From contig JAKQSI010000058.1 of the NCBI GenBank assembly GCA_029570205.1, positions 9,894 through 73,893 of the forward strand: a stretch of DNA of 64,000 nucleotides, read 5' to 3'. The notes under the pieces are model-generated. The model worked only from the letters and a program-made list of their open reading frames with translations, ran no database searches and was not told the origin of the DNA. The position numbers and the translations under genes are program-made. This DNA is from Candidatus Omnitrophota bacterium (GTDB taxonomy: Bacteria; Hinthialibacterota; Hinthialibacteria; Hinthialibacterales; JAKPRU01). Below are positions 1 through 64,000 of the stretch, one piece after another; the first letter of the stretch is position 1; each line of letters begins with the position of its first letter.

Positions 1-915
1 CGCGCGACGCATAATCCGTCGAAGCACATATCCCCGGCCCGTATTAGAGGGAGTAACATTATCGGTCAGCACAAACACCGTTGCCCGGGCATGGTCCGCA
101 ATCACACGGAATGCAATGTCCTTTTTCGGATCAGCCCCGAACTTCTCACCGGTACGTTCTTCCAGATGGGCAATGGAGGCAGAGAGCATATCATTCTCGA
201 AATTGGAAAACTTCCCCTGAACAATAGCGGCGATCCGGTCCAGTCCCGCCCCTGTGTCGATATTCTTCCGGGCCAACGGTTTAAGTGAACCGTCCGGCTG
301 CGTATCGTATTGCGTGAAAACCAGGTTCCAGTATTCCAAATAGCGGTTGTTGTCATCGCTCGGTCCGGTGTCCGGACCATATTGCGCGCCCATGTCGTAA
401 TACAGTTCGGAGCAGGGGCCGCTTGGCCCTGGAATCCCCGGTCCCGGCCACCAGTTATCTTCCACCCCGAAACGGACAATTCGCCCACGGGGAAATCCCG
501 CCTCCTTTTCCCACAACTCGGCCGCCTCTTCATCATCCTTGTAAATGGACACCCAGATTCGGTTGGGATCGAGTTTTAATTCTTCCAGGGAAAACTCCCA
601 CGCCCACCGAATGGCCTCCCGCTTGAAATAATCGCCAAACGAGAAATTGCCCAGCATTTCAAAGAAAGTATGGTGGCGATGAGTGAAACCGACATTTTCA
701 ATATCCGAGGTGCGGAAACATTTCTGGCAGGTTGTGGCCCGTTTCAGCGCATCGCCCATCTCGCCGCGAAAATAGGGCTTGAATTGCACCATCCCCGCGC
801 TCGTAAACAGAAGAGTGGGGTCATTGCGCGGCACAAGAGAGTCGCTCGGAAGAGCCTTATGCCCGCGCCGTACAAAAAAATCGCGATATCGTTCACGAAC
901 TTCCTGACTATCCAT
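1..915 (-). CDS. alaS: Alanyl-tRNA synthetase, N-terminal 305 residues (cut by window edge)
   Basis: Charges tRNA-Ala with alanine in the cytoplasm. Reading back from the ATG at 915 gives an open frame of 305 codons to base 1 with no stop, beginning MDSQEVRERYRDFFVRRGH. Class II motifs are recognisable: the LFTSAGMVQFKPYF segment, the TFFEMLGNFSFGDYFK motif, GPSGPCSELYYD and, at the very edge, GRGYVLRRIMRRA. This is the catalytic core; the editing and C-Ala domains lie outside the window. The gene lies downstream of the BMC locus on the same strand, separated by a 171-base spacer that contains a dispersed repeat, so it probably has its own promoter. Only the start is certain; completeness of the full gene cannot be judged. 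Confidence 0.95.
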   Translation of the reverse strand, partial: MDSQEVRERYRDFFVRRGHKALPSDSLVPRNDPTLLFTSAGMVQFKPYFRGEMGDALKRATTCQKCFRTSDIENVGFTHRHHTFFEMLGNFSFGDYFKREAIRWAWEFSLEELKLDPNRIWVSIYKDDEEAAELWEKEAGFPRGRIVRFGVEDNWWPGPGIPGPSGPCSELYYDMGAQYGPDTGPSDDNNRYLEYWNLVFTQYDTQPDGSLKPLARKNIDTGAGLDRIAAIVQGKFSNFENDMLSASIAHLEERTGEKFGADPKKDIAFRVIADHARATVFVLTDNVTPSNTGRGYVLRRIMRRA

Positions 916-987
916 AACAAAACCACATTCCTGGTGAATTTCCGGCATTATCCCCCCCAGTCCCTTCTATTCCTCTCCCACATCTTC

Positions 988-1020
988 TCTCTCTCCCTCT
1001 GGGACAGGGTTGGGGATGAA
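988..1020. repeat. Dispersed palindromic repeat, family A copy
   Basis: Pyrimidine-rich arm, CTCTGGGAC core and GGGTTGGGGATGA arm resemble the cleaner copy at 4401-4440. It lies in the spacer between the aldehyde dehydrogenase and alaS. Confidence 0.55.
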
Positions 1021-1086
1021 GCAAATTCCGGGCGAGAGAAATTCCGGGTGAGAGGTTCGTTGGAACCGGGATTTTGCCGGTGATTC

Positions 1087-2556
1087 TCACAACACCCGCA
1101 ATGACCCCGGCAAGGCCACTCGACGACGGGTACTGAATGTTCGCGGTCTGCACGCGCCTTCCCCTGTCGGCCCGGCAATGGTCATTGCCGAATACCCTTC
1201 GGCGTCGGTTCCGAGCGCGGCCCCACATGGCCCGTTTGCCACAAACAGATTCACCCGAATCCGCTTCGCAAAATCCGTGATCCGGTCGATCCGGGCGGTA
1301 TGGATAATCGCCGTGTGACGGAAGCTGTGCTCCGCCCGAATCGCCGCTTCCACCGCCGCGTTGTAATCCGAAACCCGAACAATCGCCAGGATCGGCATCA
1401 AGAGTTCCTCCTGCACAAACGGGTGTTCCTCCACCGTTTCGCAGATCACCAGATCGATGTTTGCGGGTACGCTGAGTCCGATTGCATTCAACAAAACTTG
1501 CGGACTCTTCCCGACATAATCCCGATTGGGATGCCCGTCCTCTGTGATAAGAATCTTCGTGAGCGAATCCACGTGCTGACGGTTAATCAGATACGCACCG
1601 GCGTGCTGCATCTCCAGAATCAACCGGTCGGCCACAGACTGGACCACAAAACATTCCTTCTCGCAGATACACGGCATGTTGTTGTCGAAACTGGCCCCCG
1701 CAACGATGTCTCTGGCCGCCTTCGGCAAATCGGCTGTCTCATCGACAATCACCGGCGGATTGCCCGGTCCGGCGGCGATCGCTCGTTTGCCGCTGGTCAT
1801 CGCGGCTTTCACCACGCTTGTCCCACCGGTCGCCACCAGCAGGTTCACTTTCGGGTGAGTCATCAGAATCTTCGCCGTTCGAAGGGTCGGCTCCGCAATA
1901 CTGGTCAGCAGGTTTGGCGGTCCGCCCGCGCGGACAATAGCGCGATTCAACACTCGGATCGCTTCCAGCGTCGATTGAATCGCCGCCGGGTGGGGACCAA
2001 ACACCACGCTGTTCCCCGCCGAGATCATGGCGATCCCGTGGTTGATAATCGTAGATGTCGGGTTCGTGCATGGAGTAAGGGACCCGATCACCCCGAATGG
2101 GGCGTAGTCCACAAAGGTCATGCCGTGGTCCCCCGTAAAACATTCCGGTTCAAGGTCTTCCGGACCGGGGGTCCTATTCGTGGCCAGATCGTTCTTGGCC
2201 TGTTTGTGATCCGCACGACCCATCCCGGTATCGGCCACAGCCAACTCCGCAAGTCGCCTGCTTTCGGCAAGGGCCGTCTGACGAATGGCGGCGACTATCG
2301 TCTTACGCATATCCATCCCCATTGCTGTCAGCTGGACCTGGGCCGCAACCGAGGCATTGATTGCATCTTCGATATCGCCAAAAATCCCGTCGTTCCCGCC
2401 GGAAGGGACACCTGCGGTAACCGGAGAAGATGCAAGAGGCATCGCGGGAGACCTCTGTGGAACAGGCGCACCGGCCACCTTCGCCACCGTTCCGCCCCCT
2501 GCCTGAAACTCTGCCAAAACCTGCCGGACTATTTCGGATATTCGTGCTTCGTCCAT
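1087..2556 (-). CDS. BMC-associated CoA-acylating aldehyde dehydrogenase (PduP/EutE-like)
   Basis: 489 residues. It should oxidise an aldehyde to acyl-CoA with NAD+ and CoA inside a bacterial microcompartment. The catalytic cysteine is C296 in the context NNMPCICEKE, and the TNPTSTIINHG and PSG-type ALDH segments are present. The first 18 residues (MDEARISEIVRQVLAEF) form an amphipathic helix followed by a Pro/Ala/Gly linker to about residue 58, the standard build of an encapsulation peptide. The ATG at 2556 is preferred to the upstream GTG because an AAGGGG ribosome site sits just before it and the peptide then begins as in other BMC cargo. It is the last gene of the BMC set, separated from the flavoprotein by a 218-base spacer holding a palindromic repeat. 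The aldehyde substrate (acet-, propion- or lactaldehyde) cannot be decided from sequence alone. Confidence 0.92.
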   Translation of the reverse strand: MDEARISEIVRQVLAEFQAGGGTVAKVAGAPVPQRSPAMPLASSPVTAGVPSGGNDGIFGDIEDAINASVAAQVQLTAMGMDMRKTIVAAIRQTALAESRRLAELAVADTGMGRADHKQAKNDLATNRTPGPEDLEPECFTGDHGMTFVDYAPFGVIGSLTPCTNPTSTIINHGIAMISAGNSVVFGPHPAAIQSTLEAIRVLNRAIVRAGGPPNLLTSIAEPTLRTAKILMTHPKVNLLVATGGTSVVKAAMTSGKRAIAAGPGNPPVIVDETADLPKAARDIVAGASFDNNMPCICEKECFVVQSVADRLILEMQHAGAYLINRQHVDSLTKILITEDGHPNRDYVGKSPQVLLNAIGLSVPANIDLVICETVEEHPFVQEELLMPILAIVRVSDYNAAVEAAIRAEHSFRHTAIIHTARIDRITDFAKRIRVNLFVANGPCGAALGTDAEGYSAMTIAGPTGEGACRPRTFSTRRRVALPGSLRVL

Positions 2557-2646
2557 GTTCGATCGCCCCTTCGCTGATCGGAGTGTAAGATTGATAACTC
2601 GGAAAACTGCCTGAACTGTCTCAAGATACCAGAATGTACCTGTAAC

Positions 2647-2688
2647 CTTCTCCCCCAAAGATTGGGGGACACAGAGGGGGGTAAATTG
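2647..2688. repeat. Dispersed palindromic repeat, family B copy
   Basis: TCCCCCAAAGATTGGGGGA forms a perfect short hairpin, followed by ACACAGAGGGGGGT. A related C-rich/G-rich element occurs at 44364-44402. It lies between two BMC genes and could weaken read-through between them. Confidence 0.6.
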
Positions 2689-2774
2689 AATAAACCTGCA
2701 ACCCCCGCTCTAATCCCCAACCGCCCTGGACACATCCCTCCTCCTCTTTTCTTCCCTTTTTAATTCTTAATTCT

Positions 2775-3632
2775 TCATTCTTTTCCCCCCACAATCTCAA
2801 TCTCAATTCCCCTCTCCGCCAGCAACTCACGCGCTGTTGGTGTCACCAACCCGCCCCGCTCCACACGAATCACCGGACCGGGAAGGTTCTTCGCGTCCTC
2901 CGCCGTAATCAAATGGCCGATCACTTCCCCTGAGTTGGGAATCGCAATCTTCGCGGTGTGGACCACACGCGACAGCATTTCCTTCATGGGAACCACGGCT
3001 ATCCCCATTCGCTCCAGATCGGCGCGATATCCGGCGATTTTGTCCGCCATTCCAGGAAGGTTGTTTCCATGTGTTGTTTGTGAATTGGGAAGCAGCCGTT
3101 CTCGCGCCGCCAGTACCGGCACACGATAAAACAACGCTGAAAAAACAATCTCAATCAAATCCTCATCCGCGATCCCCAGTGCGACTTTCGCCGCCAGGGT
3201 CCGATCCAGACTGGGAAGAATCACTGCCCGGCAGGATTTGATTTTCTCGTTCCTGGTTCCCAACTCGGAAAGCGCGGTTATCACTCGAACTCCCCGCTTC
3301 TCCAACGCTTTCCGGTCCACGGAATGCCCGATAAAGGATTCCACCGAAATCCCATCTTGAGTCCATCGACCAAGAGCCGCAAAGAATTCGCGCTCCTCCT
3401 CAATCTCACCGTGAATCAGGCACAGCACCTTCTGTGTTGCCGCCGGAACAGGCTGTTGTACGAATGGATCGCCAACTGACTGCGGAGGCGAGACCCGATT
3501 CCCCCCATCCTGCACAGTTCCGCCACTGACCGCCGGAGAGGGACAGGCACAGGCCGGAGCGGATGGCCCGCTCTCGGCCAGGTACTTTCGAACCTCCTCG
3601 GTAATCACCTCTGTAAGACGGTCGATATCCAT
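2775..3632 (-). CDS. BMC-associated HFCD-type flavoprotein with encapsulation-like N-terminus
   Basis: 285 residues. N-terminus MDIDRLTEVITEEVRKYL is an amphipathic helix of the BMC-targeting type, followed by a Pro/Gly/Ser-rich linker to about residue 70. The body (KVLCLIHGEI, then VILPSLDRTLAAKVALGIADEDL) resembles the flavoprotein/phosphopantothenoylcysteine-decarboxylase fold (PF02441-like), in which the Ser/Asn and A-K-x-A-x-GIAD elements hold FMN. The C-terminus carries GGLVTPTARELLAERGI, a motif style seen in several BMC accessory proteins. Start ATG at 3632 is two bases after the PduL stop, so the two are translationally linked. Flavoproteins of this class are known from other BMC loci, but their reaction is not established; a redox or cofactor role is inference. 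Confidence 0.75.
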   Translation of the reverse strand: MDIDRLTEVITEEVRKYLAESGPSAPACACPSPAVSGGTVQDGGNRVSPPQSVGDPFVQQPVPAATQKVLCLIHGEIEEEREFFAALGRWTQDGISVESFIGHSVDRKALEKRGVRVITALSELGTRNEKIKSCRAVILPSLDRTLAAKVALGIADEDLIEIVFSALFYRVPVLAARERLLPNSQTTHGNNLPGMADKIAGYRADLERMGIAVVPMKEMLSRVVHTAKIAIPNSGEVIGHLITAEDAKNLPGPVIRVERGGLVTPTARELLAERGIEIEIVGGKE

Positions 3633-3634
3633 CT

Positions 3635-4306
3635 TCAGTCCAGTATCTCCGCAAAATCTCCCGTGGACACGCTGCACGCATTTGCATCATCGGTATCCAC
3701 ATGCATTTCCGCCCGGAAACTGTCCCGCACACGGACCTGGACACCTTCCAGGATTGTGCTCTTGTGGACATTCGCAATTCGAACCCGAACCGTATCGTTG
3801 TCCTTCAGTCCCCATCGTTGGGCGTCGGAGGTGTGGATGTGTATATGACGGTTGGCGCGGATCACTCCCCGTTTCAGGTGAATAACTCCGACCGGCCCCA
3901 CCACAATGACCCCGCCGGTTCCCTCATGATTACCGGAAGGGCGAACCGGGGGATCGATCCCCAGAAAAATCGCATCCGTGCGGGATACCTCCACCTGGCT
4001 TTGGTCCCGTGTGGGACCAAGAACCCGAACCTGGTCCATGCACCGCATTCGTGGTCCAACCAGGGTCACCACCGATGTGCTGGCGTATTCATCCTTTTGA
4101 TAGAGCTCATTCCGTGGTTCCAGGTGATACCCTTGCCCAAACAGAATCTCCACATGCTCCTGGCACAGGTGAAGGTGACGAACCGAGACCCCAATCCGCA
4201 CCGCCTTCCGATTCGGATCGGTTGGCGGTTCTTCTCGGACCAGACGGTCCATGACACGCCGAACAATCTCCTCTATCGCGCGGGGATCGACTTCATCCAC
4301 CATCAT
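3635..4306 (-). CDS. pduL: Phosphate propanoyltransferase (PduL-type phosphotransacylase)
   Basis: 223 residues. Converts acyl-CoA plus phosphate to acyl-phosphate plus CoA, regenerating CoA inside a BMC. Two PTAC half-domains are visible. The first has the zinc-type motif SVRHLHL (H44, H46); the second has IRANRHIHIHTSDA (H154, H156, H158). The C-terminal MHVDTDDANAC segment is also characteristic. The first 25 residues (DPRAIEEIVRRVMDRLV) are a helix of the encapsulation-peptide kind. Start is the first of two tandem ATGs at 4306, preceded by AGGGA. It sits directly upstream of the flavoprotein. Together with the aldehyde dehydrogenase it forms the common CoA-recycling core of aldehyde-oxidising metabolosomes. 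Confidence 0.95.
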   Translation of the reverse strand: MMVDEVDPRAIEEIVRRVMDRLVREEPPTDPNRKAVRIGVSVRHLHLCQEHVEILFGQGYHLEPRNELYQKDEYASTSVVTLVGPRMRCMDQVRVLGPTRDQSQVEVSRTDAIFLGIDPPVRPSGNHEGTGGVIVVGPVGVIHLKRGVIRANRHIHIHTSDAQRWGLKDNDTVRVRIANVHKSTILEGVQVRVRDSFRAEMHVDTDDANACSVSTGDFAEILD

Positions 4307-4648
4307 CTATTCCCTGCCAAAAATCCCTGAATCTACCGTTCCTTAACCAATGAATCCTTCAAGAGCCTTCTCGCCCACTGCTTGCCCCACTCCGCCTTCT
4401 TCCCCCTCTCCCTCCGGGAGAGGGTTGGGGTGAGGTTCTTTTAGTTAGTCCCTCGACTCATGCGCATCAGTCCCATTGGCCCCAATTCGACCCCTGCTCT
4501 TCTCCCTTTCCCCCCGGGAAAAGTCGCGGTGAAGGTCCAAACTCACGCCCAAAACAACACACCGGCAACCCAGCGGCCGCCGTTTGTCAGTTCGGGCGTC
4601 CCCAAGTCACCGGTGATCCGACTCGTTCTTCCGCAAAGGTCCGTCTTG
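4307..4648. other. Gene-free spacer inside the BMC locus
   Basis: 342 bases between the shell gene and pduL. It holds two family A repeat copies (4401-4440 and a degenerate one near 4498-4537). No convincing ORF or RNA gene is visible. The short ORFs crossing it are low-complexity shadows. Confidence 0.6.
4401..4440. repeat. Dispersed palindromic repeat, family A (cleanest copy)
   Basis: CCCTCTCCCTCCGGGAGAGG is an inverted repeat (CCTCTCCC/GGGAGAGG) followed by GTTGGGGTGAGG. A degenerate second copy lies about 60 bases on (4498-4537). The same unit recurs in other spacers of this window in both orientations. Confidence 0.8.
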
Positions 4649-4930
4649 TCAGCCCTGTTTCGGCAGAATATTCTCGAGTTCGGAGTGCGGACGCGGAATG
4701 ACATGCACGGAAACAACCTCTCCGACTTTGCGTGCCGCTGCCGCGCCGGCATCCGTGGCCGCTTTAACCGCGCCGACATCGCCGCGTACCATGACGGTCA
4801 CAAATCCGCCCCCGACTTTTTCCTTGCCGATCAATGTGACACTGGCGGCTTTTACCATCGCGTCCGCGGCTTCGATCGAGCCGACCAGACCGCGAGTTTC
4901 TATGAGGCCCAAAGCCTTGCCTTCCACCAT
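4649..4930 (-). CDS. BMC-domain hexameric shell protein (BMC-H, PduA/EutM/CcmK type)
   Basis: 93 residues, the usual length for a single-domain BMC-H protein. It starts [19 protein letters not shown] and continues with [27 protein letters not shown], the pore-loop [19 protein letters not shown] and the ending [15 protein letters not shown], all diagnostic. The ATG at 4930 is chosen because GAGGAGGAAA lies just upstream; an in-frame extension upstream would add residues absent from the family. Six copies form a hexagonal shell tile with a central pore for substrates. It is the first gene of the locus. No pentameric vertex protein (BMC-P) or trimeric (BMC-T) gene is seen here, so a closed shell would need genes elsewhere. 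Confidence 0.97.
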
Positions 4931-5032
4931 CTCTGTTTCCTCCTCGGGGGAGACTCGTATTGTCATTCTCCCGAAAATATCGTTCGTTTCCTGGTTTTCT
5001 CGCAGAAAAACCTGCGATCTCAAGGAAGTTAA

Positions 5033-5061
5033 ACGCTACTGGATTCCCCTATTTGTGTCAA
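5033..5061 (-). promoter_or_regulatory. Candidate sigma70-type promoter for the BMC locus
   Basis: On the minus strand a perfect TTGACA (5056-5061) is followed after 17 bases by TAGCGT (5033-5038), a weak -10 match. It would start RNA about 95 bases before the shell gene. Prediction only. Confidence 0.35.
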
Positions 5062-5199
5062 GGAGAATGGTATACCGGCGGTCTTTCCCCGATCGCTCCC
5101 CATCCGAACCCCGTCGGGTCGGTGTGAGGAGAACGGTACAAAATGTCCTTTATATGATAATCTATTTCATTATGGCAAGGTCCGATGCCTGCACGAGAA

Positions 5200-5233
5200 C
5201 CCTCATCCCAACCCCCTCCCGGAGGGAGAGGGG
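5200..5233. repeat. Dispersed palindromic repeat, family A, inverted orientation
   Basis: CCCTCATCCCAACCCCCTCC then CGGAGGGAGAGGGG: the reverse-orientation version of the 4401-4440 unit, within the gene-free region 4931-5331 between the shell gene and the divergent transglycosylase gene. Confidence 0.7.
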
Positions 5234-5288
5234 AAAGAAGCGGTCTTGAAGAAGGCGCAGGGGAAACTCATGGATTGCCCCCGAATGG

Positions 5289-5310
5289 GTGGCACAGGCT
5301 TCCAGCCTGT
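5289..5310. repeat. Dispersed palindromic repeat, family C
   Basis: GGCACAGGCTTCCAGCCTGT: ACAGGCT and AGCCTGT are inverted copies around TCC. Nearly identical units occur at 57797-57821 and, degenerate, at 44181-44220. Confidence 0.7.
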
Positions 5311-5331
5311 CGGATTTCGCTGAGGTAACTT

Positions 5332-6459
5332 ATGGTCAAATACCATACATTGCGCCGCAAACGTCCCAGCATCCAGCTGTCTCCCACCGTGGCGGCCATT
5401 CTCCTTTTCCTATTCCTCAGCTACGTCGTCGGCTCCTACTTCATCATCGCCCAGAAAGATGCACAACTCAAAGAACAGCAACTGAATGCGCTCGAAATAA
5501 AAAAGGAACTGGATGGCGCCCAGGAGAAAATCCGTCAACAGGCTGAGAAATTCGATCTGGAGCGGGCGGACCTCAACCGAAGGATCGCGGAACTGGAGGA
5601 ACGACTCAAAGTCCTCGATGTAATCAAAGACTTCAGCGAAGGCGCTATGAACGAGAACGATCAGGCAAAACTGGCCGACGCTGTTTTCAATGAAAGCCGA
5701 CGGTTCGGGTATGATCCGCTGATGATTGTCGCCATCATCATTACGGAATCCGCCTTTCACCCGGATGCCAAATCCGAGGTGGGCGCTACCGGCCTGATGC
5801 AATTGATGCCGTTCGTCGGAAAAGACCTTGCCGAGCAAGTCGTCGATAAATCCCCCAATCTCTGGGACAATGATCGGCCCATGGAATGGACCGGCCAGAA
5901 AACATTGCTCGATCCGATCCAGAATGTCCGGCTCGGAGTCCTGCACCTCTCTACGCTGATCCTGCAATTCGGAAATGTCCGGGACGGTATCCGTGCATAC
6001 AACAGCGGCCCCACCCGCGTCAAAAACCGCATCAGCGCCGGACAGCAGCCTCCCAAGGACTATATGCAACGAGTGCTGGAACTCTACAACGAACTCCGAA
6101 AAAAATACGGGCCGCGTCCCGATATCCTTCAGGCCGAAGAAACGGATTTCGCCGAGCTCGACTATTTCATTGCGGATGCCTCCCCGGAAATCGCACCCGG
6201 AATCGTCGGGGATATCACTTCCGCTGTCTCTCCCAGATCGTTCACAGTCTCCCCGAAGTTGTCCTCTGCCTCTCCGGGCCTCGCCACCGCCTCTCGAAAC
6301 CTGATCTCCGCTTCCCCAAGTCTCTCCACTGCCTCCCCAATCTCTGATTCGCTGTCGCTATCGGGAATGGCAACCTCTGTTTCTCCGGAAACGGTCGTGG
6401 CCATGCAGGCAAATACAACCGGCAGCGCCACTAACGAAGCCTTTTCTCCTCCCAAGTAA
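5332..6459 (+). CDS. Membrane-anchored lytic transglycosylase (SLT domain) with repeat tail
   Basis: 375 residues. Cleaves peptidoglycan glycan strands at the periplasmic face. Residues about 18-40 are a single membrane helix, 44-98 a charged coiled coil, and about 108-255 an SLT (family 1 type) domain. The catalytic glutamate is E139 in IIITESAFHP, followed by GATGLMQLMP and the AYNSGPTRV motif typical of the fold. The C-terminal region (about 300-340) is a Ser/Pro-rich tract made of seven-residue repeats. A bitopic protein with coiled coil plus SLT domain suggests a partner in envelope assembly or cell division. It is divergent from the BMC locus and convergent with cysteine synthase. Confidence 0.92.
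   Translation: MVKYHTLRRKRPSIQLSPTVAAILLFLFLSYVVGSYFIIAQKDAQLKEQQLNALEIKKELDGAQEKIRQQAEKFDLERADLNRRIAELEERLKVLDVIKDFSEGAMNENDQAKLADAVFNESRRFGYDPLMIVAIIITESAFHPDAKSEVGATGLMQLMPFVGKDLAEQVVDKSPNLWDNDRPMEWTGQKTLLDPIQNVRLGVLHLSTLILQFGNVRDGIRAYNSGPTRVKNRISAGQQPPKDYMQRVLELYNELRKKYGPRPDILQAEETDFAELDYFIADASPEIAPGIVGDITSAVSPRSFTVSPKLSSASPGLATASRNLISASPSLSTASPISDSLSLSGMATSVSPETVVAMQANTTGSATNEAFSPPK
6229..6354 (+). repeat. 21-bp in-frame tandem repeat, six copies
   Basis: Six successive 21-base units encode SPRSFTV, SPKLSSA, SPGLATA, SRNLISA, SPSLSTA, SPISDSL. The third base and inner codons drift, but the S-P start and small residue at position 7 are kept, so the array is under protein-level constraint or is recent. 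Confidence 0.85.
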
Positions 6460-6535
6460 GACCGGCTTCCCCCCGCTTTGCCTACTCCCTCCACCCCATT
6501 CGTGTTCTTCAATTTTTCAATTTTAATTCTCCCCC

Positions 6536-7444
6536 TTACGGTGGGCATTTCGCACATGTGGACCGAAACAGAACTGTGCTGAGGTATCGGTCTCCCCGGT
6601 CCGGGAGTAACACCACGATCGTGCCGCTGCTCATCTCCCGTGCAACACGCCATGCCCCCGCGTATGCTGCCCCGCTTGACATGCCCACAAAGATCCCCTG
6701 CTTGATGGCGAGCCACCGGGCCGCGTTATAGGCTTCCTCATCATCCACTGTGATTTTGCCGTCCAGCATCTTCTCATTGTAAATCTTCGGAACGATGGCC
6801 TCACGCATGTTCTTGAGACCCTGGATTTTGTGCCCTTCCACCGGCTCGATGCCGATGGTTCTCGCTCCCGGCTTCTTTTCCCGGAGAAACCGACTCACTC
6901 CCATCAGAGTTCCGGTGGTTCCCATCCCCGCGACAAAAACATCCACCTCCCCCCGGCTCTGCCTGAAAATTTCCGGCGCCGTGGTCAGATAGTGCGAAAG
7001 CGGATTTGCCGGATTCTCGAATTGGTTCGGCATGAAATACTTGTCGGGGTGAGATTCCAGAATCTGGTGCGCCCGGCGAATGGCTCCATCTGTCCCGGCG
7101 AGCGGGTCTGTAATTTCCAGTTCCGCCCCGAATGCCTCAAGCGTCGCCTGACGTTCCGTGCTTACACATCCCGGAAGGACCAGCTTCACCCGATATCCTT
7201 TCGCCGCGCCCACCATCGCCAGACCGATCCCGGTATTTCCCGAAGTGGGTTCCAGAATGATCTTATCCCGTGTCAATCGGCCGGTCTGTTCCGCATCCTC
7301 GACCATAAAATGCGCCGGACGGTCCTTTACGGACCCACCCGGATTGGAGCCTTCCAGCTTTGCCAGAATACGGACCCGTGGAGACAACTCCCCATTCCGA
7401 ATTTCCACAAGAGGCGTTTCCCCGATGGAATTCAAAACGCTCAT
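6536..7444 (-). CDS. cysM: Cysteine synthase (CysK/CysM family, PLP-dependent)
   Basis: 302 residues. Makes L-cysteine from an activated serine and sulfide (or thiosulfate). The PLP-binding lysine is K40 in NPGGSVKDRP; the phosphate-holding PTSGNTG loop is at 67-73. GMGTTGTLMGVSRFLRE and GMSSGAAYAGA complete the family pattern. The length fits the CysM (B isozyme) side better than CysK. The C-terminus ends in a CAKCPP tail, which is unusual and could be a metal- or sulfur-carrier contact. ATG at 7444. It lies between convergent and tandem genes of unrelated function, so it is probably transcribed alone. Confidence 0.9.
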   Translation of the reverse strand: MSVLNSIGETPLVEIRNGELSPRVRILAKLEGSNPGGSVKDRPAHFMVEDAEQTGRLTRDKIILEPTSGNTGIGLAMVGAAKGYRVKLVLPGCVSTERQATLEAFGAELEITDPLAGTDGAIRRAHQILESHPDKYFMPNQFENPANPLSHYLTTAPEIFRQSRGEVDVFVAGMGTTGTLMGVSRFLREKKPGARTIGIEPVEGHKIQGLKNMREAIVPKIYNEKMLDGKITVDDEEAYNAARWLAIKQGIFVGMSSGAAYAGAWRVAREMSSGTIVVLLPDRGDRYLSTVLFRSTCAKCPP

Positions 7445-7521
7445 ACGTTTTTACTCCTGCCGGCACATACCTTAATTTCCGGTTTGTGGTCTCTGGTCTC
7501 CGGTCTTTAATTCCTGATTCT

Positions 7522-8511
7522 TTAACCCGCTTCCCCCAATCGAGTTCCCCAATCCGCCGCCATCTGTTTCCCTTTCTCTTCGATGGACTTCTTTTCTTCG
7601 GCCGTCATCGGTGTGAACTCCTTTGCCCACCCGGCATTCTGCACAATCTCCTGACCGTTATAGACTCCGGTCAGCGCCACATTCACATCCTCCAGGCTTA
7701 ACACATATCGCAAAGCATCCGGAAGGAGATCCTTCGGCATCTGGGAGGAACCGGGGCGAGGGTATTGCCCCCATGGGGCCGAAGTACCCTCAACGTTCCT
7801 TCCACCGAATACCTTCATGGCAACAATCGCCGTGCCGTGTTTCTTCGCCAATGGGAACACTGCGCTGCGGAAGTCGTACAAGTGACAGTCTACAAAGTTC
7901 TGAACCACCATCATCACATCAATTTCCCCCGTGTTCAAAACGTCGGGGAAAAACGAGATTTTGAAATGTCCTGTGACTCCAACAAACCGGGTTAATCCTT
8001 TCTCCTTCGCATGAATCAGATACGCCAGGCTGCCCTTTTCCGCAAGGACCTTTTTCGGATCCAACGCGCCGATATTGTGAATATGGCACAAATCCACATG
8101 GTCGGTCGCGAGTATTTTGAGCGATGAGGTCAGACTTTTCTCGGCCTCTTCCCATGTATTTGCCCAGGTTTTCGTAATGAGGAACATCTCATCGCGGCGG
8201 GTGGGTGTCACTTTGCCCACATAGGCTTGCGCATCGTCATAAATCAGCGCCGAGTCGATATAGTTGACCCCCTGGTCAAGAGCCGCATGGATCGCCGGAA
8301 CCGCGATTTCCTCCCCGACATACGCATGACCCATAGGCGCCGTTCCCAAGCCCAACATAGAGACTTCCTGTTTTGTTCGGCCCAGCGCCCGTCTCGGCAT
8401 GGGTTTCAAGGCAACTTGTTCCGCTGCCCTCACCCATGGCGCTATCCACAGTGTCCCGGACAGCCCTGTCATTCCAACAAAAAACGTTCGGCGATCTATT
8501 AACGATTTCAT
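7522..8511 (-). CDS. Tat-exported aldo/keto reductase
   Basis: 329 residues. N-terminus carries a twin-arginine signal (DRRTFFVG, then a hydrophobic stretch to about residue 29), so the enzyme is probably exported folded with its nicotinamide cofactor. The AKR tetrad is visible as D86 (NYIDSAL), Y91, K114 (LITKTW) and H145 (CHIHN). The remainder is a TIM barrel ending in an ALRYVLSLEDVNVALTGV segment. It could reduce or oxidise a sugar or aldehyde at the cell surface; the substrate is unknown. It precedes the next secreted glycosidase-like gene's 3' side on the same strand. Confidence 0.88.
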   Translation of the reverse strand: MKSLIDRRTFFVGMTGLSGTLWIAPWVRAAEQVALKPMPRRALGRTKQEVSMLGLGTAPMGHAYVGEEIAVPAIHAALDQGVNYIDSALIYDDAQAYVGKVTPTRRDEMFLITKTWANTWEEAEKSLTSSLKILATDHVDLCHIHNIGALDPKKVLAEKGSLAYLIHAKEKGLTRFVGVTGHFKISFFPDVLNTGEIDVMMVVQNFVDCHLYDFRSAVFPLAKKHGTAIVAMKVFGGRNVEGTSAPWGQYPRPGSSQMPKDLLPDALRYVLSLEDVNVALTGVYNGQEIVQNAGWAKEFTPMTAEEKKSIEEKGKQMAADWGTRLGEAG

Positions 8512-8554
8512 TCACACCTCTCCGTCAAAGCGCTATCTCTCTCCGGGAGTTCTA

Positions 8555-8581
8555 ATCGGTCCTATTGGTCCTATTCGTCCC
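8555..8581. repeat. 9-bp tandem repeat (ATTGGTCCT type), three copies
   Basis: ATCGGTCCT, ATTGGTCCT, ATTCGTCCC in a row between the aldo/keto reductase and the glycosidase-like gene. Short tracts of this kind are typical of intergenic slippage arrays. Confidence 0.6.
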
Positions 8582-8618
8582 ATCGCTTTCGTAGAAGCCC
8601 CTCCTCTCATCCTTCATC

Positions 8619-9998
8619 CTACGGCCTCGTCACCAGCGCCGATGCACCTCGCCCCGGCAGTCCATAGGTTACACGCCCGTTCTTGACAACAAGGCTTTCC
8701 CCTTCATTTAAAACCTCCAATTCCCTGCCGTTCAGCTTCTCCAGCCCGCACAGATCGAACTGGGTCGCCTCATCCGCTTCGTTGACAACAATAAACGCCC
8801 ACCGGCCGTCTCGTTCCTTCGCCATGAAAACGACAAGCCGCTCATCGGACCTGGATGATGGATACTCCACCAGGCTATATCCATCGTTCCGCTCGGGCGC
8901 CGAAAGAAACGGCTGTAGAGAATCCAGTTCTGAAACCACTTTCTTGATATCGGACCACAATTCCGAATCGCGCTCAATGGCATGGGTTCCCCAGTATAGA
9001 ATCCCTCTCGCCCCGTAGACGATGGCGTCGTAGGCCATAAACCGCGTTTGGCTGTACGTCGGTCGTGCCGTGGAGCCTCCTCCGCCGATATCCTTCCAGC
9101 CGAATCCCTGCAATACCATCCACACCGGTTTTCCCGGTGCGGACTTGGCCATGCGCCGCGTATACGCTCCGACACTCGTGATTGTTTTGTCAATCAGGTC
9201 GCTGTGGCCGTTCGAGGAGTCCGGCGGCACAGGGTAGATATCACATCCGACAATATCCGCAACAGTCCCGAACCGGGTGAGGTCCTCCATGGAGTTTCGT
9301 GGCGCATGGTTGAACCACAGCACATGCTGTGGGTCGGTTTTTCGGATGATATCCGTTCCGCGCTCGAGTTGCTCATAAAGCGGGTTCACGTAGTTGCGCC
9401 ATTCGCTGAGACGTTCATTGGCCGGGGGCATTTCGAGGGTTTTCCGCAGATCCTCCTCAACCCCTTCAGCAAGCTCAAACCGTCCGGTCCGGCAGTATCG
9501 CAGCCATTGAGCATGAAGCGCATCCGGATTCCCGGGCGAGGAATGCGTCTCTTTGTACTTCTTGAAAGCCTGCTCCACTTCGTTCCAGCGTTTCTCCGCG
9601 TTCATCCAGCGCGAATACCAGACATTCCACAGAATCTCATCCGGCCCTTCCCAGACTGCCAGCGCGGGGTGGTTTTTCCATGAGTCCACAATCGATTTCA
9701 GCTGCTCTGCGTCTTTGTCACTGGAGACGGCCACTCCGCCCAGGGGAATCCACGCTTCAAGACCATGCGCCTGCGCCCGATCCAGCTCTTCTTTCGAGGA
9801 GCCGCAACGGATGAGATTGAATCCCGCCTCCGCCACCTCCGCCGCCCAGGTATCGTCCTTTGCCTGCTGATAGAGGCCCAGGATAAATACCCGCTCCCCG
9901 TTCACCTTCAACATGCCGTCCTTATCAATCGAGGTGGGATGGGTCCATCCGCAGAACGCCACACAGGTCGCGAAAAGCAGGAGGAACACGGTTCTCAT
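8619..9998 (-). CDS. Secreted glycoside-hydrolase-like protein (clan A TIM-barrel type)
   Basis: 459 residues with a Sec signal peptide (about residues 1-20). The barrel part contains NGERVFILGLYQ, NLIRCGSSKEELDRAQAHGL and NHPALAVWEGPDEILW; the last resembles the acid/base strand of GH2/GH5-type enzymes. Next come DIVGCDIYPVPPD and KPVWMVLQGFGW, then a C-terminal beta domain with FIVVNEADEATQFDL. No single GH family can be assigned by eye. It is the first of several secreted carbohydrate-active genes in this window and faces the same way as the aldo/keto reductase. Confidence 0.7.
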   Translation of the reverse strand: MRTVFLLLFATCVAFCGWTHPTSIDKDGMLKVNGERVFILGLYQQAKDDTWAAEVAEAGFNLIRCGSSKEELDRAQAHGLEAWIPLGGVAVSSDKDAEQLKSIVDSWKNHPALAVWEGPDEILWNVWYSRWMNAEKRWNEVEQAFKKYKETHSSPGNPDALHAQWLRYCRTGRFELAEGVEEDLRKTLEMPPANERLSEWRNYVNPLYEQLERGTDIIRKTDPQHVLWFNHAPRNSMEDLTRFGTVADIVGCDIYPVPPDSSNGHSDLIDKTITSVGAYTRRMAKSAPGKPVWMVLQGFGWKDIGGGGSTARPTYSQTRFMAYDAIVYGARGILYWGTHAIERDSELWSDIKKVVSELDSLQPFLSAPERNDGYSLVEYPSSRSDERLVVFMAKERDGRWAFIVVNEADEATQFDLCGLEKLNGRELEVLNEGESLVVKNGRVTYGLPGRGASALVTRP

Positions 9999-10031
9999 TT
10001 CTTTCTTCCTTTCCTTTCCATTGATGATGAA

Positions 10032-10739
10032 TCAATTCGTCTTACCGAAGCGGATCCGCAGAAGCTCCAGCAGCATCGCCGGGCCGTCCCTGTGCATTCT
10101 CAAACGGGACCCGGAATTATCGCGCCAGACAAGCGGCACTTCAACCACCCGCGCGCCTCGCTGACAGAGAGTCCAGATCAGATGCACATCGAACGCCCAC
10201 CCGGAGGACATGGGGCGGTCCAAAATCGGCTTGAGCGCCGTCATCCGAAACGCCTTTGCGCCGCATTGAGTATCCTTGTATGGAAGTCCGAACAGGATGC
10301 GGACAATCAAATTAAAAATCCGGCTGGCGATCCGACGCGAGAGAGGTTGTGGGATTTCCTGAAAACTGTCCGGCAGCCAGCGTGACCCCAGGGCCACATC
10401 TGCGCCCCTCCGCACCGCGTCGATCACACGGTCCAACTGCGCGGGGACCGTGGAGTTGTCCGCGTCGGTGAACGCGATAATCTCGCCCCGCGCCAATTGA
10501 AATCCCCGGTAAATTGCTCCTCCCTTGCCGAGCTTCTCCGGGGTTTCCCAGGCACGCACATTCGGCAACTCGGATTCCAGGGCGCGTGCAATCTCGCCGG
10601 TCTTGTCGCTGGAGCCATTCACAATAATCAGGATTTCCGCGTCTCGTTCCGCATAATAGGAAGCGTATTCCCGAACCGTCTGTTCGAGACGCGCCGCCTC
10701 ATTATATGCTGGAATCAGAACCGTCAGTTCCATCGTCAT
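10032..10739 (-). CDS. Family 2 glycosyltransferase, DPM1/polyprenyl-phosphate sugar synthase-like
   Basis: 235 residues. Transfers a sugar from a nucleotide donor, probably to polyprenyl phosphate. GT-A features: VLIPAYNEAARLEQTVREY at the start, the metal-site FTDADNSTVP, the GSRWLPDS loop and CGAKAFRM. The ATG at 10739 (second in-frame ATG at 10733) is chosen; the open frame continues upstream only as an antisense read-through of tRNA-Ser and must not be included. There is no C-terminal membrane segment, as in soluble DPM1. Confidence 0.85.
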   Translation of the reverse strand: MTMELTVLIPAYNEAARLEQTVREYASYYAERDAEILIIVNGSSDKTGEIARALESELPNVRAWETPEKLGKGGAIYRGFQLARGEIIAFTDADNSTVPAQLDRVIDAVRRGADVALGSRWLPDSFQEIPQPLSRRIASRIFNLIVRILFGLPYKDTQCGAKAFRMTALKPILDRPMSSGWAFDVHLIWTLCQRGARVVEVPLVWRDNSGSRLRMHRDGPAMLLELLRIRFGKTN

Positions 10740-10930
10740 CCACCATCGATTTGAAAATCCAAAGTAACAAAAGCCGCTCGGAAGACGTAGGGACCCGGCG
10801 GGCAGGTTCGCTGGACTTCCGGCAGCCGTTCTTGACTTTGATGGGACCGGATGGTAGCAGAATATGCCTTGTTCACCGACAGCTCGGCTGTTGTTGAATC
10901 GACGATCAGGCGATACAATAATGAAAGACT

Positions 10931-11016
10931 GGTGGGGTGGCAGAGTTGGCTGAATGCACCGGTCTTGAAAATCGGCGTACGCTTGCGTACCGTGGGTTCG
11001 AATCCCACCCCCACCG
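10931..11016 (+). tRNA. tRNA-Ser (UGA anticodon)
   Basis: 86 nt. Acceptor stem GGTGGGG/CCCCACC with discriminator G, anticodon loop CTTGAAA on a CCGGT/ATCGG stem, long variable arm TACGCTTGCGTA, and T arm GTGGGTTCGAATCCCAC. The long variable arm confirms the Ser class. Confidence 0.97.
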
Positions 11017-11137
11017 CGTGAATGTGTCCGGTGGGGTAACAAGGAACTGACCCGGAAATTCAATAGGGATGTCGGAAATTCCGATCCAAACGATGCGATA
11101 GATTATTTTCACATAGAAGAATGAATCAGCCTTTATC

Positions 11138-11226
11138 GGAGGGGTGGCCGAGAGGCTGAAGGCACCGGTTTGCTAAACCGGCGTGCGGATCAAACTGCAC
11201 CCAGGGTTCGAACCCCTGCCCCTCCG
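11138..11226 (+). tRNA. tRNA-Ser (GCU anticodon)
   Basis: 89 nt. Acceptor GGAGGGG/CCCCTCC, discriminator G; anticodon loop TTGCTAA on CCGGT/ACCGG; long variable arm; T arm CAGGGTTCGAACCCCTG. Lies 121 bases after the other tRNA-Ser on the same strand. Confidence 0.97.
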
Positions 11227-11460
11227 CTCAAATCACTCAAAGATCAAAAGTTGCAGACAGTTCCCCGAAAGTACCTGACTGTCTGAATGTTGATTCATCC
11301 GATTAAAGGAATCCCATGGCTTTTTCTTCATCCTGCTCATCCTATGATCATGCGAATCATGGCTCAGACTTCCTGCCTCCGCTCCCCCCCTTCCCCCAGC
11401 TCTTGCCGTTCCCGCCCGTTTGCGTTCTGAGAATCCCATCTTGATAAGCGAGGACAAAAA

Positions 11461-12951
11461 ATGAAAATCCGCACAATCTCGCTTCTCCTGATCCTTCTGC
11501 TGACCGCTTATACCGCGAGTGCAGATGAGAACTCGTCCGCGTCAGCGCACCGCGAGGATCGCTCTGTCATCTACCGACCGGATGAAGGCATCCCCGGACA
11601 CGCGCCCGACATTGATCTCCCCATACCCGCACAGCCAGGTCCCCATCTCTTGATTGATGACTACCTCATCGCGCAAAGCACGAATATCGAGCGCGTCGTC
11701 ATTCAGCCCCAGCGGGACACCGCCATCCCCAACCCCATTGTCACCGGCCCCGAAGACCGCTGCTTCCAGCCTTACCTCAGCGTGATCCGCGATCCGCAGA
11801 CGGGACGATACCGAATCTGGTATGGCGCGTGGCGCGATGACAAAAACACCGGTCGCTCACATCTGGCCACCATGGAATCGGAGGAGGGCATTCACTTTAT
11901 TCGACCGCCCCAACTCTGCGAAACACCGGAAATCCAGTTCGGTTCCTCCGTCCTCGATCGCGGACCGAAACATCCCGATCCTTCCGCGCGATATGTCTAC
12001 AGCTACTGGCTCGATGGCGGCTTTCGTCTACTGATCTCCGCCGATGGAATTCGTTGGCGCCCGCTTACCGAGGGCGTTATTATACCGCACGATCATGACA
12101 TCACCGGTCTCTCCTGGGACCCCATTCGCCAAGTCTATGTCGCGACCATCTCTACTTACATCACCGGCGCGCATTGGAGCGGGCAGCGACGCACAACGAT
12201 GATGAGTTTCAGTAACGATCTCCTGCATTGGGAGAAGCCCTGGTTTGTGCTGACCCCCAGTGACCGATGGGATGACGGCCAAACCCAGTTCTACGCGATG
12301 GATGGATACCTGGCTCGTGGCCCCCTGCGCATCGGCATGGTCAAAATCCTCCGCGACGATCTCCGCGCCACCGGGACCGAGGAAGGCCGTTTCGGACGCG
12401 CACACACTTCCCTTGCCTGGAGCCGCGACGGGCGCACCTGGGTGAGGGACCGAACCGAGTTCTTTGAGCCGGATGATAATCCCGCCGCCTGGGATCATGC
12501 CCACGCATGGATTGACGACCAGCTGATCGTCCGCGATGAAGTCTATCTCTATTACGGCGGATATCAACAAGGCCACAAAATGAACCGCTTTGACGAACGG
12601 CAGATCGGCCTGGTCAAAATGCCTCTGGACCGTTACGTTGCCCGACGCGCAGTCGGTACAGAATCCGGTACACTGAAAACCGTCCTGATTGCGTTGACTG
12701 GACCCGTTAACACGTTACGGGTAAATGTCAATGCATCCGGCGGACAATTACGGGCACAGATAATCAATGCCGACACCGGCCAAGCCCTTCCGGGCCTGAC
12801 CTTTTCGGATTGCGAACCGATTACCGTGGACTCTTTACACGCTCCGGTTCACTGGCGCAAAGGCGATCTCTCCGCCGCGGCCGGTAAACACATCCAGGTT
12901 GAATTTGAAATAATGAAAGCCGACTTATTCGCCTTCGAATTCATTCAATAG
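11461..12951 (+). CDS. Secreted beta-propeller protein, glycosyl-hydrolase family 32/43/130-like
   Basis: 496 residues with a Sec signal (about 1-21). The middle region repeats the pattern of five-bladed propeller glycosidases: GRYRIWYGAWRDD, SADGIRWRP, LSWDPIRQVYVATIS, SNDLLHWEKPW, LAWSRDGRTWVRD and DEVYLYYGGYQQG. Acidic residues in LLIDDYLI and in the blade strands could be catalytic, but no family signature settles it. The C-terminal 110 residues form a beta-sandwich-like module (LRVNVNASGGQLRAQI), possibly carbohydrate binding. It starts 235 bases after the tRNA-Ser gene. Confidence 0.65.
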   Translation: MKIRTISLLLILLLTAYTASADENSSASAHREDRSVIYRPDEGIPGHAPDIDLPIPAQPGPHLLIDDYLIAQSTNIERVVIQPQRDTAIPNPIVTGPEDRCFQPYLSVIRDPQTGRYRIWYGAWRDDKNTGRSHLATMESEEGIHFIRPPQLCETPEIQFGSSVLDRGPKHPDPSARYVYSYWLDGGFRLLISADGIRWRPLTEGVIIPHDHDITGLSWDPIRQVYVATISTYITGAHWSGQRRTTMMSFSNDLLHWEKPWFVLTPSDRWDDGQTQFYAMDGYLARGPLRIGMVKILRDDLRATGTEEGRFGRAHTSLAWSRDGRTWVRDRTEFFEPDDNPAAWDHAHAWIDDQLIVRDEVYLYYGGYQQGHKMNRFDERQIGLVKMPLDRYVARRAVGTESGTLKTVLIALTGPVNTLRVNVNASGGQLRAQIINADTGQALPGLTFSDCEPITVDSLHAPVHWRKGDLSAAAGKHIQVEFEIMKADLFAFEFIQ

Positions 12952-13046
12952 TATTGTGTAATTGATCTGATCATGATCCGGCAAGGAAGGTATGTTCTTT
13001 CCATTCAGCACACGTACAATCTCTCCGTCACTTTGACCACAGGCTG

Positions 13047-15566
13047 CTATGGCTTTCCTCTCCCGACGGCCTCAAGCGGATGCACGGGCCGGTACTGTTT
13101 TCTATAGTCGGGAGGCAGTATGGGGAACAGAGGTTCTTCCGATTCCGGAAGATGGATTTCCGGCGGCGCGGGAAGCGTGGAGCAAATCCAGGAACCGATT
13201 TGATTTTGATCGCCTGCCGACAACTCAATCCTGATCTGGTTTGCTCCGGCCACTAAAGGAACCTGAAACCATGCTTCCTCCCGCTCCGTTCTTGACCGTG
13301 AACGAATTGTAGTGGAAGTTTCCTCTCCGTTAATAGTCGCCTTAATCCCATAGCGTATTGTTGATGACGGACGGAGATAGACGAGCAGATTACTGCTCGT
13401 GTGAGACTCTGGAATATCCACCATTGCTGCCACGGTGATCTTGCCGGATTGCAGGGAAGGTCGTGATACCTGTACTCCGGGTTCTGTGAGAGGGCTTTCC
13501 ACAAGATCGGGAAACGGTCCCGGCGAGACAGGTTCCCGGCGAATGTCCAGGAGGATTACCTCGTAGCCATAAATCGGAAATGCAACGCTCTCATTCCATG
13601 CCGCATCGGCTACATGATACCGATGAGGATAGATCATATTAACAACAAACGGTTTCCCTGTGTGTTTCAGATCCAGCTCAGAATTGATTTCCAGAGACAC
13701 TTCGCGTGTTTCAATTGAAGGGTTATGAATCGCGACCAGAGAACGGTTATCCCGATTGCCATGGGCGTATCCGCACACCTCGGCCTTATTGGGATCGCCG
13801 AGTACCCAGCGCGTGTGGCGGTAGATTTCACGATTGTGACAGACCCAGCGATGGACATCCGCGAGGAATCGCATGCCGGTTGGGGTGGTTCCCAGGAGCG
13901 GAAGATCCGAGCAGGCAATGAAACTGGTAATGGTTCCGCGTCCCGCAAGCCCGAGGACGTACTCGTTTTCCCATTTTTCCGTGTAGTCTTCGTTGACTGC
14001 CGTGACGCCGTCGATGAGATGGTCTTTTCGGACTTGGAATCCATATAGATCCTCGGCCCAGAGCGGGAACGGCCTTCGCTGATTCCGATGCAGTTCGAAA
14101 CACTGGATATCGCGCGCGGTAATCAATTCATCGCGGAGAGCCGGGGAAATGATGTGCGTACCGACGGTGTCTCCGGGAACGCTGTGGACTCCATCCACGA
14201 CGGTCAGCCACCAGGGGCTGACCCACTCCCCGCAGACAAAGAAGTCGATATCGATGTCCGGCTGAATCTGTCTTATTGCATGGAAAATGTCTAACTCGGC
14301 GTTGACTACCGCCTCGGTTCCGTATTTGCCCGCATCCGGCCCGTCGGAAACCCAATGGCCGTGGCCGGGCGTATTACAGCCGTAACCCTGTCCCAGATAC
14401 ATTCCGTCGAAGGAAATGACACGCATATCGTATTTCCGGACAATTTCCAGCAGGCGCGCTTTCGCGGCGCCATGGTAAATCGGCTCTGCCAGGCAGTAGG
14501 CTTTCGGGTGGTGCAGACCGAAGCCCTGAGTCTTTCCCCAATCATGTGTGCTTGTGTCGAACACGCAGGAAAACGACGCCCAGAATCCCAGGCCGGTCGG
14601 ACTGCCTTTCAATACACGAAGGGTTTCATCCCATATATTTTCCTCAGTGGGAACCCACAGCCCCTCGGGGCGATACATGTCGAATCCGGCATCATAACTG
14701 AAAGCATCAAAAACCTTCCCATACGGTTTCTCCAATTTGTCTACGAGATATTGGGCCATGGCAAGACCCTGCGAGAGACGGTCAGGCGGTTTGATTACAC
14801 GAAATCCGTTCCACCAGAAAAATACTCTCGGTGGGCCGGAGTAGTATTTTATTACATGTTCTACATAAGTCTCGAAGGCGTCCCTTGCTTCGCCGCGGGC
14901 GGCCGCCCCCATGACCGCCGGGTAGGATGTATAGGATTGTCCCGGTTTCAGCTCAATGCCTGGATGTTGGCGCAGGAAAAGAGTACCCGATTGATCGACC
15001 GCGGTGTTTGCGGCGGGATGCTCAAGGCCGGTCCAGACGGAATCGTAGAGAACAGGTTGACCGTAGTCCGTAAGAGATGGGAATTGCGGATTTGCGGAGT
15101 AATCTAACGGCTCACCGCCAAGGGTAAGATGCTCGACTTCCAACCGGCGGAGGACACGAGTGTGATTCGAATTGTTTGTGATTGTAACTGTTTTCCGCAG
15201 GTATGGCGTGCTCGTTTCAGGATTGTATGAAATTGTTGCCGAAAGAAGGCAGGCATCACACATCAATCCCACCCAACCGCTGAGTACACCATGGGGTCCT
15301 GCGGAGATGGCTGCGGCTCCCATGGGATTCCAGTGGAAGTCAGAGGATTTCAGTTCGGGAAGGCCGGCAATTGAAAGAACGAATTCCTCGCCGGTAACGG
15401 GGATAACACGGTCGGCAATGAGATTCCTGATAGCGGTTGTTCGGATAATTCCCCGGTCGATAACGATGTCCCTTTGGAGGAAATTGTTTCCGACCGGGCA
15501 GACTTCCGCATAGCCCATCCCGATGATATGGAACAATACAGGAAACAGAATGAGTCGTGTTCTCAT
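13047..15566 (-). CDS. Secreted alpha-galactosidase-like glycosidase (clan D type)
   Basis: 839 residues with a signal peptide (about 1-20). An N-terminal beta-supersandwich (to about residue 235) precedes a TIM barrel with VFFWWNGFRVI, FDAFSYDAGFDMY, LGFWASFSCV, VISFDGMYLGQGYG and DGVHSVPGDTVGTH. The FDGMYLG aspartate sits where GH36/GH31-like enzymes place the nucleophile, and the GDTVG aspartate is a candidate acid. A C-terminal beta domain (about 600-800) follows. It is convergent with the propeller gene and next to another giant glycosidase-like gene. The sugar specificity is not known. Confidence 0.7.
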   Translation of the reverse strand: MRTRLILFPVLFHIIGMGYAEVCPVGNNFLQRDIVIDRGIIRTTAIRNLIADRVIPVTGEEFVLSIAGLPELKSSDFHWNPMGAAAISAGPHGVLSGWVGLMCDACLLSATISYNPETSTPYLRKTVTITNNSNHTRVLRRLEVEHLTLGGEPLDYSANPQFPSLTDYGQPVLYDSVWTGLEHPAANTAVDQSGTLFLRQHPGIELKPGQSYTSYPAVMGAAARGEARDAFETYVEHVIKYYSGPPRVFFWWNGFRVIKPPDRLSQGLAMAQYLVDKLEKPYGKVFDAFSYDAGFDMYRPEGLWVPTEENIWDETLRVLKGSPTGLGFWASFSCVFDTSTHDWGKTQGFGLHHPKAYCLAEPIYHGAAKARLLEIVRKYDMRVISFDGMYLGQGYGCNTPGHGHWVSDGPDAGKYGTEAVVNAELDIFHAIRQIQPDIDIDFFVCGEWVSPWWLTVVDGVHSVPGDTVGTHIISPALRDELITARDIQCFELHRNQRRPFPLWAEDLYGFQVRKDHLIDGVTAVNEDYTEKWENEYVLGLAGRGTITSFIACSDLPLLGTTPTGMRFLADVHRWVCHNREIYRHTRWVLGDPNKAEVCGYAHGNRDNRSLVAIHNPSIETREVSLEINSELDLKHTGKPFVVNMIYPHRYHVADAAWNESVAFPIYGYEVILLDIRREPVSPGPFPDLVESPLTEPGVQVSRPSLQSGKITVAAMVDIPESHTSSNLLVYLRPSSTIRYGIKATINGEETSTTIRSRSRTEREEAWFQVPLVAGANQIRIELSAGDQNQIGSWICSTLPAPPEIHLPESEEPLFPILPPDYRKQYRPVHPLEAVGRGKP

Positions 15567-15769
15567 AATGTACGGTCCTCCGACGGATGTTATGTAACCG
15601 AATCGTGTCGGCGACTCAGTGACCTCGAAAAGTCACAGGTAAGATACCGATGCTATGCGAAGACACCCTCAACTCGATCGTCTCCTCGAAGCGTGATGGC
15701 GAAGAGTGACGCATGGAATTCGGGTCCACGGAAAGTCATTATACATATTTGAGCCTGTGCGTACCAGCG

Positions 15770-18700
15770 CTATTTCGGAGCGATCAACACACAGCCGATT
15801 CCATGCGGTTCCAGTGACCCGTGAATGACAGCCTCCTCACCCTCTTCGGTGACTTTCGGCGGCGTATCATTCCATAGATCAACGATTTTTCGATTTTCTT
15901 CGCCAGGCACGGCAATTAAAGAGCCGTCCACGGAGCAATAGCCGGCATTGTATAGAGTATAAATTACTCGATCCCCATCACGGAAGCGATTGGAATAAAC
16001 GTTATCGGCCATAGTGGGAACGAGGGGTGAGCAGTCATCTGAAGCAAATATCGCGGAATATGTTTTTTGAATGATGTGGGATTTGCGGACGAAGGCCCGA
16101 AACGCAGCGCTGTACCAGGATGCGGCCCGTCCTTTCAACCAGATCGCGTGACCATGGAAGAAGGCCAGTTTGGCATCTTCTTCCCCGGCAGCGCGCGGGT
16201 AGATTCCGGGAACAAACAGCTCGATGATTTTCAATTCAGGAAATACATAACGCGCCAGGTTAATTTTTGTGGGGTGACTATTCTCGCCGGAGGAGTGCAT
16301 CCCATAACAGAATGCGGCGTCAACCCATTGAGAGGTCAGATCGCACGGAACCTCTTCGGTATAAATAGCCGTTTCCGGATGGGACCGGTCGAAAGCCCGG
16401 CGGATTGCCCGGAGCATGGCATCCTCACCGATCAGGGGTGACTGACCGGGAGGGTGGCCGTGCTGTGTGTTGTAGCAGGCCTTGCTGCGGTCCGCAAATC
16501 CGAATTCATCGACATAGAGTGCATGAGCGCCTGTTTCTTCGGCTACTCGTTGATATGTCCGGCTGAACAGCTCCTGCCATTCAGGGACAGCGGGGCAGAA
16601 GAACATTTCGCGGTTGCCGGTCCAGAACGCCGGTTGACCGTCGGCGCGAGTAATTTGCCAGCGGTTACCCACCTGTTGCGCCAGGCGACTTCTTTCATCT
16701 ACCAGGTATCCCTCCAGGTAGAGGCCGGTATAAATACCGTGTTTGTGGGCGGAAAGGATTGCGGAACGCAAGCTCTCTTTACCGCCCAGTTCGGTGCAAT
16801 CGTAGTCGCCGACTCGACCAGATCGTTCGGAATACGCCCAGCCGGAAATATCGATGAGGTCGATCCCGCCGAAACATTCTTGCGCTTCTTCGACCAGATC
16901 GGAAAAGGTGTATTGATTCCGTGTCTCATCAAATAGATATCCGGTTCCGCCTAACGGGTAATCCCGTCGGCAAATCCAGATGTTCCGCATCCACGCGTGG
17001 GACTCCGGCTGCGAAATTCGCCAACTGTGTGCCCAGTCGGAATAGAAGTCCAGGGCATCATGCCAATCTCCCGGATGTCCACGAAGCACAGTCGGCGGCG
17101 ACACCCATCGCTCGTGTGGATTGAGTGCGATCGGAACGGACTTCCCATATTCAATTCCAATGTCGATCCCGACCGGATTCTTAGTCAAATGATATGTTTT
17201 CTCGTTCAGCTCTCGATCCTGGGTATATACGCATAGCCCGCCTTTCTGTGGAGAATACATGTCCAGAAATTGCAGCGGAAAGCAGCCGCCATAATCTTGG
17301 TCGATATTGACGGGTTGCATGGAGATCATGGAAGAGCGGCCGGGAAAGCAGTAGCAATTCTCATTTAAGGACTCGGAAATCTTTAGAGCGCGCAAGTCGG
17401 GAAACACTACTCGAATGTCCCGGCTGCTGTCTGACTTGTTCTCGATCTCCAAGTGCATTGTAATTCCCGTGTCGGCTCCAGATGAACAGACAAGGACGAC
17501 GGAAAAGGTCTTTGTTTCAGCGCGAAGAGGAATTGGGCTTGAATCCGGCCGGTCCGGATCGCTCAGGTCCGAGACAAGGAATTCACTGGAAGGTATTTCC
17601 ATAGTTCCGTCGTAAATGGTAAAGAGTCTTCGGTCTGTAGCGTGTTGTATTATAGAACGGGCGGTGTGTTGCAGGGTTAAATCGACTAATGTCAGCGCTC
17701 CATAGAGGGGCAATCGCAGTTGCAGGAATTTGTCCTTCAGAATGGCGACGGGCCTTGAATCTTCGACGGGAGGGGGGCGGAGGTCCGTGTCCTGTAGTGA
17801 AATGATCGCGTGAATAGACGGGGAGGTGTTTCGATTTACCGAAATCCACGGCAGGAATATCTGACCATAAGACATCTCCTCGGAAATCCGGAGACCCCGC
17901 AGCTCCTTCTCCGCATCGGATGGAATCCGGTACGTATGCAGACCTTCGTAGACAACGTATTCCTGCGAGTCGGCGTGTTGTGGGAACGCGGAGGATGTGG
18001 AGCCATCCGTATAGTCAATACGGACCAGGAGGCGTTCCGGCTCGCGGATTTCCGAGCGGGGAACAAATTGCCATGGGTTGTCTGTGCCGAAAAGTCGGCA
18101 TCCGAGCAGGAAGGCGATTTCACTCGCTTTCCCCGACAGGGGAATCTCAATTGCTCCCGGATTCTGTAGTGATGTGGCCGGGATATTTTCAGGGCAATCG
18201 GATCCCGGGAATCTATATTCACCGACCTGGAAAAATGAATTCGGACTTGTTGGAAACGGCCAACGGAATATTCTATCAAACATGTCCCGCGATAGCGTAC
18301 CATGTGGTATCGGAATAACTTCCCACTCATTTCCGATGAGACATTTGTCGATCTTTTGTGGAATAACGGTTGATGAAATGCGTTCGATATCGGGATGTTC
18401 GAATTGAAGATATTGTAAAGCGAATGTGCATTCTGTACCGGAGGGGATGCGGACACAAATCTGATCGACTTGATGTGTATCGAGAACGACGGACAGGTCT
18501 ATCGATATCTCATGCTGTTCACCGTCGGTGAGAATATCCTTACCGGAGAGCAGGGCAGCCTCTCCGCGAACGGCAAGGGGATTCTCCGGGTTTTTTGCAC
18601 CGGGGGTGACCGGACCGGTTGCGCCGGAGCGGAGAAAAAGCACGGGAGTATCGGCATTCCATGATCCTGACGCCGAATAAGCGAAGCGGCAGATAGAAAA

Positions 18701-18988
18701 GGAATCAATCCAGATCGGTTCGACGGTCAGGGTCCATAAGCCACCGGAAGACTTGGAATTGAATCGGGCCTGGTACGGCGAGGAGAGGATTTCAAGATTC
18801 GCCGTCTCGGACGTCCCTCTGAATTTCCACAGGGCAGAGCATTCCTGTAAAGTCCAGCCGATATCGGAAGCCTGTTCACCGGCGGGAGTATCTGAAAATG
18901 CGGGAGAGACGAGACCGAAAGAGAGGATAAGCAAATAGACGAGAAAGACAGGCGGACGGTAAGAACTGCGGTGAAAGAGGTGATTCAT
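15770..18988 (-). CDS. Very large secreted protein, DUF6259-like glycosidase fold
   Basis: 1072 residues. A long signal/anchor sequence (FLVYLLILSFGLVSPAFS) is followed by a beta-rich half. A TIM-barrel half from about residue 640 contains RNIWICRRDYPLGG, IDLIDISGWAYSE, HKHGIYTGLYLEGYLVD, HALYVDEFGFADRSK and AIYTEEVPCDLTSQWVD. The DEFGFAD and TEEVPCD acids are plausible catalytic residues. The pattern matches what is annotated elsewhere as DUF6259; I infer a role in polysaccharide cleavage. The ATG at 18988 is chosen over the upstream TTG because it gives a normal signal sequence. Confidence 0.6.
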   Translation of the reverse strand: MNHLFHRSSYRPPVFLVYLLILSFGLVSPAFSDTPAGEQASDIGWTLQECSALWKFRGTSETANLEILSSPYQARFNSKSSGGLWTLTVEPIWIDSFSICRFAYSASGSWNADTPVLFLRSGATGPVTPGAKNPENPLAVRGEAALLSGKDILTDGEQHEISIDLSVVLDTHQVDQICVRIPSGTECTFALQYLQFEHPDIERISSTVIPQKIDKCLIGNEWEVIPIPHGTLSRDMFDRIFRWPFPTSPNSFFQVGEYRFPGSDCPENIPATSLQNPGAIEIPLSGKASEIAFLLGCRLFGTDNPWQFVPRSEIREPERLLVRIDYTDGSTSSAFPQHADSQEYVVYEGLHTYRIPSDAEKELRGLRISEEMSYGQIFLPWISVNRNTSPSIHAIISLQDTDLRPPPVEDSRPVAILKDKFLQLRLPLYGALTLVDLTLQHTARSIIQHATDRRLFTIYDGTMEIPSSEFLVSDLSDPDRPDSSPIPLRAETKTFSVVLVCSSGADTGITMHLEIENKSDSSRDIRVVFPDLRALKISESLNENCYCFPGRSSMISMQPVNIDQDYGGCFPLQFLDMYSPQKGGLCVYTQDRELNEKTYHLTKNPVGIDIGIEYGKSVPIALNPHERWVSPPTVLRGHPGDWHDALDFYSDWAHSWRISQPESHAWMRNIWICRRDYPLGGTGYLFDETRNQYTFSDLVEEAQECFGGIDLIDISGWAYSERSGRVGDYDCTELGGKESLRSAILSAHKHGIYTGLYLEGYLVDERSRLAQQVGNRWQITRADGQPAFWTGNREMFFCPAVPEWQELFSRTYQRVAEETGAHALYVDEFGFADRSKACYNTQHGHPPGQSPLIGEDAMLRAIRRAFDRSHPETAIYTEEVPCDLTSQWVDAAFCYGMHSSGENSHPTKINLARYVFPELKIIELFVPGIYPRAAGEEDAKLAFFHGHAIWLKGRAASWYSAAFRAFVRKSHIIQKTYSAIFASDDCSPLVPTMADNVYSNRFRDGDRVIYTLYNAGYCSVDGSLIAVPGEENRKIVDLWNDTPPKVTEEGEEAVIHGSLEPHGIGCVLIAPK

Positions 18989-19259
18989 GGTTTTATCCGT
19001 ACATATACTCAAATTCTTCAAAAATGTTCCGGCGATACCCCTTCCCGGATATCTTCCTGCCCCAAGGCTAAAGATCGCAAGGGGTGGTGAAGCGGCGGCC
19101 AGGCGGGACCGGCGACATTTGGCGTTTCTGTGCAGAGATCCTGGCTGGGACGGACTGCAAAAGCAAGGCTTTTCTTTTGCAGGGTGCCGGTTTAGGCTAT
19201 ATGTCCGTGTGTTCGCGGCGTCTCTGTACCCCTATCCCTCTATTTGACGAGGTGTCGTG

Positions 19260-20723
19260 ATGGACCTATTGATGGTATTTCCCTTCGTGGCCATGCTGTT
19301 GTGTATTGCACTCATTCCATTGTGGTTTCCCCACTGGTGGGAAAGCAACCTGAATAAGCTGAAAATCTCTTTAATTTTGTCTATACCGGTCGCGATTATT
19401 TATGCGACAGGTTTGGATGAACGAATACTCGTGATACCGGAGCAGGCGGCGGCCAGGGAAGAGATTTCCATACCGGAGGCCGAATCTCCTACTGCTGCCC
19501 CCCAATCGGCGCCGACCCCCTCTCCGGAAGGGCAGAATCAATCCACGGAGGGTGCGCCACCATCAGGGCAATCTGGAGCGCATTCGGATCCGCCCGGTCA
19601 CGCAGAGAGCGGACAGGAGATCCATCGAGGATTTATTGCCATACTGTATTCTTTGCATGAATATATTTCCTTTATCTGTATGTTGGGTGCCCTGTTTGTG
19701 ATTTCCGGCGGTATTCATTTGCGTGGGAAGTTGGCCGGAACGCCGGCGGCGAACTGCGGGATTCTGGCAATCGGTTCGATTTTGGCGAGTTTCATTGGGA
19801 CAACGGGAGCCTCGATGATTTTGATTCGTCCGTTTCTTAAAAGCATTCTCTGGCGGAAACGGCCGTATGTTCCGGTAATCTTTTTTATTTTTCTGGTATC
19901 CAACATCGGAGGGCTACTGACACCCCTGGGCGATCCACCACTCTTTCTGGGCTTTCTGCGCGGGGTCCCGTTTTTGTGGACATTGCGCCTGATACCGGAA
20001 TGGTCCTTTATGGTCGGTCTCGTTCTTGCTACCTATTTTGTGATTGATTCACGCTTTTACAAGGAGGAAAAAGCGAATCGCCCCGTTGCAGGGTCCGGCG
20101 ACGAGAGCGGCACGCTGGGTATTGAGGGAACGTTGAATTTCCTGTGGCTGGCGTGCATTGTGGCGACGACCGCTTTTGTCAGCGAATCTCCATATCGAGA
20201 AATCGCCTACATTGTCATCACACTCATTGCTTTGAACACTACACCTGCCAGGGTCCGTGAGCAGAACGCCTTCACATTTCATCCGATTATCGAGGTTGCG
20301 GTTCTGTTTTTCGGCATCTTTGTGACCATGGTTCCGTCTCTTCAGCTTCTCCAGATCCATGGCCCGAACATGGGAATTACAAAGCCCTGGCAATTTTTCT
20401 GGGTGACCGGATCATTGTCCTCGTTCCTGGACAATGCGCCGACCTACGTGACGTTCTTTGTGCTGGCGCAGTCTCTTCATGCGGTTGCCGGGCCGGGGAC
20501 TACGCTGATCGCTCACGTTCCCGAAGACCTGTTGGCGGCGATTTCCTGCGGGGCCGTGTTCATGGGAGCGAACTCCTATATCGGGAACGGGCCGAATTTC
20601 ATGGTGAAAGCCATCGCGGAGGAATGGAAAGTGCAGATGCCTTCATTCTTCGGGTACATGGCCTGGTCGGTCGGGATTCTGATCCCCTTGTTCTTTATCG
20701 TGACGCTGGTTTTCATGATTTGA
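19260..20723 (+). CDS. NhaD/CitMHS-type ion antiporter, inner membrane
   Basis: 487 residues with about 11-12 hydrophobic segments. The conserved block TGASMILIRPFLKS and NIGGLLTPLGDPPLFLG is characteristic of the sodium/proton antiporter branch of the ion transporter superfamily (NhaD and CitMHS-like). A hydrophilic Pro/Ser/Gly-rich insert of about 60 residues (about 70-130) separates the second and third membrane segments; this is long for the family. The ATG at 19260 follows a GACGAGG ribosome site; a GTG three bases earlier is possible. The exact cation or substrate cannot be read from sequence. Confidence 0.85.
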   Translation: MDLLMVFPFVAMLLCIALIPLWFPHWWESNLNKLKISLILSIPVAIIYATGLDERILVIPEQAAAREEISIPEAESPTAAPQSAPTPSPEGQNQSTEGAPPSGQSGAHSDPPGHAESGQEIHRGFIAILYSLHEYISFICMLGALFVISGGIHLRGKLAGTPAANCGILAIGSILASFIGTTGASMILIRPFLKSILWRKRPYVPVIFFIFLVSNIGGLLTPLGDPPLFLGFLRGVPFLWTLRLIPEWSFMVGLVLATYFVIDSRFYKEEKANRPVAGSGDESGTLGIEGTLNFLWLACIVATTAFVSESPYREIAYIVITLIALNTTPARVREQNAFTFHPIIEVAVLFFGIFVTMVPSLQLLQIHGPNMGITKPWQFFWVTGSLSSFLDNAPTYVTFFVLAQSLHAVAGPGTTLIAHVPEDLLAAISCGAVFMGANSYIGNGPNFMVKAIAEEWKVQMPSFFGYMAWSVGILIPLFFIVTLVFMI

Positions 20724-20938
20724 GAAACAGGAACCTGTGGTAGACCAGTTTTGGGGCTGTCAGGACAAGCCGCCTGCATGACAACCCTTGCCCGAACCCC
20801 GGGATGGTATGAAAAAGGCCCGGCGAAAACCGGAGAAGGAGACACAACTATTGAATGCGGCTGTGGAACAATTCTCTTCCGAGATGGCCGCGCGATCGAA
20901 AGGTTACAATGACACGACAGGATGAAAGGAACAGATGA

Positions 20939-21817
20939 ATGGATGACCCGTCTTTTCCCCGACGTAGTTTTCTGGCTACCGCAGGCAGCATGGCCGCATT
21001 TTCCACAAGCAATCCCTGTCTGGCGCTCGCCGCTTCGGGAGTGATGCGTAAAGGGCGAATTCGCCAATCCGTGTCCCGCTGGTGTTATGACAGCGTGTTG
21101 GATTGGGAGCCTTTCGCGAAGGCGTGCGCGGAAATGGGGCTGGTCGGGATCGACCTGGTGGAACAGAAGTACTGGCCGATTGTCAAGAAATACGGACTGA
21201 TCTCTACCATGGTTCCCGGAGCCGGCAACATTTCGGACGGCACAAACGATCCGGCTAACCACGCCCGACTACTCGAACAATTTCAAGCGAATATCAAAGC
21301 GGCCGCCAATAACGGTCTTCCGAACGTCATTACATTTTCGGGAAATCGTCGCGGCAAGAGCGATGAGGAAGGACTCGCGAACAGCGTTCCTGTTCTCAAG
21401 CAGGCCGCCGCGATTGCCGAAGATCACAATGTGACGATTTGCATGGAACTTCTCAACAGCAAAATCGATCACAAAGATTACCAGTGCGACCACACCGCCT
21501 GGGGCGTGGAACTGTGCAAACGTGTGGGATCTCCACGATTCAAGCTTCTTTACGATATTTACCATATACAGATTATGGAAGGCGACGTGATCCGGACGAT
21601 CCGCGAACATATCGACTTTATCGGGCATTTCCACACGGGTGGGAATCCTGGACGGATGGACCTGGACGACACCCAGGAACTCAACTACAAAGCGATCATG
21701 GAGGCCATCGCCGCGCTGACGGAGGAAGGAAAGTTCAACGGCTATGTAGCGCATGAATTTGTCCCGAAGAACAAAATGGATTCCCTCCGCGCCGCCGTGG
21801 AATTGTGCGATGTGTGA
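20939..21817 (+). CDS. Tat-exported hydroxypyruvate/xylose-isomerase-like TIM barrel protein
   Basis: 292 residues. N-terminus has a twin-arginine signal (FPRRSFLATAG followed by a hydrophobic segment). The body matches the AP-endonuclease-2/hydroxypyruvate isomerase fold: metal ligands are suggested by E in CMELLNSK, D and H in LLYDIYHIQ, and E in VAHEFVP. Family members isomerise or epimerise sugars and sugar acids. The gene ends six bases before the GDPD gene, so both are likely one operon. The ATG at 20939 is in frame with AAAGGA upstream; the overlapping ATG at 20935 reads into an early stop. Confidence 0.85.
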   Translation: MDDPSFPRRSFLATAGSMAAFSTSNPCLALAASGVMRKGRIRQSVSRWCYDSVLDWEPFAKACAEMGLVGIDLVEQKYWPIVKKYGLISTMVPGAGNISDGTNDPANHARLLEQFQANIKAAANNGLPNVITFSGNRRGKSDEEGLANSVPVLKQAAAIAEDHNVTICMELLNSKIDHKDYQCDHTAWGVELCKRVGSPRFKLLYDIYHIQIMEGDVIRTIREHIDFIGHFHTGGNPGRMDLDDTQELNYKAIMEAIAALTEEGKFNGYVAHEFVPKNKMDSLRAAVELCDV

Positions 21818-21823
21818 TTACCG

Positions 21824-22711
21824 ATGACTCCTACAAGCCGAATTATGGTCGTTTTATTGATGTGGCTGATTTTGAATCCGATTCACGCCGACCCGGAATC
21901 TCTGACTATGAAAAAGGAACCTTTCCCGTCCCGAATCGATCTTTACGATCCTGCCTGGCTGGAAGCGCATCGGCCGTTTCTGATCGCCCACCGGGGAGGA
22001 GTCATTACCGAGGATACTCCGGAATGCTCGCTGGGCGCTATTCGCCTTGCTCGGGAGCATGGATATTGCATGGTGGAACTGGATATCCGCGAAGCGAAAG
22101 ACCATGTGCCTGTGGTGTTTCACGAGTCGAATCTTAAGAACAGTTGCGGCATCGATAAGACGATCTCGGCTCTGACATCTACCGAGGCGGTTTCAATTCG
22201 AATGTACAAAACCGGCAACAACATGGCGAGTAATGAGCGAATTCCGACCTTTGAACGGGCCGCGTCTCTTTGTAGTGAACTGAACCTTGGGATCATGATG
22301 GACATCAAAGATAAAGGTGGAAGTGAAGAGTTTTTCCGTCAGATTGTCGGGATTATCCGGAGACACGATCTTAGCCGATGCGCGATCTGTATATCCCGCA
22401 TCCCTCGGGCGGAGTCCATGTGGGGAGAGGCGGTCATGTTTCGGTTACTTGATAAAGAATGGTCAAATCTTGCCGAAACAGGGAAGGATTCCTTCAGGAA
22501 TCGTTTCTGGTTCGGCGTACCGAAGGACATCACGGATGAATCCATCCGGGCGCTCCGGGAGAGGGGCGCCCTGGTCATTCCTGCGATCAATACGTTCCGT
22601 TATCATGCGGCCTCTCATCTTGAAGAGGCCGCGCAGGATATCCGGCGAATGAAGGCTGTCGGGGTGGATGCCTTTCAGATCGATTCCGTATACGAAGGCT
22701 ATTTCAAATAG
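21824..22711 (+). CDS. Secreted glycerophosphodiester phosphodiesterase (GDPD)
   Basis: 295 residues with an N-terminal hydrophobic signal (to about residue 22). GDPD catalytic features: H56 and R57 in LIAHRGG, E85 and D87 in VELDIREAKD, H100 in VVFHES. The ending VDAFQIDSVYEGY is typical. It hydrolyses glycerophosphodiesters to glycerol-3-phosphate. Its TAG overlaps the 3' end of the convergent HgdC-like gene by 13 bases. Operon with the preceding isomerase-like gene, spacing six bases. Confidence 0.88.
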   Translation: MTPTSRIMVVLLMWLILNPIHADPESLTMKKEPFPSRIDLYDPAWLEAHRPFLIAHRGGVITEDTPECSLGAIRLAREHGYCMVELDIREAKDHVPVVFHESNLKNSCGIDKTISALTSTEAVSIRMYKTGNNMASNERIPTFERAASLCSELNLGIMMDIKDKGGSEEFFRQIVGIIRRHDLSRCAICISRIPRAESMWGEAVMFRLLDKEWSNLAETGKDSFRNRFWFGVPKDITDESIRALRERGALVIPAINTFRYHAASHLEEAAQDIRRMKAVGVDAFQIDSVYEGYFK

Positions 22712-25700
22712 GTTCGGCGAGTTTCACATGCTTTCATTCGTTTGTGTACCCGCATGGCTTGCAGGCAGAATGTGTTTAATTTCGCTTCGGTAATATGCGA
22801 CATGCTTCTTCCATCCGTCTCGATGGCCAGCGCGGGCAGGTGAGTCATTCCGCTTTCGGCGAACAGTGTATGATTTCCGTGCGAAAGAATCTTCTTGGAT
22901 TCGACATTCATACAAAACTCAAACACGGCTTCGGTTACTCGTGACGGAAGGCAGCCGAACGGCCCGATGGAAATGACGCCGCATACCTCGTCCAGAATCT
23001 CATGTATTCCGAGACCTACGCTCAGCATCGTTTCATAGACAATGTACGGATTCAGGAAATGAGAGGCATCCTTCATCAGGTGTCGGACACTCGGATGTGC
23101 GGGGGGGAGAAGATTCGAACGGGACAGGATTCTGCGGATTTTCGATTCAATCCATTGCTTGAAGAGAATGCGGAGCAGAGGATACACTCGCGGCTCGTTG
23201 CCCAGCGGATTGGAAGAATATCCGAATAACCTTATGTAATCACAGAAATAAATATATTCCGCGAGGGGAGCGACGGTGACTACAAATCCGCGATCGGCTA
23301 ATTTTTGGACGAGTCCGCGTCGCGAGAACGAGTTGCCCCGTGCAAAGACCTCTCCCAGGAGACGGATTTTCGGGGCTTCCTCCGGGGACATGGTCAGCGG
23401 AACGGATCGAAGCCTGTTAGCGGTTTGTTCCAGGGCTGCATCCAGCCCCGCGCAGGCCCCGGATGCAATACATTCTTGAATCCGGCGGAATTCATCGTGA
23501 AGAATACCGACTGCGGATTGGCGGTCGACGGCAATAGCAAGAAACAGGTTTCGAATATCCTCAAAGAGATCGGTGGTCAGCAGCACCCGCCAGACGAGGC
23601 GAACAAACTCGGTACCGAGTTCCTCGAATCCCTGGTTGTCATCCAGGGACAGGATAGCGACATCCCGGAGACGGCGTTTTTGTATGTAATGATCCAGGGC
23701 GACCGTGTATTGGCCTTGTCGGCATGGACCGTGGGATTTCGGCATGAAGAAAAGAAGCACCTCATCCGGCTGACGTGTTTCCAGTTCGGAGAGAAGGGAG
23801 CCGGTTGTGAGTTGATAGGGGAGACATTCCTTACAGGTTCCGCACTCTCTTCCTTTTCTGTGTTCCCGGATTCCGATACGGGCCATGGTAGCGCGAATAC
23901 CGAATCCGCGGAGCGAGGCGGCCAGGCCCGCGGAATTGAACTCTCCCATTTCAGGAACGACGACGCGAACCCGTGGGTGCGTAATGGAAAGAGTTTCTCC
24001 GCTCGATGTGCGGATTTTCGGGGTTTTGCCGTCCATAATAATCGAGGCGGGTCGATACGAATCGGTTTCGGGTACACGTACGGGACGGCCGTGAATCCGG
24101 CGGTAGCCGTTCACAATATCCAGGAACGCCTCGATTCGTGTATCAATACCGACATCCGCCGTATGGCTGTCCAGTTCCAGGGTCAGGGAGGGTTTGTCGC
24201 CCATGATGTCACGGAAATAGCCGAGAATGAAAGCGTCCGGTCCGCAACTGAAGTTGGTAATAAATACGCCGAACAGCTGGGGGTGTCGACAGACAACATT
24301 CGCGGCCTGAAGAATGTCGTGAGCGATACCCCAATAGATCTCGGAGACAGAAGGTTCATCCCGGCAGGGCAGGGAATCGAAGGGGATGACATGAATCCCC
24401 TGCGAAGCGAGCCGGTGAGGGATTCCCATATTCAGGAGGGGGGTAAAGGCGTTATACGGTCTTCCAAAGAGGACGACGGCGAACTGGGAGGGATCCGATT
24501 CCACCTCCGCAAGAGCAGCAGCGCCGGATTCGACGAGAGCATTCGAGTAGGATTCCTGGGCGGCAAGAGCCTCTCGGAAAGCGCGTCGGGCCGTCCTTTT
24601 GTCTACCCCGAGTTTCTTTGCCACAGCAAGTAGAGGATCTTCTGCCGCCGACAGGCCATGGGACAGATCCAGTGTCGGACGGAGAATGCGATCCCTGGGG
24701 AGACGATCCGCAAACGTGCCCGGCAGGACGGAAGATTCCGACTGGACAAATACACAGGTATTGGCGCGTGTTCCATTATTGCGATAGGGTAACAGCCTTA
24801 TCATCGGAAGGAAATAGAAATTCGGGTTTCGGTCGATCAGGTTGCCGAATGTGCCGTGGGCAGCTTCCATGGGGTAGCAGAATGCGGCGCCGCGTCGGGC
24901 CGCGCTTTCCGGATCGACCGAATCGGGCAGAATGACCTCCATGCCGAGTGAAGTAAAGAAGGTAGAGAACAGCGGGAAATACGTGTGCATGAGAAAGGAA
25001 TTGTTGATTCCGATCTGCAAGGGGGAAGGATTCGAGGCGAAACCGGCGGCAGGCCGGATATGGAATAGAGTATTTGTGCGACCGGTTACATGATCGTACC
25101 GGGTGGAATCGTACCGCTGCCTTAACCGGAGATTTTCATACTTTCTACAGGAACCGCCGAAGGGATAGGTTTTGCCTTCTATTTCGATGCGGGCGATTTC
25201 GCATTTTCGGTCGCATTGATCTTTACCGCCCCGGCAGATAAAGGGGGCTTTCTGTTTCAGTTCGCGGGCAGCCAGTGTGTTCAAGGAGAAGGAGTCTCTC
25301 TCGAGAAGCCCCAGTTCCAGGCGTTTCTTTACTTCGAGGGCGACGCCGAACGCGCCCATGAGGCCGGGTTCGGGCGGGACGATAATGTGTTGTCCGGTGA
25401 GTCCGGCCATGGCGAGAGGAACAGAGCGGTTGTAGCAGACACCGCCCTGCATGAGGATTGTTCTGCCCGCCGGGCGATTTTGTTTGACACGATTGAGATA
25501 GTTCATACAGATCGAATAGACAATGCCTGCAAGGATGTCCTCCCTCGCGAATCCCTCGTGGATGGCCGTATTGATGTCGCTTGCGATAAAGGCAGCGCAT
25601 TCATCGCTGAAATTGAGAGGCTGTGTGGCTCGAAGCGCCAGCGGTGCGATTTCATCGACCGGGATCTTGAGATGCTCGCCTGCGGCCTCCTCCAGGAAGG

Positions 25701-27033
25701 AGCCGGTTCCCGCGGAGCAGGCTTCGTTCATGGCATAGTCCGTGGCAACTCCATTAACCAGGTAGGTGTACTTGGCATCCTGGCCGCCGATTTCAAAGAC
25801 CGTTTCGACATCCGTGTCGATGAACCGCGCCGCAGTAGCATGTGCGGTGATTTCGTTGATGACCGAAGGAGTCAGAGCGTGAAGACCCGCGATGTAACGT
25901 CCCGACCCGGTTGTCCCCAGGCCGACGATGGAATGCGGCACGGAGCCGACCTGATGGGCCAGTTCCGCATAACACTTGCGGGATGCCTCGACGGGATCGC
26001 CATCGGTGCGCAGGTATACGGCAGCGACAATGGCATTGTCCTTTATGCGGAGCAGCACGGCTTTGGTAGTAGTCGAACCGACATCCAGTCCGAGGATACA
26101 TTCGTCATCGGCACGAAGTTCCCCGCGCTGCGACTGCAGGAATGTCACAAGGGAGGTGTGCTGCGACAATGGCGGAAGCAGTTCGAACGAGGATACCTGA
26201 TATGGAAAGACGTGATCGGGATGAATGTCCGGTGTGGAACCATTTCGGGAAGCATACAACGCCGCGCCGAGAGCCTCGAACCACGGGGCCTCGTCGGGCA
26301 CAATCATCTGTGGAAATTCCCTGTGCAGCATTTCAACGACGGCGCGATTCCGCGCAACACCGCCTACCAGCATGGGGCGTCGGCACCCGCTTTGTTTAAG
26401 AAGGTCCACGATCTTTCCGGCCATCATTTCGCACAAACCTGCCACAACCCGCTGTTTGGATGCGCCCTTGTTCAATGCATGGGTGCAGTCACTTTTGCAG
26501 AACACGGAACAACGACCGGAAACCTTATAGGGAGACGGTTCCGAAACGGCGAGGTCGGTTGCTTCGTCCACTGAAAGGTTCATTCGTCGTATCTGCTGCA
26601 GGAAGAACTCCCCGGTGCCGGATGCGCACTTGTTGCCGGAAAACACCCGTGCGATATGCCCGGTCCGGTCCAGGCGGTACACAAAGAAAACCTCTCCGCC
26701 TGCCGAAACGATTGCATCGCACTCAGAGCCGCTTGCGGCGACGTATTCATAAGCGTATTCGAGGGCCTCCGGTTCGGTAAGAATCGGGATGCTCCCATTT
26801 GAAACGGAGGTCCGTCGAACCACAGCGAATCCTGCAACGGTCTGATTGGAATCGCCGGACAGCAGGGATGCCAGGCAGCCTTTCGGGTCCCCGTGGTGAG
26901 GTTTGCAGCAGCTCGAAAGGACATGGATCCGCCCGTTGTCGCTTCCGATCCGCACACAGGAGACAGTGGACGAACCGATGCAGATTCCCAGATATGATTT
27001 AGCAGGTTGGTCCAATGCGCAGTCTTGCTTCAT
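22699..27033 (-). CDS. Fused 2-hydroxyacyl-CoA dehydratase activator/HgdB-type protein
   Basis: 1444 residues. Two ASKHA ATPase domains of the BadF/BadG/BcrA/D kind come in tandem: the first starts near LGICIGSSTVSCVR, the second at GLDVGSTTTKAVLLR with GGQDAKY and NEACSAGTGSFLEEAA. Then comes a DUF2229/HgdB-like part (NNSFLMHTYFPLFSTFF, AAFCYPMEAAHG), with cysteine clusters CRGGKDQCDRKC and CGTCKEC and a closing region CGVISIGPFGCLPSR. Such proteins use ATP to drive a low-potential electron from a [4Fe-4S] cluster. The large fused form is widespread but of unproved substrate. No separate hgdA/hgdB dehydratase genes are adjacent. Start ATG at 27033; the GTG further upstream is less likely. 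Confidence 0.88.
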   Translation of the reverse strand: MKQDCALDQPAKSYLGICIGSSTVSCVRIGSDNGRIHVLSSCCKPHHGDPKGCLASLLSGDSNQTVAGFAVVRRTSVSNGSIPILTEPEALEYAYEYVAASGSECDAIVSAGGEVFFVYRLDRTGHIARVFSGNKCASGTGEFFLQQIRRMNLSVDEATDLAVSEPSPYKVSGRCSVFCKSDCTHALNKGASKQRVVAGLCEMMAGKIVDLLKQSGCRRPMLVGGVARNRAVVEMLHREFPQMIVPDEAPWFEALGAALYASRNGSTPDIHPDHVFPYQVSSFELLPPLSQHTSLVTFLQSQRGELRADDECILGLDVGSTTTKAVLLRIKDNAIVAAVYLRTDGDPVEASRKCYAELAHQVGSVPHSIVGLGTTGSGRYIAGLHALTPSVINEITAHATAARFIDTDVETVFEIGGQDAKYTYLVNGVATDYAMNEACSAGTGSFLEEAAGEHLKIPVDEIAPLALRATQPLNFSDECAAFIASDINTAIHEGFAREDILAGIVYSICMNYLNRVKQNRPAGRTILMQGGVCYNRSVPLAMAGLTGQHIIVPPEPGLMGAFGVALEVKKRLELGLLERDSFSLNTLAARELKQKAPFICRGGKDQCDRKCEIARIEIEGKTYPFGGSCRKYENLRLRQRYDSTRYDHVTGRTNTLFHIRPAAGFASNPSPLQIGINNSFLMHTYFPLFSTFFTSLGMEVILPDSVDPESAARRGAAFCYPMEAAHGTFGNLIDRNPNFYFLPMIRLLPYRNNGTRANTCVFVQSESSVLPGTFADRLPRDRILRPTLDLSHGLSAAEDPLLAVAKKLGVDKRTARRAFREALAAQESYSNALVESGAAALAEVESDPSQFAVVLFGRPYNAFTPLLNMGIPHRLASQGIHVIPFDSLPCRDEPSVSEIYWGIAHDILQAANVVCRHPQLFGVFITNFSCGPDAFILGYFRDIMGDKPSLTLELDSHTADVGIDTRIEAFLDIVNGYRRIHGRPVRVPETDSYRPASIIMDGKTPKIRTSSGETLSITHPRVRVVVPEMGEFNSAGLAASLRGFGIRATMARIGIREHRKGRECGTCKECLPYQLTTGSLLSELETRQPDEVLLFFMPKSHGPCRQGQYTVALDHYIQKRRLRDVAILSLDDNQGFEELGTEFVRLVWRVLLTTDLFEDIRNLFLAIAVDRQSAVGILHDEFRRIQECIASGACAGLDAALEQTANRLRSVPLTMSPEEAPKIRLLGEVFARGNSFSRRGLVQKLADRGFVVTVAPLAEYIYFCDYIRLFGYSSNPLGNEPRVYPLLRILFKQWIESKIRRILSRSNLLPPAHPSVRHLMKDASHFLNPYIVYETMLSVGLGIHEILDEVCGVISIGPFGCLPSRVTEAVFEFCMNVESKKILSHGNHTLFAESGMTHLPALAIETDGRSMSHITEAKLNTFCLQAMRVHKRMKACETRRTYLK

Positions 27034-27205
27034 CTCTGCAATGCCCTTTACATTCACATTAGACTGGCTATTTCTTTTATATTATACCTCTGCAATAATT
27101 CGCAATGCCATGGCGCAAATGTCCGGTCCTGGACAGAAGTCCCGGAAAGGGAGACGATCTGCCGACGGAGAAGAAGAACCGGCGAGGCGCTGGTGAGAAT
27201 GGAAA

Positions 27206-27241
27206 ACCTTCACCCCAATGATCTGCCGGAGGGAGAGGGGG
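27206..27241. repeat. Dispersed palindromic repeat, family A, inverted orientation
   Basis: CCTTCACCCCAATGATCTGC then CGGAGGGAGAGGGGG, a diverged copy of the 5200-5233 orientation. Confidence 0.6.
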
Positions 27242-27263
27242 AAAGGGCCGGTATAAGTTTCCG

Positions 27264-27310
27264 GTTTCTTGCCGAGAAACAAGCGAGTTTCTTGCCGGGA
27301 AACAAGGCGA
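27264..27310. repeat. Tandem hairpin repeat, two copies of about 23 bp
   Basis: Two successive units share GTTTCTTGCCG(A/G)GAAACAAG; within each, GTTTC and GAAAC are inverted, so each unit can form a short hairpin. A third partial unit (AAGTTTCCGG) precedes them. Confidence 0.7.
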
Positions 27311-27370
27311 ATAGAAATCATTCTAAAGATATTTTAAGTTATACAAGACCAGCGGCAGGGAAGTCAGACA

Positions 27371-29272
27371 ATGTCTACCGTATTCCGTATTTTCTGGATG
27401 GGATTCTGGGCCGGATGGGCTGTGCTTGCGGTCTCGGCACACCCGCTGAGCCAGTTTTCCATCAATCATTTCAATACCCTGGAGTTTCGTCCGGGTTCGG
27501 TCCGCATTCATACGCTGATCGACATTGCGGAGATGCCGTGTTTTGCCGAATTGGGGCAGATCGATACAAATAATGATTCGCAACTGAGTCGGGAGGAGAT
27601 AGCCGCTTATCTGGAGAAGAGAATCGAGACCATTCGGTTCGCCGTTTCGTTGACCGTTGACGGGCAGGAAATCCCGTTGCGGGTGGATCATCGGGATATT
27701 CGTTTTTATCCGGGATTGGCGAAAGTCACCTGCTGCCAGATTCTTGTTCAATTTTCGGCGGATTTTCCGTCCGCCGGCAATGCCGTTCAGGTAATCTTTC
27801 GAGACAGGAGTTTCCCGGAGAACAACAAAAACTTCGGCCAATTGCGTCTGAGGTTTCTGGATGGCGCAACTATTCCGCTCGACTCCATTCGAAGCGCATT
27901 CACCGGGACATTTGAGGTGATTCCGGAAACGGCGGATACCTGGCTGCTGCCCCCGGCGGATGTCGAATGCAGTGTTGTGCCGGGAACCGCGCAGGCACGG
28001 ACGGAATCGGGAATGGGATTTCCATACGTGGACACGCTGGTTTCGGCCACGATTATCCCCGTGGAGTTGCTCCAGGAAAACGAAGCGGGTGTGATTCCGA
28101 TTTTCCGCTCCAATCAGAGCCAGAAACTGCCGGAACAGACTGCGCCGGTACTGAAACCCCGGAAGGTGCAATCGTTTCCGGAACCGCCCGGCTCGGTTGC
28201 GCCGGGCCGTGCCTCCGAACGTCCTGAGGAGACCCTGGCCCAAAAAAGCGAACGGCAGATGGGGGAGCTCATCCACGAGAAAAACCTGAGTCCGACGTTT
28301 GTCCTGTTCGCGCTTCTGCTCGCTGCCTTTTACGGTGCTGGACACGCGCTCTCTCCGGGGCACGGCAAGACCATCGTTGCGGCCTACCTGGTCGGATCAC
28401 GCGGGACGATCTGGCACGCTTTCTACCTGGGATTGATTGTCACAATCACCCACATGGGTAGCGTGTTTATCGTTGGAATCATCGCACTCAACTTGCAGTC
28501 CTCTCTGGTAGACCAGGGAGATCTCGTCGTGATTCTGGAGGTTGTATCCGGTCTGCTGGTGCTGGGGATCGGCTTTTATATATTCCTTTCCCGATACCAC
28601 GAATGGGTACGCGCGCGCGTGTATGCCTCGGTAGGGATTCCCTACCAGCCCTATGTCCATCATCACCATGAGCATGTTGTGCCTTCTCCTCATCATCATC
28701 ACGATGAGGAAGACGAGGAAGATCATCACCATGGGGACCATTCGCATGAGCATCCACACGAGCATGAGCATGAGGACCACCATTTCCACGATGAGGATCG
28801 GCGCGTGGAGAGTCTTGCGCACTCTTATATACACCCTCACGATCATTTCCATTCTCACGAGCATGAAGCAAGCCACGCTCATGCCGGGCACACGCACGAC
28901 CACGGCCATCATCATGGGCACAGTCATGAGATTCCCGCAAATGCAAGCCTTTGGGATTTGCTGCTTCTCGGCATCAGTGGTGGAATGGTCCCCTGTCCGA
29001 CAGCGATTATCGTGTTGATTGTGGCGATTGGGATCGGACGGACGGCGTTCGGGTTGATGCTGATTGCCGCATTCAGCGTGGGGCTGGCGGTGGTGCTGAT
29101 CACGATTGGAGTTTTAATGGTGAGTGCGAAACATGTTCTTGACCGGTTTTCCTATTCCGGACCGGTGATTCAGATATTGCCGGTGTTTTCGGGTGCGCTG
29201 ATTACCCTGATTGGGATATGGCTGACGCTGTATGCGTTGCAGCGCGGGGGGTGGCTGGTGATTAACTGGTAG
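27371..29272 (+). CDS. NicO-family nickel/cobalt exporter with His-rich loop and periplasmic N-domain
   Basis: 633 residues. Signal-like N-terminus (to about 23) is followed by a large extracytoplasmic domain (about 24-290) that includes an EF-hand-like loop, DTNNDSQLSREE (65-76). The membrane part has the NicO/RcnA-type motif GAGHALSPGHGKTIVAAYLVG and the second half-repeat GISGGMVPCPTAIIVL. Between them, about residues 428-522 hold roughly 38 histidines with many Asp/Glu, a metal-binding loop. The HALSPGHGK and GGxxPCP motifs place it with exporters of Ni/Co or related metals. It is convergent with rpe, two bases apart. The metal exported is inferred. Confidence 0.88.
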   Translation: MSTVFRIFWMGFWAGWAVLAVSAHPLSQFSINHFNTLEFRPGSVRIHTLIDIAEMPCFAELGQIDTNNDSQLSREEIAAYLEKRIETIRFAVSLTVDGQEIPLRVDHRDIRFYPGLAKVTCCQILVQFSADFPSAGNAVQVIFRDRSFPENNKNFGQLRLRFLDGATIPLDSIRSAFTGTFEVIPETADTWLLPPADVECSVVPGTAQARTESGMGFPYVDTLVSATIIPVELLQENEAGVIPIFRSNQSQKLPEQTAPVLKPRKVQSFPEPPGSVAPGRASERPEETLAQKSERQMGELIHEKNLSPTFVLFALLLAAFYGAGHALSPGHGKTIVAAYLVGSRGTIWHAFYLGLIVTITHMGSVFIVGIIALNLQSSLVDQGDLVVILEVVSGLLVLGIGFYIFLSRYHEWVRARVYASVGIPYQPYVHHHHEHVVPSPHHHHDEEDEEDHHHGDHSHEHPHEHEHEDHHFHDEDRRVESLAHSYIHPHDHFHSHEHEASHAHAGHTHDHGHHHGHSHEIPANASLWDLLLLGISGGMVPCPTAIIVLIVAIGIGRTAFGLMLIAAFSVGLAVVLITIGVLMVSAKHVLDRFSYSGPVIQILPVFSGALITLIGIWLTLYALQRGGWLVINW

Positions 29273-29274
29273 AA

Positions 29275-29940
29275 TCACATATTCAATTGGTCGCTTAATT
29301 CCTGGTACGCTCTGACCGGATCGGGGGTTCCATAGATTGCATTGCCTGCCACAATTTCCTCAACACCGAGGTCCAAAACGGTTCGGATGGTTTGAGCATT
29401 GATGCCGCCATCGACCTGGATGAGGAAATCTGCGCCGGTCCGTTCTCTCAGCTCGTATAACTCACGGATTTTCCGGCCTGCTTCGGGCAGGTATTTCTGC
29501 CCGCCGAATCCCGGATTCACGGTCATCACGAGGACAAGATCAAGAACCGGAAGGACGTATTTCAGGCAGTCAACCGGTGTGGCAGGATTCAGGGAGACTC
29601 CTGCCAGGCGGTTTTCCGCGCGAATTTTCATCAGCAGGGCGTGGAGGTGCGGGGTTGCCTCGGCGTGAATGGTAATGCTTCGCACACGGTCCAACAGGAA
29701 CCACGGGAAAACGGTTTCAGGATTGGCGACCATGAGATGCACGTCGAATTCCGATTTGCAATGCGGCAAGAGCGATCGGATGATCAGCGGTCCGATGGTC
29801 AGATTCGGCACAAAATGGCCGTCCATTACATCGTAGTGAAAAAGATGACATCCCGCCCGCTCCAAGGCCCGAATGGATTCGCCGAGACGGTCGAACGGGG
29901 CGGAGAGGAGGGAGGGAAGGATTTTCTTTCGTGGATTCAC
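29275..29940 (-). CDS. rpe: Ribulose-phosphate 3-epimerase
   Basis: 221 residues, usual length. Interconverts ribulose-5-phosphate and xylulose-5-phosphate in the pentose phosphate pathway. Active-site elements: PSLLSAPF, HYDVMDGHFVPNLTIG (metal-binding H and D), DVHLMVANPE, VMTVNPGFGGQKY, IQVDGGINAQT and VAGNAIYGT. The start is GTG at 29940, overlapping the TGA of the PASTA gene by four bases (GTGA), which indicates translational coupling within the rsmB-PASTA-rpe operon. Confidence 0.97.
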   Translation of the reverse strand: MNPRKKILPSLLSAPFDRLGESIRALERAGCHLFHYDVMDGHFVPNLTIGPLIIRSLLPHCKSEFDVHLMVANPETVFPWFLLDRVRSITIHAEATPHLHALLMKIRAENRLAGVSLNPATPVDCLKYVLPVLDLVLVMTVNPGFGGQKYLPEAGRKIRELYELRERTGADFLIQVDGGINAQTIRTVLDLGVEEIVAGNAIYGTPDPVRAYQELSDQLNM

Positions 29941-31022
29941 TGTGGATTCTCCTGTATGGAAGGGGTGTCCTGCACCGGCTCGGGCGGCAAGTTTTCCGTG
30001 GATTCGGGGCGATTGAAATCCGAGGCATTCAGTGTTGTCTTATAGATCAGTTTGCCGCTTTCCGCTGCGCCGTCATAGACCTCAATACTCACCTGTTTTC
30101 GGCAGGGAACCGGCACAGAGATCTCGGACCCCGGGCCTTCGATGGGGACCTTGATCGTCTGTGGAGCGGCGTTCTTGTCACCGGACAGTTCGGTGATTGA
30201 CAGGATTACATATTCACCGCCGACCGTATTCGGCAAGAGATAGCGGAACGGCAGCCAGGAGATTCCTTCTTCCGCATCGCTTTTGGAACCGACGGTAAGA
30301 GTAACCTCGCTTCCCTCGGTGAGTTTTGAGCCGGGAGCAGGAAAGTGGTCCAGGACACGATCCCAGTTCTCTGATGACTCCACTTTTTCCCAATCTACTG
30401 TGACCCGGAACCCCATTTGTTCAAGCAGGCGTTGAGTCTCCTGGACGGTTGTCCCGATACGATCCGGCATGACATAGGACTTGGGCCTTGGACCGAGACT
30501 GACCAGGATGGCGACATCTTTACCGTAATGGAGGGCCTCGCCGGGGGCCGGTTGCTGTGCGATCACTATGCCGGGTTCGATCTGCGGATGATAAATGGCC
30601 GCCTGTTGTCCGACAGCCAGGTCCCAATGCTGAAGAACAGGGAAGATTTCTTCTTCGCGGCTTCCGACAAGATTAGGAATCTGAATACGTCTTGCCCCTT
30701 TGCTGACAGTCAGGCGGACCTTGCGGCCTTCTTTTACCCGGATGCCGCTTCGGGGACTCTGTTCGATCACAGTCCCCTCGATGTACTGATCGCTTTCCTG
30801 GTACTCAATGGGAACCTCAATGGAAAGACCGGCGGCGGCAAGGGTCTTGATGGCCTCGGTTTCGTTCTTGCCGTACACAGAGGGCACAGTGACCTCCGGT
30901 GTGCGGACAATGGCCGAAAGGATGCCATATCCGCCCATAAAAGCGAGCGCCCCCAGGAGGCCGACCGCCACGAGGCAGCCTGCGCTCCAAGTCAACATAC
31001 GAACAAAAAAACCACGAGCCAC
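29937..31022 (-). CDS. PASTA-domain membrane protein
   Basis: 361 residues. Short cytoplasmic end, one membrane helix (about 9-36), then three PASTA repeats: VTVPSVYGKNETEAIKTL (about 44-110), IQIPNLVGSREEEIFPVL (about 112-180) and YVMPDRIGTTVQETQRLL (about 184-250). A C-terminal beta domain and acidic Pro-rich tail follow. PASTA repeats bind muropeptides or glycan in kinases and PBPs; here there is no kinase domain, so the protein may be a sensor or scaffold. In many bacteria rsmB, a PASTA Ser/Thr kinase, and rpe are neighbours; here the kinase part is missing and only the PASTA module remains. Confidence 0.9.
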   Translation of the reverse strand: MARGFFVRMLTWSAGCLVAVGLLGALAFMGGYGILSAIVRTPEVTVPSVYGKNETEAIKTLAAAGLSIEVPIEYQESDQYIEGTVIEQSPRSGIRVKEGRKVRLTVSKGARRIQIPNLVGSREEEIFPVLQHWDLAVGQQAAIYHPQIEPGIVIAQQPAPGEALHYGKDVAILVSLGPRPKSYVMPDRIGTTVQETQRLLEQMGFRVTVDWEKVESSENWDRVLDHFPAPGSKLTEGSEVTLTVGSKSDAEEGISWLPFRYLLPNTVGGEYVILSITELSGDKNAAPQTIKVPIEGPGSEISVPVPCRKQVSIEVYDGAAESGKLIYKTTLNASDFNRPESTENLPPEPVQDTPSIQENPQ

Positions 31023-31032
31023 GGAATCGGCC

Positions 31033-32385
31033 TCACGCTGAAGATTCGTTTCGCAATCGCGCCGCGAACATGCCGTCGATTTGCGCCTGTGGGGGAAAGA
31101 TCGATATCCAACCTTCCGGGGCCGGCATGGAACGAAACGGCTGGGGAAGCAGGGAAGTCACTGTTTCCAGTCGCCAGTTCGGCCGAGATTGCAGGAAACG
31201 ACGGATCACGTCTTGATTCTCCCGACAACTGAGAGTGCAGGTAGCGTACACAAGAACGCCGCCCGGACGCAAAAACCGACAAACGGATTCTAGCAAACTG
31301 TAGGACAAATCGCCCAGTCTCTGCGGGTCCGAGGGGGAGAGGCGCCACCGAAGGTCCGGGTGTCTGCGCAATGTGCCCCAGCCCGTACAGGGAGAGTCCA
31401 ACAAGATTGCGTCAAATGGTCGCGAATCTCTCTCCCAGGGCGGATGCAGACCATCCGCACAGACAATATCGATGGAATTGAACAAATCCCGGAACGAGCG
31501 AAAACGTGCGAGAGAAATATCGGATGCCACAACCTGACCGGTGTCTCCGAGAATCTCGGCACAATGAGTGGCTTTGCCGCCCGGAGCGGCACAGACATCC
31601 CAGACTCGCATCCCCGGCTTGAGCGACAGAAGGGGCGGAACCAGCATGGCGGCGGGGTCTTGAATGGTCACATATCCTTCGGAAACGAGCCGGGACTGCG
31701 TTGGGGAAGCCTTCAGGTTGAGGCGTACACAATTCGGGATACCGAGATCCGTCGGTTCGATTTCATCTTGAAGATCCGACGGAATCTCTTTGAGCGGATT
31801 GAGCCTGGCGTAGAGAGGCGCGGGCATATTGTTGAATCGGCAGAACTCATGCACCTCTTCGGGGGACCAGAGTTCCAGCCACGATTCCACCAGATGCCTG
31901 GGGTGAGAATGCACAATCTCCAGATGACCTGCCGGGTCCGATTGCCAGTCGGGAAAAACAACCTTCCGTTCTTCCCGCACAATGCCTCGAAGGACCGCAT
32001 TCACAAGCTTCGATAGATGAGAATTCCCCGTGACTCGCGCCAACTCCACGGCGTCGTGAATACAGGCATGGGCGGGAATTTTTGTGAGATGAAGAATCTG
32101 ATAAACAGCAGTTCGAAGAATTTGCCTGACAGTTTCCGGCAGAGATTGGACCCCTTTGGCCAGGTAGGCGTTCAAAATATAGTCCAATTTGGCACGGAAG
32201 CGGGTGGAGCCGTAAGCAATTTCCATTGCCAGTCGCCGGTCGCGTGAGTCCAATCTGTGAAAGGATGCCGCCTCTTCCATTGCCTCGTCCAGGAAAACCC
32301 CTTTGGAGGCGCATCGGACAAGAGCATCCAGAGCAGCGCGGCGGGCAGGGGCAATCGGAACAGGTGTTTTCTTTGTGCGAGACAT
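31033..32385 (-). CDS. rsmB: 16S rRNA (cytosine-967 C5) methyltransferase
   Basis: 450 residues. N-terminal NusB-like RNA-binding domain (about 10-145, with AYGSTRFRAKLDYIL and HACIHDAVELAR) followed by an SAM-dependent methyltransferase domain. Motifs: VWDVCAAPGGKATH (SAM loop), LLDSPCTGWGTLRRHPD with its cysteine, and YATCTLSCRENQ with the nucleophile TC. Methylates C967 of 16S rRNA. It opens the rsmB-PASTA-rpe operon; the next gene starts 10 bases after its stop. ATG at 32385, just below the terminator of the upstream yugP transcript. Confidence 0.95.
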   Translation of the reverse strand: MSRTKKTPVPIAPARRAALDALVRCASKGVFLDEAMEEAASFHRLDSRDRRLAMEIAYGSTRFRAKLDYILNAYLAKGVQSLPETVRQILRTAVYQILHLTKIPAHACIHDAVELARVTGNSHLSKLVNAVLRGIVREERKVVFPDWQSDPAGHLEIVHSHPRHLVESWLELWSPEEVHEFCRFNNMPAPLYARLNPLKEIPSDLQDEIEPTDLGIPNCVRLNLKASPTQSRLVSEGYVTIQDPAAMLVPPLLSLKPGMRVWDVCAAPGGKATHCAEILGDTGQVVASDISLARFRSFRDLFNSIDIVCADGLHPPWERDSRPFDAILLDSPCTGWGTLRRHPDLRWRLSPSDPQRLGDLSYSLLESVCRFLRPGGVLVYATCTLSCRENQDVIRRFLQSRPNWRLETVTSLLPQPFRSMPAPEGWISIFPPQAQIDGMFAARLRNESSA

Positions 32386-32393
32386 GAGATATG

Positions 32394-32421
32394 AAAAGGG
32401 CCGGGATCGGCATCCCAGCCC
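32394..32421 (-). terminator. Intrinsic terminator between yugP and rsmB
   Basis: On the minus strand GGGCTGGGAT and ATCCCGGCCC form a 10-bp stem (one G-U pair) around GCCG, directly followed by TTTTC. It lies 46 bases past the yugP stop and just before rsmB. Confidence 0.75.
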
Positions 32422-32467
32422 TCAACCTTATCATCCGAATTATGAGGGCATTTCGGAAGAAACGGGA

Positions 32468-33169
32468 TTATTCATCGTTGCCGCGCAAACCGAGCAGGTA
32501 CAGGAGCGTCATAACCGCCGACAACGCTACCGCAACATAAGTCAGCGCGGCTGCATCGAGGACCTGTTTCGCTCCCTCACTTTCGTCCATGGTGATGAGG
32601 CCCTTTTCTGTCAACACCGCCATGGCCCGTTTGCTGGCATTGAACTCCACCGGCAGGGTGACAATGCTGAACACTACCGCTGCTGCGTAGCCCAGGATTC
32701 CCAATGTAAACATGCCTTTACCCAAGTTAAACCCAGCCAGAGCGACACCGAAGATGATGAACCAGATTCCCAAGTTGGTTCCGAGATTGGCAACAGGGTA
32801 CAGGTTATTCCGAAAAGCGAGCGGAATATATCCGGTATCGTGCTGTATGGCATGGCCGCACTCATGAGCGGCTATTCCCAGCGCTGCCACGGAGGGGCTG
32901 TTGTACACGGCATCGGAAAGGCGCAGGACCTTGGACCTCGGATCGTAGTGATCCGTCAGCTGTCCCGGCACACGCTCGATGGCGACACCTTGAAGCCCGG
33001 CGCTGTCCAACAGGTACCGGGCGGCCTGTGCGCCGGTCAATCCGCGCCGACTTGGCACACGGCTGTATTTCGCATAGGTACTTTGCACCCTTCCCTGGGC
33101 ATAGAGTCCCAAGATAATGGCCGGCAAAATATAAATAAGGTAATTAATGTCAAAATAGAACATTTTCAT
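32468..33169 (-). CDS. Membrane zinc metallopeptidase, YugP family
   Basis: 233 residues. N-terminal membrane helix (YLIYILPAIILGLYAQG), zinc motif AAHECGHAIQH (HExxH), two or three further membrane helices, and the VEFNASKRAM segment conserved in the family (Zn_peptidase_2). The ATG at 33169 follows a perfect AAGGAGGTG ribosome site; the second ATG at 33163 is possible. YugP proteins are membrane proteases or quality-control factors of uncertain substrate. Confidence 0.92.
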   Translation of the reverse strand: MKMFYFDINYLIYILPAIILGLYAQGRVQSTYAKYSRVPSRRGLTGAQAARYLLDSAGLQGVAIERVPGQLTDHYDPRSKVLRLSDAVYNSPSVAALGIAAHECGHAIQHDTGYIPLAFRNNLYPVANLGTNLGIWFIIFGVALAGFNLGKGMFTLGILGYAAAVVFSIVTLPVEFNASKRAMAVLTEKGLITMDESEGAKQVLDAAALTYVAVALSAVMTLLYLLGLRGNDE

Positions 33170-33534
33170 TTCACCTCCTTTAGGTTTCAGTATAACGAAC
33201 CGGAGAACGGACAGCAACGCCGCAGTTTCATCAGTCGTCTTGGCGGTGTTCTACGCAAATTCGGTTCCAATTATTTTTCCGGGTTCAGGTTTGTGGGGGG
33301 AGGAGGAGTCTCAACCGTGATTTGCCTGATTGTCTGAGTCATGATTCACTTGATTATAGGATTAATATGATTGGGAGTTGCGGTTGGGTTATCCGGGACT
33401 TCGGGTTGCAGTGGAGTGGCCCTGTGCCCTATGTCATTTTCCAAACTTGTGTACAATGGTGCAAATAAAGACGGACTAATTTAGTCAAGAATACCGAGTG
33501 GCCTTAAATGGCCTGATGGAACGGAGTTACGCAG
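33170..33534. other. Gene-free region between yugP and the flavodoxin gene
   Basis: 365 bases holding the divergent promoters for both genes. The 5' part is dominated by the yugP ribosome site. No ORF, repeat or RNA structure stands out. Confidence 0.5.
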
Positions 33535-34011
33535 ATGCCGAAAGTGTTGATCACCTATTTCTCACATAGCGGACATACGGAAAGGCTGGCAAATTGCATT
33601 GCCGAGGGCGTGCGCGATGGGGGCATTGAGGTCACGGTGAAGCCGGTAAACCAGGCGGAGGCCGTCGAACTGCTTCAATACGATGGAATTATCATCGGTT
33701 CCCCGGCCTATTACGGGACCATGGCGGCCCCGGTAAAACGGTTTCTGGACGACACGGCGCAGCTTCATGGCCGACTGGACGGCAAAGTAGGGTCGGCATT
33801 TGCGAGTTCGGCGAACCTGGGGGCCGGTGCGGAGTTGACGGTGACCGGGATTCTTCATGCCTTTCTGGCGCATGGGATGATTATTCAGGGGGATCCGAGA
33901 GGTAATCATTTCGGGTCGGCCTCTCTGGAGCAGATCACTCCTCGTGAGGAGGATGCTGCTCGACGGCAAGGGCAGCGGTTCGCCGACTTGGTGACACGGC
34001 TTGCCAGGTAG
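33535..34011 (+). CDS. Flavodoxin/WrbA-type FMN protein
   Basis: 158 residues. The FMN phosphate loop TYFSHSGHTERLA is at residues 7-19. IIIGSPAYYGTMAAPVKRFLDD and the glycine-rich FASSANLGAGAELT provide the isoalloxazine side loops, as in NAD(P)H:quinone oxidoreductase (WrbA-like) and related flavodoxins. Probably transfers one or two electrons in the cytoplasm. It lies directly before tRNA-Gly and has no clear operon partner. Confidence 0.88.
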   Translation: MPKVLITYFSHSGHTERLANCIAEGVRDGGIEVTVKPVNQAEAVELLQYDGIIIGSPAYYGTMAAPVKRFLDDTAQLHGRLDGKVGSAFASSANLGAGAELTVTGILHAFLAHGMIIQGDPRGNHFGSASLEQITPREEDAARRQGQRFADLVTRLAR

Positions 34012-34089
34012 GCGGACAAAACAGGTGGGCTTTCCGATGTGGACGGTCTTGACAGCATTCGTTGCCGCCGATACAAATAAGCGGTCGAT

Positions 34090-34162
34090 GCAGGAGTAGC
34101 TCAGTTGGCAGAGCTTCACGTTGCCAACGTGACTGTCGCGGGTTCGAGTCCCGTCTCCTGCT
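34090..34162 (+). tRNA. tRNA-Gly (GCC anticodon)
   Basis: 73 nt. Acceptor GCAGGAG/CTCCTGC with discriminator T, anticodon loop TTGCCAA on TCACG/CGTGA, T arm GCGGGTTCGAGTCCCGT. CCA is not encoded. Confidence 0.97.
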
Positions 34163-34218
34163 TTCTTATTTTTGCATCCCCCTTTTTCAAACAAGCGTCT
34201 CCCCAAAAATGTCCGGCT

Positions 34219-34548
34219 TTATTCTTCGGGCACGATTTCCTCCAGCGAGCTGTAAATGTGGAGTTTCCCCTGTGGATCGAAATGGTGGATGCAGGTCCGG
34301 CAAGATTCCTCCGTGCAAACCACGTAGAGCTTGCGGTTCTGTTTCTGAAGATCCCGGAAACCGGCGAAAAGCGTTCCCAGGCAATAACTATTGAGTATCT
34401 TTGTTTTAATCAGGATCAGGATCTTGAGGTTCTCCTTAGCCACCGCTTCCTTCATAGTTTGTCCGAACACCAGATTGTCATCCATGGTGAAACGGTCTTC
34501 GAGGGAGATAATGAACCGGTCACCTTGTTCGTGCGTGCGGATGGGCAT
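34219..34548 (-). CDS. STAS-domain protein (anti-sigma-factor antagonist-like)
   Basis: 109 residues, single STAS domain: RFIISLEDRFTMDDNLVFGQTM, LKILILIKTKILNSYCLGTLF and a C-terminal helix. Residues after ILN (SYCLG) sit where SpoIIAA-type proteins carry the phosphorylated serine, so phospho-switching by a partner kinase is possible. The ATG at 34548 has a GCAGGAGGAA ribosome site. No anti-sigma factor or kinase gene is adjacent. Confidence 0.8.
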   Translation of the reverse strand: MPIRTHEQGDRFIISLEDRFTMDDNLVFGQTMKEAVAKENLKILILIKTKILNSYCLGTLFAGFRDLQKQNRKLYVVCTEESCRTCIHHFDPQGKLHIYSSLEEIVPEE

Positions 34549-34588
34549 GATTCCTCCTGCAATCCCTGTTGTTTTATCCCCCAGGGCC

Positions 34589-34617
34589 GGTAGGGGCGCG
34601 TTGCAACGTGCCCTCAC
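34589..34617. repeat. Dispersed palindrome, family D (GTAGGGGCG type)
   Basis: GGTAGGGGCGCGTTGCAACG then TGCCCTCAC: central GCGTTGCAACG is palindromic and flanked by GGGGC/GCCC arms. A related element lies at 51508-51536. Located between the STAS gene and the FucI-like gene. Confidence 0.65.
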
Positions 34618-34620
34618 GGA

Positions 34621-36066
34621 TCACACCTCCGCGACACACTCCACTTTCTGATATCGGCAGAACCGTTTGAGATCCTTAGCGATGTCGCCGTAGCAGGTGA
34701 CCCTGTGCAGTCCGTGGGTCCAATTTTTCCAGAGTTCCTCGGCATCTCCATCCACCTGCACGGTGATTTTGGTTCGGCAACCCCGTTCCGGTTCAGGAAC
34801 ATCGATGATTGTGCCGGTGAAATAGAGAAGTTGATTCGGATCCACCAGAATGGCTTGGGTGACTTTTTCGCCGACCCGCATTTTGACCTGCGGAACAGCG
34901 CCTTCCTGGCGCTCCATGATGGTGCGCAGCTTGTACGGTGCCAACCCGCCCCCCGGACCGTCCATCCGCCTGGTACCAAGGCAGTGCGCAAGAATCGCCG
35001 CGTTCTTGGAAACATCCATAGTGGGATCACTGATAAATCCGGGTTTTCCCACAAGTCCCTGGAAAAGGATGAAAGTCATCGCGCTTCGCAAGTCCGATTC
35101 GCAGATTCCCGCCAGCCCCATATCGTTCAATCGAGTAAATCCGATACACGGAAAAGCGGGCAACTTCCGGTACATAGAACCGTAGCAATCTACGGTAATT
35201 ACCGTCGCCTCTTCCTCATCGAGAAGATTCTCGAATGCCAGCGCGAGCTTGCAGGAACGGAAGATTTCATCCTCATCCGGTTCCACAACCTGGACCGCCC
35301 GCTCGATCCACTGTTTCGCCTCCGCACGGGCATCGTTGTCGGACACGGCTTCATAAGCGGCAAGAACACGGTCGCGGTCGACACGGACGACCTCTGTCGC
35401 AAATTTTGACTTGACGGCATCCACATACTCCTGCTGAAGTTTGTTCTCGGTCACATTGAGAATCTTTGCCTCGCGGAGATGGTGGATCGCTCGAAACGGG
35501 CGGATTGCCACGGCCAGTTGGTCATAGTCGGACGTCAGGAAGAATTCGGTCAATTCCCCGGCTTCCTGTTTCTGCAACGCGCCGAACCCCACCCATTCAT
35601 GCCCCGAATAGGGGACCGCAAACAACGCGGTCGGCTTTCGTCTTGCCAGGATTTCATCCAGCAGATCTCGTGTTTGCATGGAGAGTTGAATAGCCAGAAT
35701 CCCGTCCGCGCTGTCCAACGCGGGCTGAATCTTTTTGACATCGTCAACGGAACCCACCAGTTGATCCGTGACGAATTCCACATCGGCAAACTCTTTCTCC
35801 ATCCGCTTGAACTCCTGATCGTAAGCCTGGACCTCTTTTTCCAGGTCCAGGGTGGGTGTGGGCCAAAGCGCTTTGGGCTTCCCCATGTAGATCTTGGCGA
35901 CTTTGACTTTGCTTTTGCGGCATCCCGGGCTGATAAGGGCGGGATGCTTTGCCCAGCCGACATCTGCAAACACGCCGGTTGCTGCGAGTGAAAGACCGCC
36001 GAGAAAGACCGCGCCGGTTGAGAGGGTCAACTGAATAAATTCGCGTCGTTCGATTTGAGGGGACAT
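34621..36066 (-). CDS. Tat-exported L-fucose-isomerase-like protein
   Basis: 481 residues. Twin-arginine signal (IERREFIQLTLSTGAVFLGG) at the start, then a globular part with KVAKIYMGKPKALWPTP, FAVPYSGHEWVGF, VITVDCYGSMYRKLPAFPC, LAGICESDLRSAMTFIL and SDPTMDVSKN. The last three are the acidic metal-binding region of the FucI/AraA-related fold. It is clearly related to sugar isomerases but exported, so its substrate in the periplasm is uncertain. ATG at 36066 with AGGAGA upstream. Divergent from the DUF4838 gene; 213 bases lie between them. Confidence 0.75.
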   Translation of the reverse strand: MSPQIERREFIQLTLSTGAVFLGGLSLAATGVFADVGWAKHPALISPGCRKSKVKVAKIYMGKPKALWPTPTLDLEKEVQAYDQEFKRMEKEFADVEFVTDQLVGSVDDVKKIQPALDSADGILAIQLSMQTRDLLDEILARRKPTALFAVPYSGHEWVGFGALQKQEAGELTEFFLTSDYDQLAVAIRPFRAIHHLREAKILNVTENKLQQEYVDAVKSKFATEVVRVDRDRVLAAYEAVSDNDARAEAKQWIERAVQVVEPDEDEIFRSCKLALAFENLLDEEEATVITVDCYGSMYRKLPAFPCIGFTRLNDMGLAGICESDLRSAMTFILFQGLVGKPGFISDPTMDVSKNAAILAHCLGTRRMDGPGGGLAPYKLRTIMERQEGAVPQVKMRVGEKVTQAILVDPNQLLYFTGTIIDVPEPERGCRTKITVQVDGDAEELWKNWTHGLHRVTCYGDIAKDLKRFCRYQKVECVAEV

Positions 36067-36279
36067 GATTTCTTTCTCCTGTGGGTTTGCGGGATCAATC
36101 CTTAAGATACTCTCCACCTTTCTGTGGGGATTGTTGCACAAATTGTGGCGTGAGTGCAATCCGGGTGTAGATTTCTCACAGTCAGGACGCCCATGACATG
36201 GGGGGTATTCGGGGTGTGCGTATATCCCTGTCTATGCTATTTTCCCGACACAAAATGGAACTATTGGAAAGGAAACCCG

Positions 36280-38628
36280 ATGAAGTATTCAGCCGGTTTG
36301 CGTATTCCCGTTCTGATGCTCCTTCTGGCATTTGTTCCCGGCTCCTTTGCCGAACCGCTGGCGCTGGTGGAAGACGACAAGGCGCAGGCGAGCATTGTGA
36401 TTGGATCCGAGGCAAGCGATCAGGCGAAAGAAGCGGCCCAGATCCTGCAAGAGAACATCGAGAAGATCACCGGCGTGGTTCTGCCGATTGCCCATGAAAA
36501 TGAGAATGTCATGGGGACTCGAATTCTGGTCGGCAGAAGCAAGGCGGTGGCGGACCTCGGAGTGGAGGTTCCATCGGGATTTACCTATCAGATGAACGAA
36601 GAGGGGTTTGTTTTCAAAACCGTTGGGAAAAACCTGGTTCTCGCCGGAAATGAGGACAGGCACTACCGGGGGACCATTTACGCGGTGTATGACTTCCTGG
36701 AAGAACTCGGCTGCCGGTGGTTTTTCCCCGGACCTTATGGAGAGGTCATTCCGCACCTGGACCGCATGGCTATCGGTTCCACAGACAGGCTGGAGCGACC
36801 GGATTTCCGGATTCGAAACATCTGGTATTCCGGCTGGTTCCCGGTGGATGAGCAGGACCAGAAATGGCTGCAAACCTGGTATGACCGGAATAAAATGTCA
36901 TCCCTGTCATTCTTGAGCCTGCCGGGAGACGGCAGCATTATTCGATTGGCCCCGCCGGAAAAATACTTCGAGAGCCATCCTGAGATTTACGCTCTTGACG
37001 AAAACGGCAACCGGGTCAAAGACATGTTATGCCTGTCGAACCCCGAGACGATAAAAATCGCCGTCGAGACGATCCGGGAGACATTTCGGGAGAACCCGGA
37101 TCAGGTGAGTTTCGGATTTGCCCCGCCGGATGGATTCCCGATGTGCCACTGCAAGAACTGTCAGGCGGAGATTCTGGGATTTGAGGGCAAGGGATACGGC
37201 GACCCCAGCTTGAGCGATGTCTGGTTCCGATTTGCCAACCAGATTGCCGGGGAAATCTACAAGGAATTCCCGGACCGCTGGCTTTTTACGAACGGGTATG
37301 CCAACCGGGTTCGACCGCCGGAAGGAATCGAATCGTTCAGCCCGAATCTCGGGATTCAGTCGGCAATCATCTCGGCCTGTTCCATTCACCGGATCGGCGA
37401 CCCGAAGTGCTGGCAACGGATTCTGTACAAGCAAATCCTCGACCGATGGACCAGAGATTTGAATTGTGTGTTCATCTACGATTACGATCCGGGGACATCC
37501 CTCATCAACCTGCCGTTTCCCTCACTTCACAATCTGAGATATGACATTCCCTATCTCAAAGAGCGGGGTGTATGGGGATTCTGGACCGAGGGAAACAACA
37601 ACTGGATGGTCACGCACCTGAATTATTATGTGCGTTCGAAACTGATGTGGGACAGCAAGACAGATGTAGATGCGCTGGTGCGCGATTACTGCGAGAAGTT
37701 TTACGGCGACGCCGGGAATGCCGTGGAGAAATATATCCGGACACTTGAGAAAGCAATTGAGGATACAACCCTGCATGAGACTTGGGGCCGTCTGATGCAA
37801 TGGAAAGTGGTCTTGCCGCCGGTGCAACCGAAACTGGATCGCCTGATGGAACAGGCGGAGAAGCGTGCAAATACTCCCGAAATCAAGCAGCGGGTTCATG
37901 TTTTGAGACTGGTTCATGACCATACGAACGCTTATGTTGCCATGGAGCAGGCGGTGGCGCGCGGCGAATTTCAGGAGGGCGCAAACTGGGCGGATACGAT
38001 GGCGGCGCTGCGCGACCAGGTTGGGGAAGTTCAATCCGGCCTTCTGCCGCATTCGCCCGATTGGGTCCGCACTTTCCGCACAAGCCTGGAATGGCACAAA
38101 AACATTTACCAGGACATCGCGAATCGGATCAACGGCGTTTCCGGGGAGCTGGTGGTGATGCTGCCGCAGGAATGGGAATTCAAGACTGATCCCAAGGACA
38201 TCGGGGTTCTATACCAGTGGTATTTGCCGAACACCGGGGGCCGTTGGGACAGCATCGACACGACACTCTATTGGGAAGCGCAAGGCTATCAGGACAAACA
38301 GGGGTGGGGATATTGGGGGAAAGCCTGGTATCGAACGGGCTTCACCGTTCCAAAGGAAGTGGAGGGCAAACCGCTTCGTCTGACCCTGGGGGCAGTCTAC
38401 AACGAAGGAGTCTGGATTTGGGTCAATGGGATGTTTCGGCGGTATGAGAAGACGCATTTAACGAAAAGCGGCTACCCGGATGAGCGGTCGCCGATTGATG
38501 TCGATGTGACGGATCTGATTCGTCCGGGGGAGGTCAATACGGTGGCGGTCCTGGTGAACACCCCCATGCCGGGGCGAAATGCGCGCGGCGGGTTGCACAG
38601 AAGGGTTTTTCTGTGGATGCCGAAATAG
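36280..38628 (+). CDS. Secreted DUF4838 glycosidase-like protein
   Basis: 782 residues, signal peptide (about 1-24). An alpha-glucuronidase/GH20-like N-terminal domain (about 30-165, RHYRGTIYAVYDFLEELGCRW) comes first. The DUF4838 barrel follows (FAPPDGFPMCHCKNC, VWFRFANQIAGEIY, GVWGFWTEGNNNWMVTHLNYY). Then a helical region, and a C-terminal galactose-binding-like module (about 660-780, LRLTLGAVYNEGVWIWVNG). The ATG at 36280 has AAAGGAAA just upstream. DUF4838 proteins are found in polysaccharide-degrading bacteria but have no fixed substrate. Divergently paired with the exported isomerase-like gene. Confidence 0.85.
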   Translation: MKYSAGLRIPVLMLLLAFVPGSFAEPLALVEDDKAQASIVIGSEASDQAKEAAQILQENIEKITGVVLPIAHENENVMGTRILVGRSKAVADLGVEVPSGFTYQMNEEGFVFKTVGKNLVLAGNEDRHYRGTIYAVYDFLEELGCRWFFPGPYGEVIPHLDRMAIGSTDRLERPDFRIRNIWYSGWFPVDEQDQKWLQTWYDRNKMSSLSFLSLPGDGSIIRLAPPEKYFESHPEIYALDENGNRVKDMLCLSNPETIKIAVETIRETFRENPDQVSFGFAPPDGFPMCHCKNCQAEILGFEGKGYGDPSLSDVWFRFANQIAGEIYKEFPDRWLFTNGYANRVRPPEGIESFSPNLGIQSAIISACSIHRIGDPKCWQRILYKQILDRWTRDLNCVFIYDYDPGTSLINLPFPSLHNLRYDIPYLKERGVWGFWTEGNNNWMVTHLNYYVRSKLMWDSKTDVDALVRDYCEKFYGDAGNAVEKYIRTLEKAIEDTTLHETWGRLMQWKVVLPPVQPKLDRLMEQAEKRANTPEIKQRVHVLRLVHDHTNAYVAMEQAVARGEFQEGANWADTMAALRDQVGEVQSGLLPHSPDWVRTFRTSLEWHKNIYQDIANRINGVSGELVVMLPQEWEFKTDPKDIGVLYQWYLPNTGGRWDSIDTTLYWEAQGYQDKQGWGYWGKAWYRTGFTVPKEVEGKPLRLTLGAVYNEGVWIWVNGMFRRYEKTHLTKSGYPDERSPIDVDVTDLIRPGEVNTVAVLVNTPMPGRNARGGLHRRVFLWMPK

Positions 38629-38638
38629 GCGGGTGGGG

Positions 38639-39280
38639 TTACCCGTTCCGACTTTGCATTTGTAAACGCCATGCAATGGCGGGAGGGATGTTCATCCAGA
38701 CTACTTTCTTTGTGGCACTCTGAGACCCGCAGAAGCCGGAGAGGACGCGCTCGATTTCCCGGAGGCGGAGGCGTTCCTCCCGGCAGGCGAAGCGCATCTT
38801 GATGTCGCGGACAGCGAGATATTCAAAGAATCGCAGTGTCCCACCGGGCAGCAGTCTCATCCGGTAGGTCTCCAGGATCTCCTCAACGAGCGATGGCGGA
38901 AAATTATTGAATGGCAGCCCGGAGACAATATGGTGAACACGCAGATCGCCATCCAGTTCCTGTACCGGGCAATGATGGTAGACAATCCGTTTCTGTTGAG
39001 CGGCAGGATCGGATTCCATTTCTTTCCGGAGATAGTCCAATAATTCGCCGTTGATCTCACACAGGTGCAGTTCATCTTTCGGGCCGAGTTTCGACAGGAT
39101 ATGCCGGGTGAACGCACCTGTGCCCGGCCCGACTTCCAAAAGAACACGCGGCCGATCGGTTGACTCAAGGCCCTCGGTCATTGCCCGAGCCAGAGCGCGG
39201 GAACTGGGGGTCACCGCTCCGGTATCATAAAAGCGCTTTCGGAAATTGGACAAAAACAGAAGCCGCTCGTGTATGGACAT
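38639..39280 (-). CDS. PmtA-like phospholipid N-methyltransferase
   Basis: 213 residues. SAM-binding motif LLEVGPGTGAFTRHIL, acidic CEINGELLDYL and SGLPFNNFPPSLVEEIL resemble the Rhodobacter-type phosphatidylethanolamine N-methyltransferase branch (also related to KsgA-type enzymes). It would methylate membrane phosphatidylethanolamine. It begins nine bases after the GT4 stop, so both are one operon. The alternative, an rRNA dimethyltransferase, is less likely because of the FNNFP motif and short length. Confidence 0.75.
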   Translation of the reverse strand: MSIHERLLFLSNFRKRFYDTGAVTPSSRALARAMTEGLESTDRPRVLLEVGPGTGAFTRHILSKLGPKDELHLCEINGELLDYLRKEMESDPAAQQKRIVYHHCPVQELDGDLRVHHIVSGLPFNNFPPSLVEEILETYRMRLLPGGTLRFFEYLAVRDIKMRFACREERLRLREIERVLSGFCGSQSATKKVVWMNIPPAIAWRLQMQSRNG

Positions 39281-39289
39281 TTTGTCATC

Positions 39290-40537
39290 TCAAGAGGACT
39301 CGCTTCGATGTGGGGTGTTGCTCGACTTCCATTGCTCGAGCCATTCCCGATATCGGGATTCCTGCTCTCGGATCACAACGTCCCAATCATACTTTTCCTC
39401 GATGCGATGTCTCGCCTGCCTCACCAGCTGAATCCGCAGTTCTCGATTTGTAAGCAGGTGTACTACATGCCGGGCGAGGTCAACCGGCTCTTCCGCGATC
39501 AGCAGATGCGTCCCATTTTCCACCTCCAGTCCCTCGCAACCGATGGGTGTGCTGACCACGGCCCTGCCGGAAGCCATCGCTTCCAGAATCTTCAGACGAA
39601 TCCCTCCAGCCACCCATAATGGAACCAGGAACACGTGGGCCTGCCGGAAATACGGGCCGATCTCCGGCACGGAGCCGGTTACCGTGACCCCGTCCTTTCC
39701 ATTCCATGCCTGGAGTTTCTCCGGCGGGGCATGGCCCACGATAAGCAGGCGCGCATTTTGTACTGTGGACCGCACACAAGGCCAGCCATCGCGCAGAAAT
39801 CGAAGAATCCCATTGTAATTCGGATGATAGGACATGGTTCCGGTAAAGAGGACCGTGGGGGGGTGTTCCGATTCAATCCTCTCTGTGTCTCCCCCATCCA
39901 ACAGGGGATATCGTTCCAGGTCAACTCCGGCGCGTTGATAGGAGACGGATAAGTCCGGTTCCATTTCCTGCAATCGGGCCGCATCCAGCGGGGAGATGGA
40001 CAGGACCCGATGAAATTTCCGCGCGCCCAACCGCTCATATCGCAGGGTCCGCCGGGATTCCCATCGCGCCAGAGGTGACAACAGGGGATGGTTGAGCGAA
40101 TCGGCGTAGCGGTCCAATAGAAGTCCCTCAATGTTTTCCTTGTAATGAATGCGCAAACACGGTTCCCGCCCGGTTACATAAGCCGTGGTGTAGAAATTCT
40201 GGGCGTGAATGATCTCGATTTGCTCGCGCCGGATCAGCCGGGAGACATATCCCGCCATGTCGGAGTTAAAGAAGCGATGCGCTTTGTATGGGTAACGCGA
40301 GAAACAGGATCGTAACAGGGTTAAAAAATCCCATTTTGCGTGAGCGGGGAACGCTGCCACCTCGCGGCACCAGGATTTGACCGTATCCAAATGCTTTAAT
40401 TCATTGGGGTGGTGGTAAAGGCAACCGACAAAGACGTCATTGGATTGTGCGAATCGCCGGACTGTGTTGGACGTCACAATTCTCCCGCCGCTTTCAGGCG
40501 GCCAGGGAATTTGCGGAAGGAGGAACAGAATGCGCAT
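39290..40537 (-). CDS. Group 1 (GT4) glycosyltransferase
   Basis: 415 residues. GT-B fold: N-terminal FLLPQIPWPPESGGRI, acceptor-side loops, hinge, then VLFTGTMSYHPNYNGIL, LLIVGHAPPEKL and the donor-binding region HVFLVPLWVAGGIRLKILEAMASGRAVVSTPIGCEGL, which carries the E-x7-E signature. Transfers a sugar from a nucleotide donor during glycan synthesis. It overlaps no other gene and is followed by the PmtA-like gene on the same strand; a family A repeat lies upstream at 40598-40633. Confidence 0.92.
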   Translation of the reverse strand: MRILFLLPQIPWPPESGGRIVTSNTVRRFAQSNDVFVGCLYHHPNELKHLDTVKSWCREVAAFPAHAKWDFLTLLRSCFSRYPYKAHRFFNSDMAGYVSRLIRREQIEIIHAQNFYTTAYVTGREPCLRIHYKENIEGLLLDRYADSLNHPLLSPLARWESRRTLRYERLGARKFHRVLSISPLDAARLQEMEPDLSVSYQRAGVDLERYPLLDGGDTERIESEHPPTVLFTGTMSYHPNYNGILRFLRDGWPCVRSTVQNARLLIVGHAPPEKLQAWNGKDGVTVTGSVPEIGPYFRQAHVFLVPLWVAGGIRLKILEAMASGRAVVSTPIGCEGLEVENGTHLLIAEEPVDLARHVVHLLTNRELRIQLVRQARHRIEEKYDWDVVIREQESRYREWLEQWKSSNTPHRSESS

Positions 40538-40597
40538 TGGGAATGCGGCCTTTGTCTCTGTTTGGGGTCAATGGCGTTGGATAGACGTGGGCAACGT

Positions 40598-40633
40598 CCC
40601 TCACTTCAAACCCTCTCCTGGAGGGAAAGGGGG
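40598..40633. repeat. Dispersed palindromic repeat, family A
   Basis: CCCTCACTTCAAACCCTCTC then CTGGAGGGAAAGGGGG, in the 169-base spacer between the two divergent glycosyltransferase genes. Confidence 0.6.
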
Positions 40634-40706
40634 CGATTGTGCGATTTCTTAGACAGCCCTCAGAGTTTTACCTGTTCGAGCCGGACTGGCAAGGTTCACA
40701 CCTTCC

Positions 40707-41897
40707 ATGGACTTCGGTTTCTTCAAACCGCAATATCATGCCATGGTATGGGACATTTTATTCTGGTTTTGTATCGGTTGGCTCGTTTATGTGTACCTCG
40801 GCTACCCATTGGCGCTGGCGGTTCTGGCTTTGCTGACCCGCCGGACCTATCGTTCCGATCCCGATTACCAGCCGGCGGTCAGTATTCTATTTTCGGCGAA
40901 GGATGAGATTTCTGCCTTGCCGGAGAAGCTGGCGAACCTGCGCGCGTTGGATTATCCGAAAGAGAAAATCCAAATCCTGGCTGCCTCGGACGGGTCGCGG
41001 GACGGTACATCGGAATACCTGAGAGCGCAAAAAGATATTCACGTATTGATTCTGGACGAGTCCATCGGCAAGAACGCCGCGCTCAACCGGCTCTTGCCCA
41101 GTGCGACCGGCGAGATACTGTTTTTCACGGATGCGAACACCCAGTTTGATCGGTCGGCGATACGGGCGGCGGTGGCGCTTTTTGCCGATCCTCGTGTGGG
41201 ATGTGTTACCGGCGAACTGCGGTTTTCGAGCCGGGGGAGTCTCGATTCGGTCGGGCGTGGAACCGGGTTGTATTGGCGGTATGAGAATGCAATCAAACGT
41301 CTGGAAAGCGCGGTCGGATCGGTTCTGGTTGCCGCGGGGTCGTTGCTTGCGGTGAGGCGGGAACGGTGTACCGAGCTGTTTCCCGATGTGGCGAATGATT
41401 TCCAGTTGCCCATGATGATCGGTTCCAGCGGGGATGCGGTGCTGTATTCCGGCGCTTTTTTGGGAAAAGAGCGGGCCGCGAGCGATCTGAAGGATGAGTT
41501 TGAGCGCACAGTGAGGATCGTGGCACGTGGTATCTGCGGATGCCGCCGCCTGTGGCCTGCCCTTCTGGCTCGCCCCTTCCGCCTGTGGCAGCTCCTTTCT
41601 CACAAGGTAATGCGCTGGCTGGTCGGCCCGATCCTGTTGCTTCTCATGCTCTCGACCGTTGTTTTGATGGCTGGACCTTTTTCGTGGATCTACTGGGCGG
41701 CGTCGGTTGGACAGTTGATCTTCTACGGCGCGGCATTTTTGGGAGGGGCAATTCATGCGGCGGGATATTCCGCCGGGCTGTTGTATGTCCCCTATCATTT
41801 TCTGGTGTTGAATATGGCGGCCCTGGTGGGAGTGATTCGCGGTGTGTTTCATGGTGCGCCCTCCGTGTGGGAGAAGCCGGTTTCTGCGCGGGATTGA
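40707..41897 (+). CDS. Membrane family 2 glycosyltransferase
   Basis: 396 residues. One N-terminal membrane helix (about 15-45), a GT-A domain (VSILFSAKDEISALPEKL; metal-site FFTDANTQF; GELRFSSRGSLDS) and three or four C-terminal membrane helices, as in polysaccharide-elongating processive enzymes. Transfers sugar from UDP/GDP donors at the membrane. The TGA overlaps the next gene's ATG (TGATG), showing translational coupling. The region after residue 240 (VANDFQLPMMIGSSG) lacks a clear QxxRW motif, so it may be non-processive. Confidence 0.9.
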   Translation: MDFGFFKPQYHAMVWDILFWFCIGWLVYVYLGYPLALAVLALLTRRTYRSDPDYQPAVSILFSAKDEISALPEKLANLRALDYPKEKIQILAASDGSRDGTSEYLRAQKDIHVLILDESIGKNAALNRLLPSATGEILFFTDANTQFDRSAIRAAVALFADPRVGCVTGELRFSSRGSLDSVGRGTGLYWRYENAIKRLESAVGSVLVAAGSLLAVRRERCTELFPDVANDFQLPMMIGSSGDAVLYSGAFLGKERAASDLKDEFERTVRIVARGICGCRRLWPALLARPFRLWQLLSHKVMRWLVGPILLLLMLSTVVLMAGPFSWIYWAASVGQLIFYGAAFLGGAIHAAGYSAGLLYVPYHFLVLNMAALVGVIRGVFHGAPSVWEKPVSARD

Positions 41898-44113
41898 TGG
41901 TTATGGGAAGATTCCTGGAACGAATCGACAAGAATCTACGACGAATCGGTGATCTGCTGATCGCCTCGCTTCTGATTACTGTTCCCCTTCTTGTGGACCT
42001 GGATACGGTCTATCCCACCGGCCCGGCCAGCAAGAACTTTCTGCTGGTGTACGGAGTATTTTCCGCCCTTCTGTTTCTGGGCATTCGCATGATTTTCTTT
42101 GCGCGTCGAATTGAGATGACTCTCGCGCAGGGGGCGCTGATTGTTTTCGCTTTGTATTTGATTGCCCGGGCGGTCTGGGACAGTCAGCGTGACTATGCAC
42201 TGGGATTTGCTGCGCCGCACATTGCCTCGGTTACGCTGGCTTTGATGATTTCCTATCTGTACTGCGCTCGGACCCAGCTTGCGCCGCATTTTATTGCGCT
42301 CACTCTGGCGACCGCGCTCGCGGTGCTGTACGCCGTCTCGCAGATTTTCGAGTATGACCTGCTGTTCCGACTGGTTTTTGGAAGAGAGGGCACATGGTCC
42401 AATCCGCTGTTCGAGGAGGAACGGGCCGTTGTATTCTCGACCTTCGGCAACCCGAACTATTTTGCGCATTTTCTGGGACCGGCCATCCTTCTGGGAGTGG
42501 CCGGGGCGTTCGCAGCACGAAGAAAAACCGTGCGGATTGTATGGTGGATGTCGCTGGCGATCAGCTTGATTGTGCTGTTTCGGACCTACAATCGCGGGAT
42601 TGTGTTGGGGGTATTCACCGGCGCATGTGTCTGGGGGGGCGCACTGCTCGGTCGCCGGTTTTTTTGGAAGAAAGAAGAATGTTCCTGGCGGAGTTTCGTT
42701 AAGGCCCGATGGATTTTTGCCGGTGTTGCCACCCTGGTGGTCCTTTTTGCGGCGATTGCCTGGCTGCCTGTATTCGAGCCGATGGTCCGGCGGTTCCGTA
42801 CCGGGATTCTTCTGCGCGACACCAGTGTGCGGTCGCGGCTGCTGTTCTGGTTTGTGGCGCTGCTAATGTGGAAATCCAATCCATGGATTGGTATCGGGAT
42901 GGGGCGATACGATCCGCGTTTTTTCGACTACCTGCTGGACCTGGCGAGAGGACCCTATGGGGAGACGCTTCGGAATCTCACGCAGAAAATGGTTTCTTTG
43001 CGGGCAGTGTATGCGCATTGCGACTATATGCAATTCCTTGCGGAATGGGGAGGCGTGGGGTTAGGGCTGTTTTTGCTGGTTGCGGTTCTTGTGCTGGTGA
43101 CCGCTATCCGGGTGGTGCGGCGGGATGGGGGGGACAATTCGTGCAGCGCCTTTACGGGCATCGGATTACTGGCCGCCTACAGCTCGTTCCTGGTTCAATT
43201 GCTCTATGATTTTCCGTTGTTCCTTCCGTCCTCGGAGATGCTGTTCTTTTTTGTGATCGGTTGTATTCTCGTGCTCGAGAAGGAATCGGGAGAGGAGATC
43301 GGGCGGCGGCAACGGCCGCACCGCTGGCTGTGTGTACCGATCGGGCTTTTGCTTCTTGCGCCGTTTGCCTGGTCGCTGGACCGGATCACGGCGAAGTTTT
43401 CGGCTTCTCATCACTTATATCACGGCATGAATAATATGCGAGTCGGGAAATACCTGATCGGCGACCGGGAATTTGAAATGGCCGCGCGGCTCGATCCGCA
43501 GAATGGAGAGATCATTTTCTACCGTGCCCTCAATTATGCCGCACCCGGGCGTGAGGATAAGTTCGTACTCCAGGCGATAGAGCAGTTCCCGCGATCATTG
43601 GAGACATATCAGAGCTCCTATTATTACTTCCATGTGGGAATGGCTCACCTGGCTGCAAAAAGCTATGGCCGGGCGCGGGAAGCGCTGGAGAAATTGATAG
43701 TCATTCATCCGACATTGAAGGGGGCAAATTATGCGTTGGGGCTTTGCTATTTCCAGAATCCTTACGGTACCGACTATCGCAAAGCGGCGGAGTATTTCCA
43801 GCGGGAGGTTCAGAAATACCCGGATGATATTCAAAGCTGGCTGTACCTGGGAGACTGTAAAATGCGTTTGAAAGACCTTTACGGTGCGCGAGATGCATTC
43901 CATAAGGTGATCCAACTGCATGACCGCAATATCACGGCCAATGAGAGCCTGGGAAACATTTACAGCACACCGGGAGAGTTATTCCATCTTGAATTGGCTT
44001 TGGAGTACTACCAGAGAGCGTTTATCATCGCCGGCGAACTGGGCGATGCACGTAAGGTAGCGGAATTGCGGAATCGGATTGAGGAAATCCGTCCGGCAGT
44101 TTCGGGGCGTTAG
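41897..44113 (+). CDS. O-antigen ligase/Wzy-like membrane protein with C-terminal TPR domain
   Basis: 738 residues. About 12 membrane helices occupy residues 20-510, with the ligase/polymerase-type segments FSTFGNPNYFAHFLGPAIL, IVLFRTYNRGI and NPWIGIGMGRYDPRFF. After residue 515 a soluble part contains tetratricopeptide-like repeats (YYYFHVGMAHLAAKSYGRAREALEKL, AAEYFQREVQKYPDD). Wzy/WaaL proteins polymerise or ligate surface glycan. The start is the ATG overlapping the GT2 stop, not the longer upstream frame. The TPR fusion suggests recruitment of partner proteins. Confidence 0.85.
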   Translation: MVMGRFLERIDKNLRRIGDLLIASLLITVPLLVDLDTVYPTGPASKNFLLVYGVFSALLFLGIRMIFFARRIEMTLAQGALIVFALYLIARAVWDSQRDYALGFAAPHIASVTLALMISYLYCARTQLAPHFIALTLATALAVLYAVSQIFEYDLLFRLVFGREGTWSNPLFEEERAVVFSTFGNPNYFAHFLGPAILLGVAGAFAARRKTVRIVWWMSLAISLIVLFRTYNRGIVLGVFTGACVWGGALLGRRFFWKKEECSWRSFVKARWIFAGVATLVVLFAAIAWLPVFEPMVRRFRTGILLRDTSVRSRLLFWFVALLMWKSNPWIGIGMGRYDPRFFDYLLDLARGPYGETLRNLTQKMVSLRAVYAHCDYMQFLAEWGGVGLGLFLLVAVLVLVTAIRVVRRDGGDNSCSAFTGIGLLAAYSSFLVQLLYDFPLFLPSSEMLFFFVIGCILVLEKESGEEIGRRQRPHRWLCVPIGLLLLAPFAWSLDRITAKFSASHHLYHGMNNMRVGKYLIGDREFEMAARLDPQNGEIIFYRALNYAAPGREDKFVLQAIEQFPRSLETYQSSYYYFHVGMAHLAAKSYGRAREALEKLIVIHPTLKGANYALGLCYFQNPYGTDYRKAAEYFQREVQKYPDDIQSWLYLGDCKMRLKDLYGARDAFHKVIQLHDRNITANESLGNIYSTPGELFHLELALEYYQRAFIIAGELGDARKVAELRNRIEEIRPAVSGR

Positions 44114-44484
44114 AAGGGCTTCTTGTGGACGGGGTAGAAATCCCCCCACCCCCCGAGGATTTGCCGGAGTGAGAGGGACTTGTGGCACAGGCGTCCCTGT
44201 CTGTGGCACAGAAGGACTGTGGATCACTGTGAAGACATCTCCATTGGGATCTTCAGACCCGGGGCTGATTTGTAAATGAAAACGTGGCGTCTCGCGCGAC
44301 AGACAAAAGAAGGTAAGATACGTACAACCTCCTCTGTGCCTCTCCGAAACCCTGGGGGAGAGGTTCCTCCCCCGAAGGTCGGGGGAGGATCAGGTGGGGG
44401 TTGACCGGATCTCGCAAGACTTGTCGGCAATGGTTGAGTGTTGCCTTTCAAAGACCACTTTCTACGGAGACGGGGTAAAAGCCG
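44114..44484. other. Repeat-rich intergenic region
   Basis: 371 bases containing a family A-like element (44143-44177), a degenerate family C element (44181-44220) and a family B-like hairpin (44364-44402). It separates the polysaccharide genes from the large TPR/transglutaminase gene. No gene or promoter is clear. Confidence 0.6.
44364..44402. repeat. Dispersed palindromic repeat, family B-like
   Basis: CCTCCCCCGAAGGTCGGGGG then AGGATCAGGTGGGGG; CCCCCGA and TCGGGGG pair around AGG. Related in layout to 2647-2688. Confidence 0.6.
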
Positions 44485-47400
44485 ATGAAAACATCGCTCT
44501 GCCGAATCATTTCTGGTGTTGTCATTCTGCTCGGTTTGCTGACCGGCTCGGTTGCCGCGCAGAATCCGAATGGAATGGAAACCTGGCATTCCTGCCTGGC
44601 GGGCAAGGACCCCGATGAGGTTTACAACCAATTTCTCGATGTTTTAAGGAGCAATCCCAATGATGCCTACGCTCTGGCGGGGGCGGGATTTTATGAATAC
44701 TCGCGGTATCGTCTCAAAGAGGCATCCGATCACTGGATCAAAGCCGCCGAGGCGTTTGGGGATGATCCGGTTGCGGAACTTTTTTTATACCTGTGTTTCA
44801 ATGTGGCCAACGAGAGGACGGAGTGGATGGATTTCAGCGGACTCTGCGAGCGGCTGGAATCCGGCGGAAACCATCTTCCGTCGTTGCTTGCCAGGGCACG
44901 GTTTCTTCATTCGGCTGTTCTGAGACGTCGGGGAGAGGTGGAGCAGGCAAAGGAACTGGTGAAGACATTCGATTTCATCCAGGACTTCCTGGTGTGCGGC
45001 CCGTTCGACAATGCGGAGAAGCGTGGACACACCCGGGTCTATGGCCCGGAAGAGATGTTCGATCCGAAAGGGGAGTACAGCGGGCGAAATCGTCCGGTGC
45101 GTTGGGAACCGATTCCGGTGCGTTCCCCGTGGGGATATGTGGATTTGAAGGCGTATGCCAGACCCGCCCCGGAGAGCACGGTTTACCTGGCAGCGGTGAT
45201 CGAAGCGGACGGGCAGACTCGTGCGCGTCTGAGCGCCGGGCACGCGGGTGCGCTGAAAGTCTGGGTGAATGGGACGCCGGCGATTGATGCCAACCGATAC
45301 CACGGCCCGACTCCCGACCAGGTCGGCAATCAAATCGAACTGCAACAGGGGAAGAATCTTTTGCTGGTAAAATCCAGTTCCGGCAAGCAGGGAGAGTATG
45401 GCCTGTGGATTCGTCTTTCGCCGTTAGAGAAAGCGAAATCGAATTGGCGAATCCTGCCGGTGGGGGAAGGGTGGAACGATCTGCCGCCGTCATCCCGAAA
45501 AACGCTGGGATCGGAAGTCCCCGCGTTCGATGAAGAACCGCCTGCGATCACCGCCATGCGGAATGTGGGACCGCAGGAACCTGCCGATTCCCCGCGACAT
45601 TTCTTCTATGCGTTGCTGTTGGACAAACTGGATGTTGTGGATGAGGCGGACCAGAGCAAGTTGTTGACACTCACGCGTTGCATGGAAACGTACCCGGAGA
45701 GCGCACTGCTTCGGTTTTATGCAGGCCAGGCGGACCGTGAACCGAATCGTCGCCGCAATGCGTTTCAAGGATGTGTGGACCGCGATCCGGGATTTTTGCG
45801 GGCACGAGCGGCGGTGATCGATAGCTATTATGGGACTCCGTATTTCGACCGCCGACGGCTACTGATTGATGATGCGCTGCATGTGGCGCGTGACGAGGCG
45901 CGATTTGTGGTTCGCATGGCTGAATTGATGACGGATCTGGGGCTTCCGGATGTGGCGCTTGGCCGGGCACGCCAGGCCGTGGCGCTCAATCCCGATATTC
46001 AGGATACCCAATGGTGCCTGGCGGAAACGGGTATTCATCTGCTCCCGCGTGAGGAACGACGGACAATTTACGAGCGTCTGGCTCAGCGGAATGCTTACAA
46101 TCTCCAGGCCATGCAGCGCCTGGTAGAACTGGCTCTTCGAGATGACGATCTTACCGCTGCACAAGCCTGGACAGAGAAGATCCGCACCATGAACCCGTAT
46201 GACACGGATGCCCTGAGGCAAACGGCGGAGTATTACATGGCCGACGGGACATTTGAGAAGGCGATTGTGACGGCGAAAGAAGGGCTGAACGTCTCGCCCC
46301 ACGACCCCGGAATGCACAAAATCCTGGCAATGGCCTATCACCGGGCAGGAGAAGAGGAGAAAGCCTCAGAGCATCTCGGCAGGGTCCTCGCGGCGGCCCC
46401 CTCCGACCCGTGGGCGCTCGACTACAAGAAGCATCTCTCGCCGACAACCGGCGACTATTACATGCCGTTCCGGCGCGATATGAAAGATTTACCTGCGCCC
46501 GACCCGTCGCTGACCGAACGCGCCAATTACATTTCCCTGTTGCACCAGGAAGTTAAGCGGGTCCATCCGAACGGAAACTCCAGCGAAACCGTGCATGATG
46601 TTGTTAAGGTATTGACGGACTCGGGCTTGAATGCCCTGCGTTCGCGAGGCATTTATTATGAACCGGCTACCGAGGAGGTTCGCATTCTCCGCGCCCGGGT
46701 CTGGAAAAAAGACGGAACCTTTGTGGATTCTCCCGCGCCTCAGTATCGAAGCGCCGCCAATGTCGGGGATGCAGCGGCACGGCTGTATGGCGACTATAAT
46801 GTAGCTATTCTCTCTTTCCCCGGACTGGAGAAAGAAGCCACCGTGGAACTCGAATACCAAATGGAAAAGAAAGGTGAGAATATCTATGCCGACTATTTCG
46901 GTGATATTTTTATTGTGGGAGAATATGAACCGACAATTCTGACGGAATATGTGCTGATCTCTCCTTTAGCGCGTGACTTTTACTATTCTTATATTCCGCC
47001 CAAATATCCGCCGTCCGTCCCCATGGAGAAAGCGGTTCTCGCCGAGAAACCGGATGAGCAGGTGGAAGGGCCTGACCGCATTCAACGATGGGTGTTCCAA
47101 AATCTTCCGCTGATCCCGCGTGAACCGCTGATGCCCTCCTATACGGAGATTCTTCCGTATCTGAAGATATCCACGTTCCGGGAGTGGAAAGAAATGACTG
47201 CCTGGTGGTGGAACCTCAGTAAGGATCAATTGATCCCCGGACCGACGGTCAAACAGAAGGTACAGGAGATTGTCGATCGATATCGGAAAGACAAGAGGTT
47301 GGGGCCGGACGATCCGATCGGCCATTTTGAAAAAGTCCGAATCGTGAACCATTATGTGAACACCGATGTGCGCTACCTGGGACTGGAGTTCGGCCTCCAC

Positions 47401-48387
47401 GGCTACAAACCGCATCGGGTAGACGAAATCTGTCATGCGCAGTACGGCGACTGCAAGGACAAAGCCGCTCTCGCGGTTGCCATGTTGCAGGAGCTGGGAG
47501 TGGAAGCCTATCCGGTAATTCTGCGCACAACAGACCGGGGGGAAATCGACTACGAGTTGCCGTCTCTCAGCCTGTTTAACCATGCCATTTTCTATGTACC
47601 GAATGCGGACGGGCAGGAACGATGGATCGACGGCACGGCGCAGTTTTTCGATGCCACCGAATTGCCGCCCAGCGATGAGGGATCGAACAGCCTGATTGTG
47701 AAACCGGGCGGGGAATCGTTTTTCAAGCGGATCCCTACCAGCCCCGCCTCGGCGAACGGGACCCGATATACCACGCGTATTACTCTTGCCGCCGACGGCC
47801 ACGCTGTCGGGGAACGCTATGCCGAATACAGCGGTCTGTATAATCCCATTGTTCGGAGCAATTATGAGAATCGAGCAAAAGCCAGGGATACGGTCGAGGA
47901 TCAGCTGGTCGCTCAGTATCCCGGCGGGAAATGTTTAACGGTGGAGTTATCGAACCTGGAAGACTATTCCGATGCGGAGACGCTGAAATACTCGTTCGAC
48001 ATTCCCAATTTCGGAACCCCTCAGGGAAATCAGCTGAGCATCCCCACCGTGTTTTTCCCACAGGATCTCTCCCGCAAGTATGCCGGTCTGTCCAAACGCG
48101 AGTACGACTTGGTATTGCCGTACCGCTGGTCGCGAGAGTTGACACTGATTGTGACGATTCCGGATGGGTGGAAAGTAACGGAACTGCCCGATCCGGTGAC
48201 AGAGGAGACTCCGTTCGGCAAGTTCCACTGGTCCGCCACCGTGTCCGGGAATGAACTGCGCATCGAGGCCGGAACCGAATTGGCCTCTCTTCGGGTCAAG
48301 CCGGAGGAATACCAGGCGTTCCGATCATTCTGCCAGCTGATCGACAACTACGAGTCGCGTCGGATTCTGCTTCAACCGGGGGGATAG
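44485..48387 (+). CDS. Exported TPR-DUF3857-transglutaminase protein
   Basis: 1300 residues. Signal peptide (about 1-25), TPR-like helices (about 50-150 and 370-650), a beta insert near 170-310, a DUF3857 domain (about 680-860) and a transglutaminase-like domain (about 930-1060). The catalytic triad is visible as C990 (YGDCKDKA), H1033 (FNHAIFY) and D1049 (WIDGTAQF). A DUF3858-like beta C-terminus follows. Such proteins are known from Bacteroidetes and deltaproteobacteria and are probably periplasmic peptidase-like or cross-linking enzymes; the substrate is unknown. It stands alone, before the BrnA gene on the other strand. Confidence 0.9.
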   Translation: MKTSLCRIISGVVILLGLLTGSVAAQNPNGMETWHSCLAGKDPDEVYNQFLDVLRSNPNDAYALAGAGFYEYSRYRLKEASDHWIKAAEAFGDDPVAELFLYLCFNVANERTEWMDFSGLCERLESGGNHLPSLLARARFLHSAVLRRRGEVEQAKELVKTFDFIQDFLVCGPFDNAEKRGHTRVYGPEEMFDPKGEYSGRNRPVRWEPIPVRSPWGYVDLKAYARPAPESTVYLAAVIEADGQTRARLSAGHAGALKVWVNGTPAIDANRYHGPTPDQVGNQIELQQGKNLLLVKSSSGKQGEYGLWIRLSPLEKAKSNWRILPVGEGWNDLPPSSRKTLGSEVPAFDEEPPAITAMRNVGPQEPADSPRHFFYALLLDKLDVVDEADQSKLLTLTRCMETYPESALLRFYAGQADREPNRRRNAFQGCVDRDPGFLRARAAVIDSYYGTPYFDRRRLLIDDALHVARDEARFVVRMAELMTDLGLPDVALGRARQAVALNPDIQDTQWCLAETGIHLLPREERRTIYERLAQRNAYNLQAMQRLVELALRDDDLTAAQAWTEKIRTMNPYDTDALRQTAEYYMADGTFEKAIVTAKEGLNVSPHDPGMHKILAMAYHRAGEEEKASEHLGRVLAAAPSDPWALDYKKHLSPTTGDYYMPFRRDMKDLPAPDPSLTERANYISLLHQEVKRVHPNGNSSETVHDVVKVLTDSGLNALRSRGIYYEPATEEVRILRARVWKKDGTFVDSPAPQYRSAANVGDAAARLYGDYNVAILSFPGLEKEATVELEYQMEKKGENIYADYFGDIFIVGEYEPTILTEYVLISPLARDFYYSYIPPKYPPSVPMEKAVLAEKPDEQVEGPDRIQRWVFQNLPLIPREPLMPSYTEILPYLKISTFREWKEMTAWWWNLSKDQLIPGPTVKQKVQEIVDRYRKDKRLGPDDPIGHFEKVRIVNHYVNTDVRYLGLEFGLHGYKPHRVDEICHAQYGDCKDKAALAVAMLQELGVEAYPVILRTTDRGEIDYELPSLSLFNHAIFYVPNADGQERWIDGTAQFFDATELPPSDEGSNSLIVKPGGESFFKRIPTSPASANGTRYTTRITLAADGHAVGERYAEYSGLYNPIVRSNYENRAKARDTVEDQLVAQYPGGKCLTVELSNLEDYSDAETLKYSFDIPNFGTPQGNQLSIPTVFFPQDLSRKYAGLSKREYDLVLPYRWSRELTLIVTIPDGWKVTELPDPVTEETPFGKFHWSATVSGNELRIEAGTELASLRVKPEEYQAFRSFCQLIDNYESRRILLQPGG

Positions 48388-48403
48388 GACTTTCAGTGAA
48401 CGT

Positions 48404-48703
48404 CTACTTGCGGGCTTCCATGTAGGTGCGGAGAACGGCATTGATGAGTGTTTGGTAAGGCTTTTGTTGTGTCTTGAACCACTCCACAATGTCCTTGTCC
48501 AGCCGAATCGACACGGGTACTTTCTTTTGCGGCCAAACAATTTGCGCTTTCTTGTACCAATCGTCGTTCAACAGTGGGGCAGCGTCCGGGTCTGATCGGA
48601 TCGCCTCTTCGATCTCCCGGTCGGTTTGTTTTGAAACGCGCTGCCAGTCGGTCTTTCCGGTTTTGGATTCACCTGAAGATCTCGTGATATTTTTGCCGCT
48701 CAT
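48404..48703 (-). CDS. brnA: BrnA-type antitoxin
   Basis: 99 residues. C-terminal ribbon-helix-helix part (VSIRLDKDIVEWFKTQQKPYQTLINAVLRTYME) binds DNA; the N-terminal part masks the toxin. Start ATG at 48703 lies inside the brnT 3' end (35-base overlap), so brnT-brnA is one transcript with toxin first, as usual for this type II system. BrnA-type proteins repress their own promoter. Confidence 0.92.
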   Translation of the reverse strand: MSGKNITRSSGESKTGKTDWQRVSKQTDREIEEAIRSDPDAAPLLNDDWYKKAQIVWPQKKVPVSIRLDKDIVEWFKTQQKPYQTLINAVLRTYMEARK

Positions 48704-48941
48704 ATCGGGTTGCCTTTCGAGCCGAAATGATCCTGATTCGGCCTTTTCTCAACGTGTATACAACAACAATCTCCACAGAATCGATCAATCCCAATGCAAT
48801 GAATCGCGGTTCACCGTAGTCGACACGGTCATCCATGTATTCGACCGTCGGCCCATTAAAAACTCGAATGGCGTCGGCAAAGTCAATTCCATGCTTAGCC
48901 AGATTCGATCTGTTCTTTTGGTCGTCCCATTCACAGTCCAT
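48669..48941 (-). CDS. brnT: BrnT-type ribonuclease toxin
   Basis: 90 residues, usual length. RelE-like fold with the family start CEWDDQKNRSNLAKHGIDFADAI and the ending RIRIISARKATRYERQKYHEI. It cleaves RNA when freed from BrnA. The ATG at 48941 is the family start; a longer frame upstream has no conserved content. Two GTATATAC boxes lie 8-28 bases upstream. Confidence 0.93.
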   Translation of the reverse strand: MDCEWDDQKNRSNLAKHGIDFADAIRVFNGPTVEYMDDRVDYGEPRFIALGLIDSVEIVVVYTLRKGRIRIISARKATRYERQKYHEIFR

Positions 48942-48948
48942 TATGGAA

Positions 48949-48969
48949 GTATATACTATTTGTATATAC
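48949..48969. promoter_or_regulatory. Candidate BrnA operator: two GTATATAC palindromes
   Basis: GTATATAC (48949-48956) and GTATATAC (48962-48969), each itself palindromic, are centred 13 bases apart just upstream of brnT. Paired palindromes at this spot fit autoregulation by a ribbon-helix-helix protein. Confidence 0.6.
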
Positions 48970-49060
48970 ACGCAATCCTTCTTGACAGAATGACAGTGAT
49001 AGGAGAATTCCGTGTTACACTCCACTCAACTCGCATTTTCAACCTCAGGACTAACAAGCC

Positions 49061-49570
49061 ATGATCTTTCCGTTTAATGAGAAGACTCCGCTGATGGCGG
49101 GAGGGGTGTTTACGGCCCCGGATGCCGCGGTGATCGGCGATGTGCAAATCGGCGAAGAGAGCAGCATCTGGTTCGGGACAGTGCTGCGTGCGGATATCAA
49201 CCTAATCCGGGTCGGCAAACAGACCAATATCCAGGACCGTGCCGTGTTGCACGTGGACCATGATGCGCCCTGTATCATCGGAAATCTCGTATCCATCGGT
49301 CACGGAGCAATTGTTCACGGCGCGGAGATCGGCGATGAATGCCTGATCGGTATGGGGGCGGTGGTTCTTTCGCATTGCCGGGTCGGACCGGGGAGCGTGA
49401 TCGGCGCGGCGGCGGTTGTTCGGGAAGGAACGGAAATCCCGCCCCGATCCCTGGTGGTCGGGGTTCCGGGAAGAATTGTGCGCACACTGGAGCCGGAGGA
49501 AAACCCCGGACGACGAATTGCGGAGTCGTACAGGGAATTGGCGGCAAGATATCTTGCTGGGGCATTATAG
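49061..49570 (+). CDS. Gamma-class carbonic anhydrase family protein
   Basis: 169 residues, left-handed beta-helix of hexapeptide repeats (VIGDVQIGEESSIWFGTVLRADIN). The metal-binding histidines lie in AVLHVDHDAPCIIG and SIGHGAIVHGAEIG. Many family members (YrdA/CaiE-like) do not hydrate CO2 at measurable rate; catalysis is uncertain. ATG at 49061, 120 bases before it the start region of the divergent brnT gene. Next gene is thrC, same strand. Confidence 0.9.
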   Translation: MIFPFNEKTPLMAGGVFTAPDAAVIGDVQIGEESSIWFGTVLRADINLIRVGKQTNIQDRAVLHVDHDAPCIIGNLVSIGHGAIVHGAEIGDECLIGMGAVVLSHCRVGPGSVIGAAAVVREGTEIPPRSLVVGVPGRIVRTLEPEENPGRRIAESYRELAARYLAGAL

Positions 49571-49690
49571 GATGCGTTTTCCGAGATGCGGGATTGGAGC
49601 ATGGAGTTTTGGAATGCCCCTGACCCACTTCTCTTTCCGGTCGCTCTATGGCAACCTTTTGCATACCCCGGTGATCCAGGAGATCGAAGA

Positions 49691-51025
49691 ATGACCGAAT
49701 ACCGAGCCTGGTTTGAGTGCATTTCCGGCTGTGGTGTGACCTATCCGCTTGATCGAATCGTGTACCGTTGCGAGACGTGCGGCGGCCTGCTTGAGGTAAA
49801 CCATGACCTGGAGGCGCTCAAAAAGCGCTCATCGGCCGCCTGGATTCGCATGTTTGAGGAACGTCAGTTCAGCACCCGTTACCCGTACGGAAGCGGTGTC
49901 TGGAGCAAGAAAGAGATCGTGAATCCTCTCGTTGCGGATGAGAACGTGGTTTCCATGTTCGAGGGGAACACGAACCTGTTCTGGGCAGAGCGGTTCGGGA
50001 AAGAGATCGGCGTTCCGAATCTCTGGATCAAGCAGTGCGGGAACAGCCACACGGGATCGTTCAAGGATTTGGGAATGACTGTGCTGGTGTCCCAGGTGAA
50101 ACAGATGATTGCGGACGGGCAGCCGATTCGGGCAGTGGCGTGTGCCTCCACCGGCGACACTTCGGCGGCCCTGGCGGCCTACTGCGCTGCCGCCGGGATA
50201 CCCGCGATTGTGTTCCTGCCGAAAGACAAGGTTTCTCATGCGCAATTGATTCAACCTATTGCCAACGGAGCGATGACGCTTGCTCTGGAGACAGACTTTG
50301 ACGGGTGCATGAAAATTGTGCAGGAGGTTACAAAGCGGAAAGATATCTACCTGGCCAATTCCATGAACTCGCTTCGAATCGAGGGGCAGAAAACAATCAG
50401 TTTCGAGATTGTCCAGCAAGATGACTGGCAGGTTCCAGACTGGGTGATTATTCCGGGCGGGAACCTGGGGAATGTCAGCGCCCTGGGACGTGGATTCGAG
50501 AACATGCGCGACCTGGGCCTGATCTCGAAAATGCCTCGGATTGTTTGCGCCCAATCGGCGCGCGCCAATCCGCTGTATGAGAGTTACCTGAAAGGATTCC
50601 AGGAGTTTAAGCCGATGACCGCCGGGCCGACCGTGGCGAGCGCGATACGAATCGGGAATCCGGTCAGTGTTAACAAAGCGATCCGCATTCTGAAAGCGTT
50701 CAACGGGATTGTGGAGCAGGCCACCGAGGATGAACTCTCTAATGCCGCTGCCCAAGCGGACCGTTGCGGCCTGTTTAACTGCCCGCATACCGGCGTGGCA
50801 CTGTCGGCGCTTCTCAAGCTGGTCGAGCGCGGCACGATCGGCAAAGAGGATCATGTTGTAGTAATATCCACCGCGAATGGCTTAAAATTCCCCGAATTTA
50901 AAATCAAGTATCACGAATCCAAACTGGAAGATGTCACCCCGCGTTTCGCCAATCTTCCGATTCCGCTGGAACCGAATCTGGATAAGGTGCTTAAAACTCT
51001 GGATGAGCGGCTGGGAAAGAACTGA
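49691..51025 (+). CDS. thrC: Threonine synthase
   Basis: 444 residues. Converts O-phospho-L-homoserine to threonine with PLP. N-terminal zinc ribbon C10-x3-C14 and C27-x2-C30, PLP lysine K125 in [25 protein letters not shown] and [14 protein letters not shown] phosphate loops. The ATG at 49691 is chosen over the longer upstream frame, which overlaps the carbonic anhydrase 3' region. The ribbon-bearing type is the plant/archaeal-like subclass seen in many anaerobes. Confidence 0.95.
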
Positions 51026-51046
51026 TTCGCATCGTGAGGGCTTCGA

Positions 51047-51217
51047 ATGAAAGCGCCGTGTGAGATATGCCCGATCAGGCATGCGGCCGAGCGGCACCCC
51101 GATACCTGGTGGGCCAGGCTGTGGCGCTGGCATACCGGCTGGTGTCCGGGCTGGAAGAAATACCAGAGAGACCTTGCGGCGCGATCTCGGCAGGAAAATG
51201 GGTCGGGGGAGGCCTGA
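51047..51217 (+). CDS. Small Trp/Cys-rich protein of unknown function
   Basis: 56 residues, too short for most gene tracks. Begins MKAPCEICPIRHAAERHPD with a CxxC pair, then WWARLWRWHTGWCPGWKKY, and a basic end. Six tryptophans in 20 residues and three cysteines suggest a small metal-binding or membrane-associated protein. It lies 21 bases after thrC on the same strand and may be co-transcribed. I do not recognise a named family. Confidence 0.55.
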   Translation: MKAPCEICPIRHAAERHPDTWWARLWRWHTGWCPGWKKYQRDLAARSRQENGSGEA

Positions 51218-51245
51218 CCCGGATTTCTCACGGTAGCCATTTTTA

Positions 51246-51312
51246 AAGGTCACCTTTTATGGCATAAATAGAGTTGCGGTAAGAACCTATTGTATGCCAG
51301 GAAGGTGACCTT
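51246..51312. repeat. 11-bp perfect inverted repeat before the IS fragment
   Basis: AAGGTCACCTT (51246-51256) and AAGGTGACCTT (51302-51312) are exact reverse complements separated by 45 bases; the second ends one base before the transposase ATG. May be an operator of the element or part of its end. Confidence 0.65.
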
Positions 51313-51501
51313 ATGAAAACAGAGTGTACAGGAACGTTATTCGATTTTCAACCGTTGGAGAAGCGGGAAGTGCCGGCCTCGTTTGACGGAGGAACGATCA
51401 CGTCGGATGCAGGCGGGCTGCTGTTGCGGGAAGTGGAGGAGGGGCTTGTGAGAAATCCGGGCCAGGGGCGGATGGCTATCCGCTCTCTCCCGGTGGTGTG
51501 A
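51313..51501 (+). pseudogene. IS1380-family transposase, N-terminal fragment
   Basis: 62 residues: FDFQPLEKREV and SFDGGTITSDAGGLLLREVE match the start of IS1380-type DDE transposases (normally about 430-480 residues). After LLLREVE the frame loses similarity and ends soon. No catalytic DDE region follows, so this is a truncated remnant. The 3' flank carries a GGGCGGAC/GTCCGCCC hairpin that may be the deletion scar or an independent repeat. Confidence 0.8.
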
Positions 51502-51507
51502 ATCCAA

Positions 51508-51536
51508 CGTGGGCGGACAGCCGTCCGCCCCTACGG
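51508..51536. repeat. Dispersed palindrome, family D, reverse orientation
   Basis: GGGCGGAC and GTCCGCCC (8-bp stem, AGCC loop) followed by CTACGG, the reverse form of the GTAGGGGCG-type element at 34589-34617. Confidence 0.7.
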
Positions 51537-51690
51537 ATTGAGATCAAAGTGTCCTCCCCCCTCCAATTCCTCTCCAAATCCCGCCAAAAAACTGCAAAAA
51601 AGGCTTTATCTTGCAGGCCGGATGTGCAAGAATCCGCTCCGGTTTCTCAGGATCAAAATCTAAATCAGGGATTTGGAAGGAGATGCGTTG

Positions 51691-52698
51691 ATGAAAAGAG
51701 CGATCGGTTTTCTGGTCTGCGCAGTCCTGCTTGGGACAGCGGCACTTCCCTCCCGGGCGCAGCTTCAACTCGGCGGACTGATGAGGGATGAATACGCCCT
51801 GGGCCTTACACCTACGATCAAGAGCGCCGGAATGGGTGGCGCCTATGTGGGCGTGGAGGGGACGCAATCCATGAACCCCGCCGCGCTTTCCATGGTGGAC
51901 TACATGGAGGCCGTGTTGACATACGGCAATTACAATCATGATGACGGTCCGATGGCCCACCGGGGACGGCTGGATGCGACCCTTCCGGTCCCTTATATCG
52001 GCGGCGCGGCGCGGCTTATGCTGGACCACCTGGAGAGCGAAGATGACGAGAGGACACTTCTCGGCGCTCCCATCGAGTTCGACTCCTCTACCCTGGGACT
52101 TCAATACGGGCGTAATGTCACCGACTGGTGGGCGCTCGGTATCGGCGGGTATCCTTACGAAAAGGCGAATGTCGATATGATCCTCGGCCCCGGCGCGAGA
52201 ATCGATGCCGATGCATTCAGTCAGATCGGCAGCTTCCAGGCCGGTACGTTGTTTCGACCTCACGAAAAGGTCACCATCGGCGGCCAGCTCATCTATATCA
52301 TCGACGAACTCGAAGCCGATGTCCCCGGTGCGGGAGAGTGGAACGATGATTACTATATCAGCTACGTCGCCCTTGGCGCTTCATTCAGGCCATTTAAAGG
52401 AACCCTCCTGGCCGTGGATTATTGGAACGGCGAGATCCGAGGCGATCAGACGCCGGTTCTGGAGCTTAAGGATGACACGGATATCGACCGATGGAACTTT
52501 GGTATCCAGCAGCGCGTCTGCTCGTATTGCGATCTGCGGATCGGCTCGAACAACGGCGGATTCACGACCGGTTTCAGCCTCCATGTCCTGAAGAACCTGG
52601 ATATCGATTATGCTTATGTGAATAAGGCCCTTCGCGACAAGGAAATGGTCTGGGGCGACACGGAATATCACGGGGTTTCCGTGACCTATCGTTTCTGA
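51691..52698 (+). CDS. Outer-membrane beta-barrel, OmpP1/FadL-like
   Basis: 335 residues with a Sec signal (about 1-24). The early segment GLTPTIKSAGMGGAYVGVEGTQSMNPAAL is the hallmark of the OmpP1/FadL/TodX or UPF0164 group. The remainder alternates polar and aromatic residues as in barrel strands and ends with VSVTYRF, a C-terminal aromatic suitable for outer-membrane assembly. GGAAGGAGA precedes the ATG at 51691; the longer frame from a TTG is not preferred. Substrate is unknown; hydrophobic small molecules in relatives. Confidence 0.82.
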   Translation: MKRAIGFLVCAVLLGTAALPSRAQLQLGGLMRDEYALGLTPTIKSAGMGGAYVGVEGTQSMNPAALSMVDYMEAVLTYGNYNHDDGPMAHRGRLDATLPVPYIGGAARLMLDHLESEDDERTLLGAPIEFDSSTLGLQYGRNVTDWWALGIGGYPYEKANVDMILGPGARIDADAFSQIGSFQAGTLFRPHEKVTIGGQLIYIIDELEADVPGAGEWNDDYYISYVALGASFRPFKGTLLAVDYWNGEIRGDQTPVLELKDDTDIDRWNFGIQQRVCSYCDLRIGSNNGGFTTGFSLHVLKNLDIDYAYVNKALRDKEMVWGDTEYHGVSVTYRF

Positions 52699-52700
52699 GA

Positions 52701-52731
52701 TCACGGGCAGGATGCCCGTGCCGCCCGTGCT
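52701..52731. repeat. Short dispersed palindrome, CACGGGCA type
   Basis: CACGGGCA and TGCCCGTG (8-bp stem, GGA loop) right after the barrel gene, then GCCGCCCGTGC. Could also act as a Rho-independent-like end but has no T run. Confidence 0.55.
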
Positions 52732-52803
52732 ACCGGTGTCACCTCGGCCATCCGGAGGGGAATCCACGAGCGGGATGCCTGCGCCTGCCCGGCGAATTAT
52801 TAC

Positions 52804-53871
52804 CTATTTCACCGGATATTTCAGAATTGCCTCTTCATCAAACACGGCGTGCATAATGTCTACACGCTGGTTAGTCGTATAGACAATGTGGATTTTGCCG
52901 TCCCGTGTCTGGATCGCATACGGATAGGCAAACGAGTTGTTTCCGGTACAGATGTTGCGTTGACAGGGAAATGTCTCGGCATTATCGGTAGAAATGGCTA
53001 CCCGCAGGGGAGTCCGGTCGTTCATGTTGTCGTTGTAGACAAGCAGCAAGTGGCCGTTCTTTAATTTGATGAAATCCACGGCCGAGTTCGGGTTGGGAAA
53101 TTCCGTATCTTTCGCATCGGTCCAGGTCCATCCCCCGTCGAAGGACTCGGCGCGGAGAAGGTATCCGGTAGTTGTCGGTTCGTAGTTGCCGCCGCGACGA
53201 AGGTAGCAGATCAGATGCTTGTCGCTGATCTGCGCCACCTGTGCCTGGATGTTGCCGGTCGGGGAGTGAATGCGATTGGTCTCTTTCCAGGTCTTTTCCT
53301 TTGGATTGTAGCGGAAGAAGTAGGAGCAGGAATCCCGGCCGGTCATCTCGGTGTCATGGCCCGTCTCATAGTATACCGGGAGCAGGTAATCACCATCGTT
53401 GAGGACAATCGGCTGACTTCGCGCCATGCTTCCCAGTTCGAACGCGAACATGAAAGAATCAGACCAGGTTTTTGCGCCATCTTTGGAAATCTTTGCTTTG
53501 ATGCGCGAGGTGGACCAGGTGTCACCGTATCGGTTCACATAAAACAGCCACACAATCCCATCCGGGGCTTGCCAGACCACGGGATTACCCTCCGCGCGGT
53601 CCGGAGTGTCCGCCAGGACCACGGGGTCCGACCACCTTTTCTGCCCGGCTTTCAGGCGAGTTCCGTACACGGCGGTGTCTGTGCCGTATTCGCCCGATCC
53701 GCCGTAATACGCGACCAGCAAATCGCCGTTGTCCAGTTGGGTGATTGAGGCGGGATGCCGGTATGCGCCGGGAAAATCCGGCCTTGTTATTTGTTCGATC
53801 GAAACATCCTCCCCGGCGGCCCACAGGATCGGCAGCAGAAAAAGAGCGATAACAACGGCAGATCGTTTCAT
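52804..53871 (-). CDS. Secreted sialidase-like (BNR/Asp-box) protein
   Basis: 355 residues, signal peptide (about 1-20). Six-bladed propeller with Asp-box motifs SKDGAKTWSD, SFDGGWTWTD and STDNAETF, and the RHPASITQL/ARSQPIV segments typical of the exo-sialidase/BNR_2 group. The arginine triad cannot be confirmed by eye. Removes or binds terminal acidic sugars. The ATG at 53871 has a GGAGG site. Together with other secreted glycosidases it points to glycan scavenging. Confidence 0.8.
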   Translation of the reverse strand: MKRSAVVIALFLLPILWAAGEDVSIEQITRPDFPGAYRHPASITQLDNGDLLVAYYGGSGEYGTDTAVYGTRLKAGQKRWSDPVVLADTPDRAEGNPVVWQAPDGIVWLFYVNRYGDTWSTSRIKAKISKDGAKTWSDSFMFAFELGSMARSQPIVLNDGDYLLPVYYETGHDTEMTGRDSCSYFFRYNPKEKTWKETNRIHSPTGNIQAQVAQISDKHLICYLRRGGNYEPTTTGYLLRAESFDGGWTWTDAKDTEFPNPNSAVDFIKLKNGHLLLVYNDNMNDRTPLRVAISTDNAETFPCQRNICTGNNSFAYPYAIQTRDGKIHIVYTTNQRVDIMHAVFDEEAILKYPVK

Positions 53872-54091
53872 GGAAACCTCCGCAATCTCTTGGAAAATGG
53901 TTTTTTCGTTCAAAGAGTATAGCGGATTGGAGACGGGACAAACAGGACAAATGAGAGCGATGGACGGCCTTTCGCCCACATTCTGCACAAAGATGAGAGA
54001 TTATGCGACGAACAGGCAGGTCGACAATCCGAAATCGGTATTATCTGCTGAGGCTGTCGGCGAGTGGGGGATGAGGAGATATAGAAAATCC

Positions 54092-54165
54092 TAGCGGGGG
54101 AGGGACTCGAACCCTCGACCTGTGGTTTATGAGACCACCGCTCTAACCACCTGAGCTACCCCGCC
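54092..54165 (-). tRNA. tRNA-Met (CAU anticodon)
   Basis: 74 nt on the minus strand: acceptor GGCGGGG/CCCCGCT with a terminal G-U pair, discriminator A, anticodon loop CTCATAA on GTGGT/ACCAC, T arm GAGGGTTCGAGTCCCTC. Elongator Met is likeliest; a lysidine-type Ile tRNA cannot be ruled out. It follows metG by 19 bases. Confidence 0.93.
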
Positions 54166-54184
54166 CAATGGCTGGTCTGTTTAT

Positions 54185-56245
54185 TTATAGCACGCGCGCG
54201 CCACTCTTGCACGGTTGCGCAGGCGCCATCAGAGTCAGCCGCTCCCCGTCGTTCGCCGCGAGCAACATACCCTTCGACTCAATTCCTCGAATCTTGGCCG
54301 GTTCGAGATTCGCAACGACAATGATCTGTTTTCCGACCAGGTCCTCCGGAGCGTAATACTGTGCAACTCCGGCAACAATGGTCCGTTCGTCTTTCCCTAT
54401 GCGAATCTTGAGTTTCAGCAACTTCTCGGTTTTCTTCACCCGCTCGGCTTCGAGAACATCCGCTACGCGGAGGTCCAGTGTTGCCACCTCATCGTAGGTT
54501 ACCTGCTGATCCAGGAAAGGCGCAATACCCGAATCTTCTTCTTCCGTCGGTTTAGAGACTTTCAGTTTGTCCAACTGCTTTTGTATTTCCGCATCCTCAA
54601 ACTTGCGAAACAGGATCACCGGCTCACCCAGAGCGTGCCCCGGCTCAAGGACCGGGATTCCGGCCTGGTCCCATTCCTGGTCCTCCACGCGGCCCGGAAG
54701 ATTCAACATGCGCCAGATTTTCTCCGAGGTGAACGGCGTGATCGGATGAAACAGCACCGCCAGCGCGCGGCACACCTCGAGGGAGACGTTCAGCACGGTT
54801 CCACCGCGCTCCGGATTTTCCTTCACCAGTTTCCAGGGCTGCTGTTCCTGCAAATAAAGATTGCCCATGCGAGATGTCGCCAGTGTCAAACTCACCGCCT
54901 CTCGCAAATGAAAATTCTCATAAGATTCGCCCACTGTATTCGGTGCGTTTTTAATCAGATTCAGAATACCATCGTCCTCAGCGCTCAATGCTCCACGAGC
55001 GGGAACTTTGCCGTCAAAATACCGCAGGGTCATCGAGACTACACGGTTCACAAAATTCCCGAACACATCCGCCAGATGGCTGTTGTTGATATTCTGGAAC
55101 TCCTGCCATTTGAAATCGCTGTCCTGATTTTCCGGGGCGTTATAGGCCAGGTAATACCGAAGCGGGTCCGGCTCGAATGCCTCCAGGTATTCCGGCAGCC
55201 ACACCGCCCAGTTTTTGCTGGTGGAAAGTTTGCGCCCTTCCAGATTCATGAATTCAAATGCGGGGATATTGTCGGGAAGAATAAACCCCCCATGGGCCAT
55301 CAGCATCGCCGGAAACATCAGAGCGTGGAAAAAGATATTGTCTTTGCCGATGAAGTGAACCAGTTTCGTGTCCGGTTCACACCAGTATTTTTTCCACAGA
55401 TCCGGGTCTCCCTTTGCGATAGCCCATTCTTTTGTGGAAGAAATGTACCCGATGGGCGCATCGAACCAGACATAAATCACCTTCCCTTCTTCGCCTTCCA
55501 ACGGCACTTTGACACCCCAGCGAAGATCGCGAGTGATACATCGTTCCTGGAGTCCCTCCTCAAATGCCCCCCGGCAGTAGTTTTTGACATTGTCTTTCCA
55601 TTCGGGATGCGTCTTCTGCCATTCGATCAAATCCGGCTGGAGCCTCTTGAGATCGAAGAACCAATGTGTTGTCTCGCGGATTTCCGGCGGTTCTCCCGAC
55701 AGGACAGAAATGGGGTTGATAAGAGAAAGCGGGTCCATCGGGCGGCCGCACTTCTCACACTGATCCCCTTTCGCCTCCTCGCTGCCGCAGTACGGGCAGG
55801 TTCCCTGAACATACCGATCCGCAAGAAACTGCTGGGTCTTGGTGCAATACAGCTGCTTGGTTGTCTTTCGAACCAGGAACCCTTTTTCCAGGACTTTAAG
55901 GAAAAAAGCCTGAGTGGTTTCGTGATGAATCGGCAGGGAGGTTCGGGAATAATTGTCGAACGAGACTCCCAGGCGCTGGAAGCTCTCTTTCATGCCGGCA
56001 TGGTATCGGTCGACGATCTCCTGGGGGGAGACACCTTCCTGTTCGGCGCGGATGGTGATTGCCACGCCATGCTCATCGCTGCCGCAGATATGGATCACGT
56101 CGCGTTTTTTGAGGCGCTGATACCGGACATAGATATCGGAGGGCACATACACCCCGGCGAGATGTCCGAGATGAATGGGGCCGTTTGCGTACGGGAGAGC
56201 GCTGGTCACGAGGAGTCGTTTGAATCGGTCGCTCATATTGTGCAT
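54185..56245 (-). CDS. metG: Methionyl-tRNA synthetase
   Basis: 686 residues. Class I HIGH element HLGH (25-28), KMSKS element KLSTS, zinc knuckle CPYCGSEEAKGDQCEKC, and a C-terminal tRNA-binding (EMAP/Trbp111-like) domain from about residue 585 (DEVATLDLRVADVLEAERV, VVANLEPAKIRGIESKGMLLA). Charges tRNA-Met, whose gene lies just downstream. It starts 31 bases after metK. Start is ambiguous: ATG at 56245 or ATG at 56236; AAAGG upstream fits the second better. Confidence 0.97.
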   Translation of the reverse strand: MHNMSDRFKRLLVTSALPYANGPIHLGHLAGVYVPSDIYVRYQRLKKRDVIHICGSDEHGVAITIRAEQEGVSPQEIVDRYHAGMKESFQRLGVSFDNYSRTSLPIHHETTQAFFLKVLEKGFLVRKTTKQLYCTKTQQFLADRYVQGTCPYCGSEEAKGDQCEKCGRPMDPLSLINPISVLSGEPPEIRETTHWFFDLKRLQPDLIEWQKTHPEWKDNVKNYCRGAFEEGLQERCITRDLRWGVKVPLEGEEGKVIYVWFDAPIGYISSTKEWAIAKGDPDLWKKYWCEPDTKLVHFIGKDNIFFHALMFPAMLMAHGGFILPDNIPAFEFMNLEGRKLSTSKNWAVWLPEYLEAFEPDPLRYYLAYNAPENQDSDFKWQEFQNINNSHLADVFGNFVNRVVSMTLRYFDGKVPARGALSAEDDGILNLIKNAPNTVGESYENFHLREAVSLTLATSRMGNLYLQEQQPWKLVKENPERGGTVLNVSLEVCRALAVLFHPITPFTSEKIWRMLNLPGRVEDQEWDQAGIPVLEPGHALGEPVILFRKFEDAEIQKQLDKLKVSKPTEEEDSGIAPFLDQQVTYDEVATLDLRVADVLEAERVKKTEKLLKLKIRIGKDERTIVAGVAQYYAPEDLVGKQIIVVANLEPAKIRGIESKGMLLAANDGERLTLMAPAQPCKSGARVL

Positions 56246-56276
56246 AGCCTTTCTGTTGACCGGAGCGACTGCCGTT

Positions 56277-57482
56277 CTACTCGATTCCCGCCGCTTGTTT
56301 CAGGTCATCCACTTTGTCGGTCTTTTCCCAGGTGAAACCGGGTTCTTCCCGTCCGAAATGGCCGTAGGCGGCTGTGGCACGGTAAATGGGCCGACGAAGG
56401 TCCAGGGTTCGAATGATATCGGCAGGACGAAACGAGAAGACTTCCCGGCAGATCCGGGCCAGTTCCATGTCACCGAGTTTACCGGTTCCGAAGGTATTCA
56501 CACCAACCGACATCGGCTCTTTGAGACCGATGGCATAAGCCAAGTGGAATTCGCATTCTGTGGCCAGACCGGCCGCCACGATGTTTTTGGCGACATACCG
56601 GCACATGTAGTTCGCAGAGCGGTCCACTTTCGTCGGGTCTTTCCCCGAGAACGCGCCGCCACCGTGTCGGCCTTTGCCGCCGTAGGTATCGACAATAATT
56701 TTCCGTCCGGTCAGCCCGGCATCTCCTTCGGGGCCGCCGACAAAGAATGTGCTGATCCCGTTCGGATCGCTGGTTCCATTGATAATCAGATCCTCTTGCA
56801 GGTCGAACTTATCCCAGATCTCCGGGCGTTCCGCGATAATCGGCTTAACGACTTTTTCGGTCAGATCGGCTTTGATCTTCTTGAGGGGCAGATCCCTGAT
56901 TTTATGCTGTGCCGCCAGGACCGCGCGAACGATCTTTACGCCTCCGTCGTACGACACGGTCACTTGAGATTTGCCGTCCGGTCCCAGGTATTCGATCTCG
57001 CCGGATTTGCGAACTTCGGCCATTTTCCGGGTCAGTTTGTGAGCTGTATGGATGGGCAGGGGCATCAGTTCCGGCGTTTCAACGCAGGCATAGCCGAACA
57101 TCATGCCCTGATCGCCCGCGCCGGGATCCTCACCGCCGGTTCCGGCGGCAATGTCGGGGGATTGCGGATCGACCGCAATCAAAACTCGGCAGCGGTTGGC
57201 GTCCATCCCGGCCAGTTTCTCCGTATACCCGATATCGCGAAGGACACCACGGATGATCTTTTCATATTCGGGCATGAACGCGCTGGTGATTTCGCCTGTT
57301 ACAACAACCAGGTCTGTGGAAACCAGGGTCTCGCAGGCCACCCGGGCGGCAGTCAGATTGGGACCGGTATTACCGGCCATGATGGCGTCCAGGATCGCGT
57401 CGGAAATCTGGTCGCAGACCTTATCCGGATGCCCTTCGGTGACGGATTCGGAGGCGAATGTATTGGGTGGTAGTTGGCGCAT
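56277..57482 (-). CDS. metK: S-adenosylmethionine synthetase
   Basis: 401 residues. Makes SAM from methionine and ATP. Motifs: [62 protein letters not shown] and the C-terminal [17 protein letters not shown]. Start ATG at 57482 with GGGAG six bases before. Its 5' leader can fold into two mutually competing helices (see leader entry). Followed by metG and tRNA-Met on the same strand, a coherent methionine-use operon. Confidence 0.97.
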
Positions 57483-57555
57483 AGGTTTCTCCCATGTTTG
57501 CCCATGGACTCAGCTGCAATGGACAAACGACGGATGATATGGCAGCTGAAGGCAT
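57483..57555 (-). promoter_or_regulatory. Structured 5' leader of metK, candidate regulatory RNA
   Basis: On the minus strand TCAGCTGC (57542-57549) pairs perfectly with GCAGCTGA (57510-57517), 8 bp. Its loop contains GTTTGTCCAT (57519-57528), which can pair over 10 positions with ATGGGCAAAC (57496-57505) just before the GGGAG ribosome site (57489-57493); one G-U pair. The layout is that of an H-type pseudoknot next to the ribosome site, or two competing hairpins. Loops are 13, 1 and 4 bases; the last is short for crossing an 8-bp stem, so a full pseudoknot may need partial opening. A TTGCAG (57586-57591) with TACTAA (57562-57567) at 18-base spacing could be the promoter. I cannot match it to a named SAM riboswitch class. 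Confidence 0.55.
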
Positions 57556-57902
57556 AGATTTTTAGTATCTCATCTTTTCAAAAGCCTGCAAGAGCGCCCC
57601 AATTCACTAAGGTTACGTTCGAACGGGAATCCGTCCATGGGTATCCATCCTTTTCCGGGGAGCCGGTTCCAATAGACTAACGCTCTATAACTGAATTGAC
57701 TGGACCTGTCGGCATTCTGGAAGGACCAGCGGCAAGATGCTGGTGTTGACTTCAGCCCCTCACCGCATCCCTTTCCCGAAGGAAGAGGCAGAAGAGGGTG
57801 GCACGGGCTTCCAGCCCGTGGTATCACAATACAGAAAAGATACCTGAAAAACATTATCTATTGCGGCGAAATTCCGCTGATCCATAGAAAGGAACAGGGT
57901 CA
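57556..57902. other. Intergenic region between metK and the PEPCK-like gene
   Basis: Contains a degenerate family A repeat (57756-57788) and a family C palindrome (57797-57821, GCACGGGCTTCCAGCCCGTG). Promoters for both divergent transcripts should lie here. No gene seen. Confidence 0.6.
57797..57821. repeat. Dispersed palindromic repeat, family C
   Basis: CACGGGCT and AGCCCGTG are inverted around TCC; same layout as 5289-5310. Confidence 0.75.
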
Positions 57903-59675
57903 ATGTCACCCGTGCATTTTGATCGACATAAAAATGAACTGATTCTTCATACCGATGGTATCATCTGTGACACCCATCGTGAGATTCTGGAAAGCGAGGT
58001 TTTTGAAAGGGTCCTGGCTCTTTATATCGAGACCTTGCGGAGGAGAGACTCACCGATTTTGGATAGTCTACCCATGCTTCTGGGAGGGGCGGAGGAACAG
58101 GCGCGTTTTCTGGAACTTCTTCGGTCTCTAACGGTCAATCCCCTGGAGCAGGCGCTGAAGATCACGCCGATTTTCGAGGATACTCCCGAGAAACGCAAAG
58201 GGCTTCTTCAGTTTATCGAAGGTCTGTATGACTTCTGGCGGAAGTTCCACCGATTCGTGATCTGTCATTCCGAGAGTGGTCCGAACGCACACGATCAGCG
58301 GCCATTTCGCACCTTCAATGCCACCGTGGAGCAGCTCACCCACCTGGTTCGTGGAGTTTACCGGGATGTCTGCGAGAACATCACCGGCGATCATCCCCGC
58401 ATTTACCGGCAAATCCGCTCCGGCTGCAATATGGGGATTATCGCCGTCGCCAAGGACTGGAATCCGCCGAGGCCTTATGGGGAACCGCTGCGGGATATCC
58501 CTTTCATTCGTCAGGTTCTGGTGTATCCGCCGCTGATTCTGGACCCTCCGATGAATACACGCACGGGGCAATTCAGGAAGGTCTCGGAGAACCCCCTGGA
58601 GGGGATAACATGGGAAAAAGAGAAATGGCTGTGTTATCCGGCGCAGGTCGGTCCTCTGGTCATTTTTATCTATTTCCACCAGTGCTTCATCAGCCTCGGT
58701 TGCTGCCTCGCAAACCTGTTCGAGTTGGCGACGGACGAGCAAATCGCGGCGGGGCCGGATGCCATTTATGCCTATGGCGCGCCACCGGAAGTGATGGCGA
58801 AATATGGCGAACTTCCCACCGTATTTTATGAAGATTCCCGGAATGATTTGCTGGTTGCCGCGATCCCCGGTGAGGATCGATTCGGGTATTTCGGATATTT
58901 GAAGAAGATGATTCTTACCCTCCACAATATCCGAATGATGCAGCGGGGCCGAATGCCCTTTCATGGAGCCATGACCCGAATCACCCTGAAGCGGGATATC
59001 GCGGCCAACATTGTCCTGATGGGCGACACGGCAACCGGGAAATCCGAGACCCTGGAGGCGTTTCGATCCCTGGGCGCGGAGTACATCCGTGACATGAGAG
59101 TCATTGCGGATGATATGGGGTCGTTTGAGGTGACACCCGACGGCAACGTGGTGGCCTACGGAACCGAGATCGGCGCGTTTGTTCGTCTGGATGACTTGCA
59201 GCAGGGATATGCGTTCGACCAGATCGACCGGGCGATCATTATGAGTCCGCAGAAGGTGAATGCGCGTGTGGTTTTGCCGGTGACAACCCTGGCGGAGGTT
59301 CTCCACGGATACACGGCAAACTACATCTTCTATGCGAACAATTACGAGGAATTGGACGAGGAGCATCACATTATTGACCGGTTTGAGACCCCCGAAGCAG
59401 CTTTGTGTGTGTTTCGGGAGGGAGCGGCCATGGCCAAAGGAACCACGACCTCCAAAGGCCTGGTGCATAGTTATTTCGCCAATATCTTCGGACCACCTCA
59501 ATATCGTGACCTGCACGACCGGTTGGCCCAAAACACGTTCGAGGCCGCGTTTCGAGCAGGGGTTTTTGTAGGGCAGATTCGGACCCGACTGGGCGTTCCC
59601 GGCTGTGAAACAACAGGGCCTCTCGAAGCCGCAAAAGCCTTGCTGGCCTTGATTTCCAAGCCGATTCAAGCGTGA
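57903..59675 (+). CDS. P-loop protein of the PEPCK/HPr-kinase fold
   Basis: 590 residues. The P-loop is GDTATGKS (374-381) in NIVLMGDTATGKSETLEAFR, followed by the acidic IADDMGSFEV, much as in phosphoenolpyruvate carboxykinase and HPr kinase. The FHGAMTRITLKRD block just before it is also conserved in the group. The N-terminal 340 residues are a helical/beta region with no obvious motif. Proteins of this kind have been called PEPCK-like; a true decarboxylase reaction is unproved. It stands alone, divergent from metK. The ATG at 57903 follows GAAAGGAA. Confidence 0.7.
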   Translation: MSPVHFDRHKNELILHTDGIICDTHREILESEVFERVLALYIETLRRRDSPILDSLPMLLGGAEEQARFLELLRSLTVNPLEQALKITPIFEDTPEKRKGLLQFIEGLYDFWRKFHRFVICHSESGPNAHDQRPFRTFNATVEQLTHLVRGVYRDVCENITGDHPRIYRQIRSGCNMGIIAVAKDWNPPRPYGEPLRDIPFIRQVLVYPPLILDPPMNTRTGQFRKVSENPLEGITWEKEKWLCYPAQVGPLVIFIYFHQCFISLGCCLANLFELATDEQIAAGPDAIYAYGAPPEVMAKYGELPTVFYEDSRNDLLVAAIPGEDRFGYFGYLKKMILTLHNIRMMQRGRMPFHGAMTRITLKRDIAANIVLMGDTATGKSETLEAFRSLGAEYIRDMRVIADDMGSFEVTPDGNVVAYGTEIGAFVRLDDLQQGYAFDQIDRAIIMSPQKVNARVVLPVTTLAEVLHGYTANYIFYANNYEELDEEHHIIDRFETPEAALCVFREGAAMAKGTTTSKGLVHSYFANIFGPPQYRDLHDRLAQNTFEAAFRAGVFVGQIRTRLGVPGCETTGPLEAAKALLALISKPIQA

Positions 59676-60030
59676 GTCTCTCGTGGAAGCCCACCCCGGC
59701 CCGAATCGCGGCTCCATTACTGCCCTCGTCGTCCCTTCAATCCCTTGGGGGTTTGCTGATGCGAATTTTCCTAACTTGGACCGCAGAACTTGCTCGGCTA
59801 CGGTCGGCAACAATCATAACGAGTGTCCTGTTTGGCACTTTGAGAAGGAGTGTCGGATTATCGCGATTATTATATCATGACCTCCACACTGTGGAATTCC
59901 CGATTTCTTGATTCTCCTTTATCCTTTAATGCCGTGAATCGCGGTTCAGACTTCTGCGGGAACCCTGTCTCGCCCCGGTTCCCCGGGCAGGCTAAAATGC
60001 GCAAGTCGATCAGAACGATTGGATACTGCG
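59676..60030. other. Gene-free spacer before holB
   Basis: 355 bases with no convincing ORF, RNA or strong repeat. Contains AT-rich stretches (around 59860-59880) that could serve as a promoter for holB. Confidence 0.5.
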
Positions 60031-61116
60031 ATGCCGTGGTCGGATGTACAGGTCGGTGATCTGGTAAAAGAAGCGCTGTGTCGCCTGGTGCGGAGCGGTC
60101 GGCTTGCCGGGACCTTTCTATTCTACGGGCCGCCGGGGTCCGCGCTGGAAGAATTGGCGTTCGCGTTTGCCTCCGCCATTCTGTGTGAACGGAAAGTAGG
60201 ACAGGCCTCTGTGTCTGTCGCCAATTGCCAGGCAGAGACGCCTGGCCTGCCAGGACATGCGGACGGTGATTTCTGCGGGATCTGCCGGGCGTGCAGGCAC
60301 ATCCGTGAGCGGATTCACCCGGATGTGTTTGCCCTGGAGCCGGAGGGGGCTTTCTACAAAATCGATACCCTTCGGACTATGCAGGGCATGGCGGCGCTGT
60401 TGCCGCTGGAGGCCGAGCGGAAGATATTCATTCTTCGCCAAGCCGACCGAATGCGTCAGGAGGCGGCAAACAGCCTGCTCAAAATCCTGGAGGAGCCTTC
60501 CCCCCATTCGATTTTCATTCTGCTCACGGATAATGTAACCGGCATCCTTCCAACGATTCTGTCGCGGTCACAACGGGTCCGCCTGTCGCCTCCGCCTTTG
60601 GACAGGTTGATTGAGAACCTGATGGCCTCCAAGGGCATAAGCAAAGAGGCGGCAGAAAGCCTGGCTCGTCTTGCAGGCGGGCAACCGGGACGCGCTGAGG
60701 AAATGTCCGATGGGACCTGGATGGAGCGGCGGGACCGACTGATCGCCCTGCTGGAAAAGATCCGTCATGGAAGTCGTCTGGAAATTATGCACGGAAGCCA
60801 GGCATTGAGCCGTGACCGCGCGGGCGCGCGCGAAACCCTGGAGGCGCTATTGAGCCTGATCCGGGATGGTCTCGCGCTGACACTGCCGGATAATCCCGCC
60901 TTTTTGCTGAACATCGACCGCCGGAAAGAGATCCGGTCACTCTGGCATGGGGCCGAGTCCGATCAGGTGATACAGGCATTCGAGACAACGGTTGATGCCC
61001 TTGCCGATTTGGATCGGAATCTGAATGTCCAGAATGTACTCGAAACGGTCTTTATGGCCTGTGCGGGTCGATCTTCTGTAGAATCCATGTCGCCAAAAGG
61101 TCCACAGAGGGCGTGA
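60031..61116 (+). CDS. holB: DNA polymerase III clamp-loader subunit delta prime
   Basis: 361 residues. AAA+ fold with a degenerate P-loop (YGPPGSALEELAFAFA lacks the GKT), zinc-binding CGICRACRHI, the sensor-like KIFILRQADRMRQEAANSLLKILEEP and the arginine-finger region ILPTILSRSQRVRLSP. The lost P-loop is normal for delta prime, which supplies the SRC motif to the clamp loader. ATG at 60031. Its 3' end overlaps the convergent udk gene by 65 bases. Confidence 0.92.
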   Translation: MPWSDVQVGDLVKEALCRLVRSGRLAGTFLFYGPPGSALEELAFAFASAILCERKVGQASVSVANCQAETPGLPGHADGDFCGICRACRHIRERIHPDVFALEPEGAFYKIDTLRTMQGMAALLPLEAERKIFILRQADRMRQEAANSLLKILEEPSPHSIFILLTDNVTGILPTILSRSQRVRLSPPPLDRLIENLMASKGISKEAAESLARLAGGQPGRAEEMSDGTWMERRDRLIALLEKIRHGSRLEIMHGSQALSRDRAGARETLEALLSLIRDGLALTLPDNPAFLLNIDRRKEIRSLWHGAESDQVIQAFETTVDALADLDRNLNVQNVLETVFMACAGRSSVESMSPKGPQRA

Positions 61117-61693
61117 AATCCTGCGTACCGTTGAGTACGAGATGCGCCTCCGTTTTCATCGGTGCGATGAACCGTTCGTGCCCCGGTCGGACCGTCTCCA
61201 GGTATTGGGTTCGGACGGATTCCAGGGTGCGGCCTCGTTCAACCTGATCCCGCTCAATCCGTCGCAAGATACGAATATCATCCGGCGCATCGACATAGAT
61301 ACGCAGATCGAATATCTCCCCCAGCTCCGCGCGGGCAAATAATAAAATCCCCTCTGCAATCACGGCACAGGCCGGGCCGAATGTGTGATAGCCGATACGG
61401 GTATGGGTTCGGTAGTCATACTGGGGCACATTCACGGCGTCTCCCGCTTTCAGATCCCGCAGGTGTTTCAGCAGCAAATCCCATTCGTATGAATCCGGAT
61501 GGTCGAAATTGCGGCGGTCACGGTCCGCTTCGGGCAGGTGATCCAGGTTGAGGTAATACCAGTCTTGGCGGAGAACCAGGACCTGTCGATCCTTGAGCCG
61601 TTCGTGCAACAGATTCACAAGGGTGGATTTCCCCGCCCCTGTTCCCCCCGATACGCCGATCATCAACACCGGACCTTGCATGGTTTGCGGCAA
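61052..61693 (-). CDS. udk: Uridine kinase
   Basis: 213 residues. Phosphorylates uridine/cytidine to the monophosphate. P-loop GGTGAGKST (16-24), DWYYLNLDHL base-binding region, FDHPDSYEWDLLLKHL and QYDYRTHTRIG. The start chosen is the TTG at 61693, because AAAGG stands seven bases before it; the ATG at 61681 is the alternative. Convergent overlap with holB is 65 bases; its own upstream neighbour is the DUF115 gene on the same strand, 17 bases away. Confidence 0.93.
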   Translation of the reverse strand: MPQTMQGPVLMIGVSGGTGAGKSTLVNLLHERLKDRQVLVLRQDWYYLNLDHLPEADRDRRNFDHPDSYEWDLLLKHLRDLKAGDAVNVPQYDYRTHTRIGYHTFGPACAVIAEGILLFARAELGEIFDLRIYVDAPDDIRILRRIERDQVERGRTLESVRTQYLETVRPGHERFIAPMKTEAHLVLNGTQDFTPSVDLLATWILQKIDPHRP

Positions 61694-61710
61694 TGGATCG
61701 CCTTTCCTGC

Positions 61711-63654
61711 TCAGAACGCCAATGGACCGTTAAAATCGAGATTGTCTACCTTAGGAGTTTGCGTAGACATGTCCCGAACGACGGCGAGAAAATAGCCGCA
61801 GACCTGTTCCATGCCTTTAAAAAATGGGCCGTAGCGGTTCGCGATGACCCGGAGATTGGCCGGATCGGTCTTCTCACCTCGTGCGCGCACGCTCTTTTTC
61901 AAGAATGGAGAGAGAACCCGGTCTGCTGCCTCATCGAGATAGCAATAAAGCTGTTGGTCCTGAACCAGATCCCTGTGAACCTGGACGATTTTCTCGGTCA
62001 GGTCGGCGCACTCGGTTCCTGACAAATTGCCTTCTTGGAGGCGCGTCTCGATTTCCGCGACAAGTTCCTGCCCTTCTTTGGATTTATCGACTCCGGTCTG
62101 CAAGACTGTCTCTGCGTCATCCCAGAATCGAGCCAATTCCGACGGATCCGGGAGATAGAAAGATTTCAACGCTCTTTGGAGTCGCGGCCGGATATCGATT
62201 TCCTGCGCGCAGAGCTGATCGATTGCCTGCGCCAGGGGCATGATTTCCGTACCGTCAATTTTCGCGCCGCCTTCTGTAGCGTTGATACATCGCACGGCGG
62301 ATTCCGAGACATCCTGTTCGATGGATCGGAGATAGGAAAGCCAGAACTTACTGGTGGGAACATCCTGGCCCTCGTTGCCGGGAACATAAACCGGCTCGAA
62401 TTCCTCATGCGTCGGCCCGCTGCCCAGAAGTTCCACCACCATGTGACCGGGCCGGGAGGAGGGCGCGATGGTTCTCCGCAGGGCAGCGCCTTCCGCATGG
62501 GTTCCGCCACCGGTGCGCCCGAAAGAGAGATCCAATCCCACAAAGACAATCGGATCGCATCCCAGGTAGATAGCCAGGCTGAGCGCCGTCTGGGCGACAT
62601 TCAATCCGGGTTTGAGATAAAGCGGTACCCCCAGAGTTGTGGGAAACCGGCTGAGGGTTTTAGAGAACGGCAGCGGAAGAGAAACGAGTGTTGCCTCCAC
62701 TTGTTGGAGAACTTGCCAATAAACCGAGGGTGAGAAGAACAAGAAGGTTTCATCCATTTGGGGGAAATCGGCATAGTGTTTCAGATTCAACGGTGTCGGG
62801 TCGGCGGTTACGGAGATGTGAGGATGAATACCTTCCCTGCGTAAGATTGGGTAAGTCGTGTCCACCGCGATAATCAAGCCCCGTTCGCCGATCTTGCGCA
62901 GATGATGCTTGTTCCGATCCAAAGAGGGACCGGCGGCCACAATGAATCCCGGCGTTCCTTTCAGGATTCCCTGGAGAAGGGAGCCGCTCGGATGGGAGAA
63001 CATTGCGGGAAGGTTGCGAAGGATGTTTTCCTGGATCATCCCGCCGGATTCGACTTTCGTGCGCAGAAGGATCCGTCCGGCCTCCAGGCTTTCTTCCAGG
63101 GTTTGTTTAAGTCGCGCATAGAACTCCGGCGCACAGGCCATGGAAGGTTCATGTTCGGCAACCAGGACATCATCCAATGTGAGAGTCGTGAGCAGGTTGT
63201 TCAGGACCTGCCGGAACTCCTGCGGACTCGGATTGACAACAAGAACTGTGTGTTCATTTCCCAAAATCGGCGTGAGATCGCGAATCTCCAAGCCTTTTCG
63301 TATCACACCCTCCGATTGTTCCACGATAATCAGATTGTCAAGCGTTCCCTGGAGTCGGTACGCCAGCGACCAGATGTGATACCAGAGTCCGGCCCCAAAA
63401 ACAATCAGATTAAAAACAGGCTTTTGAGGGACTTTCGCATCGGCCCAGCGGTTCGCCTCTTTCTCGGGGTCACGCGAGCTGTGAAGCAGTATGAACTGCC
63501 CGTTTGCGGTACGGCGACGAAGACTTTTGAGAGCGCCTTCCCCGCCCACCCACTCCAAATCGTATTCATCCGGTGAAGGCCATTGGAGCCGTTCTTTGAG
63601 TACCGGATTTCGCTTTCCAAGAGATTGCAGATTCTTTTCCAGATATCCTGTCAT
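61711..63654 (-). CDS. DUF115/MAF-type glycosyltransferase-like protein
   Basis: 647 residues. The central DUF115 (MptE-like/Maf) region has GFIVAAGPSLDRNKHHLRKI, LIIAVDTTYPILRREGIHPHISVTADP and VFVGLDLSFGRTGGGTHAEG. The N-terminal region FNLIVFGAGLWYHIW is typical. MAF proteins add nonulosonic acids to flagellin in several bacteria; others are uncharacterised. The C-terminal 150 residues are helical. The ATG at 63654 has GAGGAA upstream. No flagellar genes are in the window, so the acceptor is unknown. Confidence 0.85.
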   Translation of the reverse strand: MTGYLEKNLQSLGKRNPVLKERLQWPSPDEYDLEWVGGEGALKSLRRRTANGQFILLHSSRDPEKEANRWADAKVPQKPVFNLIVFGAGLWYHIWSLAYRLQGTLDNLIIVEQSEGVIRKGLEIRDLTPILGNEHTVLVVNPSPQEFRQVLNNLLTTLTLDDVLVAEHEPSMACAPEFYARLKQTLEESLEAGRILLRTKVESGGMIQENILRNLPAMFSHPSGSLLQGILKGTPGFIVAAGPSLDRNKHHLRKIGERGLIIAVDTTYPILRREGIHPHISVTADPTPLNLKHYADFPQMDETFLFFSPSVYWQVLQQVEATLVSLPLPFSKTLSRFPTTLGVPLYLKPGLNVAQTALSLAIYLGCDPIVFVGLDLSFGRTGGGTHAEGAALRRTIAPSSRPGHMVVELLGSGPTHEEFEPVYVPGNEGQDVPTSKFWLSYLRSIEQDVSESAVRCINATEGGAKIDGTEIMPLAQAIDQLCAQEIDIRPRLQRALKSFYLPDPSELARFWDDAETVLQTGVDKSKEGQELVAEIETRLQEGNLSGTECADLTEKIVQVHRDLVQDQQLYCYLDEAADRVLSPFLKKSVRARGEKTDPANLRVIANRYGPFFKGMEQVCGYFLAVVRDMSTQTPKVDNLDFNGPLAF

Positions 63655-63796
63655 GCGTTTCCTCGTCTCTCGTGTCTTGCAAACGAGCCTAGTCTCGGCC
63701 GGATAAGACATCCAAGAGAATGTGCATCCCGGGCTGCATGTTATGGGGGAGTGTATGGGATCGGCCCTGCAAATCAAAGGGTGTGAAGACAGCCCA

Positions 63797-64000
63797 TTAA
63801 AGCAGCGATTTCACCTGGTCCAGCGTTTCCGCCTTCCGCAGCATGTTTTTGATTTCTTTCATTCTTTCCACTGTGTCTATCTTCTCCACAAGCGGAGCCA
63901 GAGATAATCCCGGATCTCCGAATTTGAGTTCCAGGCCCAGCAGGATCGCCTCCCGCAACCCTTCCATACGACCTTTCCCAATGCCTCTCTCCAAGCCTTC
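63797..64000 (-). CDS. C-terminal end of an Rpn/PD-(D/E)XK-like protein (cut by window edge)
   Basis: The last 67 codons are visible: ERGIGKGRMEGLREAILLGL, then ELKFGDPGLSLAPLVEKIDT and a helical end. The G-x-x-x-G-x-x-EG repeats followed by an alpha-helical tail with FGD are typical of C-termini of Rpn-type (recombination-promoting nuclease/transposase-like) and related proteins. The start lies beyond the window, so the family call rests on the tail alone. Confidence 0.55.
   Translation of the reverse strand, partial: EGLERGIGKGRMEGLREAILLGLELKFGDPGLSLAPLVEKIDTVERMKEIKNMLRKAETLDQVKSLL

Follow-up and report, generated by a model that had tools for sequence, protein, structure and literature searches.

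The window, meaning the whole stretch of 64,000 nucleotides analysed here, carries on its minus strand the genes for methionine adenosyltransferase (metK) and methionine-tRNA ligase (metG), followed by a tRNA gene with a CAT anticodon, and the annotation confirmed the metK-metG-tRNA(CAU) gene order given in an earlier note on this DNA (Table 1). Directly 5' of metK lies a leader with two helices, S1 (8 bp, perfect) and S2 (10 bp including one G-U in the sequence of the window), which interlock in the arrangement of an H-type pseudoknot; this part of the earlier description was borne out both by the coordinates and by a scan for H-type pairs. The last strand was likewise correctly said to stop just short of the ribosome site of metK, with a gap of two bases between the end of S2 and GGGAG and the metK start at 57482. 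The crossing loop of 4 bases described at the same time was not upheld. The two inner pairs of S2 are not both kept in the related genome G001, only 8 of the 10 pairs being common, and loop 3 is therefore better read as 6 nt. With a conserved S2 of 8 bp and a loop 3 of this length, the objection raised by a short crossing loop is eased.

Table 1. Features of the metK locus and of its leader, in coordinates of the window
Feature	Coordinates	Strand	Sequence	Remarks
metK, methionine adenosyltransferase	56277..57482	minus		TIGR01034, E 7.1e-144; Pfam
metG, methionine-tRNA ligase	54185..56245	minus		NF001100 (NCBIfam)
tRNA gene, CAT anticodon	54092..54165	minus		after metG
Leader with interlocked helices	57556 to 57483	minus		directly 5' of metK
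S1 (P1), 5' strand	57549-57542	minus	UCAGCUGC	invariant in three genomes
S1 (P1), 3' strand	57517-57510	minus	GCAGCUGA	pairs with UCAGCUGC
S2 (P2), 5' strand	57528-57519	minus	GUUUGUCCAU	
S2 5' strand, conserved core	57528-57521	minus	GUUUGUCC	from comparison with relatives
S2 (P2), 3' strand	57505-57496	minus	AUGGGCAAAC	
S2 3' strand, conserved core	57503-57496	minus	GGGCAAAC	GGACAAAC in G001
Loop 1, first part	57536..57541	minus	CAUAUC	possible third strand
Loop 1, anti-Shine-Dalgarno segment	57532..57535	minus	AUCC	invariant; P2a-like
Loop 1, variable part	57529..57531	minus	GUC	ACU in G001; internal loop from P2a-like arm to S2
Loop 3	57504..57509	minus	GUCCAU	GUCCAC in G001; 6 nt with S2 as conserved 8 bp
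Shine-Dalgarno site	57493-57489	minus	GGGAG	GGA at 57490-57492
Alternative 6-bp hairpin	57480..57496	minus	CAUGGG-AGAAA-CCUAUG	spans Shine-Dalgarno site and start codon
Candidate weak promoter	57553..57590	minus	CTTGCAG ... GATACTAAAA	two invariant blocks; putative

Judging from the candidate promoter, transcription would start just before S1, and the leader probably begins close to the 5' end of the transcript; a promoter consensus scan gave no match above threshold. The approximately 130 bases 5' of the leader (57556-57690) are 85-90% conserved in G001, above the level of the metK fourfold sites, and neither a coding pattern nor a stable fold was found in them. Three other candidates were rejected, namely an upstream aptamer in the same segment, which folds no better than its shuffles and differently in G001, a leader peptide from the ATG at 57555, which is lost in G001 and G002, and a transcription terminator, none being found and no U-tract following S2. 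Further upstream, positions 57903-59675 hold a divergent ORF of 590 aa, which is kept in the genus, has no Pfam match and shows a weak, below-cutoff likeness to phosphoenolpyruvate carboxykinase over the P-loop region.

Rarity and conservation of the interlocked helices

Both strands of the window were scanned for H-type pairs with helices of at least 7 bp and bounded loops. The S1/S2 pair ranked first, with the lowest helix energy among the H-type pairs of the 64-kb window (both strands, 128 kb of strand), and only two other places, among the matches listed, had both helices of at least 8 bp. When the leader was shuffled with its dinucleotides preserved, a pair of helices each 8 bp or longer arose in 1 of 5000 shuffles, and the helix energy of S1/S2 was reached in 3 of 5000. 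Restricted to nested folds, the leader had no unusual stability against shuffles (z = -0.12), which is expected if the signal lies in a pseudoknot or in alternative pairing.

The search set comprised 386 genomes, including 14 from the phylum and three from the genus (G000, G001 and G002), and the leader is kept in both other genomes of the genus. G002 is almost identical to the window, and G001 differs from it at 36% of the metK fourfold sites. The stems of G001 contain a single change in 32 positions (U-G to U-A) and the loops seven in 23 (Fisher p = 0.007); in the CAUAUC of loop 1, the relatives keep all except the last base, and G001 has a one-base insertion. Together with the layout and the lack of a known riboswitch match, the few changes in the helices of this relative support a regulatory leader of pseudoknot type or a bistable one. 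No pair has changed on both sides in the three genomes, two of which are near-identical, and the single in-helix change is one-sided, so that strict covariation is not shown. Furthermore, the flanking promoter-like DNA is conserved as well (85-90% identical), and part of the conservation of the leader may therefore have other reasons.

Two covariance models, R1 for S1 and R2 for S2, were run over the 386 genomes. Outside the genus, R2 gave no match and R1 gave three weak ones, none of them at a metK leader, which proved to be coding DNA or to rest on the letters of ribosome sites only. Elsewhere in G000 and G002, the best two weak R1 pairs fell inside coding DNA (sialidase-like repeats), and the other weak R1 matches read in these genomes revealed no such leader. 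The other genomes of the phylum yielded no convincing match to the leader, a pattern search of viral contigs gave none, and a MetK search of genome contigs returned, among the matches listed, distant relatives only. Among the genomes searched, the leader is restricted to the genus, the other 383 having given no leader of this kind. Its S1 motif pair has one copy per genome there; a second copy 5' of another methionine gene, which would point to SAM, was not found.

Relation to known SAM-responsive systems

The leader has two interlocked helices adjoining the ribosome site in the arrangement of an H-type pseudoknot, and the earlier note had compared this layout to SAM-II, SAM-V and SAM/SAH riboswitches while recognising none of their consensus sequences. 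On the latter point the Rfam comparison agreed, since none of these families was convincingly matched to E = 10; cmscan of the leader to this threshold with 4227 families gave no riboswitch match, and a scan of the leader and its G001 counterpart at permissive thresholds gave chance matches only. The likeness of layout stood as far as the interlocked helices beside the ribosome site are concerned, but it extends neither to a family match nor to the placement of the Shine-Dalgarno, which differs from that in SAM/SAH.

SAM-V and the rare translational SAM-II riboswitches (metX) form an H-type pseudoknot with a P2a pairing to the Shine-Dalgarno (PMC6061858). The leader resembles them in its putative H-type pseudoknot, in the same strand order, in the SAM-pathway gene downstream and in a short, predicted P2a-like pairing of the loop-1 side with the Shine-Dalgarno. 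It lacks three features of SAM-II, namely GAUUUGA in loop 1, CUUGC/GCUAAA in P2 and, in loop 3, the A-rich UUAAAcAA, the letters compared being the consensus printed for the RF00521 match in a relative of the same class, G011, and RF00521 had no match in the leader or in G000, G001 or G002. From SAM-V, the leader is set apart by the missing P3 hairpin and by the absence of a covariance-model match. SAM/SAH riboswitches, where the Shine-Dalgarno lies inside the pseudoknot helix (PMC7367207), share with it the layout of a small translational H-type pseudoknot adjoining the ribosome site; in the leader, by contrast, S2 ends at 57496, before the Shine-Dalgarno (57493), which is predicted to pair with a separate segment of loop 1, and the SAM/SAH family of Rfam was not matched. 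On these sequence grounds membership of the leader in SAM-II, SAM-V and SAM/SAH is rejected, and by analogy it may work like SAM-V.

SAM-I (RF00162) was found neither in the leader nor in the genus and had matches in 4 of the 14 genomes of the phylum. SAM-II was matched in one of the 14, G011, where L174:1501-1579 is a clear member (RF00521, 70.5 bits); the family takes its Rfam name from the alphaproteobacteria, whereas G011 belongs to this small phylum. Four sister-family genomes possess a full-length gene for an ArsR-type regulator with a fused methyltransferase-like domain, a name given by eye from the sequence, and in three of them it adjoins metK. In G004, G005 and G008 (L033, L034 and L037) this gene is divergent from metK with an TTGCATATATCCGGAT...CGGATATA dyad between the two, and G003 has the dyad as well, with its copy of the gene on a different contig. 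The protein likely regulates metK in the sister family. None of the three genomes of the genus contained a full-length ArsR-methyltransferase, SAM-I or SAM-II, which leaves a regulatory role for metK available in the genus.

Possible control of metK translation

When S2 is forced, the minimum-energy folds of G000, G001 and G002 alike pair UCC of loop 1 with the Gs of the Shine-Dalgarno. The UCC is invariant and its register with GGA is possible in each of the three, the minimum in G000 and G002 being shifted by one base via a bulge. When S1 is forced, the hairpin CAUGGG-AGAAA-CCUAUG closes the ribosome site and the start codon (approximately -6.1 kcal/mol), and this hairpin is kept in all three as well. 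The S1-forced and S2-forced folds are separated by 0.6-2.8 kcal/mol in the three genomes, and with energies so nearly equal the leader is predicted to be balanced between two states. Control of translation in two states by these folds is plausible, and the anti-Shine-Dalgarno segment of loop 1, absent from the earlier note, suggests a direct route to a translation block.

Our favoured explanation, put forward tentatively and as somewhat short of probable, is a genus-restricted, cis-acting leader of the H-type pseudoknot kind with probable feedback of SAM on the translation of metK. The leader RNA, approximately 75 nt in length with a core of 8 bp in S1 and 8 bp in S2, would fold as a pseudoknot directly 5' of the metK Shine-Dalgarno. 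Formation of S2 would bring the loop-1 UCC onto the GGA of the Shine-Dalgarno and block initiation, whereas S1 alone would leave the site closed only by the weak 6-bp hairpin, which the ribosome could open. SAM would bind the pseudoknot and favour the closed state, upon which translation of metK would fall, and that of metG too if the two genes form one operon. SAM would be the likeliest ligand because the gene is metK, with metG and tRNA(CAU) behind it. Action at the RNA level and the direction of control, like the promoter, the operon and the ligand, are what we infer. The pairing of the Shine-Dalgarno in both nested folds counts against this explanation, as does the one-base shift of the UCC register in G000 and G002.

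The chief rival to the pseudoknot is a pair of competing hairpins, in which S1 and a hairpin of S2 plus the anti-Shine-Dalgarno exclude one another and the translation of metK would be set by a switch between them, whether triggered by a ligand or a protein, by temperature or by folding during transcription. We regard it as unlikely, although the near-equal energies of the nested folds in all three genomes speak for it. When the same H-type scan was applied to 107 other metK leaders, a number of the top-ranking interlocked pairs proved to be expression platforms of SAM-I (identified by cmscan), so that interlocked pairing can also mean exclusive hairpins; in several clostridial metK leaders the interlocked helices adjoin SAM-I and are read as antiterminator and terminator. 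Those platforms share with the leader the interlocked pairs 5' of metK detected by the same scan, but they follow an aptamer, whereas the leader has neither an aptamer match nor a U-tract and is followed by the ribosome site. In our judgement, moreover, the S2 of 8 bp and the loop 3 of 6 nt should make a pseudoknot sterically possible, so that S1 and S2 need not exclude one another.

Chance is a less probable source of the pattern, and we think it quite unlikely that the complementary stretches were kept merely as parts of a short, recently diverged leader made up of promoter and ribosome site. The small number of genomes, the 85-90% identity of the flanks and the two other pairs of at least 8 bp listed in the window would fit such an origin, and against it stand the rarity among shuffles (1 in 5000), the avoidance of the stems by the changes and the position of the leader directly at the metK ribosome site. 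A DNA operator, with two CAGCTG palindromes approximately 32 bp apart and GTTTGTCC/GGRCAAAC bound by a transcription factor just 3' of the promoter, appears improbable. In its favour, CAGCTG is itself palindromic, the spacing is close to three helical turns and the sister family combines a divergent ArsR-methyltransferase gene at metK (three genomes) with an TTGCATATA...CGGATATA dyad. Against it, the paired S1 motif occurs once per genome, unlike a regulon, the repeats are separated by an additional base in G001, interlocked dyads with a segment complementary to the Shine-Dalgarno would be an unusual operator design, and the genus has no full-length counterpart of the sister-family regulator.

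Returning to the pseudoknot with SAM feedback, it is conceivable but doubtful that the leader represents a new class, confined to the genus, of translational pseudoknots that sense SAM; such a class would have no sequence relationship to SAM-II, SAM-V or SAM/SAH and would have come independently to the same layout, including the P2a-like anti-Shine-Dalgarno arm. Narrowly distributed riboswitches are where many undiscovered ones are expected. If it binds SAM, the leader would be one more independent RNA answer to the sensing of a single metabolite, with a very narrow spread, and, if true, SAM-related control in the phylum would be exerted by at least four means: the putative ArsR-methyltransferase regulator, SAM-I, SAM-II and the leader RNA described here.
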